A DNA stretch of 64,000 nucleotides from Thermodesulfovibrionales bacterium (lineage in GTDB: Bacteria; Nitrospirota; Thermodesulfovibrionia; Thermodesulfovibrionales; Dissulfurispiraceae): positions 1 through 64,000 of the forward strand of contig JAGUWD010000020.1 in the NCBI GenBank assembly GCA_020062545.1, written 5' to 3'. The notes under the pieces were generated by a model. That model searched no databases and had not been told where the DNA came from. It saw only the letters and a program-made list of their open reading frames with translations. Made by a program: the position numbers and the translations under genes. Below are positions 1 to 64,000 of this stretch, piece by piece. Every line of letters starts with the position of its first letter. The stretch's first letter is position 1.

Positions 1-68
1 CAGGGAAGAAGTTTGTCGATGGCGTTATGAAGGATGAATCAAAGGCACTTGAAAGGATGGCCGCCTAA
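1..68 (+). CDS. C-terminal end of an unidentified protein (partial)
   Basis: An open frame enters from the left edge and ends with TAA at 66-68, one base before the next ATG. Only about 21 residues are visible (GKKFVDGVMKDESKALERMA and a final Ala). This is too little to name the protein. Its tight junction with the downstream permease suggests the same operon; in MacB-type systems the neighbour is often the ATPase or the membrane-fusion protein, but that is only inference. Confidence 0.55.
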   Translation, partial: GKKFVDGVMKDESKALERMAA

Positions 69-1307
69 ATGCTTTTTACACACTTATTGACAAAACCTCG
101 GCTTATCAAAATAATTTCCCAGTCAATCATGGCTGTAAGAGCATTCAAGCTAAGAACATTTTTCTGTCTGATAAGCGTGGCACTGGGTATTGCATCAATC
201 ACTGTAATTGTCGCTGCTACAGAGGGGGCATATAAAAAGGCACTTGATATTGTGGCGAGATTTGGTCCTGACTCTTTATTAATATTCGGCGGCAGCGAAG
301 AGGCAAGGGCAATAGGCCAGAGACAGAAGACCCTGACCCTTGATGATATAGAAGCTGTAAGGGAAGCCTTTTCAAGTGCATATCTGGTGGTTCCTCAAAC
401 ATCTGTAGGCAATACCAATGTTTCATATAAGGACAAAAAATACCAAACGCAGGTAATAGGCTCTACGAGCGACTACAGCCGTATATGGACATGGCCTGTT
501 ATACAGGGGTCTGATTTTACAGAAGACGATGTAAAGGGATTGAGGAATGTCGGTTTAGTCGGACAGCATCTGTTAAAAGAACTCTTTGGCAAAGAAGACC
601 CTGTAGGTAAATACATTCTTGTTAAAGGCATACCTGTCCAGATAGTTGGAGTATTGTCAGAAAGGGGGACTTCACCTTCCGGCCATAATCTCGATGACAG
701 AATTATACTTCCACTAACCACAGTAATGAGAAAGCTGCAGAATGAGACAAAATACGTATCTGCATTCAGGATAAGATTTCTTGATCAGGAAAATCTTTAC
801 ATCCATGCGGAAGAACTCAGGTCATTTCTCAGGCAGAGACATAAGATTTTAGACGACGAACCTGATGACTTCAGGATTGTTTCTCCGAAAGAGATAGTAA
901 AGTTCCTCGTTGCACTTACAGGCTCGCTTGTGATATTCCTCGGAGTCACAGGGCTTATCTCCCTGGTAGTTGCGGGATTTGTACTCGCAAATCTATTCTT
1001 GCTGTCTGTCAAGGAAAGGACAACAGAAATAGGCATAAGAAGGGCAGCAGGCGCAAAAAAGAGGGATATATTAATGCAGTTTCTTGGCGAATCGGTGATT
1101 ATTACGACTATCGGAGGCTTATTTGGATTTCTGTTGGGTTTGTTGTCTTCAAAACTACTCATGTTAATAGCACAGTTTCCGATCCATTTTTCATGGAAGG
1201 CATTTGCCATAGGGCTGTTCCTTTCATGGGCAGTGGGAATAGGTTTTGGTTTACAGCCTGCAAATAGGGCTGCAAATCTTAAGCCGATAGAGGCAATAAG
1301 AGGATGA
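69..1307 (+). CDS. MacB/FtsX-family ABC transporter permease
   Basis: The 412-residue protein has the MacB-type permease layout. An N-terminal membrane helix lies at about residues 32-52 (FCLISVALGIASITVIVAA). A large periplasmic MacB-PCD-like domain follows to about 275, then three C-terminal helices forming an FtsX domain (from SLVIFLGVTGLISLVVAGF). The motif ERTTEIGIRRAAGAKKRDI is the usual cytoplasmic coupling loop of this family. It would work with an ATPase and usually a membrane-fusion protein to export a peptide, lipid or drug; neither partner is in the window. It is followed 39 bp later by a paralogue, so the pair may form a heterodimeric permease. Confidence 0.85.
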   Translation: MLFTHLLTKPRLIKIISQSIMAVRAFKLRTFFCLISVALGIASITVIVAATEGAYKKALDIVARFGPDSLLIFGGSEEARAIGQRQKTLTLDDIEAVREAFSSAYLVVPQTSVGNTNVSYKDKKYQTQVIGSTSDYSRIWTWPVIQGSDFTEDDVKGLRNVGLVGQHLLKELFGKEDPVGKYILVKGIPVQIVGVLSERGTSPSGHNLDDRIILPLTTVMRKLQNETKYVSAFRIRFLDQENLYIHAEELRSFLRQRHKILDDEPDDFRIVSPKEIVKFLVALTGSLVIFLGVTGLISLVVAGFVLANLFLLSVKERTTEIGIRRAAGAKKRDILMQFLGESVIITTIGGLFGFLLGLLSSKLLMLIAQFPIHFSWKAFAIGLFLSWAVGIGFGLQPANRAANLKPIEAIRG

Positions 1308-1346
1308 GATAGAGTTTAAAGTGATGGGTATTGGAGTAATGGCTGA

Positions 1347-2570
1347 ATGAAAAGAATAACGCTTAATCTTAAAATCGCATGGCGGTCATTATGCAACTTC
1401 AGGATGAGAACCTCTCTTGCAGTGCTGGGCGTCTTTTTAGGCACATTCTCCCTGATCGTCGTATCCAACCTGTCGGATTCACTATCTAAAAAAACAGAAA
1501 TGGAGATAGAAAATCTTGGAAAGAATCTCCTCATCGTAAGAAGCGGCATCGTAAGAAGAGTTGCTTCAGGCACAAGGCTTCTAAGCGAGGCAACCACACT
1601 AACCCTTAATGATGCCAGGGCAATCGCATTTCAATCAAGGGCCATTAATACTATATCCCCATCCAGCAACAAACCATTTCCTGTGAGATACGGCAATATA
1701 ACACTTACATCTGTGCTTGTGGTTGGAGCAGTTCCCAACTATACAGAAATAAGAAATCACCATGTAAAAGAAGGAAGTTTCATTACAGAGAGTGCTAATA
1801 AAAACTTAAACAAAGTTGCAGTCCTCGGGAAAAGGGTTGCTGAAAAACTCTTTGGCGAAGAAAATCCTATTGGTAAGCATATCCTCATCTTCAGGGTTCC
1901 ATGTCAGGTAATCGGGATAATGGAGGAAAAGGGTGTTGATATCTCTGGGATTGATCAAGACAACCAGATATTCATACCGTTGAATACATATCTCAGGAGA
2001 TTTGTCAATAAAGATTTTATCAACACTATTTATGTTCAGGCTATGGATGACAAATCAATTCCATTTGCAAAGACAGAGATCGAAGAGATATTGAGGAAAA
2101 GGCATAAAATCGGAGGAGATAAGAAAGAGGACTTCACAGTAATAGATTTAAAGGATGTAATGGCTCTAAAGACACAGGCGACCTCGATGATAACAGTTTT
2201 AGGTCGAATATCAGCAGTGGTTTCATTCTTAATCGGAGGACTTGGGATACTGTCAATAATGATACTTATCGTCAATGAAAGGCGTGTTGAAATCGGCATC
2301 AGGAGGGCAGTTGGTTCGAGGAAAAGAGATATAATACTTCAGTTTCTCATGGAGTCTTCGTTTATATCTTTCATCGGCGGCATGGTGGGAGTGGCAATCG
2401 GTTTTATCGCAAGCGCTGTGATATTCCGCATATCAGAGCTTCCGTTTACAATCTCTCTGGCAGGTATCATGCTGTCTTTCGCTGCTTCTGTGGCTGTGGG
2501 AATATTGGCAGGAATATACCCTTCCCAAAAGGCAACCACTATACAGCCTGTGGATATAATAAGGTCATGA
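1347..2570 (+). CDS. MacB/FtsX-family ABC transporter permease (second copy)
   Basis: A 407-residue paralogue of the preceding gene with the same order: an N-terminal helix at about residues 25-45, a periplasmic domain with the KLFGEENPIGKHI segment that matches ELFGKEDPVGKYI of its neighbour, and C-terminal FtsX helices. The coupling loop reads NERRVEIGIRRAVGSRKRDI. Two permeases in tandem without a fused ATPase suggest an inner-membrane heterodimer served by an ATPase encoded upstream of the window. The 3' end overlaps the convergent DMT transporter gene by 6 bp. Confidence 0.85.
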   Translation: MKRITLNLKIAWRSLCNFRMRTSLAVLGVFLGTFSLIVVSNLSDSLSKKTEMEIENLGKNLLIVRSGIVRRVASGTRLLSEATTLTLNDARAIAFQSRAINTISPSSNKPFPVRYGNITLTSVLVVGAVPNYTEIRNHHVKEGSFITESANKNLNKVAVLGKRVAEKLFGEENPIGKHILIFRVPCQVIGIMEEKGVDISGIDQDNQIFIPLNTYLRRFVNKDFINTIYVQAMDDKSIPFAKTEIEEILRKRHKIGGDKKEDFTVIDLKDVMALKTQATSMITVLGRISAVVSFLIGGLGILSIMILIVNERRVEIGIRRAVGSRKRDIILQFLMESSFISFIGGMVGVAIGFIASAVIFRISELPFTISLAGIMLSFAASVAVGILAGIYPSQKATTIQPVDIIRS

Positions 2571-3401
2571 TTTTATTGTGAGATATCCTGAAAACAGTAT
2601 CATCGAACCGCCGATTATTGTTTTATAATTCACCGCCTCTCCCAGGAATACCATCCCTAAAATAATTGCGCAGACAGGCTCTAAATAGCCTAATATGGCA
2701 GTCTTGTTGGCAGTTACATCTCTCATGCCTCTGAAATAAAGAATAGGCGCGATAGTTGAATGCACAACCCCCATTACGCCGAATGCCCACCAGTTGAGAG
2801 ATTGAGAGGATGAGACAAATGGCAATAACATAGCGGCGATAAAGAGATTCTGGAAGAATGTCATGATCATTGGGTTGAAGTTCTGTGCCAGTATCCTTAT
2901 GACAATTATCAGTATTGCATAAGCAAACCCTGAAAAAAGCCCTGCAAGGATGCCGCCGGTGTTTTTATCGCCTGCAACCACAAGGCTGAAAAACTGGCTT
3001 ACAGAAATACCCAACATAATCCATAAACCTGCAGTGGATAGAGCAACGGCTATCAATACCTTGATGGTCAGTCTCTCTTTTAAAAATATTGGCGCAAGGA
3101 ATGCAACCATTACAGGCGCGGTATAATGTGTCAGAACAGCATTGGCAACGGATGTATTTTTATATGCGTAAAAAAATGAAAATGTATTGATCAGGCTGAT
3201 AAGACCAAGGACAAAGAGATGCAGAACACCCCTTCTTTCTGGCATATACTGCCTGAATTCCTTTTTTGTAAAGATTAACCCGATTAATGATACAGAGATG
3301 ATACAGGAAAAGAACATCAGCAGATGCACTGGCATGCCTGAAAGCTTTATGACAATGCCGAGTGAGCTCCAGAGGAATATGGCAGTCAGTATATAAAACA
3401 T
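2565..3401 (-). CDS. EamA/DMT-family transporter
   Basis: A 278-residue protein made almost entirely of about ten hydrophobic helices in two repeats, the pattern of the drug/metabolite (EamA, RhaT-like) superfamily. Typical features are the first-repeat segment NTFSFFYAYKNTSVANAVLT and the second-repeat YFRGMRDVTANKTAILGYLE followed by PVCAIILG. The substrate cannot be read from sequence; relatives export amino acids or metabolites across the inner membrane. It is convergent with the permease pair. The upstream gap to the NAPRT gene contains 7-bp repeats at 3400-3413. Confidence 0.85.
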   Translation of the reverse strand: MFYILTAIFLWSSLGIVIKLSGMPVHLLMFFSCIISVSLIGLIFTKKEFRQYMPERRGVLHLFVLGLISLINTFSFFYAYKNTSVANAVLTHYTAPVMVAFLAPIFLKERLTIKVLIAVALSTAGLWIMLGISVSQFFSLVVAGDKNTGGILAGLFSGFAYAILIIVIRILAQNFNPMIMTFFQNLFIAAMLLPFVSSSQSLNWWAFGVMGVVHSTIAPILYFRGMRDVTANKTAILGYLEPVCAIILGMVFLGEAVNYKTIIGGSMILFSGYLTIKS

Positions 3402-3413
3402 AGGTTATAGGTT
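3400..3413. repeat. 7-bp direct repeat, two units
   Basis: ATAGGTT ATAGGTT followed by ATA, over the start codon of the DMT transporter gene. The short gap that follows (3414-3488) shows no other feature. Confidence 0.5.
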
Positions 3414-3488
3414 ATACCTTAAGATGAGCGATTTATGCATAGGAATCGTTAATTTTGTTATTAGGTAAAAAATCTTTCTGCCCATTGC

Positions 3489-4652
3489 CTATAGCCTCTC
3501 GCCCATTGTCTGCAATTGATTTAAAACAAAACTTCTTATCTCTTTATGTGAAGGCATATCCATGAGATATTTCCCGTTGTCTATAACTGGTATGAGTACA
3601 TCCTCAAATATCGCACCGCATTCGCATTTATGTTGCTTATTATTGTGCGGGATTATGGTCCCCTTATTGCACGCAGGACATCTCAATACCCTTTTACTCC
3701 CAGACCATTTCCCTCTCTTGGCGAGTGGCTTGCCTTCGACTTCCATAATATCCATTGCATAATCAACAACAGGCGCATTGCTGATGGATGTGCCGATGCC
3801 ATAGCCATCCACCACCGGATTCAGAACAGGAACGTCTTCCTCTTTTATCCCGCCGCTTACATAAAATTTTATATACTTATATCCCCTGAGATCCAATTCC
3901 CACCTGCATTCCTCAAGAATTCTGTAAAAATTGCCCCTTCTTGAGCCAGGGGTATCGAATCGAACAGCAAAAAGCCTCTCGCCCATTGCCTCCGCTACAT
4001 TGAGACATTCAAATTTTTCATCGAGGAATGTGTCAATAAGTGCAACCCTTTTAAACTTCGGCTCTAAAACCTCATCATACGCCTTAATTGCATCAACTGT
4101 TGAGCCCATGCATATTATCAGCGCATGGGGCATTGTGCCCATCGGGTCTTCGCCGATGATTTCGCCTGATTTCACAACAGCCACGCCATCGCATCCTGCG
4201 ATATATGCATTCCTCTCAATCATAGGCGCAAGCACAGGGTGCATTCTCCTCGCCCCAAAACTGATAACAGGCCTATCACCTGCAAGCCTTTTAAATCTTG
4301 CCGCCTTTGTTGCAATACCGGATGCCTGACATATCAAACCAAGAATAGCTGTCTCATACACGCAGAAGTCCTGATACCTTCCCTCTATCTCCATCACAGG
4401 TTCATAAGGATAGAAAATAGTGCCCTCTTTCATCGCCCTTACCTTTACAGGTAGCTTTTTAAGCAGATACAATGCCTCCTCAAGTCCTGCAAATACTGCC
4501 CATGGATAGTTATCAGGGAAACTCTTTGCAATAAATTCAGCCTTTACAACAGGATTAATTCCCTTTGTCTTGAGAATTCTCAATGTCCTTTCGAAATAAA
4601 CATCCGTAATCTTTCCATTTAATATATCTTCAGGGTCTGCTGTATGAAACAT
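3489..4652 (-). CDS. pncB: nicotinate phosphoribosyltransferase with C-terminal zinc ribbon
   Basis: The 387-residue protein matches the nicotinate phosphoribosyltransferase fold, which makes nicotinate mononucleotide from nicotinate, PRPP and ATP in NAD salvage. Diagnostic parts are the N-terminal TDVYFERTLRIL, the substrate-loop motif VISFGARRMHPVLAP, and the C-terminal-barrel segment YGIGTSISNAPVVDYAMDI. The last 60 residues contain two Cys pairs (CPAC and CEC, about 25 residues apart) that look like a zinc ribbon, as in some short bacterial and archaeal NAPRTases. An AGGAAGGAGGG ribosome-binding site precedes the ATG. Confidence 0.88.
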   Translation of the reverse strand: MFHTADPEDILNGKITDVYFERTLRILKTKGINPVVKAEFIAKSFPDNYPWAVFAGLEEALYLLKKLPVKVRAMKEGTIFYPYEPVMEIEGRYQDFCVYETAILGLICQASGIATKAARFKRLAGDRPVISFGARRMHPVLAPMIERNAYIAGCDGVAVVKSGEIIGEDPMGTMPHALIICMGSTVDAIKAYDEVLEPKFKRVALIDTFLDEKFECLNVAEAMGERLFAVRFDTPGSRRGNFYRILEECRWELDLRGYKYIKFYVSGGIKEEDVPVLNPVVDGYGIGTSISNAPVVDYAMDIMEVEGKPLAKRGKWSGSKRVLRCPACNKGTIIPHNNKQHKCECGAIFEDVLIPVIDNGKYLMDMPSHKEIRSFVLNQLQTMGERL

Positions 4653-4735
4653 GCGCCCTCCTTCCTGAACTGCTTGTCTTATCGCTGTATCTGAAATATA
4701 ATAAACTCAAAAGCACAGAGAATCAATAGACTATT

Positions 4736-5971
4736 ATGGTAACAAAATATAGAGAAATAGATACAGAATCCCGTATTGCGATAGATGCAGACAAATTAAT
4801 TGTTGGCAAACGGCTTCCATTCGATGTATTTGTGAAAGACAGGGGTATTATCAAACATCTTTTTAATAAAGGAATGCCATTTACTAATATCTCAAAAGAA
4901 ATTCTCAAAGAAAAGGGCATATCAGAGGTTTATATATTAAACAATGAAAGCCATTCTATCGAAAACTACCTATCTGCAACTGCGGATAAAAAGATTTCTC
5001 CATATGACAACCCTGCGCTTTTCAAGCAATACTCATTTTATAAAGACGAACACTATCAGATAGACAAAAACCTTTTGCTTTCTAACACAAAAATAAACTT
5101 CAGCCTTTTTGTATTGGAAGGGTTCAACATAAAGACCATTGTTGAGGCATCAGAAAAATCGTCTGCTTTAATAACCGACTCTGTACTTGATGCAGAAGGA
5201 GACATTTTAATAAAAAAATCTGACATGCCCCTCTACCACAATTACATAAACTCTTTGCTCAAAGAAAAAGCTGCATCTGATAAACCAGATATAAAGGCTA
5301 TAGCAATAAAAGAAAATTCAAAAATAGTGATTAAGGATTTACTCGACGACCCGAGGAGCGGAGAAAAAATAAAAGAGTCAAAATTGCTCGTAAATAATAT
5401 GATAGACTGCATGTTCCAAAACAGGGATTCAATATATAACCTGCTCACACTAAGAGGCTACGACTATTATACATACACACATTCAGTAAATGTTGGAGTA
5501 TTGTCAATAGGGCTCGGAGTTGCTATAGATTTAAAAAAAGGCGATATAGAAAAATTAGGCATCGGGGCAATGCTTCACGATATAGGCAAAAGCGCCTTGC
5601 CCCACGAAATCCTGAACAAACAGGGAAAACTCGATGATATCGAATATAAAGTGCTAAGAAACCATGTCATCGAAGGGGAGAAGATCCTGCGCACCCATAA
5701 AGAAATACCAGAGGAATCCTTTGCTGCAGTTTTACAACATCATGAAAAACTAACAGGAAAAGGCTATCCATTTCAGTTGTCAGGAAATGATATAAAACTG
5801 TTCGGAAGAATAACGGCAATTGCAGACTGCTATGATGCATTGACAACGCGGAGACCTTACAAGCCGGCATTTACTCCGTTTTATGCATTATCAATCGTTG
5901 CAGAAGAGACAGGAGATTACGACCCTGATCTCTTAAAGACATTTATAAAGATGCTCGGCAAGATAAAATAA
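4736..5971 (+). CDS. HD-GYP domain protein, probable cyclic-di-GMP phosphodiesterase
   Basis: 411 residues. The C-terminal half is a clear HD-GYP domain: HDIGK at about residue 282 (LHDIGKSALPHEILNKQGKL), LQHHEKLTGKGYP near 335-345, and ITAIADCYDALTTRRPYKPA. These residues bind the di-iron centre and cyclic dinucleotide in characterised members. The N-terminal 200 residues have no domain I recognise beyond a DUF3391-like start (a predicted sensory region, IDADKLIVGKRLPFDVFV). No membrane helix is evident, so it is probably cytoplasmic. The stop overlaps the rarA start (TAATG), indicating co-translation, although no functional link with RarA is obvious. Confidence 0.88.
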   Translation: MVTKYREIDTESRIAIDADKLIVGKRLPFDVFVKDRGIIKHLFNKGMPFTNISKEILKEKGISEVYILNNESHSIENYLSATADKKISPYDNPALFKQYSFYKDEHYQIDKNLLLSNTKINFSLFVLEGFNIKTIVEASEKSSALITDSVLDAEGDILIKKSDMPLYHNYINSLLKEKAASDKPDIKAIAIKENSKIVIKDLLDDPRSGEKIKESKLLVNNMIDCMFQNRDSIYNLLTLRGYDYYTYTHSVNVGVLSIGLGVAIDLKKGDIEKLGIGAMLHDIGKSALPHEILNKQGKLDDIEYKVLRNHVIEGEKILRTHKEIPEESFAAVLQHHEKLTGKGYPFQLSGNDIKLFGRITAIADCYDALTTRRPYKPAFTPFYALSIVAEETGDYDPDLLKTFIKMLGKIK

Positions 5972-7230
5972 TGAATCTCTTTGAAGACGAACAAAAAACT
6001 ATACCGGACAGCAACGCTCCACTGGCCTACCGCATGTGTCCCAGAACCATCGATGAATATACAGGGCAGGAGCACATACTCGGCAAGGGCAAGCTCTTGA
6101 GAAGGGCAATCGAGGCTGACAGGATTACATCGTTGATTCTATACGGGCCTCCGGGCACAGGGAAAACAGCACTCGCAAGGGTAATTGCAGCAAAGACAAA
6201 ATCACACTTCGAATGGCTTAATGCAACCACAGCAGGACTTGATGATTTAAGAAAAGTTATTAATGGTGCAAAAACACGGAAGGCAAAGGGCATACGCACC
6301 ATACTATTCCTCGACGAGATACACAGGTTCAACAAACTTCAGCAGGATGCTTTGCTGCCAGATGTGGAGGAAGGCAATATCATATTAATCGCTGCCACTG
6401 TTGAAAACCCGTTCTTTTATGTCAATTCAGCCCTGCTTTCGAGGAGTCAGGTATTTGAATTAAAACCGCTCACAGAGGAAAATATCTTAAGTCTCCTGAA
6501 TAATGCAATTCAGGATAGGGAGCGCGGACTCGGTAATTTAAATATATACGCAGATGAGGATGCCCTGAAACATATTGCAAAGATGGCGGATGGAGATGCA
6601 AGAAAGGCACTGTCAGCACTCGAAATAGCTGCATTAACCACATCTCCGGCAACTACCTCTGATGAAAACGGCAGGATAAATATAACTCTCCAGATAGCAG
6701 AGGAGTCTATTCAGAAAAAGGTCATTGTTTATGACAAAAAAGGAGATCAGCATTACGACACAATATCGGCATTTATAAAGAGCATGAGGGGATCCGACCC
6801 TGATGCAGCAGTTTATTATCTTGCAAAGATGCTTTATGCAGGGGAAGATCCTCGATTCATAGCAAGAAGGATTGTTATATGCGCATCTGAGGATGTGGGA
6901 GATGCTGACCCTATGGCACTTGTAATTGCCACATCAGCACTGAGGGCAGTGGAATTTATAGGAATGCCCGAGGCGAGGATACCCCTTGCGCAGGCAACAA
7001 TTTACATTGCAAAGGCGCCTAAAAGCAATGCCTGCTACAAGGCAATAGAGGCTGCAATGGCGGATGTTGAGAGCGAGCAGACAATGGAAGTGCCTGACCA
7101 TTTAAAAGACAGCCATTATCCTGGTGCTAAGAAATTAGGACACGGCAAGGGCTACAAGTATCCCCATGATTACGGCGGTTATGTGGAGCAAGAGTATATG
7201 TCTAAAAAGAAGAAATACTACAATCCTTAA
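5971..7230 (+). CDS. rarA: replication-associated recombination protein A (AAA+ ATPase)
   Basis: A 419-residue RarA/MgsA AAA+ ATPase related to clamp-loader subunits; it acts at stalled replication forks. Walker A is GPPGTGKTALARVIA at about residues 59-73 and Walker B is ILFLDEIHRFNKLQQDALLP at about 111-130. Sensor 1 is AATVENPFF, and the C-terminal tetramerisation region is recognised by RMIVICASEDVGDADP-like text (here RRIVICASEDVGDADPMALV) and KSNACYKAIEAAMADVE. Length is normal for the family. The start overlaps the HD-GYP stop by one base. Confidence 0.93.
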   Translation: MNLFEDEQKTIPDSNAPLAYRMCPRTIDEYTGQEHILGKGKLLRRAIEADRITSLILYGPPGTGKTALARVIAAKTKSHFEWLNATTAGLDDLRKVINGAKTRKAKGIRTILFLDEIHRFNKLQQDALLPDVEEGNIILIAATVENPFFYVNSALLSRSQVFELKPLTEENILSLLNNAIQDRERGLGNLNIYADEDALKHIAKMADGDARKALSALEIAALTTSPATTSDENGRINITLQIAEESIQKKVIVYDKKGDQHYDTISAFIKSMRGSDPDAAVYYLAKMLYAGEDPRFIARRIVICASEDVGDADPMALVIATSALRAVEFIGMPEARIPLAQATIYIAKAPKSNACYKAIEAAMADVESEQTMEVPDHLKDSHYPGAKKLGHGKGYKYPHDYGGYVEQEYMSKKKKYYNP

Positions 7231-7236
7231 AACCTG

Positions 7237-7443
7237 AATTACGCAAAGTATGGCAACAGGTATGTATCAAAGCCTTTACAAAGTCGTTGTTCTTTGTGCA
7301 TATCAAAAGACTATTAAAGCATTTGCCTAAACAGATAGTAATGTAGTAGGTGACGGATTCAAGAGGATGCTTTACAATGTTCTAAAGTGTAAAGTCTTTT
7401 CAGCACACCTGTTACCATATGCACTGTAATACTTGTGTAATTT
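7237..7443. repeat. intergenic region bounded by degenerate inverted repeats
   Basis: The 215-bp gap between two convergent genes holds no ORF. Its two ends are related in inverted orientation: TATGGCAACAGGT at 7249-7261 matches the complement of ACCTGTTACCATA at 7408-7420 (12 of 13). Further out, AATTACGCAAAGTAT is related to the complement of the segment around 7424-7441. It could be a decayed miniature element or a transcript-end structure; there is no clear T-tract. Confidence 0.35.
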
Positions 7444-7445
7444 GG

Positions 7446-7970
7446 TTAAACTAAATTTACTCCCATTACATTTTTCATTATGCGAAGCGCAGCCTCATGG
7501 TCTTCTTCCGAAAGCCCTGCAACGCCGTCCTTTACAACCGTAACCTTATAATCCCTTAATACCGCATCAGATGCAGTGAACATAACGCATATATGCGTAA
7601 CGCAGCCTGTCAATCTTAGACTCTCAATTCCAAGCACTTTTAAAGTCTCATCCAGTATTGTGTTATAAAATCCGGAATAGGTGGTCTTTTCGATTATGAT
7701 GTCATCGACTTGCGGTTTTAATTCATCCACAACCTGAGCGCCCGCTGTCCCTTTAACTGCATGTACAGGCCATCCGAATTTGGAAAACTCTTTATCATCC
7801 GGCTCATGGGCGTCGCATACGTATATAACAGGTTTGCCCTCTTCCCTCGCTGCTTCGATTTCCCTTTTTATTGTGGGGATAATTTTTCTTGTTTCAGGCA
7901 CCTCAAGGGGAGCGCCTTGAAGTACAAAGTCGTTGAGCATATCGATAATTAAGAGCGCCTCTTTTGGCAT
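7446..7970 (-). CDS. isochorismatase-family cysteine hydrolase (nicotinamidase-like)
   Basis: A 174-residue cysteine hydrolase of the isochorismatase/nicotinamidase superfamily. The catalytic triad is visible as Asp10 (LLIIDMLNDF), Lys95 (IIEKTTYSGF) and Cys128 in TGCVTHICVMFTA. Family members hydrolyse amides such as nicotinamide or N-carbamoyl compounds. A nicotinamidase role would fit the NAPRT gene 3 kb away, but substrate-specific residues cannot be judged by eye. It is the last gene of a minus-strand cluster with coaD and rsmD, 6 bp after coaD. Confidence 0.82.
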   Translation of the reverse strand: MPKEALLIIDMLNDFVLQGAPLEVPETRKIIPTIKREIEAAREEGKPVIYVCDAHEPDDKEFSKFGWPVHAVKGTAGAQVVDELKPQVDDIIIEKTTYSGFYNTILDETLKVLGIESLRLTGCVTHICVMFTASDAVLRDYKVTVVKDGVAGLSEEDHEAALRIMKNVMGVNLV

Positions 7971-7976
7971 TGGTCT

Positions 7977-8474
7977 CTACTCCACAATATCCTCGATTAC
8001 CTTGAACTTCTCCTTCAGTGCCCTTTCAACAACATCAGGCACAAGTCCCTTCACAGAGCCTCCGAAGGATGCCACCTCCTTAACAATGGTGGATGTAAGA
8101 AAGGAAAATTCTTCTGATGGCATCATAAAGACAGTCTCTATGTTCATATCAAGCCTTCTGTTCATCAGCGCCATCTGAAGCTCGTATTCGAAATCAGATA
8201 CAGCCCTTAAACCCCTTATAATCGCAACACCCTCCCTGTTCCTCACGTAATCGACAAGAAGTCCATTGAATGCCTCTATCCTCACATTTTTACAATCCTT
8301 GACCGCCTCCCTTATGAGCCTCAACCTCTCTTCGAGTATAAAAAGGGGCTGCTTCTTAGGACTTGGGGCGACCGCTATTATAATTTCATCAAATATCCTC
8401 AACCCACGCTCAATGAGATCGAGATGTCCGTTTGTTATCGGGTCGAATGTTCCGGGATAAATGCCTAATCTCAT
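7977..8474 (-). CDS. coaD: pantetheine-phosphate adenylyltransferase
   Basis: A 165-residue CoaD that adenylylates 4'-phosphopantetheine to dephospho-CoA. It carries the nucleotidyltransferase motif GTFDPITNGHLDLIERGL at residues 8-25, the RGLRAVSDFEYELQMALMNR segment, and the closing TSTIVKEVASFGG. The length matches the family (about 160). The start overlaps the rsmD stop by 4 bp; rsmD-coaD is a very common bacterial gene pair. Confidence 0.95.
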   Translation of the reverse strand: MRLGIYPGTFDPITNGHLDLIERGLRIFDEIIIAVAPSPKKQPLFILEERLRLIREAVKDCKNVRIEAFNGLLVDYVRNREGVAIIRGLRAVSDFEYELQMALMNRRLDMNIETVFMMPSEEFSFLTSTIVKEVASFGGSVKGLVPDVVERALKEKFKVIEDIVE

Positions 8475-9049
8475 AAAATATTTTCCTTTTCCTTTCTGTA
8501 AAGTGTTAGTGATGTATCTCCATACTTATAAGTTTTTATAAGCCTTAAACTCCCTATTTCCGATAGCAATTTCTTTTTGGAAGAATGTTCAGCAATCACA
8601 ACTCCATTATCCCCTAAAATACCTCTCTCGTCAATTAACGGTAAAACCATATCAAGCTCTCCGGAGGCATAAGGCGGATCAACAAAAATGATATCAAAAA
8701 CAGACTCGGATTTTTTTATAAAATTTGAAGCCCTGTCTTTAACGACTTCGGCCCTGTCCTTGAAACCGAACTTTCCTATCAACTCTTTTATAATGTTAAT
8801 TCTCAAAGAGTTGTCATCGACAAAAAATACTTTTCCGGCGCCTCTGCTCAATGCCTCTATTCCGACAGCGCCTGTGCCTGCATAAAGGTCTAAAAATACG
8901 GCATCGATTATCCTGTCTCCGAGGATATTAAAAATTGCCTGTCTTACCTTTGCAGAAGTCGGTCTTAATTCATCTTCCTCGCCCTTTTTTACAAAGGCAT
9001 TTCTAAGTCCAACCTTTCTTCCCTTTGCGATGCCACCGGAGATTCTCAT
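8471..9049 (-). CDS. rsmD: 16S rRNA (guanine(966)-N2)-methyltransferase RsmD
   Basis: 192 residues, N-terminal MRISGGIAKGRKV as in RsmD proteins. The SAM-binding motif FLDLYAGTGAVGIEALSRGA lies near residues 52-72 and the catalytic DPPY motif in IIFVDPPYASGELD. It methylates a guanine of 16S rRNA in 30S assembly. It is coupled to coaD downstream (4-bp overlap) and to the DUF2301 gene upstream (4-bp overlap). Confidence 0.94.
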   Translation of the reverse strand: MRISGGIAKGRKVGLRNAFVKKGEEDELRPTSAKVRQAIFNILGDRIIDAVFLDLYAGTGAVGIEALSRGAGKVFFVDDNSLRINIIKELIGKFGFKDRAEVVKDRASNFIKKSESVFDIIFVDPPYASGELDMVLPLIDERGILGDNGVVIAEHSSKKKLLSEIGSLRLIKTYKYGDTSLTLYRKEKENIL

Positions 9050-9645
9050 TTCCTTGTTTCAGGCAGTCCACACACATTGCCCTCGCATTTCTTCAAAAGG
9101 GGCTGGGACAGTTTTCTTCTTAAAAATGAGATTTGTAAAATAGCTATAACAGCAGAAACTATAAGATTATACCTATGGCTTGCGAAGCCGAACAAATTTG
9201 GAATTACTGCCAACGGATAAACCATCAAAAGAAGCCATCCCTCGTTAAACCTGAAACAATATGCCTCCTTGCCCACCAATCCAGCACCGCCGGCAAGGGT
9301 AAGCCCCAATCCTAAGAAAAACATCTTTCCAGCATAAAAGGTATCAAGGGGATTTACAAAAATACTGCTGATTTGAAGTGCTATTCCTGCAAAGGTCATC
9401 CTGAGTATAAACTTTTTAATCTCGGCCTTCCAGACGAGGAGAAACATCGACGAAAGGGCTATGCCTGCATCGAATATCACAAAGGGTATTATTTGCAGTT
9501 TTGATCCCAAGGCATAAAGAATGGCAAAGCCAAGAGCGCCAATGCTTTGAAGGACATAACCTATCCTGTACGTGATGTCATACTTTCTCGGATAATATAT
9601 GCCTGCCTGCTCTATCTGCTCTTCCAGTGTCGGCCATTGTTCCAT
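9046..9645 (-). CDS. DUF2301-like integral membrane protein
   Basis: 199 residues from the preferred start at 9645, which has a strong AAGGAG site; an upstream in-frame ATG at 9717 would read through the inverted repeat of the neighbouring element and is less likely. About six hydrophobic helices are visible. The segments YYPRKYDITYRIGYVLQSIG and GKEAYCFRFNEGWLL are typical of DUF2301, an uncharacterised inner-membrane family. The C-terminus carries two Cys (CEGNVC). It overlaps rsmD by 4 bp. Function unknown. Confidence 0.75.
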   Translation of the reverse strand: MEQWPTLEEQIEQAGIYYPRKYDITYRIGYVLQSIGALGFAILYALGSKLQIIPFVIFDAGIALSSMFLLVWKAEIKKFILRMTFAGIALQISSIFVNPLDTFYAGKMFFLGLGLTLAGGAGLVGKEAYCFRFNEGWLLLMVYPLAVIPNLFGFASHRYNLIVSAVIAILQISFLRRKLSQPLLKKCEGNVCGLPETRK

Positions 9646-9660
9646 TTTAAGCTCCTTTAT

Positions 9661-9834
9661 TATTCCAGTATGATGAGGCTGACTTGAAGCAAAGTTTCTG
9701 GGTTCTCTGAGGGGCAAAGTAACGACTGCCCCTTACCTTTGCACTGAGAAAAACTTTTATATTCAGTTCTACGCATAATCAAACACAAAACGACTATTTA
9801 ATTTTGTGAAAAGCAGCCTCATCATACTGGAATA
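9661..9834. mobile_element. MITE-like element with 21-bp perfect terminal inverted repeats
   Basis: The 21 bp at 9661-9681 are repeated exactly as reverse complement at 9814-9834; the inner 19 bp read TTCCAGTATGATGAGGCTG. The element is 174 bp, has no coding frame, and each end is bordered by TA (TA-TTCCAG and CTGGAA-TA), consistent with a TA target duplication as made by IS630/Tc1-mariner transposases. It sits exactly between the purN stop (9837-9839) and the DUF2301 start. A very long-stem RNA hairpin is an alternative reading, since it would be transcribed in the purN operon. Confidence 0.6.
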
Positions 9835-9836
9835 GC

Positions 9837-10484
9837 TCACCTTAATGGCGGATTAACAATAAATTCGTCCTTTAACTCATAGCCCTTTATCTTCACAACC
9901 CTTCCCTCGACACTCAACCTGCCCTCTGCATAAAGCCTTATTGCCTCTGGAAATATCTTATGCTCCAGTTTAAGAATCCTTGCAGAAAGTGTCTCCTCCG
10001 TATCGTCAGGAGATACAGGCACTGCCGCCTGTATAATTACAGGTCCTGTATCCATACCCTCATCAACAAAATGCACAGTACATCCGCTAATCCTCACACC
10101 GTAATCCATTGCCTGTTTCTGACCATGAAGTCCAGGAAAAGAAGGCAAAAGCGCAGGATGAATATTCATAATCCTGTTTGGAAACGCATCTATCAAAGGT
10201 TTTCTCACAATCCGCATAAAACCTGCAAGAATTACAAGCTCCACATTTCTTGCCTTTAGTTCATCTGCTATTTTTCGAAAAAAATCGTTCTTTGAAGAAA
10301 ATTCCTTCGGATTTATATAAAGGTATTCTATTGAATGTTTCTTTGCACGTTCTATGGCGTAGGCGTCAGGATTATCAACAATAAGAAGTTTAATCGAGGC
10401 ATTAAGTTTACCCGATTCTATTTCATTTATAATGGACTGAAAATTCGAGCCTCTGCCCGATGCCAAAATTCCGAGACTAAGCAT
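9837..10484 (-). CDS. purN: phosphoribosylglycinamide formyltransferase
   Basis: A 215-residue GAR transformylase that uses 10-formyltetrahydrofolate in de novo purine synthesis. Motifs: GRGSNFQSIINEIESGKL at the N-terminus, ILAGFMRIV, the catalytic NIHPALLPSFPGLHG, and HFVDEGMDTGPVIIQAAVPV. The C-terminal tail after LYAEGRLSVEG is slightly extended. The end of purM lies at the right edge of the window, on the same strand but distant. Confidence 0.95.
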   Translation of the reverse strand: MLSLGILASGRGSNFQSIINEIESGKLNASIKLLIVDNPDAYAIERAKKHSIEYLYINPKEFSSKNDFFRKIADELKARNVELVILAGFMRIVRKPLIDAFPNRIMNIHPALLPSFPGLHGQKQAMDYGVRISGCTVHFVDEGMDTGPVIIQAAVPVSPDDTEETLSARILKLEHKIFPEAIRLYAEGRLSVEGRVVKIKGYELKDEFIVNPPLR

Positions 10485-10501
10485 AGAAAACCTTCCTATC
10501 C

Positions 10502-10912
10502 TTACAATAATGGAACCGAATATCCGGCCTGTTTGAAGTGTTCGTCAAAAGTTAAAGCACTCACAATGCCAAGCCTGTTCATTACAACGAAAGAAATACA
10601 GTCGGTAAGGGAGTATGATTTGTCGTCATGCTTCTTAAAATAAAACCATCCCTCTTGAAATAATGATTCATCAATATGAATAAATTTAATTGAATGGCTT
10701 TTTAATATATTTTCTCCAACTTCTACTGCTTTTATATGGTGGTTACGGCTATTAAAAAATGTAACTACTTCATCAAGAACATACGATGTCGTTATTAATG
10801 GCGGCAATCCCTGCAGGAGATTATGCCAATACCGCACAGCAGTTTCATGATACTGGTCATCTATTACTTCCAGAGCTATAAAATAACCTGTATCGAGAAA
10901 CAAAGAGTTCAA
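10502..10912 (-). CDS. PIN-domain toxin (VapC-like)
   Basis: 136 residues starting FLDTGYFIALEVIDDQYHETA. The first conserved acid is Asp7; further acids are Glu47 in TSYVLDEVVTF, Asp103 in YSLTDCISFVVM, and Asp122 in ALTFDEHFKQAGY, the standard four-acid Mg-binding set of PIN ribonucleases. The start overlaps the stop of the upstream antitoxin-like gene by 4 bp, the usual arrangement of a VapBC-type pair. Confidence 0.85.
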   Translation of the reverse strand: MNSLFLDTGYFIALEVIDDQYHETAVRYWHNLLQGLPPLITTSYVLDEVVTFFNSRNHHIKAVEVGENILKSHSIKFIHIDESLFQEGWFYFKKHDDKSYSLTDCISFVVMNRLGIVSALTFDEHFKQAGYSVPLL

Positions 10913-11124
10913 TGCATCTGCCCGTAAATGTATTTATCATGCTTGGAGGATGCATCCGGCAAGCCGCATGAAACTGGATGTTTTCCCAGTCTAAAAATAG
11001 GGTCATCAAACACAACAGGGATTATAAATATTTTATCATCCTCTTTCTGGATTTCGACTTCCTTAACCCCTTCAAGCAATTCCCGGGGGACTGTAACGCC
11101 TTGTTCGGTAACCACTGCCTTCAT
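10909..11124 (-). CDS. antitoxin-like protein, partner of the PIN toxin
   Basis: 71 residues. The first half looks like a short AbrB/SpoVT or UPF0165-like strand-rich DNA-binding fold (MKAVVTEQGVTVPRELLEGV). The tail ends SSKHDKYIYGQMH, a KHDxYxY motif seen at the C-terminus of several PIN-toxin antitoxins, where it contacts the toxin. A GGAG-type site (AAAAGGAGCGACC) precedes the ATG. Overlap with the toxin start supports assignment as its antitoxin. Confidence 0.75.
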   Translation of the reverse strand: MKAVVTEQGVTVPRELLEGVKEVEIQKEDDKIFIIPVVFDDPIFRLGKHPVSCGLPDASSKHDKYIYGQMH

Positions 11125-11166
11125 GGTCGCTCCTTTTAAGGATTTTTTCTATTTTAGCACAGAATA

Positions 11167-11385
11167 TTAATGATATGTATCATATAGATAATGGTCGTGT
11201 TGCTTTGAGAAATCAACCGGCATATCAATATCGGTAGAGACTTCTGCCAGTTCTGACAGGAGTGATGATTTTTTTCTAACTGTCTTCTTCCGGCTCTTTA
11301 GATTTTTAATAAATTTTTCCACTTCCTCAAGCATATCCTTCGGAAGAATATCTATCTCTTTTTTGATTTTTTCGGTCTTAAGCAT
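11167..11385 (-). CDS. DUF2281-like antitoxin-type small protein
   Basis: 72 residues, highly charged. The N-terminus (KIKKEIDILPKDMLEEVEKFIKNL) matches the DUF2281 pattern of antitoxins, followed by a disordered KSRKKTVRKKSS linker and a C-terminal QHDHYLYDTYH. The tail resembles that of the next gene's product (KHDKYIYGQMH). No second toxin is encoded nearby, so this is either an orphan antitoxin or an additional antitoxin of the same PIN protein. An AAAGGAGTT ribosome-binding site precedes the ATG. Confidence 0.7.
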   Translation of the reverse strand: MLKTEKIKKEIDILPKDMLEEVEKFIKNLKSRKKTVRKKSSLLSELAEVSTDIDMPVDFSKQHDHYLYDTYH

Positions 11386-11440
11386 ATATTTGAACTCCTT
11401 TTAGTTTCAATTTTACCACAAAAACATAAAATACAATAGC

Positions 11441-12469
11441 TTATCGACTATTTTTGCTGCTCAACTCATGCACTGCTTCGACCATTGAAATGGCATTCTC
11501 AACCGGAGTTTCGGGCAGTATGCCGTGGCCTAAATTGAAGATATGACCTTTTGCGCCTTTTGCTCCATGAAGTATTCCTGCTACCCTATCCCGGATCAGG
11601 TCCTTTGTCCCAAAAAGGATACACGGATCGAGATTGCCCTGCACCGTCACATCGTTTCCGAGTGCGCTGACGGCATCGGAGATATCGATTCTCCAGTCAA
11701 TGCCAAGCACATCGGCGCCTGACTGTTTAACCTTCTTAAGCATTGCACTTGCATTAAAGGCAAAATAAATCACAGGAACTTTTCCCTTAAAAGCCGCTAT
11801 TATCTTCTGCACATAAGGTAGCGCATATTTTTCAAAATCAAAAGGTGAAAGTATACCTGCCCATGAATCAAACACCTGTATTGCATGAACACCTGCATTT
11901 ATCTGCGCCTGAAGATAATTTATGACCGTATCTGTAATCTTTTCCATGAGATTTGCATAAAGCTCCGGAGTCTGGTACATCATCTTTTTGGTATTCACAT
12001 AATTCTTTGAGCTACCACCTTCTATCATATAGGTCGCAAGGGTAAATGGAGCTCCAGAGAATCCTATCAATGGTACATTTAACTTTTTAACGAGCATCCT
12101 TATTGTCTCCATTACAAAGGGCACGTCATCCTCTGCCTTTATCCTGCGGAGTTTTGACACAGCAATATCATTTCTTATGGGATCGTAGAGAATCGGGCCC
12201 TTTGATTCTGAAAATTCGAGCTTCATGCCCATAGGCTCTATAGGAACAAGAATGTCGGAAAAAAGTATTGCAGCATCCACCTTTAGAATATCGACAGGCT
12301 GTATTGTCACCTCAGCAGCAAGCTCGGGCGTCTTGCAAAGAGTGAGGAAATCAACCTTCGAGCGCACCTTCTGATATTCTGGAAGGTATCTCCCTGCCTG
12401 CCTCATGAGCCATACAGGAGTGTAATCAGTTTTTTTGCCTTGACATGCCTTAAGAAAGGTATCGTTCAT
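11441..12469 (-). CDS. hemE: uroporphyrinogen decarboxylase
   Basis: A 342-residue HemE that converts uroporphyrinogen III to coproporphyrinogen III. All hallmark segments are present: [19 protein letters not shown] near the start, [47 protein letters not shown] and [15 protein letters not shown]. Its start overlaps the stop of the radical-SAM gene by 4 bp, so the two are translationally coupled and probably serve the same tetrapyrrole route. Confidence 0.95.
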
Positions 12470-13539
12470 TTAGCCTCCGATTTTCTCATTTTCAACGGAA
12501 CATATCTGCAGAACGGCTCTTCCGCAAGATAATCCCCGTATACAGAATATGCCCTTGCCCTGCATCCACCGCATACATTCACGAATTCGCAGGAACCGCA
12601 TCTTCCCTTGTATTTCTTGAAATCACGCAAATCCTTGAACAGTTCCGAATTTTCCCATATATCCTTGAATGTCTGTTTCCTGACATTGCCCGCAGACATC
12701 GGGAAATAGCTGCACGGAAGCACATCGCCGTCAACATTTATAAGACAGATAAGCTGTCCTGCTATGCATCCTTTTGATCCTCCTGTAGAAAACTTCAGGG
12801 TTCTTCTCTCGAACTTTGCGCCTTCTTCTTTGGATTTCTGTAGCACTATCCTGTAGTAATGCGGCGCACATGTTGGTCTTACAAGCATATCCCTTTCATC
12901 TTTTTCCATCTGGTAATGCCATTCCAGTATCTTCTCATAGTCTTCCTTTGAAATGAGTTCATTCATTATCTCCTCGCCCCTGCCTGTTGGTACTATCATG
13001 AACATATACCATGCAGTGGCGCCGAGCTTCTTTGCCAGCTTATAGACCTTTGGAATCTCTTCCTGATTCCTCTTTGTGAATGATGAATTGATGATAAATT
13101 CGATGCCATGTTTTTTAAAGAGCCCTGCAGCATTGATTGCCCCTTCGAATGCGCCCATTTCATCCCTGAAATCGTCATGCACTTCTGCTGTTGAACCGTC
13201 AAGGCTGAGGGAGGCTATTTTTATGCCAGATGCCTTGATATTTTCGCATATTTCATCCGTAACCAGTGTTCCATTTGTTGCAAGGCACATCCTGAGTCCT
13301 TTTTCTGTGCCATATTTTGCAATATCAAAGACATCCTTTCTCATAAGCGGCTCTCCTCCTGAAAGGACGATTACAGGCTTTGCATAACTCGATATGTTAT
13401 CAATGATTCTGAATGCCTCTTCCGTGGAGAAATCTGGATGCCCTTTTATCTCCATCTCTGACGATGAACGGCAGTGCACACACCTGAGATTGCATCTCCT
13501 CGTTATTTCCCATGCTATCCATTTCGGTGCAAATTCCAT
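12466..13539 (-). CDS. radical SAM/SPASM protein, AhbD/NirJ-type heme biosynthesis candidate
   Basis: 357 residues. The radical SAM cluster motif is CNLRCVHC at residues 16-23, followed by [16 protein letters not shown]-terminal SPASM-type Cys set binds auxiliary clusters: [37 protein letters not shown] and a last Cys near EEPFCRY. This Cys arrangement with [15 protein letters not shown] is typical of AhbD (coproheme to heme) and NirJ proteins. Coupling to hemE supports a heme-pathway role, but PqqE- or peptide-maturase-like roles cannot be excluded by eye. Confidence 0.75.
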
Positions 13540-13547
13540 GGCTGCTA

Positions 13548-15212
13548 TTATACCTTTTTTTGATTGCAGATTTCAGATTTTTGATTATTATAAATAAATT
13601 GGGATTCCCAGATGCGGTGTTCGATAGATTTAAGCAGAGGATCGAGGGAATCCGGTTTAATGGCAGATACTGCAACCGCATTGTATCTCGAAGTTATATT
13701 CTCGACCTCTTCCGTCGATACCTTATCAATCTTGTTAAAAACAATGAGTCTCGGCTTGTCCTTAATATTAAGCTCCTGGAGGATATTTTCGACCGATGAG
13801 ATCTGCTGCTCAAATCTCGGATTTGATATATCTACAAGATGAAGCAACAAATCAGCATCCTCAAGCTCTTCGAGGGTTGCCTTAAATGCTGCCATTAAAT
13901 CCTTTGGAAGGTCTCTTATAAATCCAACTGTGTCTGTTATTACTATCTCCCTTTCTTTGGGAAATCTCAATCTCCTGCTCGCAGTGTCTAATGTTGCAAA
14001 CATCTTGTCTTCCACAAAAGTTGTGCTCTTTGTGAGTGCATTCAAGAGCGTTGACTTACCTGCATTTGTATATCCGATTATGGAGACAATGGGAATACCT
14101 GTTTCGACCCTTCTCTGCTTTCGCTGCTTTCTTGCCTCGCTGAGAATTTCGAGTTCTTTTTCGAGGCGTGTTATCCTGTCGCGGATTCGCCTCCTGTCTA
14201 TCTCGAGCTTCATTTCACCGGGGCCCCTTCCTCCGATTCCTCCCATCAGCCTCGACATTGCAGTCCCCTTGCCTGTAAGCCTCGGAAGTGTGTATTTCAA
14301 CTGTGCAAGTTCAACCTGCACCTTTCCGTCACGGCTGTGCGCCCTTCTGGCAAATATGTCCAGTATTAATTGAGAGCGGTCGATGACCTTCAACTCTGTT
14401 GTCTCGGCAATTGCCCTGATCTGTGAAGGGTTGAGGTCCTGATCAAATATCAATAATGTTGCGCCTTTATCCATGGCATTTATCACTATCTCTTTAAGCT
14501 TTCCCTCTCCCAGAAGGTATTTGGGATTTACTTCCTTGAGCCTCTGGATAACCGTATCCAGTACAATCACATCGCTGGACATAGCAAGCTCTTTCAGTTC
14601 TTCCATGGATTCTTCCAGTTCGTATTTAGGTTTTGTGGAGGCGCTTACAAGGATGGCCCTTTCCCTCAAATCCTTCCGGTCAATAAATCTGCGCCTGTCC
14701 ATCTCATCTTCCAGATTATGGATAAAACTGTCGTAGTCCATCTCGAATCTGTAAAAGTCAGATGTCAGGATTTCGTATTTTTTATCCGATCCATAGGGCA
14801 TTAAATAGGCTGCATAGATGTTATGCGGCAGGCCATCCCTTATGCTTATGGCTGCAATCATGTCGAATCTCAGCAGGGAAAGGTCTGTAATATCCTCTTT
14901 GTTAAGCGGCTCATCGGCAAGATGTGTGTGAATAAACCTCAGCCCCCTTAATGCCCTTCTGCCAACAGGATAATCATCGAGATCTGGAATAAAAACGCCC
15001 TTTGCATTACCCACAATCACATGGGTTATGGAGCCGCTCCTGTCAACAAGAATGCCTATCTGTTTGCCGATCTCAAATGAAAGCTCTGTGAGGTATCTGG
15101 CAAGCTCTTGAGTTATAAGTTTATCTGCAGGGACTTTCCTGCGATAAACCTTTTCGAGGGCGTAGAGAATGCCCTTTTTCAGGCCTGATGTATTTCCGTA
15201 AATAGATGCGAT
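13548..15212 (-). CDS. hflX: GTPase HflX, probable non-AUG start
   Basis: Ribosome-associated GTPase HflX. The G1 motif is [16 protein letters not shown], then [10 protein letters not shown] and NKID; the N-terminal HflX domain contains GEGKLKEIV and a glycine-rich [14 protein letters not shown]. From the first standard start (GTG at 15020) the protein is 490 residues, but the frame continues upstream with strong family likeness ([28 protein letters not shown]) to a TAA at 15219-15221. No ATG, GTG or TTG lies in that stretch. A GGAGG at 15224-15228 precedes an in-frame ATC at 15210-15212, taken here as start. The C-terminal tail is built of 7-bp repeats (13562-13589). Confidence 0.85.
13562..13589. 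repeat. 7-bp tandem repeats at the hflX 3' end
   Basis: GATTGCA GATTTCA GATTTTT GATTATT; encodes the HflX tail [12 protein letters not shown]. Confidence 0.75.
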
Positions 15213-15218
15213 GTCTTT

Positions 15219-15446
15219 TTAAACCTCCATCTTTATTTTATCAGAGCGTGTTGCACCTTGACAATAATCCATAGACAGATATTTTTAACATGGGTGGCAG
15301 GTGTGACGAGAAGACTTAAATAGCGATACCTTAACGCCGAACACTCCCGCTGTTTAAAGGCAATTTCAGTATCACCTATTGCATTCAGCAAAAAAGCAGG
15401 CAACACGGTTTTTCATCGCATTATTTAAGGCTTTGAGTCGAATTGG
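15219..15446. other. intergenic stretch between hflX and the insertion sequence
   Basis: About 230 bp, without a convincing ORF, RNA or terminator. It contains the ribosome-binding site of hflX at its left end (GGAGG, minus strand). Otherwise I see nothing beyond low-complexity A/T runs. Confidence 0.5.
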
Positions 15447-16727
15447 GCGTAAAATTCTCTGTGTAAATTTTGATTAATAAAAAGAAGAGTGTATTCTCCA
15501 TTGATCGGCAAATCAATTTTAAGGAGGATACACCCTATGAAAGAATTAACAGAAGTAACATTAACAGATTTATGGAGAGAATACAACCAGAGCTTTAGGG
15601 ATTTTTGGGAAATGCAGGACACAGCGGTGAGGGAATTCAGGAAGCTATTTATAGAGGAATCGTTTGAAGCAGAGCGCAGAGAGATGCTCTGCAGTTTGCC
15701 CTATGAGCGCACCGAAGAACGCAAGGATTATAGGAATGGCTACTGGAAGAGGTGGATAACCCTCAAAGACGGTCGGATAGAGATAAAGATGCCGAGGATA
15801 AGGACAGGGGGCTATGACAGCAAGATAATCCCCAAATATAAACAGCGCATGGAGGAGGTAGATAAAGCCTTAATGAAAGTCTTTCTGTATGGAGCCTCAA
15901 GCAGGCTGACCGGGGAGGCGTTAAGACCACTATTAGGGGAAGCAGTAAGCGCCCAGACAGTATCAAACATAGCCAAAAGCCTTGATGAGGAACTAAGGAA
16001 ATATCACAAGCGGGTAATACAAGACAAATATCTCTATCTGTTTTTAGACGGCATCATCTTGAAGACAAAAACAGGATTGGGGACAAAGAAGAAAGCCGTA
16101 CTTACAGCATACGGAATAACAGTACAAGGCCGAAGGGAACTAATAGACTTCATGGTAACGAGCCATGAAAGCGAAAACAAATGGCTTGGATTTTTACATA
16201 ACCTCTATAACCGTGGTCTTACCGGGCAGACATTAGGACTTATCATAACAGACGGCAATGCAGGACTTTGCAATGCCATAGACATAGTGTATCCGCAGGT
16301 AAAAAGGCAGAGATGCTGGGCGCATAAACTCAGAAATGTAGCGAACTATCTGAAGAAAAAGGATATAGATGTTTGCATCAAAGAGGCGAGACTGATATAC
16401 AAGGCAGAAAACAGAGCAGAGGCATTAAAGGCATATAAACAGTGGGCAGAAAAATGGACAAGCATTTCACCGAAGGCTGTCAGATGCATACAGAAAGACC
16501 TGCAAGAACTTCTGAACTTCTATTACTGCCCAAAAGAGATAAGAATAAAGGTGAGAACAACAAATGTTATCGAAAGGGCATTCAGAGAGGTCAGAAAAAG
16601 GACGAGACCGATGAATTGCTTCAATAACACTGAAAGTATTGAAAGGATAGTCTATGCTGTTATGAGCCACTTGAATGATACATGGGGAAGAAAACCCTTA
16701 AAAGAATTTACACATAAATCTTGACAC
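15447..16727 (+). mobile_element. IS256-family insertion sequence
   Basis: A single transposase gene is flanked by imperfect inverted ends. The right end (16705-16727, complement GTGTCAAGATTTATGTG...) and left end (15447-15469, GCGTAAAATTCTCTGTG...) share ten identical inner bases, TGTGTAAATT, and about 17 of 23 positions overall. I see no identical 8- or 9-bp target duplication directly outside these ends, so the boundaries may be off by some bases or the insertion may be old. The element separates the hflX cluster from a region of secreted-protein genes. Confidence 0.75.
15537..16724 (+). CDS. IS256-family (mutator-type) transposase
   Basis: 395 residues from the ATG at 15537, which has an excellent AAGGAGG site; an upstream ATG at 15489 is unlikely. 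Family motifs include YERTEERKDYRNGYWKRWI near the N-terminus, the DDE acids in LFLDGIILKTKTG and IITDGNAGLCNAID, and the C-terminal NVIERAFREVRKRTRPMNCF containing the catalytic Glu. The protein appears intact and full length, so the element may still be active. Confidence 0.93.
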   Translation: MKELTEVTLTDLWREYNQSFRDFWEMQDTAVREFRKLFIEESFEAERREMLCSLPYERTEERKDYRNGYWKRWITLKDGRIEIKMPRIRTGGYDSKIIPKYKQRMEEVDKALMKVFLYGASSRLTGEALRPLLGEAVSAQTVSNIAKSLDEELRKYHKRVIQDKYLYLFLDGIILKTKTGLGTKKKAVLTAYGITVQGRRELIDFMVTSHESENKWLGFLHNLYNRGLTGQTLGLIITDGNAGLCNAIDIVYPQVKRQRCWAHKLRNVANYLKKKDIDVCIKEARLIYKAENRAEALKAYKQWAEKWTSISPKAVRCIQKDLQELLNFYYCPKEIRIKVRTTNVIERAFREVRKRTRPMNCFNNTESIERIVYAVMSHLNDTWGRKPLKEFTHKS

Positions 16728-16747
16728 TACCTTACGAATTAACGGAC

Positions 16748-16775
16748 TTGACAATAAGGATGAACCTGATAAAAT
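16748..16775 (+). promoter_or_regulatory. putative sigma-70 promoter of the broken secreted-protein gene
   Basis: TTGACA at 16748-16753, a 16-bp spacer, and TAAAAT at 16770-16775. It lies 20 bp past the IS right end and 33 bp before the ATG at 16809. A palindrome AATCTTATTAAGATT follows directly and could be an operator. Confidence 0.5.
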
Positions 16776-16808
16776 CTTATTAAGATTACTCAACGATGAG
16801 GGGGTAAG

Positions 16809-17612
16809 ATGCAGAAACAAAGTTTTTGGCTATTTTTCTTGCTGTTTTTTGCCTTTATTTTCTTAATCAGTCAGAATGCGTATCCTGAAATCTTTGCTGG
16901 CAAAAATTCAATAGAACCACAGGATCCCAAAAGTAGTACAAAACCTTCCTTTAGTTTTTATACCTATTGTTATGATGTAATGACAGGACAGCATGTACCA
17001 TGCCCATTTAAAGTATATCTATGGGGAGAGGTTGAGATCTGTCCTCAGCCGGGACCAAACACCCAGTGTGGACATGTTGATGCATATCATAACCCTTCAT
17101 CACGCAATGACCTGCCAGAAAATAAAAAGGTTACAGTATTGGGTGGTCTAACTGACTAATGGCAGCAAACACCTGCGACCCAATTGCCACAGCGTGAAAC
17201 AACATGGCAAAATCCGGATTTTGACAATCCATACAACTGGCCTGCCCACCCTCAGGTGCATTGGGGTGAAGGTTATTTGCTTGATAGTTTGTGGTGTCTT
17301 GGACGGGAATGGTATGTAGAATGCGGGACTGACCTCGTTATAACAGATATAAGTCTTCCCAAGGGAGGACTCTTAGATGTAAATCAGGATTGGTCTACTC
17401 CGCATAAAACTCACCGTCGTGGAACAGATGCAGATATATCTGCTAAAAGTGTTCCAACAAATAGAATATGTGGGCCAAGACCTGCAGGGGGGACTTATGA
17501 CCCAGTGTGGGAAAAGACGAAATTACGCAAAATTGCTATAAAAAATTGTGAACTGAGACCATTAAAAGGCGATCCCGGTCATCTTCGTCCGGCAGAAAAG
17601 AAGAAAAAATAA
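16809..17612 (+). pseudogene. secreted protein gene interrupted by one in-frame TAA
   Basis: Two open frames, 16809-17159 and 17160-17612, are in the same reading frame and are separated only by TAA at 17157-17159. Read together they give a single protein of about 266 residues. It has an N-terminal signal peptide (FWLFFLLFFAFIFLISQNAY). The middle region is Cys/Pro rich (CPFKVYLWGEVEICPQPGP), and the C-terminal part resembles a family with LPKGGLLD, WSTPHKTHRRGTDADI and a late His (GDPGHLRP). The H-x3-G-x2-D spacing is reminiscent of M15/M74-type zinc peptidases, but this is tentative. Either the gene is a recent nonsense mutant or the stop is read through. Confidence 0.65.
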
Positions 17613-17626
17613 ACATGGAGGCATTT

Positions 17627-19663
17627 ATGATAAAGAGATATATATTACTAAGTCTCTGTATTGCAAGTTTATTTATTTCAGAGTCGGCCTATGCCCAGAT
17701 TACACCGCCTCCACCTCTTAAGAATGTAAAAATTCAAGCACGGATGACTTTTGATGAGACTACCGGGGTTTTTAGCTATTATTACACAGTAACCAATCCT
17801 CCGGAAAACACACTGGGCATTAGTGAAGTAGCTCTCGACATTGCTATTCCTCCCGACGGAGCGAGTTTGTCCAATTTAGATTTATCTTCATTGCCTCCGG
17901 GCTATAAAAAGCCCTCATATTCACAGCTTGTACTTGTTAATCGTAATAATATACGGGTGATACCATTTGTTGCATACTCGGTGCCCGGGTGGGATGCTTA
18001 TGGACTCGGATTTGAACATGAGTTAGGTGTTACACTATTGGGATCGCGTATAGCAGCCTACTGGTCAAGATGGAGAGAAGAAGTATCCCCTCTTATGCCC
18101 GGTCACACACTCGGTGAATTCAGTCTCGTAAGTTATGGATTGCCCGGAATCAGGAATATTGTGGCTCACCCGGATGTTTTTGAATTAGACTTACCTGATG
18201 ATTGGACCGAACAAGAAGATGATACCGATGAAGTAATGGAAGAAAAATGGCGCAAACAGGAAAGCCTCGGCTATTTAACAAAGACCATAGGTCCTACAGC
18301 ACCACCAGCAGCCTTTATACCTCTTAAATTCAAACAACAAATTCAGGACTATGTAAATCAGTCGGTCACCCTTGGATGGCTCAAAGATGCAAACCTCACA
18401 CAGCAGTTAAATGGATTGCTTACACAGATTAATCAGGCATTACAGCAGGAACAGTATGTTGATGCCCAGACCCTTCTTCAGCAGTTTATGCAGCTTGTGA
18501 AAAACAGCACACCTGCACAACGAACTGCCGAAGCAGAGGGGCTACTTTATTATAATGCTAAATTTTTCTATGAGAGGATTATTGATTATATCCCTATTGC
18601 CATAGAACTAACACCTTTGAGTGCTGAGCATGCCATTAACGAGATTCATGAAGCACAGGTGCGGGTTATGCGTGGAATACAACCGGAGTCAGGATTTCCA
18701 CTTCAGGCAATGATTGTTTCAGGTCCTCATATAGGTCATACATGGTATGGCAGTACAGACGGTCAGGGAATATGGAGCTTTAATTACAAGGGATATAAGA
18801 CAGGGACAGATAAAATTGTGGTAGTATGGATGCTCGCAAGCACATCCAATCTATTAATAGAGGGAGAAAGCTCACCAGCTTACATAACATGGGAAGGCGG
18901 ACCTGACCTGTTGCTGAGAAAATTCTTTCCACCTGCCATCAAAATACCCTTTGCCCGTCCTACTATTCCTTTGGAAGAATCAACCATAAATATCGGAACA
19001 GTACTGTCACCTTCCAGTAAAACACGATACTACATATCAAAGGACCAACAACTGGATGCTGGAGATTATGTATTAGGTGAGCGAGTTGTGCCAGCATTAG
19101 AGGTTAATCAATACAGCGAAAATAAAGAAGAAATTCCAGTGCCTCAGAATTTAGAACCAGGTTTATATTGGCTTTTTGGGTGTGCCGATGCTGACAATGA
19201 GATTGCAGAACTAAATGAGCAGAATAATTGCAAGACATTAATTATTCAGATGTATGGATTTGTAGAATCCATAGAAAATAGACCACCTGATTGTTCCAAA
19301 GCAAAAGCAAATCCTGACACCCTCTGGCCTCCCAATCACAAATTCAGGGCAATATCAATAACAGGTATTACAGACCCTGACGGTGACAATATAAACATTC
19401 AGGCAACAAGCATACGGCAGGATGAGCCGGTGAATGGACTTGGAGACGGTGATAAGAGTCCTGATGGGATTTTACAGCCATTACAGGTTCGTTCAGAACG
19501 GTCAGGGTTAGGCAATGGTAGAGTCTACCATATTGGTTTTACTGCATCTGACGGTAAAGGTGAAGAATGCGCAGGCACTGTTACAGTCTGTGTTCCTCAC
19601 GACCAGAGGATTGATACGAAATGCGTAGATGAGGGTCCACTGTATGATTCTACAAATTTATGA
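17627..19663 (+). CDS. large secreted multidomain protein (CARDB-like and FIMAH-like regions)
   Basis: 678 residues from the ATG at 17627, which is preceded by GGAGG. A signal peptide (YILLSLCIASLFISESAYA) is followed by a beta-rich region to about 210. A Gln-rich helical segment at about 245-310 (IQDYVNQSVTLGWLKDANLT) resembles the FIMAH/FIVAR type of small helical bundle. A CARDB-like domain follows at about 460-550, ending CADADNEIAELNEQNNCKT. The C-terminal domain starts TLWPPNHKFRAISI, a motif recurrent in secreted multidomain proteins. It is likely extracellular or periplasmic and probably cotranscribed with the broken gene upstream. Function unknown. Confidence 0.7.
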   Translation: MIKRYILLSLCIASLFISESAYAQITPPPPLKNVKIQARMTFDETTGVFSYYYTVTNPPENTLGISEVALDIAIPPDGASLSNLDLSSLPPGYKKPSYSQLVLVNRNNIRVIPFVAYSVPGWDAYGLGFEHELGVTLLGSRIAAYWSRWREEVSPLMPGHTLGEFSLVSYGLPGIRNIVAHPDVFELDLPDDWTEQEDDTDEVMEEKWRKQESLGYLTKTIGPTAPPAAFIPLKFKQQIQDYVNQSVTLGWLKDANLTQQLNGLLTQINQALQQEQYVDAQTLLQQFMQLVKNSTPAQRTAEAEGLLYYNAKFFYERIIDYIPIAIELTPLSAEHAINEIHEAQVRVMRGIQPESGFPLQAMIVSGPHIGHTWYGSTDGQGIWSFNYKGYKTGTDKIVVVWMLASTSNLLIEGESSPAYITWEGGPDLLLRKFFPPAIKIPFARPTIPLEESTINIGTVLSPSSKTRYYISKDQQLDAGDYVLGERVVPALEVNQYSENKEEIPVPQNLEPGLYWLFGCADADNEIAELNEQNNCKTLIIQMYGFVESIENRPPDCSKAKANPDTLWPPNHKFRAISITGITDPDGDNINIQATSIRQDEPVNGLGDGDKSPDGILQPLQVRSERSGLGNGRVYHIGFTASDGKGEECAGTVTVCVPHDQRIDTKCVDEGPLYDSTNL

Positions 19664-19714
19664 ATATGTCTATTTTATAAAATAAGGCTATTCAATAACT
19701 AAAGGGGTTTTTAA

Positions 19715-19799
19715 TGTCATTCCCTGACTTGATCGGGGAATCCAGAGAAACAAAAAAACCTTAAAAACAACTGGATTCCGCATCAAGTGCGGAATGACA
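19715..19799. repeat. dispersed palindromic repeat
   Basis: The left arm (19715-19745, TGTCATTCCCTGACTTGATC and so on) and right arm (19771-19799, ending GCGGAATGACA) are imperfect inverted copies separated by an A-rich 25-bp loop. The core GTCATTCC...GATTCCAG is a form of repeat found between genes in many bacterial genomes. It sits behind the secreted-protein gene and could end transcription, but no T-tract follows. Confidence 0.65.
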
Positions 19800-19895
19800 G
19801 GCTTGCAGTAGGCTAAAATTTAGAATCCTTGCGGTGCCTTGATTTTCAATGCGTTGTGAGTTGTTGAACAGGCTCACTATTCATGGGAGGTAAGT

Positions 19896-20147
19896 ATGGG
19901 CTATACACAAGTTGCTCTTGAAGACAAGATACTGGAGATGTATCCTGAGATAACAAAACACGGCATATCAATGGGTCTAAGCTTTGACAAAAGCAAAAAC
20001 GCATGGATCGTGAAGTTTAAAAAGAGCGCACATGAGCTTACTACCCATCTTGATAAGAGGGATGCCGACGACTGCATGGACAATATAAAGTGCGTATACC
20101 TCGGAGTACAGATAGGGCAGTTCATAAAAAATTTTGAAGAAGGCTAA
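19896..20147 (+). CDS. small conserved-looking hypothetical protein
   Basis: 83 residues with a very good site (GGGAGGTAAGT before ATG). The protein is soluble, of mixed charge, with a central strand-like segment NAWIVKFKKSAHELTTHLDK and a helical end containing two Cys (DDCMDNIKCVYLGVQ). No family recognised. It converges on the M1-ChaN-PDZ gene, overlapping by 4 bp. Confidence 0.7.
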   Translation: MGYTQVALEDKILEMYPEITKHGISMGLSFDKSKNAWIVKFKKSAHELTTHLDKRDADDCMDNIKCVYLGVQIGQFIKNFEEG

Positions 20148-23140
20148 AGGATTACATCAAATTCCATCTCTTTATCGCCAAACAGAAATCTCTTTCTCAG
20201 CACCTTCACCTTTACTACATCTCCCTTCTTTTTATAAAAGAGATGTATCCTCATATCATCCACACTTTTTATGGCAACATTGTCGAGTGAGATGATTACG
20301 TCTCCATCTTTAAGTCCAGCCTTTTCAGAAACGCTGTTTTCAGGAAATCCCTCTATGCTGACCACTCCGTGCATTTCCCTCAATGAGACCATGAGCTTGG
20401 GAGATGTTATGCCATCCATCGGCTTCGGGAATATTATATAATTGGCAATATCTCTCTCAATATCCACATCATTAAGGATAATCGCATAATCATAGCCGTT
20501 CCTCCTGAATGTCCTTTTGGGAATGCCGGAGCCATACTGGATGTGGCCGCCTCCGGCAAGGACAACCATCTGGTAGTCGGGGTTTTTCCTTAAGAACCCA
20601 TCCACAGACATTGACATGGTCTCGTCCCATAGGATCTGCGACTGATAAAAGAAATCAAAGTTTTTTTCGCCTGAACTGCTATGCCTGAGAAAGACCTCTC
20701 TGAGTCTGTCCCTGTATTCGTTATCAGAAAAATCCATCTGCGCTGGTATTTCCCTCTTTTCCGACTCTGAGAGGGAGTCAATTCCACCTCTGGATACCTT
20801 ATCAACTATTTCGCGCTGGATATTCAGGGCAACCACCGGTATCTTTTCCTGTGCTGCAAAATCCAGTATGGGCTTGTAGAGATTGTAATCGAATCCCCAT
20901 CTCTTGAAATATTCAGATCTTCTTAAAAACTCCCTTTCATCTATCCTGCCTGCTGTGTAATCATCCAGCGACTTCTGAAATGGCCTCTGGAACATCTCCA
21001 TACCTATGGCTACCTTCTTATTCTTTTTATACAGGCCTTTTATAATCTCGAGCTGGACATTATGATGGGCAAACCTGTCATGGTACTCACCGACATATAC
21101 GATCTTTTTACCAGATACATTCCCTATAACCTCGGATAATGTCTTTATAGTAGAGACATCGATTGCTGTGGCCTGTTCTTTATTCTCCATTGCTATACCC
21201 CTCTGCGACTCGTCAATCCTTTTGTAGATATTTTTTCCGTTGTCAAAAGATAGAACACTGTACTTCCCATAATGGAATATCTTTCTAAATGCTGCATCCG
21301 TTTCCCCCTTTGATTTAGCAGAAAATACAGCAACAACCTTTTTCTGATTCCACGGATTGTTTTTTATAGTAAGGTTGAACCCTGCATCAATCTTGTCGAT
21401 ACTCCCATAAAGTCTCTCGATTACAGGATTGTCATTTCCGAGCATAACAAGGGACGATGATTTTATATCGGAATCCTTAATGTCCCTTATCTCTTTTTCA
21501 ACAGCCCCCTTTCCCTTAAAGGAATCTATAACAGTCCTGTAAACCTCCCTGTTACCGGCGGGAAGGACTATCATGATTTTATCATCTCCAAGAAGCCTTG
21601 ATATTACAGGGGGAAGCTCGTTATTCGAAAGTTTCCTTGCGATGTCGTAATCTTCATCCATGACCATTCTTTCCGGCACGTTGTCGAGGGTTAATGTCAA
21701 ACCTGTCTTTACCTTATCTGCCCTGACCCAAACCTTCTTTTTAAATCCATCCCTGTAATAAATGGTCAGGGGAATATCCATTGTATAAACCCTCCCCCTC
21801 TGGCCGATATTAATTCTGACTTCGTATTTGTTACCATTTTGTTTTATATTGAAATCATCGACATAAAGATCGGCCATGCCGGCTATATCCACCCATTGTT
21901 TAAAAAACCAGTTCAGGTCTTTTCTATAGGTCTTTCCAAAAACATCTTTAATATCATCCCACGATGCCCTTTTAAATCTGTTTTCATTTATAAAATCCAT
22001 CAGGGATTTATAGAACACATCATCACCAACAATGTTTTTAAGCATATGGAAAACCATGGCTGTCTTTCCATAGCCTATGGACTTTGATGAAAAGTCTGTC
22101 CTGCCCCTGAAGTTCTTAATTGGGAATTCATTCTTATCGTTTACATAACTACTGTAATCGATGAGTGCCTGCTTCCTGTATTCCCAGCCCTTTCCCTTCT
22201 GTTCCTCATAGAGATGGTCTGCAAGGTAAGTGGTCAGTCCCTCTGCCCAGTTGCCCTTTTCATAATCTATATACACAAGATTGCCAAACCACTGATGAAG
22301 TATCTCATGCCCGAGGGATGTCTCCACAATAAATGGAAGCCTTACAATATCTTGTCCGAGCAAAGTATATGTGGGCATGGAATATCCTGTGGGAAGAAAA
22401 TTTTCGACTATCGAAAACCTCTTGTAAGGATATTTGCCCACAAGATTTTCATACAGCTTGAGATAATTCTTCGTGTACTCGATATATTTCCTGGCAAGTT
22501 CTATGTCCTCACGGAAAAAATAGGCATAGACCTCAATATTATTAAAACTGTCCTTAATTATTTCGTATCTGTTCGTTGCAATCAGGTTTATGCCGTCAAC
22601 CGGGTATGGGAATTCAAAGATGAATTCTGTTTTCCCATCTTTTGCACTCTTTTCAATCCTTTCTCCCTCAGAAACAGCCTCATATCCGCCTGGGAGCACT
22701 GCTTGAAGTCTGTATTTGTATAATCCTTCTGTTTGTGGATACCATGTTCCAGTAAGCGAGATTCCCTTTTCATCGATAATGTTTCCAACTGCACCATAGT
22801 TTGTATCATGCACAGCCTTATCCTCTTTAAAAATACCTTCGTATCTGATAATGAGGCTGCCGTTCTGTAGAGGTAAGACCTTTAATATTCCTTCCCTGAC
22901 ATCAAAATTAATCTTCTGCTGGTTCAGGCTTGCATTGATTATATTTAGATGCCCTGTATGCAGCACCAGTTCCTTGCCTGCAGGAACATCTATCTTTGCA
23001 ATCCCTATAATTTTCGAATTGTGAATATCGAATGAGACTTCTAAATTATATTCGGGTGATTGCCATGAGTGTGTGATAGCAGGCAGAAAAAGAAAGGCAA
23101 TTATTATCAGTAAACGATAAAACATTTTTTTATTATACAT
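20144..23140 (-). CDS. M1-family metallopeptidase fused to ChaN-like and PDZ domains
   Basis: 998 residues with a signal peptide (LLIIIAFLFLPAITHSW). Residues from about 30 to 500 form an M1 aminopeptidase-like region; the zinc site is GHEILHQWFGNLVY near 277 with the third ligand Glu in NWAEGLTTYLADH 18-19 residues later. Residues about 660-900 match the ChaN/haem-binding uptake (Tiki-like) family: KIVYVGEYHDRFAHHNVQLE, IGMEMFQRPFQKSLDDY and VVLAGGGHIQYGSGIPKR. A PDZ domain closes the protein (about 915-998, FPENSVSEKAGLKDGDVI). Probably exported and peptide- or haem-related; exact role unknown. Confidence 0.85.
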   Translation of the reverse strand: MYNKKMFYRLLIIIAFLFLPAITHSWQSPEYNLEVSFDIHNSKIIGIAKIDVPAGKELVLHTGHLNIINASLNQQKINFDVREGILKVLPLQNGSLIIRYEGIFKEDKAVHDTNYGAVGNIIDEKGISLTGTWYPQTEGLYKYRLQAVLPGGYEAVSEGERIEKSAKDGKTEFIFEFPYPVDGINLIATNRYEIIKDSFNNIEVYAYFFREDIELARKYIEYTKNYLKLYENLVGKYPYKRFSIVENFLPTGYSMPTYTLLGQDIVRLPFIVETSLGHEILHQWFGNLVYIDYEKGNWAEGLTTYLADHLYEEQKGKGWEYRKQALIDYSSYVNDKNEFPIKNFRGRTDFSSKSIGYGKTAMVFHMLKNIVGDDVFYKSLMDFINENRFKRASWDDIKDVFGKTYRKDLNWFFKQWVDIAGMADLYVDDFNIKQNGNKYEVRINIGQRGRVYTMDIPLTIYYRDGFKKKVWVRADKVKTGLTLTLDNVPERMVMDEDYDIARKLSNNELPPVISRLLGDDKIMIVLPAGNREVYRTVIDSFKGKGAVEKEIRDIKDSDIKSSSLVMLGNDNPVIERLYGSIDKIDAGFNLTIKNNPWNQKKVVAVFSAKSKGETDAAFRKIFHYGKYSVLSFDNGKNIYKRIDESQRGIAMENKEQATAIDVSTIKTLSEVIGNVSGKKIVYVGEYHDRFAHHNVQLEIIKGLYKKNKKVAIGMEMFQRPFQKSLDDYTAGRIDEREFLRRSEYFKRWGFDYNLYKPILDFAAQEKIPVVALNIQREIVDKVSRGGIDSLSESEKREIPAQMDFSDNEYRDRLREVFLRHSSSGEKNFDFFYQSQILWDETMSMSVDGFLRKNPDYQMVVLAGGGHIQYGSGIPKRTFRRNGYDYAIILNDVDIERDIANYIIFPKPMDGITSPKLMVSLREMHGVVSIEGFPENSVSEKAGLKDGDVIISLDNVAIKSVDDMRIHLFYKKKGDVVKVKVLRKRFLFGDKEMEFDVIL

Positions 23141-23202
23141 TATGCAATCGGATTTTAGTAAAATCTATATAAGATAAGTGACAAGCATTATCTGGAGGCA
23201 AG

Positions 23203-23451
23203 ATGAAACTCAAACCTTTTGCGCTTGGCATTGCACTCGGTTTGGTATGGGGAGGCTCTCTGTTCGTTACAACATGGCTTTCTTATTACACTGGATATGG
23301 AAAACTATTCCTCGAAGTCCTTGCCAAGTCTATTTATCCGGGATATGTAATCTCACCTTTAGGTAGTTTTTTAGGATTATTTTATGGCTTTCTCGACGGG
23401 TTTGTGAGCGCATGGCTGATAGCGGTTATATATAATAAGATCGCTAATTAA
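23203..23451 (+). CDS. small holin-like membrane protein
   Basis: 82 residues with a TCTGGAGGCAAG site. Two strongly hydrophobic segments are visible, at residues 5-25 (LGIALGLVWGGSLFVTTWLS) and 50-75 (PLGSFLGLFYGFLDGFVSAW). This is the form of a small family often annotated as bacteriophage holin in non-phage genomes. No phage genes surround it, so I would treat it as a housekeeping small membrane protein of unknown role. Confidence 0.75.
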   Translation: MKLKPFALGIALGLVWGGSLFVTTWLSYYTGYGKLFLEVLAKSIYPGYVISPLGSFLGLFYGFLDGFVSAWLIAVIYNKIAN

Positions 23452-23457
23452 ATAAAA

Positions 23458-23600
23458 TTATGAGGCAGGACATTGTAATTGTATTGGAGCGACTTGGACA
23501 GCCAAGCGTGGCATAGATGCCTAAGCGGGCTGTTTTTGCTTCGGAGAATGGCTGGATACCATTCGAGAATGAAGCGGAAATACTGTGTCCTGCCTCATAA
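23458..23600 (+). ncRNA. candidate structured leader RNA upstream of the DUF362 gene
   Basis: A perfect 15-bp stem joins 23458-23472 (TTATGAGGCAGGACA) with 23586-23600. It encloses two further helices: 23498-23503/23528-23533 (ACAGCC/GGCTGT) capped by GGCA/TGCC, and 23538-23542/23571-23575 (GCTTC/GAAGC) continued by GAATGG/CCATTC. This is a three-way junction. A competing hairpin (CTTGG at 23493-23497 with CCAAG at 23502-23506) would break the second helix. The long stem ends three bases before the AGAGGTG ribosome-binding site. It matches no riboswitch class I can recall; a MITE is the alternative. Confidence 0.5.
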
Positions 23601-23614
23601 AAAGAGGTGAAATT

Positions 23615-24733
23615 ATGTCGAAGGTATATTTTGCATCGGCAAGGGTTAAAAAATGGAAATATGACGAAAGCATGCCCGGAAAACTGGAAAGATTGTTAAA
23701 AGAGATGGTGCTTTCAAAATATTTTGAAAAAGGCGAATGGGTGGCTGTAAAGACCCATTTCGGCTCTGATGGCGCACATAGAATCGTAAGACCTGTATTT
23801 CTTAGAAAAGTAGTTGAGTCATTAAAAACAATAGGTGCAAAGCCCTTTGTTACAGATACGGTAAGAATAAAGGGACTCGATTATCTCGAAGTGGCAAACC
23901 AGAACGGCATAAATCATCTATCTGTCGGAGCACCTGTTGTAATCGCCGATGGTCTTTACGGCAACGACAATATCATGGTCAAGACAGGCGATATACTCGG
24001 AGAAATAGCCGTGGCATCGCTCATATACGATGTCCCTGCAATGGTGGTTTGCTCACATGTAAAGGGTCATATAAATGCAGGATATGCAGGCGCAATAAAA
24101 AACATTGCCATGGGCGGTGTAAGCGGAAGCCACAGGCACTGCGGATGGAAATGCGGCAGGGGAGCAATGCATGCAATTGGAGAAGGCAAATTCATATGGG
24201 ATGAAGACAAATGCGCCTTTTGCTATCAGTGCGAGGAAATATGCCCCCTGGACTGCATAAATTTTAAGGATGATAGATTCAATTATTACGATGAAAGGTG
24301 CTGGAGGTGCGGTAGATGCACGAGGGTATGTCCTGAAGGCGCACTTGTACTGCCCGGAGATGATGAGCTGTTCATGAAATCACTATCAGAAGCAGCCAGG
24401 GCTGTTTTAAGTACATTTAAACCCAATAAGGTGATTTACATAAACTTTCTCACAGAGATCCAGCCGGAATGCGACTGTATGCCTGCAGCAGAAGTCCCTG
24501 TAATTCAGGACATAGGAATATTGATCTCCGATGACATTGTAGCAGTTGAACAGGCATCAATAGACTTGCTTCTAAAAGAGAATCCCCTACCCTCCTCGTT
24601 AGCCGAAGATGAAAAAATAAGAGAAGGCGAGGATATACTCTTTAATCTCCATAAAAAACCATATATTTTGCAGGTGGAAGAGGCTGAAAGGCTCGGTCTC
24701 GGAAACAGGCAATACGAACTGATAGAACTATAA
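23615..24733 (+). CDS. DUF362 protein with two 4Fe-4S clusters
   Basis: 372 residues from ATG at 23615 (AGAGGTG site); an upstream ATG at 23585 lies inside the structured leader. The N-terminal 190 residues match DUF362 (VAVKTHFGSDGAHRIVRPVF, VKGHINAGYAGAIKNIAMG). Two ferredoxin motifs follow at about 205-250, CAFCYQCEEICPLDC and CWRCGRCTRVCPEGAL, each able to bind a 4Fe-4S cluster. The C-terminal part has CDCMPAAEVPVIQDIGILIS. Family members are anaerobic iron-sulfur proteins of unknown reaction. Probably cytoplasmic. Confidence 0.85.
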   Translation: MSKVYFASARVKKWKYDESMPGKLERLLKEMVLSKYFEKGEWVAVKTHFGSDGAHRIVRPVFLRKVVESLKTIGAKPFVTDTVRIKGLDYLEVANQNGINHLSVGAPVVIADGLYGNDNIMVKTGDILGEIAVASLIYDVPAMVVCSHVKGHINAGYAGAIKNIAMGGVSGSHRHCGWKCGRGAMHAIGEGKFIWDEDKCAFCYQCEEICPLDCINFKDDRFNYYDERCWRCGRCTRVCPEGALVLPGDDELFMKSLSEAARAVLSTFKPNKVIYINFLTEIQPECDCMPAAEVPVIQDIGILISDDIVAVEQASIDLLLKENPLPSSLAEDEKIREGEDILFNLHKKPYILQVEEAERLGLGNRQYELIEL

Positions 24734-24735
24734 AA

Positions 24736-24796
24736 TAAAAGCGCTGCTGCCCGTGGGAACTGGACAGCAGCTTAGGGGAGGTAACGAGGCGCTTCT
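24736..24796 (-). ncRNA. candidate small RNA with exposed anti-Shine-Dalgarno loop
   Basis: A consensus promoter on the minus strand (TTGACA, 17 bp, TATTCT) predicts a start near 24796. The transcript of about 61 nt would end in a hairpin GCTGCTGTCC / GGGCAGCAGC followed by TTTTATTTT (24741-24731), a good intrinsic terminator. Its 5' end AAGCGC pairs with GCGCTT just before the T-run, leaving CTCGTTACCTCCCCTAA as a bulge. The core ACCTCC is complementary to ribosome-binding sites. No ORF is present. It lies in the gap between two convergent genes. Confidence 0.6.
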
Positions 24797-24802
24797 GATT
24801 GT

Positions 24803-24831
24803 AGAATAGCAAACATCAGATTGCTTGTCAA
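24803..24831 (-). promoter_or_regulatory. consensus sigma-70 promoter for the candidate small RNA
   Basis: On the minus strand, TTGACA at 24831-24826, 17-bp spacer, TATTCT at 24808-24803. It points away from the rlmI-like gene (24885-26045) and into the 70-bp gap before the DUF362 stop, so it serves no protein gene. Confidence 0.65.
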
Positions 24832-24884
24832 GAAGAAATTCTGAAGTTAGTTATTAATTTTAATTTTAGATTGATAATATGTAT

Positions 24885-26045
24885 TTATAATTCAAGAAAT
24901 GCACATTTAAGATACTCTGTTTCTGGCACGGACAAAAGAATCGGGTGATCGCGACCCTGACAACGGTACTCCATGAGGCGCGGGTTTCTCCCGGAATCCC
25001 TTGCAGAATCACGCAGCATATCTAAAAACATGGCCTTTTCGATATGATAAGAGCAGGATGAAGTGGCAAGCATTCCCCCTTTTTTAATAAGCCTCATAGC
25101 CATCGCATTTATCTCCCTGTATCCCTTCAGTGCCTCTTTAACCTTTGCCCTGCTCTTAACAAAGGCAGGAGGGTCAAGTACTATAAAGTCATACAAACTG
25201 CCGGATTCCATCTCTCTTTTCATGAATTTAAAAACATCATCCTTTACAAAATCGCATCTGTCCTCAAGCCTGTTCAATTGAAAATTCCTTTTTGCATTTG
25301 ACAGGGCAGTTTCTGAATCGTCAATGCATGTCACAAATGCCCCATTTTTAGCCAATTGAAGTCCCCATGCACCTGAATAACAAAAAAGGTCGAGACCCCT
25401 CCCCTCTTTGATATAATTGCTTAAAGCTATCCTGTTTTCCCTCTGGTCAAGAAAAAAGCCTGTCTTCTGTCCTGTCATGGGATCTACTTCTATCAGTATT
25501 TCACCCTCATTTATTATGGGAAGGGAATCGAGAGAGCCTTTTACTACTTTCTTTTCAAGGGGAAGTCCCTCAAGGATCCTGCTCTGGCTGTCATTCCTGA
25601 GCACAATTACCGAGGGTGATAAGATTTCGTCCAGAACGCTTATACCCATATCCTTCATCATCTCCATACCGAGGGTTGAGAACTGTATCGCAAGGCAGTC
25701 AGCGTATTTATCCACAATCAGTCCGGGAAGAAAATCGCCCTCGCTGTATATGACCCTGAATGAGTTACTTTCGGGCAGGAATCTCTTTCTGTAATTTATT
25801 GCATTAACTATCCGCTTGCGGAAAAAGTCATGGTTTATTTTTTCCCTTTCTCTTGTCAAAATCCTTACGGATATAAGGGAATGGGGATTTATATAACCGA
25901 TGCCGATAAATTTATTTTTATTATCATAGACCTCGACCAGAGAGCCGGGCTCATAATTTTTGGGGCTTGTCGACAGTTCGTTCGAAAATATCCATAGGTG
26001 GCCTGATAGTATCCTGCTCGTGCGCCTTAGAATAATCTTTTCCAT
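24885..26045 (-). CDS. class I SAM-dependent rRNA methyltransferase, RlmI-like
   Basis: 386 residues. The N-terminal PUA-like domain (LSGHLWIFSNELSTSPKNYE) is followed by an EEHEE-type domain and a Rossmann methyltransferase. Visible motifs are MTGQKTGFFLDQRENR, LDLFCYSGAWGLQLAKNGA (SAM binding), FIVLDPPAFVKSRAKVKEAL and the catalytic-Cys region LATSSCSYHI. This matches RlmI, which makes m5C1962 in 23S rRNA, and its paralogues; the exact position modified is inferred from family. Confidence 0.88.
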   Translation of the reverse strand: MEKIILRRTSRILSGHLWIFSNELSTSPKNYEPGSLVEVYDNKNKFIGIGYINPHSLISVRILTREREKINHDFFRKRIVNAINYRKRFLPESNSFRVIYSEGDFLPGLIVDKYADCLAIQFSTLGMEMMKDMGISVLDEILSPSVIVLRNDSQSRILEGLPLEKKVVKGSLDSLPIINEGEILIEVDPMTGQKTGFFLDQRENRIALSNYIKEGRGLDLFCYSGAWGLQLAKNGAFVTCIDDSETALSNAKRNFQLNRLEDRCDFVKDDVFKFMKREMESGSLYDFIVLDPPAFVKSRAKVKEALKGYREINAMAMRLIKKGGMLATSSCSYHIEKAMFLDMLRDSARDSGRNPRLMEYRCQGRDHPILLSVPETEYLKCAFLEL

Positions 26046-26073
26046 TCGTAATTATACCATCATAACATTTTAG

Positions 26074-26103
26074 TTGCTTATATCACCTGTTTTTTGGTAT
26101 AAA
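26074..26103 (+). promoter_or_regulatory. sigma-70 promoter of 6S RNA
   Basis: TTGCTT at 26074-26079, 18-bp spacer, TATAAA at 26098-26103. The expected start near 26110 coincides with the 5' end of the predicted 6S RNA. Confidence 0.6.
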
Positions 26104-26110
26104 TATAAAT

Positions 26111-26316
26111 ACTAAGGGACAGTTTACCTGCCCTGTTGGTGGTTAGGTGAAAGTGTTGATCCCGCAAATTAGATCTTTTGGGAGCTAATGTTAGGTACAC
26201 GGTGTGCAGGCCTCCCCCAAGTGGATGAGAGGAAGCCTAAGTTACCTTCGCGGCACCCACCTGTAGAAGCAGGGATCTAATTTTTCATCTACACGGCAGG
26301 GTGGGTCTAATTTAGT
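26111..26316 (+). ncRNA. ssrS: 6S RNA
   Basis: About 200 nt, folding as one long hairpin: a closing stem of ACTAA (26111) with TTAGT (about 26312) and ACCTGCC with GGCAGG. An internal bubble follows, then a terminal stem with the conserved apical strand GAGGAAGCCTAAG and the 3' bubble strand CGGCACCCACCTG. These two motifs and the size are characteristic of 6S RNA, which binds the sigma-70 RNA polymerase holoenzyme as a promoter mimic. A good promoter lies directly upstream. I rate the class likely; a covariance search would confirm it. Confidence 0.78.
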
Positions 26317-26385
26317 TCATAGTTGATAGTTCATGGCTCATAGAAATATAAAAACAAACCATGAACAATGAACTATGAACTAAGG
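26314..26385. repeat. 7-bp tandem repeats in inverted blocks
   Basis: Units AGTTCAT AGTTGAT AGTTCAT GGCTCAT (26314-26341) are followed after 16 bp by ACCATGA ACAATGA ACTATGA ACTAAGG (26358-26385). The second block is the near-complement of the first, so the RNA would form a long hairpin just after 6S RNA. The 5' block touches the 6S 3' end and may help end its transcription. Confidence 0.7.
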
Positions 26386-26416
26386 TGACTGGATAGTTGC
26401 AATTAACTATAAAAAT

Positions 26417-26526
26417 AAAGGAATTAGGATTTTGAAAAAGGTTGTTTTAAACGGCTGCAACATATATGGTGGTAAGAAAAATATGCACCGGGCGCATAAA
26501 ATGTGTGGTCATGTCCTAATCCCTTT
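26417..26526 (+). ncRNA. stem-bounded element between 6S RNA and rny
   Basis: AAAGGAATTAGGA at 26417-26429 pairs with TCCTAATCCCTTT at 26514-26526, a 13-bp stem with one mismatch. The enclosed 84 nt include ATGCACCGGGCGCAT, a small hairpin, and few coding features. It could be a leader of the rny transcript or a small RNA. No promoter or terminator is clear, and I recognise no class. The remaining bases up to rny (26527-26655) show nothing except the ribosome-binding site. Confidence 0.35.
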
Positions 26527-26655
26527 AAAATCATAAAACCTCAATCCCTTTTTTAATTGCCTATCCTATAGTCATCAGAAAGCTTGAGAAGTCATTAAGT
26601 TTCTGGTCGTTTATTGCTTAATGGCACAAAAACAAAACAAGGAGGGGTATTGCCC

Positions 26656-28221
26656 ATGGACAATAGCTTAATGTTAATCGTGATTGCAGTTGCTGTCGGT
26701 GCTGTAACCGGTCTGGTACTCTCGCTGATTTATAAAAACACCCTCAAATCCCGGGAAGAGGCATTAGAAAAAGAGTATCAACATCTCCTCGAAGATGCGA
26801 AGAGAGAGGCAGAGTCTATAAAAAAAGAGGCTGTCATTCATGCCAAGGATCTGACATACCAGGCAAAGGTCGAAGCTGAAAAAGAAATAAGAGAGAGGAC
26901 AAGGGAGCTGAACCAGCTCGACAAAAGGCTGAGGCAGAAGGAAGATCAGTTAGAGAAGAGGTTAGACCAGATAGAGAGAAAAGAGCACGAACTAAACAGA
27001 AAAGATAGGGATCTACATTCGAGGGAACGTTCTCTGTCGGAAAAAGAGAGCCACTATGAGCATCTTATTAAAGAGCAGACTCTCATTCTGGAGCGCCTGT
27101 CGGGTATTAGTGCCGAAGAAGCAAAACAGGAACTCTTTAAAAGGGTTGAAGAGGAGGCAAGATTTGAGGCAGCCAAACTTGCAAAAAAAATAGAGGACGA
27201 GGTAAAAGAAAGCGCAGAGAAAAAGGCAAAGGAGATTATCAGCTTTGCCATCCAGAGATATTCCAGCGATTATGTGGCAGATGCCACAGTATCGGCAGTG
27301 AGCCTGCCCGGTGATGAAATGAAGGGAAGGATTATCGGCAGGGAGGGAAGAAATATCAGGGCGTTTGAGGCAGCTACTGGCGTTGATCTCGTTGTTGACG
27401 ACACGCCCGAACTGGTAACACTGTCAGCCCATGACCCTGTGAGAAGGGAGATAGCAAGGATAGCCCTCGAAAGACTCGTGGCAGACGGAAGAATACATCC
27501 CACGAGGATCGAAGAGGTCGTAGAAAAGGTCAAAAAAGAGGTGGATAGCACTATCAGGGAAGAGGGAGAAAAAGCGGTCTTTGACCTCGGAATCTCCGGC
27601 ATGCATCCAGAGCTCATAAAAACGCTGGGCAGACTGAAATACAGGTCTTCCTACGGACAGAATGTACTCCAACACTCAAAGGAAGTCGCTTATCTTGCAG
27701 GAATGATGGCCGGTGAATTGAATGTTGATATAAAGCTGGCAAAAAGGGCCGGACTGCTTCATGATATTGGCAAGGCCGTTGACCATGAAGTGGAAGGCTC
27801 GCATCAGGAGATCGGCGCAAACCTTGCAAAAAAATACGGTGAAAACGATTATGTAATAAATGCCATCCTTGCCCATCACGGCGAAATAGATCCTTCATGC
27901 GTGGAGTCCGCCCTTGTTGCAGCAGGAGATGCCCTTTCAGCAGCACGGCCCGGCGTCAGAAGGGAGAGCATAGAGAACTACTTAAAACGCCTCGCAAAGC
28001 TTGAAGAGCTGGCAATGTCCTTTAACGGCGTAGATAAGTGCTATGCAATTCAGGCAGGAAGGGAGATAAGGATCATAGTAAAACCCGAGGACGTCAGCGA
28101 TGAAATGTGCGCAGTAATATCAAGAGACCTCGCAAAAAAGATAGAAGCAGAGATGACATATCCGGGGCAGATAAAGGTAGCGGTTATTCGTGAATCGAGA
28201 CATATTGATTATGCAAAATAA
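26656..28221 (+). CDS. rny: ribonuclease Y
   Basis: 521 residues from ATG at 26656, preceded by AAGGAGGGG; an in-frame ATG at 26614 is before the membrane helix and unlikely. An N-terminal transmembrane segment ([20 protein letters not shown]) is followed by a long Glu/Arg-rich coiled coil to about 185. A KH domain ([20 protein letters not shown]) and an HD domain ([28 protein letters not shown]) follow. RNase Y is a membrane-anchored endoribonuclease of mRNA decay. It is followed by ymdB with a 5-bp gap, the standard rny-ymdB pair. Confidence 0.96.
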
Positions 28222-28226
28222 CTGAT

Positions 28227-29009
28227 ATGAAGGTTCTGTTCATCGGCGACATAGTCGGCAAGATTGGAAGGCAGGCTGTAAAAACCCTCCTGCCCAATCT
28301 TGTGGACAGATATAAAATAGACATGGTTATCGCCAATGGCGAGAATGCAGCAGGCGGCTTCGGGATAACAGAAAAAACTGCAGCAGAGATTTTCGATTTC
28401 GGGGTTCATATCATTACAACAGGCAATCACATCTGGGACAAAAAAGAGGCGATCCCGTATATAGCAAAGGAAAACAGGATATTAAGGCCAATAAATTATC
28501 CGCCCAATACCCCGGGCACCGGAAGCATTATATTTACTTTGCCGGGCAAAGAAAAAATAGCTGTAATGAATGTGTCGGGAAGGGTTTTTATGAACACCCT
28601 CGATTGCCCGTTCAGGACAGGTAAGGATGAAGTAGAAAAACTTAAAGAGTCTACAAATATAATAATCATCGACTTCCATGCAGAGGCCACATCAGAAAAG
28701 GTAGCCTTCGGTTATTATATGGATGGAATCGTCAGCGCAGTTATTGGAACCCACACCCACGTACAAACTGCGGATGAAAAGATACTACCGGGCGGTACAG
28801 CCTATATTACGGATGTTGGCATGACAGGACCTCAAACCTCTGTCATAGGTATAGAGAAGGAGCAGATTGTAGAGAGGTTCCTTTCACAGATGCCGAGGAA
28901 GTATGATGTTGCAGGAGGAAAGGGATTATTCTCTGCTGTGGTTATAGAAATAGATAGTAAAAGCGGCAAGGCAACCGCAATACAGAGATTGCAATTGACT
29001 AATCCATAG
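28227..29009 (+). CDS. ymdB: YmdB-family metallophosphoesterase
   Basis: 260 residues of the TIGR00282/YmdB family: KVLFIGDIVGKIGRQAVKTL at the start, ANGENAAGGFGIT, TTGNHIWDKKE, IDFHAEATSEK and GTHTHVQTADEKILPGGTAY. These supply the two-metal site. Characterised homologues hydrolyse 2',3'-cyclic nucleotides and affect RNA-related regulation. Location next to rny fits an RNA-linked role. Confidence 0.92.
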   Translation: MKVLFIGDIVGKIGRQAVKTLLPNLVDRYKIDMVIANGENAAGGFGITEKTAAEIFDFGVHIITTGNHIWDKKEAIPYIAKENRILRPINYPPNTPGTGSIIFTLPGKEKIAVMNVSGRVFMNTLDCPFRTGKDEVEKLKESTNIIIIDFHAEATSEKVAFGYYMDGIVSAVIGTHTHVQTADEKILPGGTAYITDVGMTGPQTSVIGIEKEQIVERFLSQMPRKYDVAGGKGLFSAVVIEIDSKSGKATAIQRLQLTNP

Positions 29010-29020
29010 AGGAGGTATTT

Positions 29021-29440
29021 ATGCTTAACGCAAAAGTGAAATGGGTTGATGGGCTTCAGTTTGTAGGTGAGTCTGGAACACACCATGCAATTGTGATGGA
29101 CGGCGATATTGAGGTCGGTGGCAAGGATACTGGCATGAGGCCAATGGAATTGCTTCTTATAGGACTCGGCGGATGCTCTGGCATGGATGTGGCCTCAATT
29201 CTACAAAAAAAGAAACAGCAAATAACAGACATTGATATAAATGTAAAGGGAGAGAAGGCCGATACATATCCAAAGAAGTTCACAGAGATTGAGATAGAAT
29301 TTGTTGTGAGCGGCAAGGATTTGTCAGAAGATGCAGTAAAGCGGGCAGTAGAGCTTTCAATGGAGAAATACTGCTCTGTAAAGGCAACACTGGAAGGTGT
29401 GGCAAAGATAAACTTCAGCTACAGGATCGTTAATATTTAG
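29021..29440 (+). CDS. OsmC-family protein
   Basis: 139 residues with a GAGGAGG site. The two family cysteines are in LIGLGGCSGMDVASIL and MEKYCSVKATLEGVA. The family includes organic hydroperoxide reductases and uncharacterised redox proteins. It is 11 bp after ymdB, so probably in the rny operon; the stop abuts the convergent hypD stop. Confidence 0.85.
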   Translation: MLNAKVKWVDGLQFVGESGTHHAIVMDGDIEVGGKDTGMRPMELLLIGLGGCSGMDVASILQKKKQQITDIDINVKGEKADTYPKKFTEIEIEFVVSGKDLSEDAVKRAVELSMEKYCSVKATLEGVAKINFSYRIVNI

Positions 29441-30496
29441 CTAAAAGTTATACTTATAATACGCTGCGCAGCTTCCCTCTGTGCTCACCATGCATGCGCC
29501 GACAGGCTTCTCAGGTGTGCATGCCTTTCCGAAAAGAGGGCATTCAGAAGGTATCTTTATGCCTCGCAAAACCAAACCGCACTGGCAGCCCCCGAGCTTA
29601 TAATAATCATCTGCAATATCAGGTACATCTATATTGAAAACAGTCTCTGCATCTCTATGCTTATATTTTTCTCTTAATCTCAGTCCGCTATTCGGCAGCA
29701 ATCCGATGCCTCTCCAGTAACTGTCGCAAGGCTCAAAAAATTCATTTATAAAATCCACAGCCCTTTGATTTCCTGTTTCTGTAACAACGCTTTTATACTG
29801 TATTTCGACTGCTGCCCTTCCCTCTGCAATCTGTTTAAGAAGCATGGCTATACCTGTGAGAATATCTTCAGCCTTGAATCCCGTTATCACGCCGGGCTTT
29901 TTATATTTCTCCGCTATAAATTCATACGGATGGATGCCTATTATAGTGCTCACATGCCCCGGCAATATGAAGCCGTCTATATTGACCTTGTCAGACTGAA
30001 GCAATATATCGAGCGCCGGAGGCACAAGCTTGTTTACGGAATAAACATAGAAATTATCTATCTTCTGTCTCTCAGCCTCGAATAGAGTGCCTGCGACAGA
30101 CGGGGTTGTGGTCTCAAATCCAGCGGAAAAGAAAACGACCCTTTTATTGCCATTCTCCTTTGCGATATTCAGACAATCGAGCGGAGAATAAACTATCCTT
30201 ATATCAGCGCCTTCTGCCTTTGCCTCGGACAATGATTTCTTTCCGCCGGGAACGCGCATCATGTCTCCGAATGTACACAGTATCACATTGTCCAACATTG
30301 AAAAGGCAATGGCTTTATCAATATCTTTGATCGAAGTCACGCATACAGGGCATCCGGGGCCGCTCAATAATCTAAGGCCTTCGGGCAAAAGGCTTCTTAT
30401 ACCATGCTTGAATATGGCAACCGTATGCGTCCCGCAAACCTCCATAAGGTTTACAGGGCGATTAGTCTTATCGTAAAAATCTTTAATTAACTCCAT
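29441..30496 (-). CDS. hypD: hydrogenase maturation protein HypD
   Basis: 351 residues. It carries the HypD signatures MEVCGTHTVAIFKHGIRSLL, LLSGPGCPVCVTS, FFSAGFETTTPS and, at the C-terminus, a 4Fe-4S Cys set (GGCQCGLVLRG, CPLFGKACTPEKPVGACMVS). HypD with HypC assembles the Fe(CN)2CO moiety of [NiFe]-hydrogenases. No other hyp or hydrogenase gene is in the window, so the remaining factors must be encoded elsewhere. It overlaps the next upstream gene by 10 bp. Confidence 0.95.
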   Translation of the reverse strand: MELIKDFYDKTNRPVNLMEVCGTHTVAIFKHGIRSLLPEGLRLLSGPGCPVCVTSIKDIDKAIAFSMLDNVILCTFGDMMRVPGGKKSLSEAKAEGADIRIVYSPLDCLNIAKENGNKRVVFFSAGFETTTPSVAGTLFEAERQKIDNFYVYSVNKLVPPALDILLQSDKVNIDGFILPGHVSTIIGIHPYEFIAEKYKKPGVITGFKAEDILTGIAMLLKQIAEGRAAVEIQYKSVVTETGNQRAVDFINEFFEPCDSYWRGIGLLPNSGLRLREKYKHRDAETVFNIDVPDIADDYYKLGGCQCGLVLRGIKIPSECPLFGKACTPEKPVGACMVSTEGSCAAYYKYNF

Positions 30497-30957
30497 ATAC
30501 CACCGTGTCCGGCAATCACACCCACAAATACCGCTAAAAGGCTCAACCCCATAACCACCCAGTGAAACACTGTCAACCTTAAGAATATCTTTGCCGTATC
30601 CTGCTGTGCCTCTCCTTTGAAAATAATTTTAAAAAACCTGCCCTCAAAGAGTAACACAAGCACATAAAATATCCATACCAACAACATCAGGGTAATGCCT
30701 ATACCATGCATGGTGAACAGCGCGTCCCATCTGTCTGTGATGAACAACAACCATACTCCCGTGGTGCCAACAATTATAACGCAGAGTTTTGCGATCTTCG
30801 CAAAGCGATGCTCCACACCCTGAAAGAAAATGACCTTCTCAATAGAGCCCTCCATACGCATTATCATCGGAAACACTATCATGGTTACAAAGGAAACACC
30901 GCCAATCCAGAGCACTACACCCAAAACATGCACGCCAATCAATAAGGGAATCAACAT
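30487..30957 (-). CDS. four-helix membrane protein, CopD/DUF2269-like
   Basis: 156 residues with four hydrophobic helices: PLLIGVHVLGVVLWIGGVSF, a second around CVIIVGTTGVWLLFI, a third around GITLMLLVWIFYVLVLLF, and FHWVVMGLSLLAVFVGVIAG. Histidines occur in helices one (H9) and four (H132), typical of small heme- or copper-associated CopD-like proteins. Its stop lies inside hypD, and moeA precedes it by 14 bp, so the three genes are probably cotranscribed. Function unproven. Confidence 0.65.
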   Translation of the reverse strand: MLIPLLIGVHVLGVVLWIGGVSFVTMIVFPMIMRMEGSIEKVIFFQGVEHRFAKIAKLCVIIVGTTGVWLLFITDRWDALFTMHGIGITLMLLVWIFYVLVLLFEGRFFKIIFKGEAQQDTAKIFLRLTVFHWVVMGLSLLAVFVGVIAGHGGIWS

Positions 30958-30971
30958 ATGGCATCCTCCTT

Positions 30972-32219
30972 TTAAAACAGCTTTACTACCACTTCTTCCC
31001 CTGCATCGAGTCCGAGCTTATTTTGTGGAATAACAACAATTCCATCAGCCCTGACAAGGGTGGTTATCAAACCTGATTTGCCGAGTACAGGGATGGCTGA
31101 TAATTCTCCGTTTTTCTCTTCGAGATAGACCCTTATGTGGTCTTCCCTGCCTGCTGCAGAGGCTATATTTTTGTCCATTTTAGCTTTAATGGTTTTAGTA
31201 AAGTTTCTTCTTGAATTAAGACCGCCGAGCCTTTCCATTACAGGCCTTATGAAGAGGTCAAAACATACAACAGTGGCAGCAGGATGTCCCGGAAGTCCTA
31301 AAATAGGCTTATTATTCACAACCCCGCCGATCATCGGTTTTCCGGGCTTTAATGACACGCCATGGAAGAGCACGCCTGAGCCGCCGTATATTTTGGCAAT
31401 GTCGTCTATAATCTGTGCTGTCATATCCTTTGTGCCGGCAGAGGTGCCTCCGCTTATCAGAACCATATCAGAATCCTGCAATGCCCCTTCCATTGCATCC
31501 TTTATAACATCATAGTCATCCTTGAATATCCCTTTTTTTACTGGTATGCCGCCGTGTTCGCTTATCAGACCCGACAATGTAAATGAATTAATGTCCCTCA
31601 CCTGCCCTAATTTCAGGGGACTGCCCGCAGGGACTATTTCATCTCCTGTGGAGATTATCGATACTACAGGCTTTCTGAAGACATCTATCTCTGTTATGCC
31701 AAGACCTGCAAGGGCTCCTATATCCTGCGCCCTGAGTCTATGACCTTTTGTGAGAACTGTTTCGCCTTTTTTTATGTCCTCGCCCTTCTGGATCACATTT
31801 TCATTTGGTGCAACGGATCTCATAACCTCAATCATATCATCGGAAACTATCTGGGCATGTTCGAGCATTAAAACTGCATCAGCACCCTCCGGAAGCATCC
31901 CTCCTGTGGGTATCTTTGCTGACTCTCCAGTGCCCAATTTGAAATCAGGGACAGATCCCATGAATATTTCGTGTTTGACTGCAATATAGGAAGGTGAGCT
32001 TTCCTTTACGCCGAATGTATCCCTTGAATTCAATGCATAGCCGTCAACGGTAGAGCGTGAAAAGGCAGGAAGGTCTTCGGGGGCGATAACATCTGACGCT
32101 ATGATATAGCCATAGCATTCTTCTATCTTCAGTCTTTCGATTGATAGGTAACCTTCTGGAATTGAATTTATAATAAGTTTTAATGCATCCAAAGGTAGGA
32201 GATAGTTTTTATTAAACAC
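30972..32219 (-). CDS. moeA: molybdopterin molybdenumtransferase MoeA
   Basis: 415 residues. The family features are present: LPAFSRSTVDGYALNSRDTF in the N-terminal domain, PTGGMLPEGADAVLMLEHAQ, SIISTGDEIVPAG, LISGGTSAGTKD and KPGKPMIGGVVNNKPILGLP. MoeA inserts molybdate (or tungstate) into adenylylated molybdopterin. The start is a GTG inside a 7-bp repeat tract (32218-32245), with no Shine-Dalgarno site. A second, fused MoeA is encoded in the formate dehydrogenase operon. Confidence 0.93.
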   Translation of the reverse strand: MFNKNYLLPLDALKLIINSIPEGYLSIERLKIEECYGYIIASDVIAPEDLPAFSRSTVDGYALNSRDTFGVKESSPSYIAVKHEIFMGSVPDFKLGTGESAKIPTGGMLPEGADAVLMLEHAQIVSDDMIEVMRSVAPNENVIQKGEDIKKGETVLTKGHRLRAQDIGALAGLGITEIDVFRKPVVSIISTGDEIVPAGSPLKLGQVRDINSFTLSGLISEHGGIPVKKGIFKDDYDVIKDAMEGALQDSDMVLISGGTSAGTKDMTAQIIDDIAKIYGGSGVLFHGVSLKPGKPMIGGVVNNKPILGLPGHPAATVVCFDLFIRPVMERLGGLNSRRNFTKTIKAKMDKNIASAAGREDHIRVYLEEKNGELSAIPVLGKSGLITTLVRADGIVVIPQNKLGLDAGEEVVVKLF

Positions 32220-32245
32220 TGTTCACTAACCAGTATTCACTGTCT
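32218..32245. repeat. 7-bp tandem repeats at the moeA start
   Basis: Units ACTGTTC ACTAACC AGTATTC ACTGTCT (plus strand) fill the gap between moeA and the phospholipase-like gene. They supply the GTG start codon of moeA (rc of 32217-32219). Confidence 0.65.
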
Positions 32246-32929
32246 TTATAATGGGCTTTTACTCAAAACAGAGGCGTCCTCGCCGTTCTGTAATAGATCC
32301 AGAATGCTGGCTATGGACTCGTCATGGAGATTGCAAATATGCTTTCTATCGACTCCTCTTTTCCTCTGCTTGTTAAAAACAGAAAGGAATACCATCCCCT
32401 TATATATCCTTTTGTTTGTATTAAAAGAGAACATGAACCTGTCAAGGGAGCTTTCGAGAAACCTGTCATTTCTCCTTTGAACAGCCCTGTTAATGGTCAC
32501 AGACTCAAGCCAGTATGCCTTGTTTATCAGGCTGTCAGCCTTCATCTCGATCCATGCATGTCCAACATTCCACTTATCTTCTGTAAGGGCTTCATGGGCG
32601 ACTGTGTCTGCAGCCAGGTGGCTCAGATAGCCATATACGAATGCCTTTTCAGGCCCTTTCTTTGCCTGTTCCATAAGCTTCAGTCCCATATCCCAGCTAT
32701 GGGAGCTTTTATCGTCAGGGAGATATTTCTTTCCCAGTATCATATCAGCCATGAGGTTTCCGTAGAGGAAGTCCTGCCTGTATTTCCTTAAGAGGGTCAT
32801 TATCCCTGCAGGGATAAGCGGTGCATAGGAATATATTTCGCTTCCAAGATAAATATGGGTCAATGGCCCCCATGCAAAGGAAAATGATGGTACGAGTAAA
32901 AATCCTATCAAAAATAATAAAAAAATCAT
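32246..32929 (-). CDS. zinc-dependent phospholipase C-like secreted protein
   Basis: 227 residues with a signal peptide (IFLLFLIGFLLVPSFSFAWG). The pattern FAWGPLTHIYLGSEI with His near the new N-terminus, then FLYGNLMADMILGKKY, SHSWDMGLKLM, and YGYLSHLAADTVAHE matches the Zn-dependent PLC family in which His and Asp residues bind three zinc ions. The substrate is unknown. It lies one base from pepA's stop, so it is in the same minus-strand operon. Confidence 0.78.
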   Translation of the reverse strand: MIFLLFLIGFLLVPSFSFAWGPLTHIYLGSEIYSYAPLIPAGIMTLLRKYRQDFLYGNLMADMILGKKYLPDDKSSHSWDMGLKLMEQAKKGPEKAFVYGYLSHLAADTVAHEALTEDKWNVGHAWIEMKADSLINKAYWLESVTINRAVQRRNDRFLESSLDRFMFSFNTNKRIYKGMVFLSVFNKQRKRGVDRKHICNLHDESIASILDLLQNGEDASVLSKSPL

Positions 32930-32930
32930 T

Positions 32931-34397
32931 TTATGACTCCTTTAGAAAGTTAAGTATCAATCTCACACCAACAGCTGTAGCGCCTTTTGGAATATATGGC
33001 TTATCCTTGTCATTCCACGCAGTGCCTGCAATATCGAGATGAACCCACGGTGTATCGCCTGCGAATTCCCTTAAGAAATAACCTGCTGTTACAAGGGAGC
33101 CGTTCCTCCCCCCGCTGTTCTTCATATCAGCTGCATCGCTCTTTATATAATCCTTATACTCGTCATAAAGCGGCATCTGCCATACCCTTTCATAGGTCTC
33201 TTCCGAGGCCATTTTCAGTTTTTCCATAAGTTCATTGTTATTGCCCATTATTGCCATGGCCTCGTTGCCGAGGGCTATGGAGCATGCACCTGTAAGCGTG
33301 GCTATATCAATAACGGCCTTTGGCTTATAATATTTTATTGCATATCCAATGGCATCTGCAAGGGCAAGGCGGCCCTCTGCATCTGTATTTATTATCTCTA
33401 TCGTCTTTCCTGTTATAGTCTTAACAATATCGCCTGGCTTCGATGCACTGCCTCCAGGGAGATTCTCTGTAGCAGGAAGAATGCCCACAATATTTACAGG
33501 CAATTCCAGTTCTGAAGCTGCCTTAATTATGGCAAGGACAGACGCACCGCCTGACATGTCGTATTTCATTTTTTCCATTCCCTCGGCAGGCTTCAGGGAT
33601 ATGCCGCCGCTGTCAAAGGTTATGGACTTGCCCACAAGGGCCAATGGCTCACCCTTTCCACCTTTATATTCGACTATGATTAATTTCGGAGGTTCAGCAG
33701 AGCCTTTAGATACAGAAAGATAGGCACCCATGCCCTCTTTTTCTATTTCTTTTTTCTCCAGCACTTTAACTTTTATTCTTTTGCCTGAAAGAGATTTTGC
33801 AACATCACTCAAAACAGCAGGGGTCATATCATTGGACGGTGTATTTATAATATCCTTTGCAAAATTCACGGCAGAGACAGATGTCTGAAGCCACTTAAGA
33901 GGGATGTCCTTATCCGTACCAAGAATGATTGCTGTCTTTATCTCTTTGCTGTCTTCTGATTTTTTGTATTTTTCGAATTTATAGAGACTTAAAAGTCCGC
34001 CCTCTATAAAATAAAAAACCGGTTTCTGTGACGCCTTGAAATTCTTCGGCAGGTAGCCGAATATGCTGGTTGATACAGCAATATCCTTAACTCCTATATC
34101 CTTGAGAAAGGAAAATGCCTTGCCTCCTGCCTGCCTTATCCTGTCGGTTGTTATATCGGATTGTTTGCCAAGCCCTATAAGCAAGATCCTGTCGGAATTT
34201 ATATTCCTGACGTGAAGCAGGGTGGTCTGATTCTGTTTGCCTGTGAATTCCTTTGAATTGATTACCCTTCTTATGAAGCCTCCGGTTATGGAGTCTATAT
34301 CTGAATAGATATCTATGGAATTATTCTCAAAGAGGGGAAGGACTAATGCATCCGCTTTTATCCCTTCTTCCGGTATGTTTTTAATAAGGATATTCAT
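32931..34397 (-). CDS. pepA: leucyl aminopeptidase (M17)
   Basis: 488 residues. The N-terminal macro-like domain is followed by the catalytic M17 domain with KSITFDSGGISLKPAEGM (metal-binding Lys/Asp) and EIINTDAEGRLALADAIGYA (catalytic NTDAEGR). The C-terminal part carries MKNSGGRNGSLVTAGYFLREF. It is a cytosolic two-zinc aminopeptidase. Its start overlaps the pth stop by one base. Confidence 0.95.
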   Translation of the reverse strand: MNILIKNIPEEGIKADALVLPLFENNSIDIYSDIDSITGGFIRRVINSKEFTGKQNQTTLLHVRNINSDRILLIGLGKQSDITTDRIRQAGGKAFSFLKDIGVKDIAVSTSIFGYLPKNFKASQKPVFYFIEGGLLSLYKFEKYKKSEDSKEIKTAIILGTDKDIPLKWLQTSVSAVNFAKDIINTPSNDMTPAVLSDVAKSLSGKRIKVKVLEKKEIEKEGMGAYLSVSKGSAEPPKLIIVEYKGGKGEPLALVGKSITFDSGGISLKPAEGMEKMKYDMSGGASVLAIIKAASELELPVNIVGILPATENLPGGSASKPGDIVKTITGKTIEIINTDAEGRLALADAIGYAIKYYKPKAVIDIATLTGACSIALGNEAMAIMGNNNELMEKLKMASEETYERVWQMPLYDEYKDYIKSDAADMKNSGGRNGSLVTAGYFLREFAGDTPWVHLDIAGTAWNDKDKPYIPKGATAVGVRLILNFLKES

Positions 34398-35065
34398 TAC
34401 GACTGTGTTTTATCGGCCTGTGTATATTTGGGGGAACGGTTGTATTTGCTCATTGCCTTATCGATCCCTTCTGTTACAACCGACGTAACAGCACGGGATG
34501 CACATACTATAACATATTTTATAATATTTTTTTCATGCGGTTTGAAATTCTGAAGGACATATTCATCAACAGGGATGGTTTCATCACGCCCTATTCCAAC
34601 CTTAACACGCACAAAATCCTTTGTTCCAAGTTCCTGAATTATAGACTCGATTCCCCGATGCCCGCCGGATGAGCCGCCCCGTCTGATTTTTATAGCCCCT
34701 GCATCAATATCGAGATCATCGTGCACCACTATCAGCCTGTCCATCAAATTATCTGCAGATATATTAGCCTTTTTTAGTATCTTCTTTACAGCAAGTCCGC
34801 TTCTGTTCATAAAAGTAAGGGGCTTTAGAAGGATAACATTGACTCCTTCTATAGCCCCTTTGCCAATCATATAAACATCCCTTTCTTCCAAAGGGATATT
34901 ATATTCTTCCGAAAGCCGGTCTATCACCCTGAAACCGATATTGTGACGGGTTGCAGAATATTTAGTTCCAGGATTGCCTAAACCGACAATAACCCATACA
35001 CGCAAAGGGGAGACTTTATGTCCCCCCCTTAAAATCCCCCCTAAAGAAAAATATTTCAGCATCAT
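34397..35065 (-). CDS. pth: peptidyl-tRNA hydrolase
   Basis: Pth core starts WVIVGLGNPGTKYSATRHNI, with the catalytic His in that segment, and continues FMNRSGLAVKKIL, VVHDDLDIDAGAIKIRRGGS and GGHRGIESIIQELG. It recycles peptidyl-tRNA. From the first ATG the protein is 222 residues, but residues 1-20 are encoded by a C-rich dispersed repeat (35016-35045). A TTG at 35005 would give a more typical 202-residue protein beginning at RVWVIVG. Neither start has a strong ribosome-binding site. It lies next to rplY, as in many bacteria. Confidence 0.93.
   Translation of the reverse strand: MMLKYFSLGGILRGGHKVSPLRVWVIVGLGNPGTKYSATRHNIGFRVIDRLSEEYNIPLEERDVYMIGKGAIEGVNVILLKPLTFMNRSGLAVKKILKKANISADNLMDRLIVVHDDLDIDAGAIKIRRGGSSGGHRGIESIIQELGTKDFVRVKVGIGRDETIPVDEYVLQNFKPHEKNIIKYVIVCASRAVTSVVTEGIDKAMSKYNRSPKYTQADKTQS
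35016..35045. repeat. C-rich dispersed repeat, copy 1
   Basis: CTTTATGTCCCCCCTTAAAA followed by TCCCCCCTAAAG, inside the first codons of pth. A related sequence (CTTTGTCCCCCCTTATGAAA) lies at 62997-63016 between the M23 peptidase and bactofilin genes. Confidence 0.5.
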
Positions 35066-35073
35066 CTATACTT

Positions 35074-35712
35074 TTACTTTTCTTCTTCTTTTTTACCTTT
35101 CTTGATAACTTCTGGTTCAACAATCTCGACAGGGGCTGCTTCCGGTGCTGCCACCTCTTCCTTGACTGCTATGACCGTTGCCAGAACCTCATCGGGATCT
35201 GTCAAGACTTTAATGCCCTCTCCAAGTTTTAAGTCGCTGACATGAATAGCCTGACCGAGACCCATATTGGTGACATCCACATCAACGTGGCCTGGGATTT
35301 TATCAGGCAGGCACTCGATCTCTATCTCCCTCAAACCGTGCTGGAGCACTCCTTTGTCCCTCTTAACACCGATTGCCTCGCCTTTTATAGCCACATGCAC
35401 CATGACCCTTATTGCCTCTGTAGCCGATATTTCCTGAAAATCTACGTGAAGAAGATTACCCATAACAGGGTCTACCTGGTAGTCCTTGACAATGGCCTGT
35501 TTCGTGCCATCAGGGAACTGGAGATTAACGATTACCTGCTCTCCTGCCGTCCTGCTGACAAATCGGGAGAGTTCCTTTCCCGAAAGCTGTACCGGCAGAG
35601 AGTTTCCAGCTTTATATAGAATGGCAGGGATAATGCCACTCCTTCTTAATGACCTTGCTCCGCCTTTGCCTGATTTCTCCCTTTTTTCTACACCGAGCGT
35701 TACTCTTTCCAT
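35074..35712 (-). CDS. rplY: 50S ribosomal protein L25 (general stress protein CTC form)
   Basis: 212 residues, the long two-domain L25/TL5/CTC form. The N-terminal domain (REKSGKGGARSLRRSGIIPA) binds 5S rRNA; the C-terminal beta domain has the VDVTNMGLGQAIHVSDLKL motif and an acidic/basic tail (VIKKGKKEEEK). A strong AGGAGG site precedes the ATG. It lies between prs and pth, an order common in Gram-negative and Gram-positive bacteria. Confidence 0.95.
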   Translation of the reverse strand: MERVTLGVEKREKSGKGGARSLRRSGIIPAILYKAGNSLPVQLSGKELSRFVSRTAGEQVIVNLQFPDGTKQAIVKDYQVDPVMGNLLHVDFQEISATEAIRVMVHVAIKGEAIGVKRDKGVLQHGLREIEIECLPDKIPGHVDVDVTNMGLGQAIHVSDLKLGEGIKVLTDPDEVLATVIAVKEEVAAPEAAPVEIVEPEVIKKGKKEEEK

Positions 35713-35726
35713 ATTTCTCCTCCTTT

Positions 35727-36668
35727 TTATACAAACAATGAACTTACTGACGTCTCTTCATGAATCCTCTTTATTGCCTCTGCTAAAAGTGATGATACGC
35801 TTAATACCCTTAACTTCTTGCATACGCTGACCTTATCATCCAGAGAGATCGTATCGGTTGTTATGACCTCTTCAAGCACTGAATTGTTTATCCTCTCTAT
35901 AGCAGGTCCCGAAAGCACAGCATGGCTGCATGCTGCAAATACCCTCTTTGCACCGTTGTCCTTCAGTGCCTGTGCTGCCTGTGTTGTCGTTCCTGCAGTA
36001 TCTATCATGTCATCGAGGATAATGGCATCCTTACCTTTCACATCACCTATGACATGCATGACCTTTGAGATATTGGCAGCTTCACGCCTTTTATCGACAA
36101 TGGCTAATGAGGCATCCAGCCTCTTTGCAAAGGCACGAGCCCTTTCAACACCGCCTGCATCTGGCGAGACTATAACGAGGTCTTCAAACCTGCATTTCTT
36201 TATATAATCCAGCAAAACAGGGGCAGCATACAGGTGATCGACAGGGATATTGAAAAAGCCCTGTATCTGTGCTGCGTGGAGGTCTATAGTGAGTATCCTG
36301 TTTGTTCCTGCTGCTGTGAGCAGGTCAGCCACAAGCTTTGAGGATATGGGGACACGGGGCTGCACTTTCCTGTCCTGCCGTGCATAGCCATAATATGGTA
36401 TGACTGCTGCTATTCTCCTCGCCGACGCCCTTTTCAAAGCATCTATCAAAAGAAGCAACTCCATTATGTTATGGTTTACAGGAGCGCATGTGGGTTGTAT
36501 TACAAAGACATCATAGCCTCTTACGTTTTCATTGATTTGCACCATTATCTCGCCGTCGCTGAATGCGGTCACTGTGGTATCAGTCAAAGGCATGCCGAAA
36601 TGCTCGCTTACCTTAACAGCGAGGGGCCTGTTTGCATTCCCTGTAATAAGCTTAACTCCGTTAGTCAT
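35727..36668 (-). CDS. prs: ribose-phosphate pyrophosphokinase
   Basis: 313 residues from ATG at 36668 (TGGAGG site). An upstream in-frame ATG at 36776 would translate through tRNA-Gln and is rejected. Motifs: [75 protein letters not shown] and [19 protein letters not shown] (PRPP-binding). It makes PRPP for purine, NAD and tRNA-related pathways; purN, purM and pncB products are in the same window. Confidence 0.96.
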
Positions 36669-36703
36669 TTTTTCCTCCACATATGCTGTTTTGTGGCTAT
36701 TTC

Positions 36704-36775
36704 CTGGGGCGCCAGGATTCGAACCTGGGAATGGCAGATCCAAAATCTGCTGACTTACCGCTTGTCGACGCCCCA
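36704..36775 (-). tRNA. tRNA-Gln (anticodon TTG)
   Basis: The minus strand gives a 7-bp acceptor stem TGGGGCG/CGCCCCA. The anticodon arm GCAGA-TTTTGGA-TCTGC shows anticodon TTG, and the T arm is CCAGG-TTCGAAT-CCTGG. The D arm is regular and the discriminator base is G. CCA is not encoded. It lies 35 bp upstream of prs and downstream of ispE, and may be cotranscribed with them. Confidence 0.95.
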
Positions 36776-36780
36776 AATTA

Positions 36781-36838
36781 GCTCGTGGCTATTAGCTGAC
36801 AGCCTTAAAACCATGAGCCATGAGCTATGAACTAATAA
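36781..36838. repeat. 7-bp tandem repeats next to tRNA-Gln
   Basis: GCTCGTG GCTATTA GCTGACA GCC at 36781-36804 is followed after A-rich bases by CCATGAG CCATGAG CTATGAA CTAATAA at 36811-36838. The second block includes the last codons and stop of ispE. Confidence 0.65.
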
Positions 36839-37739
36839 TTGTTTCTACAACTCTATTCCAGTGCGATGAAAACTGCCTCGATGCATTAACCGCCTTATCC
36901 CTGTCCTCGAAAAGACCGAATACGGCCGAGCCGCTGCCGCTCATAATAGCCATGGATGCCCCGGCATTAAGCACTTTGTCCTTCAAACTGCCGACATCAG
37001 GATATTCCTCTATAACAGCATCCTCAAAATCATTATGTACTCCGGCCTTGAGAAAAGAAATATCCCCTGCCTTAAGGGCATTATAAATTAAATTAATATT
37101 ATTAATCTTATCCACTGTTTTTGTCAATTTTTTTGAGTTTTGAACTTTGAGCTTTGAGCTTATCTTTTCATATGCCCATGCTGTGGATATTGATATGGAA
37201 GGCTTTATAAGCAGCAACGTATAAGATATGTCTATTTTAAGCGGTGTCAGAATCTCTCCCCTTCCTTCAGCAATAGCCATTGGATAACCGGCCATATTGC
37301 CAAAAAAAAACGGTACATCAGACCCGAGCATGCTGCCAATGGTCTTCAATTCATCGTCTTTCAGCCCGAGACCCCACAGCTTATTTAAACCTATCAATGT
37401 ACAAGCTGCATCGCTGCTCCCCCCGCCAAGGCCTGCGCCGGATGGGATCTCCTTTTTCAGGACAATCCTTGCTCCATTCTTTACCCCGGTATGTGATTGG
37501 AGGCTTTTGGCAGCCTTATAGACAAGATTGTGTTGTGGCTGGATATCCATATCAGTAATGAGTTCAATGGTATCGGAATGCTCAAAGGCCAGCGTGTCAT
37601 AAAGTCCTATACAGTGCATCAATGAAAGGATATCATGATAACCATCATCCCTTTTATTCAGTACATAAAGGGACCAGTTTATCTTGGCAGGGGCCTTTAA
37701 AACAAGTGACGAGTGACGAGTGGCGAGTGGCGAGTTCAC
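36825..37739 (-). CDS. ispE: 4-diphosphocytidyl-2-C-methyl-D-erythritol kinase
   Basis: 304 residues. The GHMP-kinase motifs are KAPAKINWSLYVLNKRDDGY, EIPSGAGLGGGSSDAACTLI and MSGSGSAVFGLF. IspE phosphorylates CDP-ME in the non-mevalonate isoprenoid pathway. Two 7-bp repeat tracts lie in frame: one encodes the first ten residues including the GTG start (37704-37738), the other a Lys/Ser-rich linker at about residues 195-205 (37131-37158). Without them the protein would be of normal size. No Shine-Dalgarno site precedes the start. Confidence 0.93.
   Translation of the reverse strand: MNSPLATRHSSLVLKAPAKINWSLYVLNKRDDGYHDILSLMHCIGLYDTLAFEHSDTIELITDMDIQPQHNLVYKAAKSLQSHTGVKNGARIVLKKEIPSGAGLGGGSSDAACTLIGLNKLWGLGLKDDELKTIGSMLGSDVPFFFGNMAGYPMAIAEGRGEILTPLKIDISYTLLLIKPSISISTAWAYEKISSKLKVQNSKKLTKTVDKINNINLIYNALKAGDISFLKAGVHNDFEDAVIEEYPDVGSLKDKVLNAGASMAIMSGSGSAVFGLFEDRDKAVNASRQFSSHWNRVVETIISS
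37131..37158. repeat. 7-bp tandem repeats inside ispE
   Basis: TTTTGAG TTTTGAA CTTTGAG CTTTGAG, in frame within ispE, encoding part of the SSKLKVQNSKKL linker. Confidence 0.7.
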
Positions 37740-37775
37740 AACAACTAATTTTGAATTTTAAGTTTTAATTTCTGA
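37704..37775. repeat. two 7-bp repeat tracts at the ispE/TPR gene junction
   Basis: AAGTGAC GAGTGAC GAGTGGC GAGTGGC GAGTTCA at 37704-37738 encodes the IspE N-terminus; ATTTTGA ATTTTAA GTTTTAA TTTCTGA at 37748-37775 encodes the last residues of the TPR protein. The unit sequences differ but the 7-bp period is shared. Confidence 0.7.
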
Positions 37776-39475
37776 ATCTTTTTCTCGACCCTATTCTTCA
37801 GGCCTTCTTCCTTCTCATGGAACTTTAACGCTTCTGTCCACGCATTAATGGCATCTATATTATTGCCCATTGCTTCATAGACATCACCGATATGTTCGTG
37901 CAAAACAGGGTCGTCCTTTACAAGACCAAGTGCCTTTTTAAGCGTATTTAACGCTTCTTCCAACTTGCCAAGCCTGAAGTAAACCCAGCCAAGGCTGTCT
38001 ATTATATATCCACTGTCGGGTTTTAGCTCCAGTGCCTTTTTTATGAGAGACAATGCCTCTTCAAGATTTATCCCCTTGTCAGCATAACTGTATCCGAGGT
38101 AGTTAAGGGCATCGGCATGATTGGGATTAAGCTGGATTGTGCGTTTCAGGTATACCACCATATCATCGAACCGCCCCATTTTCTCATACACGACCGCTGT
38201 GCTGAAATGCAGTTCATCACTGCCGCTGAAGCGTTTTAACCCTTCCTGTAATACAGCCTCTGCCTTTGCATACTCTTTAGCCTGAATATATGCATTGCCG
38301 AGATAGGCATATATCTCGGGCTTTTCCTTCTCAAAACTCAATATCTCCTCGTATACCTTAATGGCGTCCGCATAACGGTTCTGCCGTGAATAAATAAGGG
38401 CAAGGTTTAAAAATGCATTTATATTTTTAGGGTCTGATGATATTATCTTCTTCAGTTCTTCTATGGCTTCATCGTATCTCTTCAATTCCGCAAGCACAAT
38501 GGACAGATAGTACCGTGACGCAATATCGTCAGGCCGTGCCTCAAGCACTATCCTGAATTCGGAGATAGCCTTATCATACTGCCTCTGCTGAAGATAAAGA
38601 AGACCGAGCCTCTGGTGGATATCTATATTCCTTGGCGCTTCCTTTAAAATCCCCTCAAGTTCATTAATAGCCTTTTCAAAGGACTTCTCTGTAAGGTACA
38701 GTTGTGCAAGCCTTTCCCTTGCAAAGAGGTTATGGGGATTAATACTCAAGACCTTTTTATAATAATCCTCCGCGGCCTTTAAATCACCCTTTATCTCTCT
38801 GACAAGACCTAAATTCAGATAAGCAGCATCGAAGAAGGGATTGATCTCTATAATTCTCTTAAAACGTTCTTCTGCCTTATCGTAATCCTTCTTTTCCATA
38901 TTAATGGAGCCCATATAATACATAGCCATGATATTTTCAGGGTCTTTTTTCAAAAGGGTCTCAAAAATATCGAGCGCCTTCTGAAACTCTCCCTTTGTGG
39001 CATAAAGGACTCCTAAAAAGAGGGATGCCTCATTCTTTTCCGGAGCCATTTTAAGGATATTTTCGTATACCCTTATGGCATCGTCAACCCTCCTCTGGGA
39101 GTTATAGATCTCACCGAGGAGTAAAAGGGCAGGCACATTATCAGGATGTTGAGCAGCAACTTCTTCAAGTCTTGTCAGGGCTTCCTGTATCCTTCCCAGT
39201 TTCACAAGCATATAGCTTATCTGGGTTTTCAGATGTGCTGATGCAGGGTCAAAGTTCAGGGCGTTTAAATAGTGTTTCAGGGCATCTTCCCATTTGCCGC
39301 TGATTTCTGCCTCATATCCCAGCAAATACTCAAAATAAGCCTTTTCAGGATGTGAAACTGATTCATTTTCTGCCTGAGACGATGCAATATCTATCTGTTT
39401 ATTGCGGCTTTTAGAGAATGCCGAACACGAAGCAGTAAAGGTAAATATGCATACTATAATGATAAATATTTTCAT
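37745..39475 (-). CDS. TPR-repeat lipoprotein
   Basis: 576 residues. The N-terminus IIIVCIFTFTASCSAFSKS is a lipoprotein signal with lipobox TASC. From about residue 40 to the end there are roughly fourteen tetratricopeptide repeats, with the usual pattern of Gly-8, Tyr-11, Ala-20 and Pro-32 (for example AEERFKRIIEINPFFDAAYL). It is likely an outer- or inner-membrane-anchored scaffold for protein complexes. The C-terminal KIQKLKLKIQN is encoded by 7-bp repeats. It is followed closely by ispE. Confidence 0.85.
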   Translation of the reverse strand: MKIFIIIVCIFTFTASCSAFSKSRNKQIDIASSQAENESVSHPEKAYFEYLLGYEAEISGKWEDALKHYLNALNFDPASAHLKTQISYMLVKLGRIQEALTRLEEVAAQHPDNVPALLLLGEIYNSQRRVDDAIRVYENILKMAPEKNEASLFLGVLYATKGEFQKALDIFETLLKKDPENIMAMYYMGSINMEKKDYDKAEERFKRIIEINPFFDAAYLNLGLVREIKGDLKAAEDYYKKVLSINPHNLFARERLAQLYLTEKSFEKAINELEGILKEAPRNIDIHQRLGLLYLQQRQYDKAISEFRIVLEARPDDIASRYYLSIVLAELKRYDEAIEELKKIISSDPKNINAFLNLALIYSRQNRYADAIKVYEEILSFEKEKPEIYAYLGNAYIQAKEYAKAEAVLQEGLKRFSGSDELHFSTAVVYEKMGRFDDMVVYLKRTIQLNPNHADALNYLGYSYADKGINLEEALSLIKKALELKPDSGYIIDSLGWVYFRLGKLEEALNTLKKALGLVKDDPVLHEHIGDVYEAMGNNIDAINAWTEALKFHEKEEGLKNRVEKKIQKLKLKIQN

Positions 39476-39540
39476 TTGATGTGCTTAATTATGGCATAAA
39501 AGGCATGCAAATATAAAGCCAATAAATGGGTGATATTGAT

Positions 39541-39582
39541 AAAAAATTGGAGTAACAGGGTTGCTTTACACCCCATTACTCC
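39541..39582 (-). terminator. intrinsic terminator after the Cys-rich peptide gene
   Basis: On the minus strand GGAGTAA-TG-GGGT, a short loop, ACCC-TG-TTACTCC, then AATTTTTT. The stem is about 11 bp and is followed by a six-T run at 39546-39541. It ends the radical SAM-peptide transcript 22 bp past the peptide stop. The 8-bp units ACTCCGAC ACTCCATT ACTCCATC at 39579-39602 form part of it. Confidence 0.8.
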
Positions 39583-39603
39583 GACACTCCATTACTCCAT
39601 CGA

Positions 39604-39666
39604 TTAGCAGGAACCTTTGCACTTGCAGGTGGTTGATCCCTTCTTGGATACCTTTCTTATAACCAT
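39604..39666 (-). CDS. 20-residue Cys-rich peptide, putative RiPP precursor
   Basis: The reading frame MVIRKVSKKGSTTCKCKGSC followed by TAA is preceded by an ideal ribosome-binding site (GGGAGGTG, 7 bp before ATG), so it is almost certainly translated. The N-terminal half is basic, the C-terminal half has three Cys in CKCKGSC. It starts 51 bp after the stop of a radical SAM/SPASM enzyme gene on the same strand and is followed by a terminator. This is the layout of a ribosomally made, post-translationally modified peptide with its maturase. I cannot assign it to a named family. Confidence 0.75.
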   Translation of the reverse strand: MVIRKVSKKGSTTCKCKGSC

Positions 39667-39695
39667 ATCGACACCTCCCTTTCATAGGGTTAATC

Positions 39696-39712
39696 CAGGG
39701 CTTCATGCCCTG
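39696..39712 (-). other. intercistronic hairpin between maturase and peptide genes
   Basis: CAGGGC/GCCCTG with a five-base loop. No T-run follows on the minus strand, so it is not a full terminator; it may stabilise a processed peptide mRNA or attenuate transcription. Confidence 0.5.
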
Positions 39713-39717
39713 ATATT

Positions 39718-40857
39718 TTATGTCTTCATTATATCATACCCATAACATTTGTAAAGGTCTTTTTTTCTGTTGTCTCCTGCTCGAAATCTGCACCCCCCCC
39801 TGCACTCATCAATAAACCTGCATGACATATCAGAACATTCCAGTTCATTTAACTTCACAGGCATTATCCTTTCCCATGACTTCCTCAGCCCCTCACTGAT
39901 ATTGCCAACAGGCGTGTGAGAATAAAAAGCGCATTTACATATATTCCCATTGGCAAGCACAGACACGAGATGCAGGCCGCATGCAAATCCTTCTCCTCCA
40001 CCGTGCAGTCCCCCGCCAAAGCCATAATTAAGGTATTTTCCCGCTATTTCCGGTGGAACCTGAAAAATATGGTTTTCCTTTAAATTGCCTGAAACACACG
40101 GCACATCCACTGTCCAGTCCTTGATCCCGATTTTTCTGAATATATCAGCCATCTCATCGAATTCATCGAGATTCTTTCCATGAACCATTGTAGCTACCGA
40201 GACACTAATTCCTGCATCAATTGCTTCGCGAATCTTCTTCATTACTATTTTATATGTGCCTTTCCCCCTTATTGCTTCATGCCCGCGTTCCATGCCATCA
40301 ACGCTGAACTGTATCTCATCCGCATTAAGTCCCTTTAAAACTTTTTCATTTAACAAAAGGCCGTTTGTAAAAAGTATCTTCCTGAAATTATATTCGGGCA
40401 ATAATGTATTGATTTCATTAAAATGACTGTGCATCAAAGGCTCCCCTCCTGTTATCAGAAGGCGCAGCCCCTGCATCTCTTCGAACTCATCAAGAACAAT
40501 CTTTATTTTATCAGGGGAAATTTCATTATTCATGGGCTTTCCTATATAACAATGCCCGCATTTAAGATTGCACTTATCAGTAATCTGGAGTTCGAGATAC
40601 CTCAATGAAGGGACAGGAGATTTTGCAAGCACTGGCCTTTTAGTGTTGACAGCTTCTTTGGTCAATATCCCTTCCGAAAGGCAATAATCAATGAATCCGG
40701 CATCTGCATTGTCAATACACCCTTCAGGAGTTGAGCACTTTTTCAAAAACTCAAAGGCATTGTCGTCCAGCTCGTAGAGTTCGTCTCCCTTTATATCATA
40801 AACAGAAGGTGTTTCAAGCCACTTCAGGACAAACCCGTCTGAAAGATAATATCTCAT
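39718..40857 (-). CDS. radical SAM/SPASM peptide-maturase-like protein
   Basis: 379 residues. Residues 1-85 look like a small winged-helix (PqqD/RRE-like) region (VYDIKGDELYELDDNAFEFL). The radical SAM motif is CNLKCGHC at about 107-114, then LITGGEPLMH and FSVDGMERGHEAIRG. The SPASM region has Cys in FACGLHLVSVLANGNICKC, CSDMSCRFIDECRGGCRF and a last CYGYD, enough for two auxiliary clusters. Such enzymes install thioether or other crosslinks in short peptides. The Cys peptide encoded 51 bp downstream is its obvious candidate substrate. Divergent from nagZ with only 36 bp between the starts. Confidence 0.82.
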   Translation of the reverse strand: MRYYLSDGFVLKWLETPSVYDIKGDELYELDDNAFEFLKKCSTPEGCIDNADAGFIDYCLSEGILTKEAVNTKRPVLAKSPVPSLRYLELQITDKCNLKCGHCYIGKPMNNEISPDKIKIVLDEFEEMQGLRLLITGGEPLMHSHFNEINTLLPEYNFRKILFTNGLLLNEKVLKGLNADEIQFSVDGMERGHEAIRGKGTYKIVMKKIREAIDAGISVSVATMVHGKNLDEFDEMADIFRKIGIKDWTVDVPCVSGNLKENHIFQVPPEIAGKYLNYGFGGGLHGGGEGFACGLHLVSVLANGNICKCAFYSHTPVGNISEGLRKSWERIMPVKLNELECSDMSCRFIDECRGGCRFRAGDNRKKDLYKCYGYDIMKT

Positions 40858-40893
40858 GGTTTATTTTAAAAAATTAACAGGCATATTGTCTCC

Positions 40894-42402
40894 ATGTTTG
40901 CCAATCTGATAAACTCTCATATGCTTAATACCTTAAACTCCCTGGGAAAAAAACTTTATCAGCTCATAATCAGCAGACTCGATGGGGATAAAATTCAATC
41001 AGAAGAATATCAAAATAAAATATTTAACCTTGTTGAAAAGGGCATTAGCGGCTTTATAATCTTTGGCGGAGAGAAAGATGAAATAAAGGAATTCATCGCT
41101 GGATTGCAGGCAACCTCGGAAATACCGCTCTTTATAGCATCCGACATTGAGCGCGGAGTCGGACAGCAAATAAAAGGCGCAACAAATTTTCCATGCCAGA
41201 TGGCAGTGGCAGCAGCTATAGATAAAGACAGGCCTGAAGACATATTGCTCCTCAACATAATAATACAGGCCATAGCAGATGAGGCTATAGATATCGGGAT
41301 AAACATGCCTTTGATTCCGGTAATGGATGTAAATCAGAACCCGGACAATCCCATAATATGCACAAGGGCTTTTTCTGACAATCCCAGAACAGTGGCGTGG
41401 TTCGGCTCGCACTACATAAAATTCTTCGAAGACTCAGGCATGGTAAGCTGTCCAAAACACTTTCCGGGTCATGGAGATACCGCTGTAGATTCCCATATCT
41501 CCCTTCCTGTTATCACTAAATCTAAAGATGATCTGATGAAAACAGACCTAATGCCTTTCATTAAATCCATCAGAGCAGGCGCAGGCAGCATCATGGTCGG
41601 ACATCTTAAAGTGCCGGAATTGGATTCAAAGCCCGCAAGCCTGTCCAAAAAAATAATCACGGATTTGTTAAAAAAAGAATTGGGCTTTAATGGCCTTGTA
41701 ATCACAGATGCGCTGAATATGAGCGCTTTGAAAGATTTCGGAAATGTCCCTGCCGAGTGCATAAAGGCAGGAGTTGATATCCTGCTCCATCCCGTGGATG
41801 CGGATGTGACGGTAACGGAGCTATTATCAGCTATTAAGTCTAAAGAGATCAGCGAAGATCAGATTGACAGAACATTAGAGCGCATAATCAAAACAAAGGA
41901 GAGGTTTAGCAAAATCAAAAAACCGGATGTAAATTATAAAGCCCATTCATTCATCTCAGAACAGATCTCCGATATGTCAATAACTCTCGTAAAAAGCAGT
42001 CCAGACATATTGCCTATTTCAAATAAAAATGCTCATATTGTATTTGCAGGTGTTGATGATATTTATAAATCATCTATATTAAAAAATCATTTCACCTCAG
42101 AGCCGCAACCTCTGAACTCCGAACTGTTAATCATTGCAATATTCACAAGCATTGCTGCATGGAAGGGAATCTCGGGTATAAGCAATGAAGAGAAGCAAAG
42201 GATCATAGAGCTTATTAGGCAGGCAAAAAGCTCAATAGTCATCTCATTCGGAAGCCCATATGTTTTAAGGCACTTTAATGAAGCTGATGTGCTGATTGCA
42301 GCCTACGAGCCTTCCGAGCAGGCACAAATGGCGGTGATAAAATGTCTGAAAGGAGAGATAGAATTCAGCGGAAAACTGCCGGTAAGAAGGGACAACATTT
42401 GA
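40894..42402 (+). CDS. nagZ: beta-N-acetylhexosaminidase, glycoside hydrolase family 3 (NagZ-like)
   Basis: 502 residues. The GH3 catalytic domain (about 15-350) contains FIASDIERGVGQQIKGATNF, CPKHFPGHGDTAVDSHISLP (the His/Asp acid-base loop typical of NagZ) and GLVITDALNMSAL (nucleophile Asp). The extra 150 C-terminal residues form a second GH3-like domain, as in Gram-positive and two-domain NagZ. It removes GlcNAc from muropeptides. No clear signal peptide is seen, pointing to a cytoplasmic enzyme, and ampG follows at once. Confidence 0.9.
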   Translation: MFANLINSHMLNTLNSLGKKLYQLIISRLDGDKIQSEEYQNKIFNLVEKGISGFIIFGGEKDEIKEFIAGLQATSEIPLFIASDIERGVGQQIKGATNFPCQMAVAAAIDKDRPEDILLLNIIIQAIADEAIDIGINMPLIPVMDVNQNPDNPIICTRAFSDNPRTVAWFGSHYIKFFEDSGMVSCPKHFPGHGDTAVDSHISLPVITKSKDDLMKTDLMPFIKSIRAGAGSIMVGHLKVPELDSKPASLSKKIITDLLKKELGFNGLVITDALNMSALKDFGNVPAECIKAGVDILLHPVDADVTVTELLSAIKSKEISEDQIDRTLERIIKTKERFSKIKKPDVNYKAHSFISEQISDMSITLVKSSPDILPISNKNAHIVFAGVDDIYKSSILKNHFTSEPQPLNSELLIIAIFTSIAAWKGISGISNEEKQRIIELIRQAKSSIVISFGSPYVLRHFNEADVLIAAYEPSEQAQMAVIKCLKGEIEFSGKLPVRRDNI

Positions 42403-43634
42403 GCAAATTAACCCCTTATCTTCAGGTATTCACAAGCAGGCGGATTGCGACAGTGACACTTCTCGGATTTGCTTCCGGCCTTCCTCTGGCATTGACAAGC
42501 GGAACGCTTCAGGCATGGATGGCTGTTGATGGAGTAGATATAAAAACCATCGGCATCTTTGCCCTTGTCGGACTTCCTTACACCGTGAAATTCCTCTGGT
42601 CTCCGATAATGGACAGGTTTGTCCCGCCGCTTTTAGGAAGGCGCAGGGGATGGATGATCATTACACAAATCGCATTAATATTTGGCATAGCTGCAATGGC
42701 ATTCAACTCACCAAAACAAGCCCCTTTGCTCATAGCTGCATTTGCATTAATAGTGGCCTTTTCTTCTGCATCTCAGGATATTGTTGTTGACGCATATCGC
42801 GCCGATGTATTGAGAGAAAAGGAGCGGGGTGCAGGGGCTGCAGTTTTTGTTATGGGCTACCGTATTGCAATGCTCGTATCCGGTGCACTGGCTCTTATAC
42901 TTTCAGATAATATAGGCTGGCATAATACTTATCTGCTCATGGCCGGGTTAATGGCAATTGGCGTAATATCGGCATTTTTTGGCCCTGAGCCAGAAGAGAA
43001 AATCATCCCTCCCAAAAGTCTTCAGGAAGCGATTTGGGGGCCATTGAAGGACTATTTTTCGAGACGCTCTGCTGTCATGCTGCTGCTTCTGATCATCCTG
43101 TACAAACTCGGAGACGCATATGCCGGTTCATTAACCACAGCATTTCTGATAAAAGGCGTGGGTTTTACACCGACAGATGTTGGCACTATCAATAAAGGAC
43201 TCGGTCTCGTATCGCTCATTGTGGGAGCAATGTTCGGAGGCGCATTAATGGCAAGGCTCGGCCTTTTCCGCTCTCTGCTATTATTCGGCGTTCTTCAGGC
43301 AGTATCTAATCTCTCATTCATGGTTCTATCATGGATTGGAAAAAGCTACGGGATGCTGATTTTTGCTGTGGCCTTCGAAAACCTGAGCGGAGGCATGGGC
43401 ACATCGGCCTTTGTAGCACTGCTTATGAGTATGTGCAATCAAAGATACAGTGCAACCCAATACGCACTTTTGTCTTCCCTCGCTGCACTTGGAAGAATTT
43501 TCATCGCTCCGACATCTGGATTCCTCGTTTCCGCTATTGGCTGGCCAGCCTTCTTTTTTATAACCACACTTACAGCATTGCCAGGATTGGGGCTATTGTG
43601 GTGGATGAGAAAAGAGATAGAGGCCTCAATATAA
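42399..43634 (+). CDS. ampG: AmpG-like muropeptide permease (MFS)
   Basis: 411 residues from a TTG at 42399 that overlaps the nagZ stop (TTGA). An ATG at 42342 would lengthen it by 19 residues; the TTG start gives the same spacing to GFASGLPLALTSGTLQAWM as in E. coli AmpG. Twelve hydrophobic helices are evident, with KFLWSPIMDRFVPPLLGRRR between helices two and three. AmpG imports GlcNAc-anhydroMurNAc-peptides, which NagZ then cleaves; their coupling strongly supports both calls. The 3' end overlaps the convergent DUF1460 gene by 65 bp. Confidence 0.88.
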   Translation: MSKLTPYLQVFTSRRIATVTLLGFASGLPLALTSGTLQAWMAVDGVDIKTIGIFALVGLPYTVKFLWSPIMDRFVPPLLGRRRGWMIITQIALIFGIAAMAFNSPKQAPLLIAAFALIVAFSSASQDIVVDAYRADVLREKERGAGAAVFVMGYRIAMLVSGALALILSDNIGWHNTYLLMAGLMAIGVISAFFGPEPEEKIIPPKSLQEAIWGPLKDYFSRRSAVMLLLLIILYKLGDAYAGSLTTAFLIKGVGFTPTDVGTINKGLGLVSLIVGAMFGGALMARLGLFRSLLLFGVLQAVSNLSFMVLSWIGKSYGMLIFAVAFENLSGGMGTSAFVALLMSMCNQRYSATQYALLSSLAALGRIFIAPTSGFLVSAIGWPAFFFITTLTALPGLGLLWWMRKEIEASI

Positions 43635-44331
43635 CAATTCCGGGTTTATTGGCAATATAATCTCTAAAATCCTCATCAACCACCTTTCTCTTTACAGACG
43701 AGGCATGACGCAAATAGACTTTATCGCTATCCTTGATGATAATCCCTACATGCGAGACATCCAATCCCTTAATATCCGAATATATTCCCGTATAATCTCC
43801 TGTTTTTAATTTACTTATAATGGAATCATCGATGGCAACTGAAGGTATGTATTTAACAGCACGCATTTTGGGAGCAATACCGTTTAAAAAATATGTCCCG
43901 TCTTCTTTTACATTAAGCATCTTCTCAACTTTTATTGAGCTTTTGCCGCCTATCTCTTCTGTAGCATCCTCAACAAACTCTGAATTTGATTCCACCCAAT
44001 CCGTAAAAAAGTGGTTCCTGTTTTCAAATGTAATCCTTCCCGATTTATACCTTACCCTTCTCAAATTATCCTTAAATTCTGAAAAAGAGGCAGACAATCT
44101 CATCGCCTCCACATAATCGATAAAAGTAAAACAGTCAACCACCGAGAGGTTTATGACAAAGACCTCAGGCGTTTTAATGTCTCCTATCAAGGTTTTTTCC
44201 TGATATGGCAAGCCGAGGAATTTCTCTGAAAAAAAGGCTATCCTCTCTCCTGCGCCCTGAATTTCTGCGGCTTCGCGCATAATAGCGCTCACTCTCTTCT
44301 CTGTCCATCTGCCTAAAATGACGGATTCCAT
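43570..44331 (-). CDS. DUF1460 amidase-like protein (NlpC/P60 fold)
   Basis: 253 residues. LSVVDCFTFIDYVEAMRLSA contains the catalytic Cys of DUF1460 proteins, and VSHVGIIIKDSDKVYLRHAS the catalytic His. Characterised DUF1460 proteins are N-acetylmuramyl-L-alanine amidases active on anhydro-muropeptides. No signal peptide is obvious. Its position opposite ampG links it to wall recycling. The last 15 or so codons run antisense to ampG, an unusually long convergent overlap. Confidence 0.82.
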   Translation of the reverse strand: MESVILGRWTEKRVSAIMREAAEIQGAGERIAFFSEKFLGLPYQEKTLIGDIKTPEVFVINLSVVDCFTFIDYVEAMRLSASFSEFKDNLRRVRYKSGRITFENRNHFFTDWVESNSEFVEDATEEIGGKSSIKVEKMLNVKEDGTYFLNGIAPKMRAVKYIPSVAIDDSIISKLKTGDYTGIYSDIKGLDVSHVGIIIKDSDKVYLRHASSVKRKVVDEDFRDYIANKPGIVILRPLSLFSSTTIAPILAML

Positions 44332-44337
44332 AAATGC

Positions 44338-44343
44338 TATAAT
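44338..44343 (+). promoter_or_regulatory. putative -10 box for the nagA leader
   Basis: TATAAT exactly, 44 bp before the first mini-ORF. A weak -35 (near 44315) cannot be fixed with confidence. Confidence 0.35.
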
Positions 44344-44386
44344 ATCAGAAAGTGTCTAAAAATCCACTCTGTGATGGAGGGCAGGA

Positions 44387-44470
44387 ATGCTGAAAAGCCT
44401 TTACCAGCGAAATTTGAAAACTACATTCTATTATATCCGTCATCCGCGTCGGTGGCTGGTGTTTAAATAA
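44387..44470 (+). CDS. 27-residue leader ORF 1 upstream of nagA
   Basis: ATG at 44387 with a strong GGAGG site; product MLKSLYQRNLKTTFYYIRHP plus seven residues, basic and aromatic. The stop overlaps the next ORF start (TAATG). No family recognised. Because the downstream ORFs lack their own ribosome-binding sites, this short frame is likely to be translated. Confidence 0.5.
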   Translation: MLKSLYQRNLKTTFYYIRHPRRWLVFK

Positions 44471-44553
44471 TGCGTAAAATATCTTTGATAGAAATGTTAA
44501 ACAACACTTGTAAAGGCTTTGAAGCAGACTGCCCTACATCAATTTTAGTATGA
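44470..44553 (+). CDS. 27-residue leader ORF 2 upstream of nagA
   Basis: Starts at the TAATG junction of leader ORF 1 and ends with TGA inside the nagA start (ATGA). Product MRKISLIEMLNNTCKGFEAD plus seven residues, with two Cys. No Shine-Dalgarno site of its own; translation would be coupled. Confidence 0.45.
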   Translation: MRKISLIEMLNNTCKGFEADCPTSILV

Positions 44554-45446
44554 CTGCGAAAAAAATCATAGACATCCATACCCACGGCATCGGCGGCTAT
44601 GATACAAGGACAACCGTTGAAGAACATATCCTTAAAATAGCCGAGATACATGGCTCTTATGGTATTTCTGAAATCATTCCCACCATATATCCCGCCACTA
44701 TAAAGGTAATGAGAGAAAATATGGCCACGATTAAAAAGGCTATAGAGCTTCAGATGGCGGGTAGCTCTGAACTTCAAACTCCTAACTCTCAACTCTCAAC
44801 TATTATCGGTGTCCATCTCGAAGGGCCTTTTTTGAATCCATCAAAGTGCGGAGCTTTAAACGCAATAACCTTTATAGAGCCAACAGAATACAATCTTAAA
44901 GAACTCATCGAAGGCTTTGAAGATATAATAAAAATCATTACTATTGCGCCTGAGATAAACGGGGCAACAAAACTGATAAAAAAATTAACCGACAAGGGCA
45001 TTATTGCGAGTATGGGACATTCCGATGCAACCTATGCAGAGGCTGAGGCAGGTTTTAATGCAGGTGCAAGGGGCATCACACATATATTCAATGCAATGAG
45101 AGGATTTCATCATAGAGAACCGGGTCTTGCAGGCTTTGGACTTTTGAATCAGGACATTTATATCGAGGTTATTGCAGATCCTTATCATTTAAACCTCAAA
45201 ACTCTTGAACTGATATTTAAGACAAAGAATCATGACAGAATTATTATTGTCTCTGATTCTGTAAAAGAGGCAACGCCTTTCACAAAAAGTCAGGGTGTTA
45301 CTGATACTCACGGCAAGCTCTTAGGAGGCTGCATGACAATCGCAGAATCCTCTAAAAGGCTTATTGAAATTGGATTTGATGAAGATATTATAATAAAGTG
45401 TATAACAGAAAATCCTGAAAAATATCTAAAGCATGAAAACAATTAA
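44550..45446 (+). CDS. nagA: N-acetylglucosamine-6-phosphate deacetylase, short form
   Basis: 298 residues, about 80 shorter than usual because the N-terminal beta-domain is missing. The catalytic barrel is intact: IDIHTHGIGGYDTR (metal His pair), VHLEGPFLNPSKCGALN, SMGHSDATYAEAEAGF, THIFNAMRGFHHREPG and IIIVSDSVKEA (catalytic Asp). A 7-bp repeat tract (44771-44805) encodes the linker SSELQTPNSQLSTI. It turns GlcNAc-6-P into GlcN-6-P in amino-sugar recycling. No ribosome-binding site; it overlaps leader ORF 2. Confidence 0.85.
   Translation: MTAKKIIDIHTHGIGGYDTRTTVEEHILKIAEIHGSYGISEIIPTIYPATIKVMRENMATIKKAIELQMAGSSELQTPNSQLSTIIGVHLEGPFLNPSKCGALNAITFIEPTEYNLKELIEGFEDIIKIITIAPEINGATKLIKKLTDKGIIASMGHSDATYAEAEAGFNAGARGITHIFNAMRGFHHREPGLAGFGLLNQDIYIEVIADPYHLNLKTLELIFKTKNHDRIIIVSDSVKEATPFTKSQGVTDTHGKLLGGCMTIAESSKRLIEIGFDEDIIIKCITENPEKYLKHENN
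44771..44805. repeat. 7-bp tandem repeats inside nagA
   Basis: ACTTCAA ACTCCTA ACTCTCA ACTCTCA ACTATTA, five units in frame. Confidence 0.75.
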
Positions 45447-46902
45447 ATCAATACTCCATTACTCCATTACTTCAATATTCTTACTCCTTACTGTTTTCGG
45501 TTGCGCCATTAATCCGGTCACCGGCCAAAGGGAACTGATGTTCGTATCTGAGAGTCAGGAAATGGAAATGGGCAAAGAGCTTTATCCCAATGCCCTGTGG
45601 GGTGACCTGGGAGGTGGCGGAGAGTATAAAGACGAAAAACTCAAGGCTTATCTTAAAGACATTGTTATCAGGATTCACAGCATTTCTCATAGGCCAAACC
45701 TTCCCGTTCGATTCGCTATCCAGAACAGTTCAATACCCAATGCATGGGCGATACCGGGGTATGTTGTAATTACAAGAGGACTTCTTGCAGCCCTCGACAG
45801 CGAGGCAGAATTCACATTTGTCATGGGGCATGAAATGGGACATGTATCCGCAAGACATTCGGCAAAACAGATAACCCGCGGGATGCTGCAACAGATCGGT
45901 CTTGGTGCAGCAGGTATCGCCCTCGGTGGAAAGGAATATTCAGACATTGCATTAAGACTGGGGTCTATAGGAAGCAGCCTTTTATTGCTGAAATACAGCA
46001 GGGATAACGAACTGGAAGCTGACAGACTGGGCATTCTATATATGTCAAAACTCGGTTACAATCCAGAAAATGCTGTAAGTGCTCACAGGAATTTGGAAAA
46101 GATATCGCAGGAATACATGAAATCATTAGGCAAAAACGCCGAGGATAAGGGATTCTTTGAAGACCTGTTATCCACACATCCGAGGACATCCGTAAGGATC
46201 GAAGAAATTCAGCATATAATAAATGAGATGCAGCCATTCGCAGTTACAGGCGACGGGGCCAATAAGGAAAAATTCCAGACAGCAGTTGCAGGATTAAAAA
46301 ATACAAATAAAATCTATCTTGAATATTATGACAAGGCGGTCAGGGCATTTGGGAAAAATGATATTGATGAGGCAGACCATCTCGCATCAAATGCAATAAA
46401 GGCGGATGGGAGCCAGCCTGCTTTCCATGCTATTAAAGGCTTTATAAGGCTAAAAAGAAAAGACTATCATGAAGCAGAAAAATACTTTAATACTGCACTA
46501 AATCTCGATAAAGATTATGAGCCTGCATTAAGAGGCATAGGCGCAATCAGGTATTACAAAGGGGAATACTCGGAAGGAATAGGTTATCTAAAGAGAAGTA
46601 TTTCCATTTTCCCTCAGGATGTATCAGCACACTATTTCCTCGGCATGAGTTATTACAAGATGAGGATGTACAAAACAGCAATACCGCATCTGAACTTGTT
46701 TGCCGAGGTACAGCCAAGGCATCCGGAAATTCACGGCATACTCGGCATATGTTATGAAAATATAAATGACCTCTACTCGGCCTACGAGGAATATGTCATG
46801 CAGATCAGGGTCAATCCGACAAATGAGATGGGAAGACATGCAGCATCGAGGGTTGCTGTATTAAGGCTTATCCTTGAGGGTTCGAGGATAAGAAGATATT
46901 AG
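45433..46902 (+). CDS. M48-family metalloprotease with TPR repeats (BepA-like lipoprotein)
   Basis: 489 residues. The signal region ends in the lipobox FGC (LLTVFGCAINPVTGQRELMF). The zinc site is FVMGHEMGHVSARHSAKQ near residue 135, with the third ligand in ELEADRLGILYMSKLGYNP. About four TPR units follow in the C-terminal half. This is the architecture of BepA/YfgC periplasmic quality-control proteases for outer-membrane proteins. The signal-peptide codons 5-14 consist of 8-bp repeats (45450-45473). Overlaps nagA by 14 bp and the convergent U32 gene by 4 bp. Confidence 0.9.
   Translation: MKTIKSILHYSITSIFLLLTVFGCAINPVTGQRELMFVSESQEMEMGKELYPNALWGDLGGGGEYKDEKLKAYLKDIVIRIHSISHRPNLPVRFAIQNSSIPNAWAIPGYVVITRGLLAALDSEAEFTFVMGHEMGHVSARHSAKQITRGMLQQIGLGAAGIALGGKEYSDIALRLGSIGSSLLLLKYSRDNELEADRLGILYMSKLGYNPENAVSAHRNLEKISQEYMKSLGKNAEDKGFFEDLLSTHPRTSVRIEEIQHIINEMQPFAVTGDGANKEKFQTAVAGLKNTNKIYLEYYDKAVRAFGKNDIDEADHLASNAIKADGSQPAFHAIKGFIRLKRKDYHEAEKYFNTALNLDKDYEPALRGIGAIRYYKGEYSEGIGYLKRSISIFPQDVSAHYFLGMSYYKMRMYKTAIPHLNLFAEVQPRHPEIHGILGICYENINDLYSAYEEYVMQIRVNPTNEMGRHAASRVAVLRLILEGSRIRRY
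45450..45473. repeat. 8-bp tandem repeats in a signal-peptide coding region
   Basis: AATACTCC ATTACTCC ATTACTTC, then a partial AATATTC; they straddle the nagA/M48 junction. Confidence 0.6.
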
Positions 46903-48131
46903 TTGCTATGCGCTAAAGGCCTGAAATTCTTTTGCCTTCTGATGAGGTCGTTTGGCCTGACTCCTTCAGAAATATTAATGCAGATTATGTCTTCATTCCT
47001 CGCTGATGTGATATTACCACGACCTTCATCGCTCATGGATTGTATCTCAAAGAGCTTTCCCTCAAGCCCAGGTGTGAGAAATTCTACCGAATCACCGACA
47101 TCAAGCCTGTTTCTCAAGGCAACCATTGCGGTATCGCCATTCACATCAAGAACAACACCCACGAGTTCGTGGCTCATCCGGTAAGCCTCTCCGTCAAAGT
47201 TATAGTCATTGTCAGGCTGTCTTCCGAAAAACATACCTGTAGTGTATCCCCTGCTGCTGAACATTGAAAGCTCCCTGAGCCACCGCTGGTTCACGATGTA
47301 AGGTTTCCCTTTTTCGATGGAATCCACTGCCTCCCGGTAAGTCTTTACTACACCGGCAACATAATTTATTCCCTTCATCCTGCCTTCGATCTTGAAGCTG
47401 TCTATCCCGGCCTCAGCAAGCAGGTGCAGGTGTTCAATCATGCAGAGGTCTTTTGAACTCATTATGTAGGTTCCCCTATCGTTTTCATACACGGCGAAGT
47501 ATTCTCCGGGCCTTTTCTCCTCCATGAGAGCATAGTTCCATCTGCATGAATTTGTGCACTCTCCTCTATTGGCACTTCGTGAAGTAAGAAAGCTGCTCAT
47601 GTAACACCTGCCTGAGTATGATATGCAAATCGACCCGTGAACAAAGACCTCAAGCTCTATCGTTGTTTTATCCCGTATATCCCTTATTTCGTCAATGGTG
47701 AGCTCTCTTGAGAGAACAAGCCTCTTTGCTCCGAGTCTCTCCCAGAACAGTGCCGATTCGGCATTCGTGATATTAGCCTGCGTGCTGATGTGGATATCTA
47801 TCTCAGGAGCGTTTTTTCTGAACATGGTAAATACGCCAGGGTCTGAAAGTATAACCGCATCAGGTTTTATATCCTTGAGAAGCGCTATATGCTGCTCAAT
47901 ATGAGGCAAATCCCTGTTATGAGGAAAGATATTGGTTGTCACATATGCCTTGACACCGCGCTCACGGGCATGATCTACGGCAGCTTTCAGCTCTGCTGCA
48001 TCGAAATTCCCTGCCTTGCCCCTTAGACTAAACCTCGAATCTCCCATATAGACGGCATCAGCGCCGTAATGAATCGCTGTCGTCAATTTTTCAAAATCGC
48101 CTGCAGGCGCAAGCAACTCAGGCCTTTTCAC
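46899..48131 (-). CDS. peptidase U32-family protein
   Basis: 410 residues starting with [23 protein letters not shown] and [18 protein letters not shown] are the standard U32 N-terminus. The family signature [20 protein letters not shown] carries the conserved Cys, with further Cys in [13 protein letters not shown]32 members studied in bacteria act in hydroxylation of tRNA uridine-34 (TrhP), ubiquinone hydroxylation (UbiU/V) or as proteases. The C-terminal beta domain ([18 protein letters not shown]) points to the TrhP-like group. Its start lies in the end of an rnhA remnant. Confidence 0.85.
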
Positions 48132-48243
48132 TGCCTATCCTCTTTCTGCACTTTTTTATCGCTTCTCTCGCAAGCGCATCGCACCGTTCGTTTTCAATGT
48201 GTCCGTTGTGTCCCTTTATCCAGACCCAATTTACATCATTATT
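48118..48243 (-). pseudogene. rnhA: remnant of RNase HI (C-terminal 41 residues)
   Basis: Outside the main frames, a 41-codon stretch reads [20 protein letters not shown] then LAREAIKK and so on. This is the conserved C-terminal part of RNase HI around the catalytic His (WVKGHxGHxENERCDxLA). It has no start codon, being closed by TAA directly upstream; the rest of the gene has been lost where the nucleotidyltransferase gene now ends. The fragment still bridges to the U32 start by a 14-bp overlap. Confidence 0.75.
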
Positions 48244-50140
48244 TTACCTGAATCTTACTGTCTTCACCAAGCTTCATAACAAGCTTATACAATTCGGGAT
48301 ACTCCTGTCTCACAAGCATTGCATCTTCATTAAGCAGCCGTAACCCTTCAACAACATGTTTCAGGAAATATCTCTTCATTCTTACAGAAGACAAAAAACC
48401 ATAGGCGCCAAGAGCCTGCATATGCCTCTGAAGACGGCATAAAAGCAGTGATTTTAGAAAGTCGTCTTTATTAAATTCATCTAATGAAATCCTTGCCCTT
48501 TGATTAACATAATACTCAAGCAGTCTTTCCCTCATGTCTTCATCAAGCCTGAAATAAGGGTCCCAGAGCATTGATGCAATGTCGTATGCCGGAGGACCTA
48601 TCCTTGCTCCCTGATAATCTATCAGTCTTGGAACACCTTTTGTAATCATGATATTCTGCGACTGAAAATCGCGGTGGATTACCGTCTTCTGATAAGAATC
48701 CGCCTTTTGCGCCAATCTATGCAGTTCTTCGTTTAATGCAGATATATTTTCAATATCCACCCCTTTCAACTGTTTCACGAACCTCTCAACAAAATAATCG
48801 GTCTCCCATCTGAAATGCTCATAATCAAAGACCCTCCCCTGAAGTAACGGGCATTCTGAAACATGCCTTGTTGCATCAGTATGAATAAGTATTAAGATGT
48901 CTATTACCTTCTTATAAATATCCTCTATTTGTATAGATTCCCGCGGGCATTTCAGCCAACTGTAAAGAGAGATATCTCCGAGGTCTTCAAATACAGCAGT
49001 CATATTCTTATTATTTACATCAAGCAATGCAGGGACAGGGATTTTATGCTTCCTGAAGAATTTTGTGTATTCAATATGCCTATGAAAATCGGAGTCTTCT
49101 TTTTTGTATTTCACAAACACAGCAGTCGAATTATCATTCTTCATTCTGTAATACTTCCTGTCAGAGCCTCCTGCGCCAATAAGAGTTAATCCATTATCTT
49201 CCGAAGCACCGAGCATCTCTGTCTCATTAAGCCTAATCTCAAAATCAGGTCCGATTATGCAGTTGTCGTATTTTTTTTCTTCAGTCCGGCTGCCCTCAAG
49301 CACGATGCAGTTCCTGAAAGACGATGCATCATCAAGGATGCAGCCTTTCTCTATCGCGACATAGCCATCAATTTCGATATCCGGGCAATCTCCCATCGAT
49401 GGATGAATATATACTGTTTCGCCGTCAGTTCTTAACGCATCGATTATTGCAGAGGCATATGCCTGTGGTGTTCCTATATCATTCCAGTAGCATCCAGTGA
49501 AATCAAGTGCCTTTACCTTGTAGCCCGCCTTTGCTGCTGCAAGCCATGCAACTGTGGCATGCGAAACTCCCTGAGGCAGAAATCTCAGAATCTCCGGAGA
49601 GTAGACCGCAATTCCGGTATATGCGGTTTTTCTACCTGAAGTTTCAGGATTCGGCATCGAAGTGCCAGGATTCTCTACATTTATAACATATCCTTTATCA
49701 TCCAGAACAACATTGTTGTACTTCGGATAATCATGCGTTGCGAGCGTTGCGATATTGCCTTCAGAAAGATGCGTTTCTATCAGGCGCGAAAAATCGATGT
49801 CAGAGACAATGTCGGAATTGTGCGCAATGAAGTGTCCTCCTGAAAGAAATCCTTCTGCATTTTTCAATGCCCCGCCTGTGCCGAGAACCGGGTCTTCATA
49901 AAACAATTCAATGCGCTCTGAGAACGCTGAATTTCTGGCCCAATCTCTCAACATATCGGCCTTATAGTGGAGGTTTATGCCTATTCTGCCGGAAGATGTT
50001 AGAGAGAATTTTTCGACGATGCTCTCTATTAATGGCTTTCCGAGTATTGGCAAGAGCGGTTTTGGGATATGATTGGTAATAGGTCTCAGCCTTTCGCCAA
50101 GACCAGCGGCAAGGATGAAGATATTAAGGTTTTCAGTCAT
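48239..50140 (-). CDS. fused MurU-like nucleotidyltransferase and AmgK-like sugar kinase
   Basis: 633 residues in two enzymes. Residues 1-235 are a sugar-1-phosphate nucleotidyltransferase ([64 protein letters not shown]), close to MurU. Residues 240-310 look like a short left-handed beta-helix linker. Residues 315-620 are an aminoglycoside-phosphotransferase-type kinase ([47 protein letters not shown]), close to AmgK. In the Pseudomonas route AmgK makes MurNAc-1-P and MurU makes UDP-MurNAc, so this would do both steps. Overlaps the namZ-like gene by 8 bp. Confidence 0.82.
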
Positions 50141-51308
50141 ATAGCAGATAGTGTTTTCTCACTTTCTTTGTAAATAACGAGCATTCCTCGCTCCACCACT
50201 TCTCCATTTTATCGAGGCTTACGCCATTTTCTATATCATTCCTGAGTCTGTCGCTTCCTGCAAGTATGTCTATTGGCATCTTTACTATTTCATACTCATA
50301 AGGAGGCTGTTTCCATTGGAATTCTTTTGAATAAAGATCATGCACAGCCTTGATTATTGCAACGCCTGTTTTAAAGGGCTTAAATTTTTCTCTGTTTGTA
50401 ACATGAATTTGTGCGCCGCCGCATAGTTTACCAGCATGTTTTTGAAATGTAGGCTGAAAATACATGGGCCTGAAAGTCACTCCCTGTAATTTAAATTCAT
50501 CAAGCCGCTTTACCAATGCATCAGGATTTATAAATGGCGCGCCAAATATCTCGAAGGGTCTTGTTGTGCCACGTCCTTCACTGAGCATTGTTCCTTCAAG
50601 GAGGCACATGCCGGGATATACAATGGCAGTGTCTAATGTTGGCATATTGGGTGATGGTAGAACCCAATGAAGTCTTGTATCATCAAACCACATCTTTCGC
50701 TTCCATCCCTTCACGGAAATAACATGAAAATCTGAGGATGAATAAAATTCATTCTTTAAATAATTCCCTATCTCGCCGATTGTCATACCGTGCCTTACCG
50801 GAAGCGGTCTTTGTCCAACAAAGGATGTGTAATTCATATCAAGCACAGGGCCTTCGGTAATATAGCCTCCTATAGGATTGGGTCTGTCAAGAACAACCAT
50901 TGTTTTATTATTCTCAAGACACGCCTGCATACAAAGCTCCATTGTCCATATAAATGTATAATAGCGGGAGCCCACATCCTGCATGTCTACAACCACAACA
51001 TCGATATCCTTCAGCATTTCAGGTTCAGGTTTTCTTGTACGACCATAAAGGCTATAAACAGGAAGGCCTGTTTTTTTATCTGTAAATCCTTCCCACTCAA
51101 TCATATTGTCCTGGGTTTCTCCCCTGATCCCGTGCTGAGGGCCAAAGAATGCCTTTAATTGAAACTTCTTAGATTTCAATGCAACATCTGCTGCATGCTC
51201 AAGTCTTTTATTAACAGAAGCAGGATGCACCACAAGCCCCACCCTTGCGCCTTTCAATTGCTTCGGCCAATGTTTTTCTATCCTATCCAAACCTGTCAGT
51301 ATAGACAT
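50133..51308 (-). CDS. DUF1343 protein, NamZ-like exo-beta-N-acetylmuramidase
   Basis: 391 residues from ATG at 51308; longer in-frame starts would run through the Cys-rich gene upstream. DUF1343 hallmarks: KGARVGLVVHPASVNKRLEH, AFFGPQHGIRGETQDNM, DMQDVGSRYYTFIWTM, VLDRPNPIGGYITEGPVLD, SPNMPTLDTAIVYPGMCLLE and EGRGTTRPFEIFGAPF. NamZ releases MurNAc from wall fragments. No signal peptide is apparent from this start. Followed with 8-bp overlap by the MurU-AmgK fusion, which would use its product. Confidence 0.85.
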   Translation of the reverse strand: MSILTGLDRIEKHWPKQLKGARVGLVVHPASVNKRLEHAADVALKSKKFQLKAFFGPQHGIRGETQDNMIEWEGFTDKKTGLPVYSLYGRTRKPEPEMLKDIDVVVVDMQDVGSRYYTFIWTMELCMQACLENNKTMVVLDRPNPIGGYITEGPVLDMNYTSFVGQRPLPVRHGMTIGEIGNYLKNEFYSSSDFHVISVKGWKRKMWFDDTRLHWVLPSPNMPTLDTAIVYPGMCLLEGTMLSEGRGTTRPFEIFGAPFINPDALVKRLDEFKLQGVTFRPMYFQPTFQKHAGKLCGGAQIHVTNREKFKPFKTGVAIIKAVHDLYSKEFQWKQPPYEYEIVKMPIDILAGSDRLRNDIENGVSLDKMEKWWSEECSLFTKKVRKHYLLYD

Positions 51309-51309
51309 A

Positions 51310-51495
51310 TTAATCCTTTTTATTTTCCGGCATTGTCCGGCACTCACACTTCGTTGCACTGTTTTTATTCTTTTTATGTTTTTTTGAAACCGAGGGCCTG
51401 CACATATTGCATCTTGTTTCGCTGCAAAACTGACAGAAATCGCAGTCAGGACACGGGTATTTTTTCTTCTGAACGCTCGAAGTCTTTGTATCCAT
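51310..51495 (-). CDS. 61-residue Cys-rich protein
   Basis: The frame encodes KKYPCPDCDFCQFCSETRCN and then MCRPSVSKKHKKN; nine Cys, most in CxxC or CxC pairs, in a Lys-rich background. This is likely a zinc or iron-sulfur binding mini-protein. The stop is next to the namZ-like ATG (TAATATG), indicating an operon. No good ribosome-binding site is seen before the ATG. Family unknown to me. Confidence 0.6.
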   Translation of the reverse strand: MDTKTSSVQKKKYPCPDCDFCQFCSETRCNMCRPSVSKKHKKNKNSATKCECRTMPENKKD

Positions 51496-51531
51496 GACAA
51501 TATAGTAACATTTCTGCTAAAATTTTCTGTC

Positions 51532-52434
51532 ATGTTACTTCAACAGTTGATAAACGGTCTGACACTGGGCGGGGTATATGCCATCATAGCCATTGGCTAT
51601 ACAATGGTCTATGGAATTCTCGAACTCATAAACTTTGCCCACGGCGAGATTTATATGCTCGGCGCTTACCTCGCAATCATATTCCTGGGTCTTTTTACCG
51701 CAATGGGATTAACAGCAGCCAGCCTTCCCCTCGCACTTATTTTAACCACCATACTGACAATAATCTTCTGCTCTGCTTACGGCTTCACTATGGAAAAGGT
51801 TGCATATAAGCCATTGAGAAATGCGCCGAGACTCAGCCCATTGATAAGCGCAATAGGGGTATCTATTTTCCTCCAAAACTATGTGATGCTCACACAGGGA
51901 GCAACGGACAAGGTCTTTCCTCAGCGATTCGGAGAAGCAGGCTTTCAGTTTATGAATGTCAATGTGACTTATCTTCAGGCAATGATAATCTTGGTCTCTG
52001 GGCTGTTAATGCTTTTCCTTCATCTATTCATTCACAAGACACGAATGGGCAAGGCAATGAGGGCAACTGCACAGGACAAGACAATGGCAGCCCTTGTGGG
52101 AATAAATGTGGACAGCATCATATCCGTTACATTCATCATCGGCGCCGGTCTTGCAGCAGTGGCTGGCATTATGGTTGCTTCATACTACGGCCTTGTAAAT
52201 TACTTTATCGGATATATCGCGGGGATTAAGGCATTTACAGCAGCAGTCCTCGGAGGAATCGGGAATATTCCCGGTGCAATGTTAGGAGGAATAATCCTCG
52301 GCCTTGTCGAGAGCACAGGCGCAGCATACATATCCAGCGAATACAAGGATGCCTATGCATTCATCATACTCATCGTCATTTTGCTCATAAAGCCATCAGG
52401 AATACTCGGAAAAACCACAGAGGAAAAGGTATGA
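51532..52434 (+). CDS. livH: branched-chain amino acid ABC transporter permease LivH
   Basis: 300 residues, about eight helices. Conserved parts: LINGLTLGGVYAIIAIGYTM at the N-terminus, YGILELINFAHGEIYMLGAY, and AFTAAVLGGIGNIPGAMLGG. First gene of a livHMGF operon. No periplasmic binding protein gene is in the window. Confidence 0.94.
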   Translation: MLLQQLINGLTLGGVYAIIAIGYTMVYGILELINFAHGEIYMLGAYLAIIFLGLFTAMGLTAASLPLALILTTILTIIFCSAYGFTMEKVAYKPLRNAPRLSPLISAIGVSIFLQNYVMLTQGATDKVFPQRFGEAGFQFMNVNVTYLQAMIILVSGLLMLFLHLFIHKTRMGKAMRATAQDKTMAALVGINVDSIISVTFIIGAGLAAVAGIMVASYYGLVNYFIGYIAGIKAFTAAVLGGIGNIPGAMLGGIILGLVESTGAAYISSEYKDAYAFIILIVILLIKPSGILGKTTEEKV

Positions 52435-53588
52435 GACAGAGCAGAAGAGCAGAAGAGCAGAAAAGCAGAAATCTGAATGTCAGAATACTGTTGCGCTACT
52501 GCGCTACTGCGCTGTTTGCTGCCTTATTATTCCTTCCGTTCAAAGGCTTAAAGGCAGCAGGCATAATGTTTATATGCATTCTCACCTTGTTGTCTGTTGT
52601 CTCTCTTTTAAAAAAAACAAAAATTATCGATGCAATAAAAGCCATTCACATTCCTGAAATTGGAAGGTTTAGGACATTTTTCATCCCTGTCTTGCTGATT
52701 GCGTCTGCAGCCCTTCCTTTCATATTGAAGGATTATTATATCGATGTCATAATAATGTCAGGGATATACATCCTTCTTGCCCTTGGCCTAAATATCATCG
52801 TTGGTTTCACAGGGCTTCTTAATTTAGGCTTTGCTGCCTTTTATGCAATAGGCGCTTACACATATGCGATCCTCAATACAAAAATAGGTCTCGGTTTCTG
52901 GGCATCGCTGCCTATTTCTGCATCCTTTGCTGCGCTTGCAGGGCTGTTGCTTGCAATACCAGCCCTGAGGCTTAGAGGTGACTATTTAGCAATAGTAACA
53001 CTGGGATTCGGTGAAATAGTTCGTCTTGTTTTGAACAACTGGGATAGCCTTACAAACGGCCCAAATGGCATAACAGGAATATCCCGTCCTTTGCTCATGG
53101 GATTTTCTCTTGCACAACTGCAATATTACTACTATCTCGTATTCGTCATTGTAATTTTCGCTGTAGTGGTGATCAAAAGAGTTGAATCATCGAGGATCGG
53201 AAGGGCATGGATAGCAATAAAGGAGAACGAAATCGCTGCATCTTCGATGGGAATAAACACAACGAAATATAAACTATATGCCTTTACCTTTGGAACATTC
53301 TGGGCTGGAATAGCAGGAATATTATTTTCTGCAAAGATGCAGTTTGTCTCGCCTGAAAGCTTTACATTTATGGAATCTATTTTAATCCTGAGCATGATTA
53401 TACTCGGCGGGATAGGAAATACATATGGTGCGATCATTGGTGCATTTATTCTTGTTCTCCTGCCTGAGATGTTGAGAGAAGTCCAGTTATACAGGATGCT
53501 GATCTTAGGAATCGGCCTTGTCCTTCTCATGATATTCAGGCCGCAGGGAATCGTAGGGGGAGTAAAGGGTGTACATTTTAGAAGTTAG
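52431..53588 (+). CDS. livM: branched-chain amino acid ABC transporter permease LivM
   Basis: 385 residues. LivM features: LALGLNIIVGFTGLLNLGFA, FYAIGAYTYAIL, RLRGDYLAIVTLGFGEIVRL and MIILGGIGNTYGAIIGA. The first 30 residues (RRAEEQKSR, LLRYCATALFAA) are encoded by two 8-bp repeat tracts (52440-52471 and 52492-52515) and are not family-like. Overlaps livH by 4 bp and livG by 20 bp. Confidence 0.93.
   Translation: MRQSRRAEEQKSRNLNVRILLRYCATALFAALLFLPFKGLKAAGIMFICILTLLSVVSLLKKTKIIDAIKAIHIPEIGRFRTFFIPVLLIASAALPFILKDYYIDVIIMSGIYILLALGLNIIVGFTGLLNLGFAAFYAIGAYTYAILNTKIGLGFWASLPISASFAALAGLLLAIPALRLRGDYLAIVTLGFGEIVRLVLNNWDSLTNGPNGITGISRPLLMGFSLAQLQYYYYLVFVIVIFAVVVIKRVESSRIGRAWIAIKENEIAASSMGINTTKYKLYAFTFGTFWAGIAGILFSAKMQFVSPESFTFMESILILSMIILGGIGNTYGAIIGAFILVLLPEMLREVQLYRMLILGIGLVLLMIFRPQGIVGGVKGVHFRS
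52440..52515. repeat. two 8-bp repeat tracts at the livM 5' end
   Basis: AGCAGAAG AGCAGAAG AGCAGAAA AGCAGAAA at 52440-52471 and TGCGCTAC TGCGCTAC TGCGCTGT at 52492-52515. Confidence 0.75.
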
Positions 53589-54333
53589 GGAATTAACCAA
53601 GCACTTCGGCGGAATAAGGGCTATAGAGGATGTGAGTTTTAAGGTGAAGGAAGGAGACATAGTCAGCATCATAGGACCCAATGGTGCAGGAAAGACAACA
53701 CTTTTCAACTGTCTTACCGGAATAACAAAGCCTACCAGAGGACACATATATTTTATGGACAATGAAATCTCAAAACTCCCTGCCCATAAAGTCTCGGAGA
53801 TAGGCATTGCACGGACATTTCAGAATATACGGTTGTTTTCAGAAATGACGGTAATGGAGAATGTCATGGTCTCTCAGCATACAAGAATAAAATACGGCTT
53901 TTTTAGCATAGTAATGCAAGGGAACGGTTTCAAGAAGAAAGAGCAGATTATCAGGGAAAAGGCATTCGAGTATCTTGAGCTTGTGGGTCTTGAAAATTAT
54001 GCTAATGACATGGCAAGCAGTCTCTCCTACGGAAGCCAGAGGAGGCTTGAGATCGCAAGGGCATTGGCAACCGAGGCAAGAATTATCCTTCTTGACGAAC
54101 CCACGGCCGGCATGAACCCTATAGAGACGTCAGAAGTTATGTCATTAATAAAAAAGATTCAGGAACTTGGAAAGACCATAATCCTCATAGAACATGATAT
54201 GCGGCTTGTGATGGGCATATCCGACCGGGTGATTGTATTAGACCACGGAGTCAAGATTGCAGAAGGACTGCCAGAGGATGTGAAAAACGACCCGCTGGTA
54301 ATAGAGGCGTATCTCGGAAGGGAGATACATTAA
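53569..54333 (+). CDS. livG: branched-chain amino acid ABC transporter ATPase LivG
   Basis: 254 residues. Walker A is GPNGAGKTTLFNCLTGI, signature LSYGSQRRLEIARAL, Walker B IILLDEPTAGMNP, followed by the LivG-typical NPIETSEVM and HDMRLVMGISDRVIVLDHG. The start lies inside livM (20-bp overlap). Confidence 0.95.
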   Translation: MYILEVRELTKHFGGIRAIEDVSFKVKEGDIVSIIGPNGAGKTTLFNCLTGITKPTRGHIYFMDNEISKLPAHKVSEIGIARTFQNIRLFSEMTVMENVMVSQHTRIKYGFFSIVMQGNGFKKKEQIIREKAFEYLELVGLENYANDMASSLSYGSQRRLEIARALATEARIILLDEPTAGMNPIETSEVMSLIKKIQELGKTIILIEHDMRLVMGISDRVIVLDHGVKIAEGLPEDVKNDPLVIEAYLGREIH

Positions 54334-54334
54334 T

Positions 54335-55048
54335 ATGCTGAAGTTAGTATCCATACACACCTCATACAACAATATAAAGGCATTAAAGGGAATAGACATT
54401 GAAGTCAATAAAGGCGAAATTGTCTGCCTCATAGGAAGCAATGGCGCAGGAAAGACAACCACTCTTTTAACAATCTCTGGCATATTAAAACCCGATTCAG
54501 GGGATATATTTTTTGAAGGAGAATCGTTAAAAAATATTGCTCCGCACAATATCGTAAATAAAGGCATCTGCCATGTTCCTGAAGGAAGGAGAATATTCCC
54601 GAGGCTTACAGTAATAGAAAACCTCGAAATGGGGGCATATTCTGTAAATTTCAAATATCAAATTTCAAATTTCAAAAATAACATTGAAAAGGTCTTTAGC
54701 CTATTCCCTATCCTTAAAGAAAGAGTAAAACAACCAGGAGGGACGCTGAGCGGAGGAGAGCAACAGATGCTCGCCATAGGAAGGGCTTTGATGGCAAATC
54801 CGAAACTCCTTCTCCTCGATGAGCCATCCCTCGGCCTTGCACCTATAATGGTGAGCAAGATATTCAAGACAATTAAAGAGATAAATGAAGAAGGTGTTAC
54901 AATCCTTCTTGTTGAACAAAATGCAAAGGCAGCGTTGAGGCTTTCACACAGGGGCTATGTGCTTGAAAACGGCACGATCAAACTGCATGGAAGCGGCGAA
55001 GAACTTTTGCATAATGAGGATGTGAAGAAGGCTTATCTGGGGGAATAA
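54335..55048 (+). CDS. livF: branched-chain amino acid ABC transporter ATPase LivF
   Basis: 237 residues. Walker A GSNGAGKTTTLLTISGIL, signature LSGGEQQMLAIGRALM, Walker B LLLLDEPSLGLAP. A 7-bp repeat tract (54651-54678) encodes the insert NFKYQISNFKNN where typical LivF proteins have a shorter Arg/Glu-rich stretch before the signature. Last gene of the operon. Confidence 0.95.
   Translation: MLKLVSIHTSYNNIKALKGIDIEVNKGEIVCLIGSNGAGKTTTLLTISGILKPDSGDIFFEGESLKNIAPHNIVNKGICHVPEGRRIFPRLTVIENLEMGAYSVNFKYQISNFKNNIEKVFSLFPILKERVKQPGGTLSGGEQQMLAIGRALMANPKLLLLDEPSLGLAPIMVSKIFKTIKEINEEGVTILLVEQNAKAALRLSHRGYVLENGTIKLHGSGEELLHNEDVKKAYLGE
54651..54678. repeat. 7-bp tandem repeats inside livF
   Basis: TCAAATA TCAAATT TCAAATT TCAAAAA, in frame. 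Confidence 0.75.
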
Positions 55049-55050
55049 AT

Positions 55051-55085
55051 TAGCTGATAGCTCATAGCTAATAGCTCATAGATGC
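55051..55085. repeat. 7-bp tandem repeats after livF
   Basis: TAGCTGA TAGCTCA TAGCTAA TAGCTCA TAGATGC, then AATTAAAAAATTATC and a partly complementary ACATCTATGATCTA. The hairpin could end both convergent transcripts. Confidence 0.75.
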
Positions 55086-55110
55086 TAATTAAAAAATTAT
55101 CAACTAACAT

Positions 55111-57072
55111 CTATGATCTATAAATCACTTTCCCCATATCCCTTATATCATATCCTCCGAGGGATTCTACGGTTTGTCTGAATTCTTCATTATTTCTGAT
55201 TATTTCGAGGATGATTTGTACCATTTCTGTATCCATAAATTCCGCGGGAATTGCTAAATCATAGCGCTCATTGGCAACCGGAATGAAGTCGAGGCCGAGG
55301 GCCTTTGCAGAGGAATAGACGGCAAGGCCGGTGTCTGCAAGGCCTGTGAGCACTGCAGATGCAACGGCCATGTGTGTATATTCCTCCCTGTCGTACCCCT
55401 TCACCATGTATGGATTAATTCCGAGTTCTTTTAAATATTTGTCCAGCAAAAGCCTTGTACCCGAGCCTCCCTGCCTGTTAATGAAAATAACATCATCCCT
55501 TATGAGGTCTTCAAAACCTTTGATATTCTTTGGATTGCCTTTTTTTACCAGAAGCCCCTGCCGGCGATAGACGAGATTCACGAGTACAATCTTTTTATCT
55601 GACAGCAATCTTTTTATGAACGGTATATTATATTCACCCGACTGTTCATCCAGAAGATGTGTTCCTGCAAAATGAGCCTCCCCTCTCTTTAATGCCATAA
55701 GGCCGCCCATTGAACCTACATGAGCAGATGATAGAGAAAATTCAGGATAGTTTTTCTTTATAGTATTTGCAAGGATATCGAGTGTATTATCATGGCTGCC
55801 TATACATACTGCCGTCTTTTTAATTTCGTTTTTCTTTCTTATGAGTTCAACATCAACCTCCGTCCCTGCACTTAAAGCCTCTGTGCGTGCAGGAATCCTT
55901 ACAATGCCGTCTGCCTTTACAAGTGACATAAGCAGTCCTGCGCCTCTGCCAACAGGTGTTGCAATGTACCTGTCATTAACGACACCAACCTTTACCCTTA
56001 TGAATTCATCAACACCCATTGGTGATGCGATCTGCCTTGAGACCGTTGCTTTTATCTTTTCGTTCTCTTCTGCTGTTATACCAAGAAATCTTGCAATAAC
56101 AGGTTTCACAAACAGTTGAAACGTCAAATACGCAGAGACAGGATAGCCCGGAATGCCGAATACAGGCTTACTGTTCACAAAGCCTGCAATCAAAGGCTTG
56201 CCCGGCTTAATAGAAACTCCGTTTACAATCACCTCGCCAAGCTCTTCTATTGCAGCTAATGTATAATCCTCGGAGCCTCTTCCTGAACCTGCATTTATGA
56301 GGACTATATCGGATATCTTTGATGCCTCAATTATTGCATTTTTAATCTCCTGTAAATCGTCTTTGACTATTGAAAACCTGATGGCCTCGGCACCAAGTTC
56401 CACAGCAAGTCCTGAAAGCACTGCAGAGTTATATTCAATTATTTCAGGAGGCTGGGGCAGCCTGTCCTTCACTGTCTCAGGCTCGATAATCTCTGTGCCT
56501 GTAGGGATTACTGCAACCTTCGGCCTCCTTCTTACGGAAACCTCCAAATGGCCGCTTGCAAGCATTGCACCAATGTCTATGGGTCTTATTTTATGGTTTT
56601 CGGGAATTATCAGTTCCGTTGCAACTATATCTTCTCCGATTGTTCTCACATGCTGATACGGTGTTGCAGGCTGATAGATCTCAATATATTCTTCCTCTTG
56701 ACCCTTGACCCCTGACCCTTGACCCGTAATGATATTCACATCCTCGATCATAATAACCGCATTAAAGCCCTCCGGCATTGGGTCTCCAGTATCGACATAC
56801 ACAGCATCGTATCCTATTTTGAGCATGCATGGAGAAGTCTCCGAAGCGGTAAAAGTATCAGCAAATCTCACTGCATAACCGTCCATTGCAGCAGAGTGGT
56901 AGAAAGGCGATGAGTACCTCGCAAATACAGGCTCTGCTGTTATCCATCCAAGTGATTCGGTGACATTTATAATCTCGGAAGAAAGATGCTGCAAGCCTCT
57001 TGCATCAAGATTATCAAAAAGGACTTTAATTGCTTCTTCAAGGGAAAGGCTGTCAAGGAATACCTGTTTCAT
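55111..57072 (-). CDS. MoeA-family protein fused to a periplasmic-binding-type domain
   Basis: 653 residues. The N-terminal 405 residues are MoeA-like (YHSAAMDGYAVRFADTFTAS, MPEGFNAVIMIEDVNIITG, VAVIPTGTEIIEP, LINAGSGRGSEDYTLAAIEE, KPGKPLIAGFVNSKPVFGIP). The C-terminal 240 residues (GSHDNTLDILANTIKKNYPE, SAHVGSMGGLMALKRGEAHF, INRQGGSGTRLLLDKYLKEL) resemble the substrate-binding domain of LysR-type or molybdate-binding regulators. This fusion is known in molybdenum cofactor proteins. Last gene of the formate dehydrogenase operon; a 7-bp repeat tract encodes the insert ITGQGSGVKGQEEEY. Confidence 0.88.
   Translation of the reverse strand: MKQVFLDSLSLEEAIKVLFDNLDARGLQHLSSEIINVTESLGWITAEPVFARYSSPFYHSAAMDGYAVRFADTFTASETSPCMLKIGYDAVYVDTGDPMPEGFNAVIMIEDVNIITGQGSGVKGQEEEYIEIYQPATPYQHVRTIGEDIVATELIIPENHKIRPIDIGAMLASGHLEVSVRRRPKVAVIPTGTEIIEPETVKDRLPQPPEIIEYNSAVLSGLAVELGAEAIRFSIVKDDLQEIKNAIIEASKISDIVLINAGSGRGSEDYTLAAIEELGEVIVNGVSIKPGKPLIAGFVNSKPVFGIPGYPVSAYLTFQLFVKPVIARFLGITAEENEKIKATVSRQIASPMGVDEFIRVKVGVVNDRYIATPVGRGAGLLMSLVKADGIVRIPARTEALSAGTEVDVELIRKKNEIKKTAVCIGSHDNTLDILANTIKKNYPEFSLSSAHVGSMGGLMALKRGEAHFAGTHLLDEQSGEYNIPFIKRLLSDKKIVLVNLVYRRQGLLVKKGNPKNIKGFEDLIRDDVIFINRQGGSGTRLLLDKYLKELGINPYMVKGYDREEYTHMAVASAVLTGLADTGLAVYSSAKALGLDFIPVANERYDLAIPAEFMDTEMVQIILEIIRNNEEFRQTVESLGGYDIRDMGKVIYRS
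56695..56729. repeat. 7-bp tandem repeats inside the moeA-like gene
   Basis: CTCTTGA CCCTTGA CCCCTGA CCCTTGA CCCGTAA, in frame within the MoeA domain. Confidence 0.75.
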
Positions 57073-57109
57073 AGATTTATGATATTCAAATCCTTCTTAA
57101 TTATTCAAC

Positions 57110-57874
57110 TCAAGCCATTCTTTTCATTCCCAAAGGATTCGGCGAATTTCTTCTGTAACCTTTGCCTTGTGCAATTATATCCAGCGACAGGCTTATAAGG
57201 TCAGCGATGTCCGGACTAAGCTCGTTCATCAAACCAGCCTCTATCGTTTTGATATAAGAGCCGCATGCATCACAGGTATCGATCCTGAAGCCTTTTTCAT
57301 CCTCAATCGTAATAATATTTAATTTTGATGTATCCGCATTAAGACAGACAGGACAGCCTATGCGTTTAAAATACCCCGATGTCCCGCAGAATGAGCAAAA
57401 TAGCTTTCTTCTATTTTCTTCATCGATAGATGCGATAGACGGCTTTGCATTGCATACCGGACATTTTCCGTCTTCGCCAAAATTATCATCGCCCTTAAAT
57501 GAATCTTTCAAGCACAGAAAATAAGGCCTGCTTATCAGGAAGAGGATCGTCATCAACTCATCTTCGTGATACGGAAGTGAAAATGATGGCAGTTCGTTCA
57601 GTGGGAGTCTCGTGAAATCCACATGGCCGAATTTCATCGCCTCTTTTAAAGGCTCAAGATTTTCCAGAGGCACATCAAAGACAGCCGAAAATGACTCAAA
57701 AATCGGGTCAATCAAATCTGACGGATATGCAACACCTGTGAGTGTTGTGCCCCCCCTGAGGCTTCTTTCAATATTGCCGAATTCCGCAACTTTTCTATAG
57801 AGCCTCAAAGTATCCTTCAGATGAGGCCTCTTTTCTATAATTTTCTCGATCTCTGCATTACTAATCCCTTTCAT
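57110..57874 (-). CDS. fdhE: formate dehydrogenase accessory protein FdhE
   Basis: 254 residues. The rubredoxin-like Cys pairs of FdhE are visible: GKCPVCNAKPSIAS, KLFCSFCGTSGYF, IGCPVCLNADTSK and IDTCDACGSYIKTIE. FdhE binds the catalytic subunit and helps in assembly or redox activation. It lies between the cytochrome subunit and the MoeA-PBP gene. Confidence 0.9.
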   Translation of the reverse strand: MKGISNAEIEKIIEKRPHLKDTLRLYRKVAEFGNIERSLRGGTTLTGVAYPSDLIDPIFESFSAVFDVPLENLEPLKEAMKFGHVDFTRLPLNELPSFSLPYHEDELMTILFLISRPYFLCLKDSFKGDDNFGEDGKCPVCNAKPSIASIDEENRRKLFCSFCGTSGYFKRIGCPVCLNADTSKLNIITIEDEKGFRIDTCDACGSYIKTIEAGLMNELSPDIADLISLSLDIIAQGKGYRRNSPNPLGMKRMA

Positions 57875-57882
57875 TCACCACC

Positions 57883-58497
57883 TTAATATCCCATCTTCTG
57901 AACCCATTTTGCATGCCTCTTCTTAGCCCATTCAACAGGAACAGTGCCTGTAATCATAATTCTCAATGTGCCCGGATTTGCAAGTGTTCCTAAATAGATA
58001 TGCAGGGGAACTGCTATCATGAATAAATCAAAGGCAATATTATGAACGAGATGGGAAAGCAAAACCCATTTCCTTATGTCTGCAACCTGCGGTCTCAGCC
58101 ATATGAAGAAACCGGAAGCCGCAATTGCTATGCCGGCAAATAGGATAAAGAGATAATATAGTTTCTGTCCTGCATTGATTATATCCTGAGGTGGAATAGC
58201 CGCCTTCTTTGAAAAATATCCGCCTGCCTTCGTTATCCATCCCATGTCGTCAACTCCGAATTTCAGTGAGACGGGAAGATAATTGAATATTGTAAAAAAG
58301 AGGGAGATGGAAAATACAATCCCTGCATAGTTGTGCCAGACCTTCATTGTATTAGCGCTTCCGAAAATTGCGACAACCTGCTGTAGATGAAAGAGAAAAC
58401 CGAAGCCGGTTATCGTGAGTATAAAGAAGCTTCCTGCCAGAAGCCAGTGGTTCAATATCTCAAATGCATTCGCCTTTTTGATCATCTGATTGCCCAT
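57883..58497 (-). CDS. fdnI: formate dehydrogenase cytochrome b subunit
   Basis: 204 residues with four membrane helices and His residues at the expected positions (FEILNHWLLAGSFFILTITG, KVWHNYAGIVFSISLFFTIF, LLSHLVHNIAFDLFMIAVPL HIYLG), matching the FdnI/FdoI b-type cytochrome that passes electrons to the quinone pool. Only 1 bp from the iron-sulfur subunit. Confidence 0.88.
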   Translation of the reverse strand: MGNQMIKKANAFEILNHWLLAGSFFILTITGFGFLFHLQQVVAIFGSANTMKVWHNYAGIVFSISLFFTIFNYLPVSLKFGVDDMGWITKAGGYFSKKAAIPPQDIINAGQKLYYLFILFAGIAIAASGFFIWLRPQVADIRKWVLLSHLVHNIAFDLFMIAVPLHIYLGTLANPGTLRIMITGTVPVEWAKKRHAKWVQKMGY

Positions 58498-58498
58498 G

Positions 58499-59251
58499 TT
58501 ATTTCACCTCCTCATCTTTCTTTGGCCCGAAAGCTACATAATGCAGAAGCGATGCAGCCACTGCACCTCCAAGCCCCAGATACGCAAGAGGTTTCAAGAC
58601 CTTGTGCCAGAAGACAACGGTCTCCGGAATTGCCGGATGCTCGTCCATTCCGTAAATCTTTGGAGAATCCTTAAATGCGTAAAGCGTGCCGAGTCCGTTG
58701 AGATCTGTCTCTCCGTAAACTTTGGCATAACCCGTCTTTTTAGCCATCTGTATCAGAGAATCCCTGTCGCCGTATCTGATTGCTCCTGTCGGGCATGTCT
58801 TGGCACAGGCAGGTGCAAGCCCTTCTGCAATCCTATCCGAGCATAAATGACATTTCGATATCTTGTCCTTCTCATCATATCTTGGAACATCAAAGGGACA
58901 TGCTGCCACGCACAGTTTGCAGCCGATACATTTATCTTTATCGTATGCAGTAGCACCCTCTTTTGTCTTGAACAAGGCACCGGGTGCAGGACATATCTTT
59001 ATGCATCCCGCATCATCGCAATGCATGCACCTCTGGCTGACAAATAGCCAGCGTACCTGATTGGATTCTGAGGGCATCTCGACATATCTTATCCTGTTAT
59101 ATAAATTCGGTGTGAGGTCAGGAGGATTCTCAGCGCTTCCCCTGTTTGCAGTCTTTATAGCAGGAAGCTGGTTCCACGCCTTGCATGCAGTCTGACATCC
59201 CCTGCAACCTATGCACAATTCCGGAGATATGAGTAACGCTTTTTTTGCCAT
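58499..59251 (-). CDS. fdnH: formate dehydrogenase iron-sulfur subunit
   Basis: 250 residues with four 4Fe-4S motifs: CIGCRGCQTACKAW, CMHCDDAGCIKICP, CIGCKLCVAACPFDVP and CHLCSDRIAEGLAPACAKTC. A single C-terminal helix (LAYLGLGGAVAASLLHYVAF) anchors it to the membrane next to the cytochrome b subunit, as in FdnH. A GAGGTGAT ribosome-binding site precedes the start. Confidence 0.93.
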   Translation of the reverse strand: MAKKALLISPELCIGCRGCQTACKAWNQLPAIKTANRGSAENPPDLTPNLYNRIRYVEMPSESNQVRWLFVSQRCMHCDDAGCIKICPAPGALFKTKEGATAYDKDKCIGCKLCVAACPFDVPRYDEKDKISKCHLCSDRIAEGLAPACAKTCPTGAIRYGDRDSLIQMAKKTGYAKVYGETDLNGLGTLYAFKDSPKIYGMDEHPAIPETVVFWHKVLKPLAYLGLGGAVAASLLHYVAFGPKKDEEVK

Positions 59252-59262
59252 ATCATCACCTC

Positions 59263-62200
59263 CTATGCCTTCTCAACATTGACCATAAAGGCCTTTGTTT
59301 CTGGAATCATTGTATTTGCGTCGCCAACAGTCGGTGAAAGGAGATTCGAACTGTCTCCGCTACTTCCATCCTCCGGATACTGCCAGCCAAAACACCACGG
59401 CAGGCCGATCTGATGGACAGTCGTACCCATAACCTTAAAAGGCTTAAATCTGTCTGTGACCCATGCTATTGCCCACACCTTGCCGCGGACTGATGAAACA
59501 ATAACTTTATCGCCGCTCTTAATCCCCTTTTCTTTGGCAAGCTCCTCGCTTATCTCCACAAATTGCTGGGGCATCATCTCCATCTGCCACGGGAGATGCC
59601 TTGTAAGAACTCCTGTCTGCCAGTGCTCGGTGACCCTGTATGTTGTGGCAACATGTGGGTAGCGGCTGTCGTTATTAATGAATATATCTTCCGGTAGTCC
59701 ACCGCCCTTTGCAGGCATATCGTGGGGCCCGGTTATGCCATAGAAAAGCTTCACAGTGGGATTTATCCTGTGCTTCCTGGACATAGGGTTTTCCTGAAGT
59801 GGACATTCCAGAGGCTCGTAATGCTCCGGCAATGGCCCGTCTGCAAGACCGGGTCCGAATATGGCTCCCATGCCGTCCGGCCTCATGATGAATGGATATT
59901 TCCCCGCCTTTTCATCTGCCATTGGAGGCGCAGGGCCATCAGGGACATCGCCTTCCCATGTGCCGGGTTTGTTGGTTAACGGATTTAATTTTATGGGATT
60001 CCATTTTATTACTGCACGCTTTGGATCCCATGGCCTGCCGTGTAAGTCGACTGATGCACGGTTATATAATATTCTTCTGTTAACAGGCCAGCACCAAGCC
60101 CACTCGGGAAATAGACCAAGACCTGTAGGGTCTGTCTTTTTCCTCCGCGCCATCATGTTTATAACTTTTTCGTCCTTCTGTGTATAGCTTCCGCTGTATA
60201 TCCAGTTCCCGCATGATGTTGTACCGTCTGCCTGCAAGGTGACAAAATTGGTGCAGAGAGAGCCCTTCTTTCCTATCTGTTTTGGAGGAGTCGCACTCCT
60301 GTCAAAGATGTCTTCAAGGTAATACCCGTTTATCTCCTTTGCAACCCTGTGTATATCGACCTTCTTAATCTTTCCATCAGCGCCTTTTTCGCCGTAGTCC
60401 CATGTGAGATTCAATATGGGCGCCGGGAATTTGCCGCCCTGTTTCCGATATAGTTTCTTTACCCTGAAATAGAGTTCATTCATTATCTCAGAGTCAGGCT
60501 TTGATTCTCCTATGGGCTCGATGGCCTTCTCCCTCCATTGGGCAAGACGGCCTGAGTTTGTTATACTTCCTCCCTTTTCAACAGATGAGGCGCATGGGAG
60601 CTGGAACACCTCTGTCTGTATCTCCTTTGGGTTCATGTCTGGGCCTTTCCAGAAAGAGCCGGTTTCATTGTCGAAGAGGTTCACGTTCACCATCCACTTC
60701 AGCCTTGACAATGCCTTCCTTATCTTTCCGGCATTTGCGCTTGAGCATGCCGGGTTCTGTCCCCATGCGAAGAACCCTTCGAATTTCCCTTTAAACATCT
60801 GGTCAAATAGCACAAGCCACGATGCATTCATTCCCTCATCGAGCTTCGGGAGCCATGCATAACCGAAGTCATTTTCCTTTGTCGCTTTGTTTCCATAAAT
60901 AGCCTTGAGATAGCTTGTAATATATTTGCCCCTGTTCCCCCACCAGTTGACACTCTTCGGGTCCTTTGTCTTCGGAGTGAACTTCTCTATATACGTTTTA
61001 AGATCAACGATAGAAGCGGATGGCACGGGATTGTAGCCCGGCAATATATGAAAAAGGAGTCCGTGGTCTGTGGAGCCCTGGACATTGGATTCTCCCCTCA
61101 ATGCATTTATTCCGCCTCCGGCCATTCCCATATTGCCGAGGAGAAGCTGGATTATAGACATTGCCCTTATGTTCTGAGTGCCTATTGTATGCTGGGTCCA
61201 TCCCATTGCATATAGTTCTGTCCCTGCCCTGTTTGGCTTGCCTGTAGATGCATATGCCTTATAAACCTCAACAAGTTTCTCCTTTGGCGTTCCTGTTATG
61301 GCCGAGACCTTGTCGATGGTATATCTTGAATAATGCTTCTTTAAAAGCTGGAATACGCAATGCGGGTCTTTAAGCGTAGGGTCTTTCTTTGGTATGCCTT
61401 TTTCATCCATCTGATAAGACCATGTCTTTTTATCGTACTTCCTCGTCTTTTCATCATAGCCTGAGAATACTCCATTGAGATCTCCAGGGCCTTTAAAATC
61501 GGGATTCACAAGGAAGGCTGCGTTGGTATAGTTGACAACATAATCTTTAAAATAAAGGTTGTTCTTAAGGATATAATTGATCATTCCGCCAAGGAATGCT
61601 ATATCCGTGCCTGAACGCATAGGAGCGTATATATCTGCCTTTGCCGCAGTCCTTGTAAAGCGCGGGTCGACAACAATAAGCTTTGCTCCCCTCTCCCTTG
61701 CCTTCATTATCCATTTCATTGATATAGGGTGGTTCTCGGCAGGGTTTGCTCCCATTACAAGAATAATGTCCGCATTTTTAAAATCAATCCAGTGATTTGT
61801 CATTGCCCCGCGACCAAACGACTCTGCCAGAGCCGCTACAGTTGCGGAGTGTCATATTCGGGCCTGATGTTCTATATACACAAGTCCCCAGGAACGGAGG
61901 AGTTTCTGGAGCATGTAACACTCCTCATTGTCGAGGGCCGCACTCCCAACATGGGCTATACCGTCTGTTCTGTTGACAACAAACTCTTTTTCTACATCCT
62001 TCTCGGTGCCATCAGGCTGTTTCTCTTTTACCTTTGATTTTGAGGTAATCTTAAAAGTTCTGTCGCGCGTAGCCTTTATTCTTTTTGCAATTTCATCGAG
62101 CGCCCAGTCCCATTCAACCTCTTTCCATTCAGTTGCGCCCGGTGCACGGTATCTGGGCTTTGTCAGCCGCGTGGGATTATTTACGATCTGATAAAGGGAC

Positions 62201-62457
62201 TGTCCTTTTGAACAAAGGGTTCCTTCATTAATGGGATGATCGGGGTCTCCCTCTGTGTTTATAACCTTGCCCTCTGATGTATACACTATAATGCCGCATC
62301 CAACAGAACAGTAAGGACATATTGTCTGCGTCTCTTTTGCATTCTTAATTCTAAGCCCCTGCGCATATGCCTTTACAGGATTGAGATTAATGCCGAGAGA
62401 GCCTATGAGCAGCGACCCTCCTGAAATCTTGAGAAAGTCCCGTCTTGATACCCCCAT
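59263..62457 (-). CDS. fdnG: selenocysteine formate dehydrogenase catalytic subunit
   Basis: 1064 residues if TGA at 61852-61854 is read as selenocysteine (Sec202); standard gene finding splits it in two. The frame is continuous across the TGA, and the flanking residues HQARI-Sec-HSATVAALAESFGRGA match the FdhA/FdnG active site. A Tat signal (SRRDFLKISGGSLLIGSLG) starts the protein. A 4Fe-4S site follows (CPYCSVGCGIIVY and C-x27-C downstream), then Mo/W-bis-MGD domains (ADIILVMGANPAENHP, GSTDHGLL, FAWGQNPACSSANAGKIR). It oxidises formate on the periplasmic side and passes electrons to FdnH and FdnI. Confidence 0.93.
61815..61854 (-). promoter_or_regulatory. Sec codon with candidate bacterial SECIS element
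   Basis: The TGA is followed by CACTCCGCAACTGTAGCGGC then TCTGGCAGAGTCG. The segment GCTCT-GGC-AGAGT can form a small apical hairpin about 20 nt past the TGA, with CCGC/GCGG below it. This fits the position of a SelB-binding SECIS. The exact loop is inferred. Confidence 0.6.
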
Positions 62458-62485
62458 GACAACCCCCTATTAAAAATTTTTATCA

Positions 62486-62499
62486 ATACATTAATGTAT
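62486..62499. promoter_or_regulatory. palindromic operator at the fdn start site
   Basis: ATACATTAATGTAT, a perfect 14-bp palindrome, lies at the expected transcription start of the formate dehydrogenase promoter. A repressor or activator site is likely; the protein is unknown. Confidence 0.5.
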
Positions 62500-62501
62500 G
62501 A

Positions 62502-62530
62502 ATAATAGCTCCATAAGGAAATGTTGTCAA
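62502..62530 (-). promoter_or_regulatory. consensus sigma-70 promoter of the fdn operon
   Basis: Minus strand TTGACA at 62530-62525, 17-bp spacer, TATTAT at 62507-62502. It predicts a start near 62495, 38 bp before the fdnG ATG. Confidence 0.7.
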
Positions 62531-62588
62531 GTTTTAGATTGGAAAATCAGAAAATACTTTGGTGTTTCTGTTGTCTGGAAATATAAAT

Positions 62589-62969
62589 TTATTTTACTGA
62601 TGCCTCTTTGCCCGGAAAGTCTATAACCTTCATCTCATCTTTCTGAATAGTGGAGCGTCCCTCAAATATGCCGCCCTCTGCAACAGACAGTTTGCTTGTG
62701 TGAATATCGCCAAACAGCTTGCCGGTATGCTTGATCTCCACAAGTTCATCCGCATTCACATTACCCTCCACGCTGCCACCGATTACCACGCATCGTGCCT
62801 TTATATCGCCTGTAACGGATGCATCATCTCCAAGTATAACCGAATCTGCAATAATGTTTCCTGTTAACTTTCCGTCAATCCTTAAAGTTCCATTGGCGGT
62901 TATGTCGCCTTTGAATTCTGAATCATGACCGATTAATGCCTCAAGTTTATTATTTTTCTTTAGAAACAT
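62589..62969 (-). CDS. bactofilin
   Basis: 126 residues. After a short charged start, GHDSEFKGDITANGTLRIDG begins the repetitive beta-helix (GKLTGNIIADSVILGDDASV, TGDIKARCVVIGGSVEGNV, GKLFGDIHTSKLSVAEGGIF) of bactofilins, polymer-forming cytoskeletal proteins. Bactofilin genes next to M23 peptidase genes are common; they direct local wall shaping. Confidence 0.92.
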   Translation of the reverse strand: MFLKKNNKLEALIGHDSEFKGDITANGTLRIDGKLTGNIIADSVILGDDASVTGDIKARCVVIGGSVEGNVNADELVEIKHTGKLFGDIHTSKLSVAEGGIFEGRSTIQKDEMKVIDFPGKEASVK

Positions 62970-62988
62970 TTTTTGCCTCCCTGTGCAT

Positions 62989-63022
62989 AAAGGGGGCTTT
63001 GTCCCCCCTTATGAAATCCCTC
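62989..63022. repeat. hairpin with C-rich dispersed repeat, copy 2
   Basis: AAGGGGG (62989-62996) with CCCCCTT (63004-63010) forms a G/C-rich hairpin between the M23 and bactofilin genes. The right part CTTTGTCCCCCCTTATGAAA resembles the tract in pth (35016-35045). Confidence 0.5.
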
Positions 63023-63870
63023 TAACTATTATTTTTAATAAAATCTATTGGATTTACCGGCTTGCCGTTATGCCATACCTCATAGTGCAGATGAGGCCCT
63101 GTAGTATTTCCTGTAGAGCCGACATGAGCTATGATATCTCCCCTCTTTACTTTCTGCCCTACCCTGACACCAATTGAACTGTTATGGGCATAAAATGTGG
63201 AATATCCAGATCCATGCTCTACAACTACGAGATTTCCGTTTCCTGCACTCCAGCCGGAAAAACTCACTATGCCGTCAGCAGTTGCCTTTACAGGCGTACC
63301 AGTGCCTGCCGAGATATCAAGCCCTGAATGGAATTCCTGTCCTCCGTATTTAGGGTTTTCCCTGTTGCCGAATCCCGATGTTATCCTTCCTATAATAGGC
63401 CAGCCCTTTGGAGTAGACATGTATATGTCTTTCTGGTTTTTCAGAAAATCCTGAATCTCTGTAACTCTCTCGATGGTATTCTTTATCTGGTCTTTCAACA
63501 GGTCCATATCCAGTGAGCCTGCGTCATGAATATTAACTTTTGCATCCACATTTTCAAGTATCTTTTCCTTGCTCTTAAATGATAAAAGCCTTTTAAACTC
63601 CGACTCTGCCTTTTCCAGCATGGATATGGTTGTTTTAAGCTCCACAAACTGGCCCATATAAAAATTCAATTTGCTTTTCATATTGTAGTATTCGATGGTG
63701 TCTATGGCAACCGAGACGACATAGATGGAGCCGACCAGCCATAATATCACGGATGACACAACGCCGACGGATGGGAGTTTTATATTGATTGTCCGCTTGC
63801 TGTCATGAGGTATGAGCATTATAGTGATGGGGGTGAAAAGTTTTCTAAAAAACCTTTTTAGTTTATACAT
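63022..63870 (-). CDS. M23-family metallopeptidase
   Basis: 282 residues. A membrane helix near residues 32-55 (LPSVGVVSSVILWLVGSIYV) is followed by a coiled-coil (about 60-150) and a LytM domain with zinc ligands in FHSGLDISAGTGTPVKATAD and TGPHLHYEVWHNGKPVNPID. It is a periplasmic peptidoglycan endopeptidase or its inactive regulator; the H-x3-D and HLH motifs are intact, so activity is expected. Overlaps the purM stop by 8 bp and precedes bactofilin. Confidence 0.92.
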   Translation of the reverse strand: MYKLKRFFRKLFTPITIMLIPHDSKRTINIKLPSVGVVSSVILWLVGSIYVVSVAIDTIEYYNMKSKLNFYMGQFVELKTTISMLEKAESEFKRLLSFKSKEKILENVDAKVNIHDAGSLDMDLLKDQIKNTIERVTEIQDFLKNQKDIYMSTPKGWPIIGRITSGFGNRENPKYGGQEFHSGLDISAGTGTPVKATADGIVSFSGWSAGNGNLVVVEHGSGYSTFYAHNSSIGVRVGQKVKRGDIIAHVGSTGNTTGPHLHYEVWHNGKPVNPIDFIKNNS

Positions 63871-64000
63871 AGCGTATCTTTTCTCCTCCTTTTTCTATAA
63901 ATCCAATATTGTAGGCGTCAAAGCCATATTGCTTTAAAGCGGAGATCGAAAGGTCGGAATTTTCTTTAGGTAATACTATAACATATCCGATACCCAGATT
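63863..64000 (-). CDS. purM: phosphoribosylformylglycinamidine cyclo-ligase (C-terminal part)
   Basis: The frame enters from the right edge and encodes 45 residues to TAA: NLGIGYVIVLPKENSDLSIS, then ALKQYGFDAYNIGFIEKGGE and KIRYV. This matches the C-terminal NMGIGxVLVVP...AYxIGxI region of PurM (AIR synthetase). The gene continues outside the window. Confidence 0.82.
   Translation of the reverse strand, partial: NLGIGYVIVLPKENSDLSISALKQYGFDAYNIGFIEKGGEKIRYV

Follow-up and report, generated by a model that had tools for sequence, protein, structure and literature searches.

A conserved 20-residue cysteine peptide and its radical SAM/SPASM partner as a probable new RiPP family of the Nitrospirota

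Introduction

The closest described counterparts of the system reported here are the SCIFF (ranthipeptide) maturases, exemplified by CteA/CteB and Tte1186, in which a small cysteine-rich peptide is encoded beside a single enzyme that combines an RRE with radical SAM and SPASM domains. SCIFF peptides occur in most members of a large lineage of anaerobes, the Clostridia, and are not diversified in the manner of antimicrobials. They bear a threonine near the cysteines; CteB joins Cys to Thr, and ranthipeptide enzymes link cysteine to Thr, Asn, or Asp (PMC8326336). Two further maturases, the sactisynthase SkfB and the streptide maturase SuiB, are built from an N-terminal RRE, a radical SAM barrel, and a C-terminal Twitch or SPASM domain, with SkfB having a one-cluster Twitch domain and SuiB making a Lys-Trp bond. 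The mycofactocin (MftA/MftC), ACGX, GeoRSP, and WgkB systems likewise couple a SPASM maturase to a short target. The RRE is a winged-helix domain composed of three strands followed by three helices (PMC12710340), and the canonical SPASM domain displays its seven cysteines as CX9-15GX4C-gap-CX2CX5CX3C-gap-C (PMC6231123).

A preliminary description of the window, by which we mean the whole 64,000-nt stretch of DNA that was analysed, had noted an intact SPASM enzyme followed by a 63-bp gene with a strong ribosome-binding site and a terminator. On the basis of the comparative analysis presented below, and in the absence of biochemistry, we consider it highly likely that this peptide and the radical SAM/SPASM enzyme constitute a dedicated enzyme-substrate pair, defining a new RiPP family of the Nitrospirota that is found mainly in Thermodesulfovibrionales. 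As in SCIFF systems, a small cysteine-rich peptide with a threonine near its cysteines accompanies one RRE-radical SAM-SPASM enzyme, is widely carried in its host lineage, and shows no antimicrobial-like diversification. The new peptides do not qualify as SCIFFs, having three cysteines in 19-20 residues rather than six in about 45; moreover, the spacing of the SPASM cysteines differs, the two genes often act in trans, the hosts are Nitrospirota rather than Clostridia, and the enzyme exceeds no NCBIfam cut-off.

Results

An unannotated 20-codon gene lies 3′ of the enzyme gene

The features of the locus are collected in Table 1. The preliminary description of the sequence proved correct: the enzyme gene is intact, its product possesses both the radical SAM and the SPASM cysteines, and the short gene with its ribosome-binding site and terminator is located 3′ of it, with a gap of 51 nt between the enzyme stop codon and the peptide ORF. 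The peptide falls below the size accessible to routine gene finding and its gene is unannotated; searches of NCBIfam and Pfam with the 20-mer returned no match.

Table 1. Features of the enzyme-peptide locus, given as positions in the window
Feature	Position	Strand	Details
Radical SAM/SPASM maturase, 379 aa	39718-40857	(-)	Intact; PF04055 80 bits against a cut-off of 29.5
N-terminal RRE-like domain, residues 1-82	40612-40857	(-)	Predicted; modelled alone, pLDDT 86; structural matches
Peptide gene promoter (sigma70-type)	39728-39755	(-)	TTTACA-16-TATAAT with TGn; 11/12 match
5′ UTR hairpin 1	39696-39712	(-)	CAGGGC-AUGAA-GCCCUG; compensatory changes at all six pairs, 33 UTRs
5′ UTR hairpin 2	39677-39689	(-)	CCCU-AUGAA-AGGG; pairs with part of the Shine-Dalgarno; 91.7% of cells paired, 33 UTRs
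Shine-Dalgarno	39673-39682	(-)	AAAGGGAGGT; just 5′ of the peptide ATG; conserved across the UTR list
Precursor peptide gene	39604-39666	(-)	63 bp, ATG to stop; 20 aa, MVIRKVSKKGSTTCKCKGSC, plus stop
Intrinsic terminator of the peptide transcript	39549-39582	(-)	13-bp stem, then T run

The peptide is widely conserved and under protein-level selection

If the peptide is a substrate of the enzyme, short ORFs with the same conserved end should recur near homologues of the enzyme, a check that the preliminary description had put forward together with its converse, the existence of a different conserved substrate gene. Of the 30 best homologous loci from related genomes, 23 have, in the same position 3′ of the enzyme, an ORF of 20 aa that ends alike. 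Overall, 112 loci were assembled, and no alternative gene for a conserved substrate was found next to the enzyme.

To define the distribution of the peptide, we scanned one genome per species (~85,000 species) for the pattern T-C-K-C-K-[GSR]-x-C-stop, which retrieved 115 stretches. About 108 of these carry the full peptide, and their labels are nearly all Nitrospirae/Nitrospirota, Thermodesulfovibrio, Magnetobacterium, or similar; assignment to the order Thermodesulfovibrionales rests on these locus labels and on the presence of Thermodesulfovibrio in the same order. The hosts form a large group of mostly oxygen-avoiding bacteria that includes sulfate reducers and magnetotactic species. Two records that contain the peptide are named for other lineages, Candidatus Wolfebacteria (L099) and Nitrospira japonica (L089), and are probably mis-binned or misnamed Thermodesulfovibrionales contigs. 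Seven off-phylum matches (L076, L090, L092, L100, L115, L124, and L138) either have no ORF or do not show the N-terminal consensus, and we discarded them as chance occurrences. The same judgement was applied to the sole match among viral contigs, which has a stop codon just upstream and no N-terminal consensus, and to a CKCKSCC sequence without this consensus in genome G029.

When the scan stretches were combined with those from related genomes, 112 distinct loci were obtained in which the start codon occupies the same place, 99 encoding 20 residues and 13 encoding 19. Their consensus is M-x-I-[KR]-K-V-S-K-K-x-[AS]-x-T-C-K-C-K-[GS]-S-C; the 19-residue forms, mostly from Thermodesulfovibrio, read MIKKVSGKAMPTCKCK[GS]SC. 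None of the 112 peptides contains Trp, Tyr, or His, and only four contain Phe. Some genomes carry two copies of the gene (L142; G118, at L207 and L221; G127, at L208 and L222), and the copies in G127 have diverged ends, TCKCKESC and LCKCKSSC.

The reversed motif has no match in either the 100 related genomes or a sample of 296 genomes from the phylum, as against 70 and 85 for the true motif, which places the peptide far beyond chance expectation. Over codons 2-12, which were not used in the search, pN/pS is 0.35, and over codons 13-20 it is 0.03, with the caveat that the latter codons were selected by the search pattern. Among positions 1-12, all outside that pattern, Ile3 is retained in 98 of 99 and Lys5 in 96 of 99 sequences while synonymous sites change freely. 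The locus thus meets the expectation for a RiPP of a small precursor gene that is under protein-level selection and conserved together with a maturase.

The enzyme joins an RRE-like domain to radical SAM and SPASM domains

The enzyme is organized as an RRE-like region (residues 1-82), a radical SAM core (about 85-260), and a SPASM domain (about 290-375). In 43 aligned homologues, the CX3CX2C cysteines that define the radical SAM superfamily (Cys 96, 100, and 103) are invariant, as are the seven cysteines expected of the SPASM subfamily (293, 309, 341, 346, 352, 356, and 371), which include CX10GX4C and CX5CX3C elements. The spacing of one element nevertheless deviates from the canonical arrangement, in that CX2C is replaced by CX4C in 41 homologues, including the window enzyme, and by CXC in 59, and is retained in only 3. 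The CXC form of this element is known from PqqE and SkfB (PMC6231123). The spacing of this cysteine pair varies by lineage within one orthologous family, as is evident from a comparison of L156 with L079.

A full-length AlphaFold2 model (mean pLDDT 90.6, pTM 0.90) gives as its best full-length structural matches the SuiA-bound form of SuiB (Z 26.3 over residues 2-377) and SkfB (Z 25.7 over residues 7-365). The three enzymes share the order of their domains, yet identity to either maturase is only 15-20%, and the seven SPASM cysteines set the window enzyme apart from SkfB. The preliminary description had suggested that an RRE be sought in residues 1-85, and the model of residues 1-82 does appear to fold like one. 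Its matches are mostly RREs, led by those of TbiB1 (Z 7.0), lasso B1 (Z 6.7), and PqqD (5sxy, Z 5.5) and extending to TigE, MccB, LynD/TruD, SuiB, and CteB; the values for TbiB1, lasso B1, PqqD, MccB, SuiB, and CteB span Z 4.5-7.0. Single matches are modest (best Foldseek E 0.016, Z up to 7), but it is informative that nearly every top-ranking entry is an RRE. DSSP assigns strands and two clear helices to the model, and we scored the winged-helix fold as present despite the lack of a clear third helix.

No family in NCBIfam release 20 scored above its cut-off with the window enzyme (best 84.6 bits against 650), and the 43 homologues recovered the same distant families, with a best E of 1.7e-33 (bit scores not shown). 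The mycofactocin, ACGX, GeoRSP, and WgkB models are among the nearest, although the window enzyme reaches only 56-85 bits against their cut-offs of 265-650, aligns with them over the radical SAM core alone, and is associated with other motifs and gene sets. Mycofactocin itself would require a Val-Tyr end in the precursor and an MftC score above the cut-off, whereas the peptides lack Tyr and the score is 74.6 bits against 265. A PQQ system would require a precursor with Glu and Tyr and other pqq genes, and we found no Tyr in the 112 peptides and no pqq gene among the conserved neighbour clusters. In addition, the RRE, while resembling PqqD in predicted fold, is fused to the enzyme. As far as sequence comparison and structural modelling can reveal, the enzyme resembles characterised maturases only in its fold and its radical SAM core.

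Enzyme and peptide co-occur even when their genes are unlinked

Enzyme orthologues are cleanly separated from paralogues in 100 related genomes (E < 1e-100 versus 1e-23 or weaker). With the strict motif, 68 of these genomes contain both enzyme and peptide, four the enzyme only, and two the peptide only. Three of the four enzyme-only genomes carry a variant of the peptide (TCKCHSSC or TCKCKNSC), and one of the two peptide-only cases is a chance match. Variant ends recovered from genomes first scored as enzyme-only comprise CKCKESC, CKCKNSC, CKCHSSC, and VCKCKSSC. In the final table, both partners are present in 71 genomes and neither in 27, with one genome (G084, 86% complete) having only the enzyme and one (G043) only the peptide (Fisher 4e-22, uncorrected for relatedness). 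Six families (f1, f2, f3, f4, f9, and f13) each include genomes with the pair and genomes without it, so that shared presence and absence recurs within families and does not reflect a single split. In the even sample of 296 genomes from the phylum, 98 contain the enzyme, 85 the strict motif, and 83 both, before variants are taken into account; several of the remaining genomes belong to another group, in which peptides ending in TCKCKESC or VCKCKSSC are mostly encoded directly beside the enzyme. The enzyme profile was searched in Nitrospirota only, while the search for the peptide motif extended beyond this phylum.

The two genes are mostly 50-65 nt apart where they are linked. In about one peptide locus in three, those of Thermodesulfovibrio among them, the enzyme is encoded elsewhere in the genome, and the pairing therefore cannot be put down to synteny alone. 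The partnership first suggested by adjacency in the window is thereby upheld genome by genome. In G043 and G302, which are nearly complete, the peptide is present (L192 and L271) and no orthologue of the enzyme was found; these cases may be due to gaps in the assemblies, to a different enzyme taking over, or to the peptide having a function without modification. An apparent enzyme pseudogene in G054 was rejected, since the stop coincides with the alignment end and the gene is intact.

The peptide gene has its own promoter-like site and a structured 5′ UTR

Two elements absent from the preliminary description precede the peptide gene. The first is a promoter-like site embedded in the 3′ end of the enzyme gene, within the codons for its conserved C terminus (DLYKCxxYDI). 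Of the 69 linked loci, 50 have a site matching at least 10 of 12 positions upstream of the peptide, against an expected 1.45; among the 40 unlinked loci the count is 15, against an expected 2.05. Because the promoter sequence at linked loci partly encodes this conserved C terminus, the unlinked loci provide the cleaner evidence.

The second element is a 5′ UTR with hairpins bearing AUGAA-type loops, which are found at 57 of 111 loci, versus 1.9 in shuffled sequences. An alignment of 33 UTRs contains 57 compensatory cells versus 15.5 in shuffles, with a covariation score of 0.59 versus 0.20, and the signal collapses when the pairing is slid. As these UTRs were chosen for the presence of hairpins, the inner pairs are inflated, but the variety of pair types is not. 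A covariance model (R1) recovers the window UTR from its own genome at 39664-39712 (E 4e-14) and locates the element mainly at the peptide gene, essentially once per genome; a wider regulon was rejected on account of this single copy. No Rfam family was found with the 5′ UTR. The 5′ UTRs of Thermodesulfovibrio have three such hairpins. In G040, a similar hairpin pair without the peptide (L265 and L266) falls within repeated sequence, present at two contig ends, that may be a mobile element. Since hairpin 2 pairs with part of the Shine-Dalgarno, translation of the peptide is probably gated by the UTR, an inference drawn from predicted pairing.

The enzyme is the only common neighbour of the peptide gene

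Across loci, the only neighbour that the peptide genes have in common is the enzyme. In the family to which the window belongs, the peptide gene is followed by TPR, ispE, prs, rplY, and pth. In about 38 loci the next gene is a same-strand TPR gene; many other loci have SOD, rubrerythrin, or nitroreductase there, in convergent orientation. At least one SOD, rubrerythrin, nitroreductase, or thiol-peroxidase gene lies beside 40 of 113 peptide loci. These oxidative-stress genes are mostly convergent and occur in families other than that of the window (L086, L125, L091, L135, L190, and about 35 further loci), and their clustering may be inherited synteny. SOD was rejected as a functional partner, being only weakly associated with the enzyme genome-wide (present in 55 of 72 genomes with the enzyme and 16 of 28 without). 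No transporter or protease recurs at the peptide loci examined, extending to these loci the lack of such adjacent genes that had been remarked upon in the window.

Discussion

Taken together, these observations indicate that the enzyme very probably modifies the peptide, with the chemistry, product, and function being inferred. In the mechanism we propose, residues 1-12 (MxIKKVSKKxAx) would serve as a leader held by the RRE domain, and the C-terminal octapeptide TCKCK[GS]SC would be the core in which modification takes place. The cluster bound by Cys96, Cys100, and Cys103 would generate a 5′-deoxyadenosyl radical that abstracts a hydrogen from a residue of the octapeptide, after which Cys14, Cys16, or Cys20, perhaps while ligated to a SPASM auxiliary cluster, could close one or more thioethers onto the conserved T13, K15, K17, S19, or A/S11. 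The peptide's own promoter may supply substrate in excess of the enzyme, with the hairpin UTR gating translation.

The absence of Trp, Tyr, and His, together with the rarity of Phe, counts against aromatic crosslinking as seen in streptide, PQQ, mycofactocin, and the cyclophanes, and in particular against a Lys-Trp bond such as SuiB makes, while the three invariant cysteines accompanied by invariant Thr, Lys, and Ser fit thioether formation. Ranthipeptides and sactipeptides are characterised by a thioether from Cys to the beta/gamma or alpha carbon, respectively, of an acceptor residue, and the peptides contain residues compatible with such links. By exclusion and analogy, we lean modestly toward thioether chemistry on the peptide cysteines; epimerisation or another modification of Cys or Lys may occur instead and is not excluded. 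The residues three positions before each cysteine are A/S11, T13, and K17, an arrangement that recalls the Asn-x-x-Cys spacing of NxxcA and is offered as a suggestion only.

Near-universal carriage without export genes suggests an internal role rather than an antimicrobial one, an argument that has also been made for SCIFFs (PMC8326336). The lack of an exporter, protease, or signal peptide, combined with such carriage, points to a product that probably remains intracellular and serves as a housekeeping peptide or cofactor. Any involvement in oxidative stress or the handling of metals is no more than hinted at.

The alternative that survives best overlaps with our main reading and is a possibility we regard as real but lesser: the peptide could be consumed in the formation of a small cofactor or metal chelate, as PqqA is for PQQ and MftA for mycofactocin, with trimming left to general proteases. 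PqqA is a precursor of about the same tiny size as the new peptide. Vertical and nearly universal carriage, a very short precursor that has not diversified as antimicrobials do, and the absence of an exporter or dedicated protease would all be expected of such a pathway. Mycofactocin provides the precedent of a RiPP-derived redox cofactor (PMC8326336), and the CXC spacing of most homologues resembles that of PqqE and SkfB (PMC6231123). Nonetheless, no equivalents of PqqB/C/D/F or MftB/E/F are conserved and no dehydrogenase is linked, the peptide is devoid of Tyr, and the constancy of its length, at 19-20 residues, speaks for a product in which most of the peptide is preserved.

It is also conceivable that the peptide is an unmodified mini-metallothionein or thiol buffer and that the enzyme acts elsewhere in the pathway. 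CKCK--C patterns occur in metallothioneins, and CxCxxxC with flanking lysines has the appearance of a thiolate metal site; the oxidative-stress genes beside peptide loci and the two genomes that keep the peptide without the enzyme could be cited in the same sense. We judge this unlikely, as it leaves unexplained both the one-to-one co-occurrence with an RRE-bearing maturase, including shared absence in six families, and the fixed order of enzyme and peptide, and the presence of SOD is only weakly associated with the enzyme. The peptide might instead assist the enzyme as a small regulator or cofactor, for instance through cluster delivery or activation; co-occurrence and adjacency would fit this, as they would any physical partner. 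We consider such a role very unlikely given that RRE domains bind precursor leaders (PMC12710340), that the full-length match of the enzyme is to peptide maturases, that a separate strong promoter suggests an excess of peptide, and that G043 and G302 retain the peptide without the enzyme. Finally, the short Cys-rich ORF, the terminator directly 3′ of it, and the structured 5′ UTR might suggest an attenuator in which ribosomes stalled at Cys codons control the terminator, but this idea is largely refuted by the lack of a constant downstream gene (many loci have a convergent gene and nothing to attenuate), by conservation of Lys, Ser/Gly, and the N-terminal KKV with free synonymous change, and by the tracking of an unlinked enzyme, which a leader would not do.

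We therefore return to the dedicated enzyme-substrate pair as the preferred reading. Our literature search found no paper that mentions the motif or a RiPP of Thermodesulfovibrionales. As a new RiPP family, the system stands out for a peptide length fixed at 20 residues, genes that are often in trans, a SPASM spacing that varies, and a structured leader. It offers a clean case in which a radical SAM substrate was found through co-occurrence with the two genes unlinked, and it illustrates a RiPP precursor preceded by a leader of covarying hairpins. A precursor of just 20 residues whose core octapeptide is fixed brings direct production and testing of both enzyme and substrate within reach, and mass spectrometry of the natural product is possible in cultured strains of Thermodesulfovibrio.

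The strong conservation of an unannotated gene over a large bacterial group implies a function that cells rarely give up, and the peptide looks like a previously unrecorded modified peptide, probably with a housekeeping role. More tentatively, and as a possibility for which we claim no more than limited support, the modified 20-mer or its C-terminal octapeptide may function inside cells throughout Thermodesulfovibrionia as a previously unknown peptide cofactor with metal or redox activity, a counterpart of PQQ, mycofactocin, and the clostridial SCIFFs whose translation would be gated by a new cis-acting RNA element.
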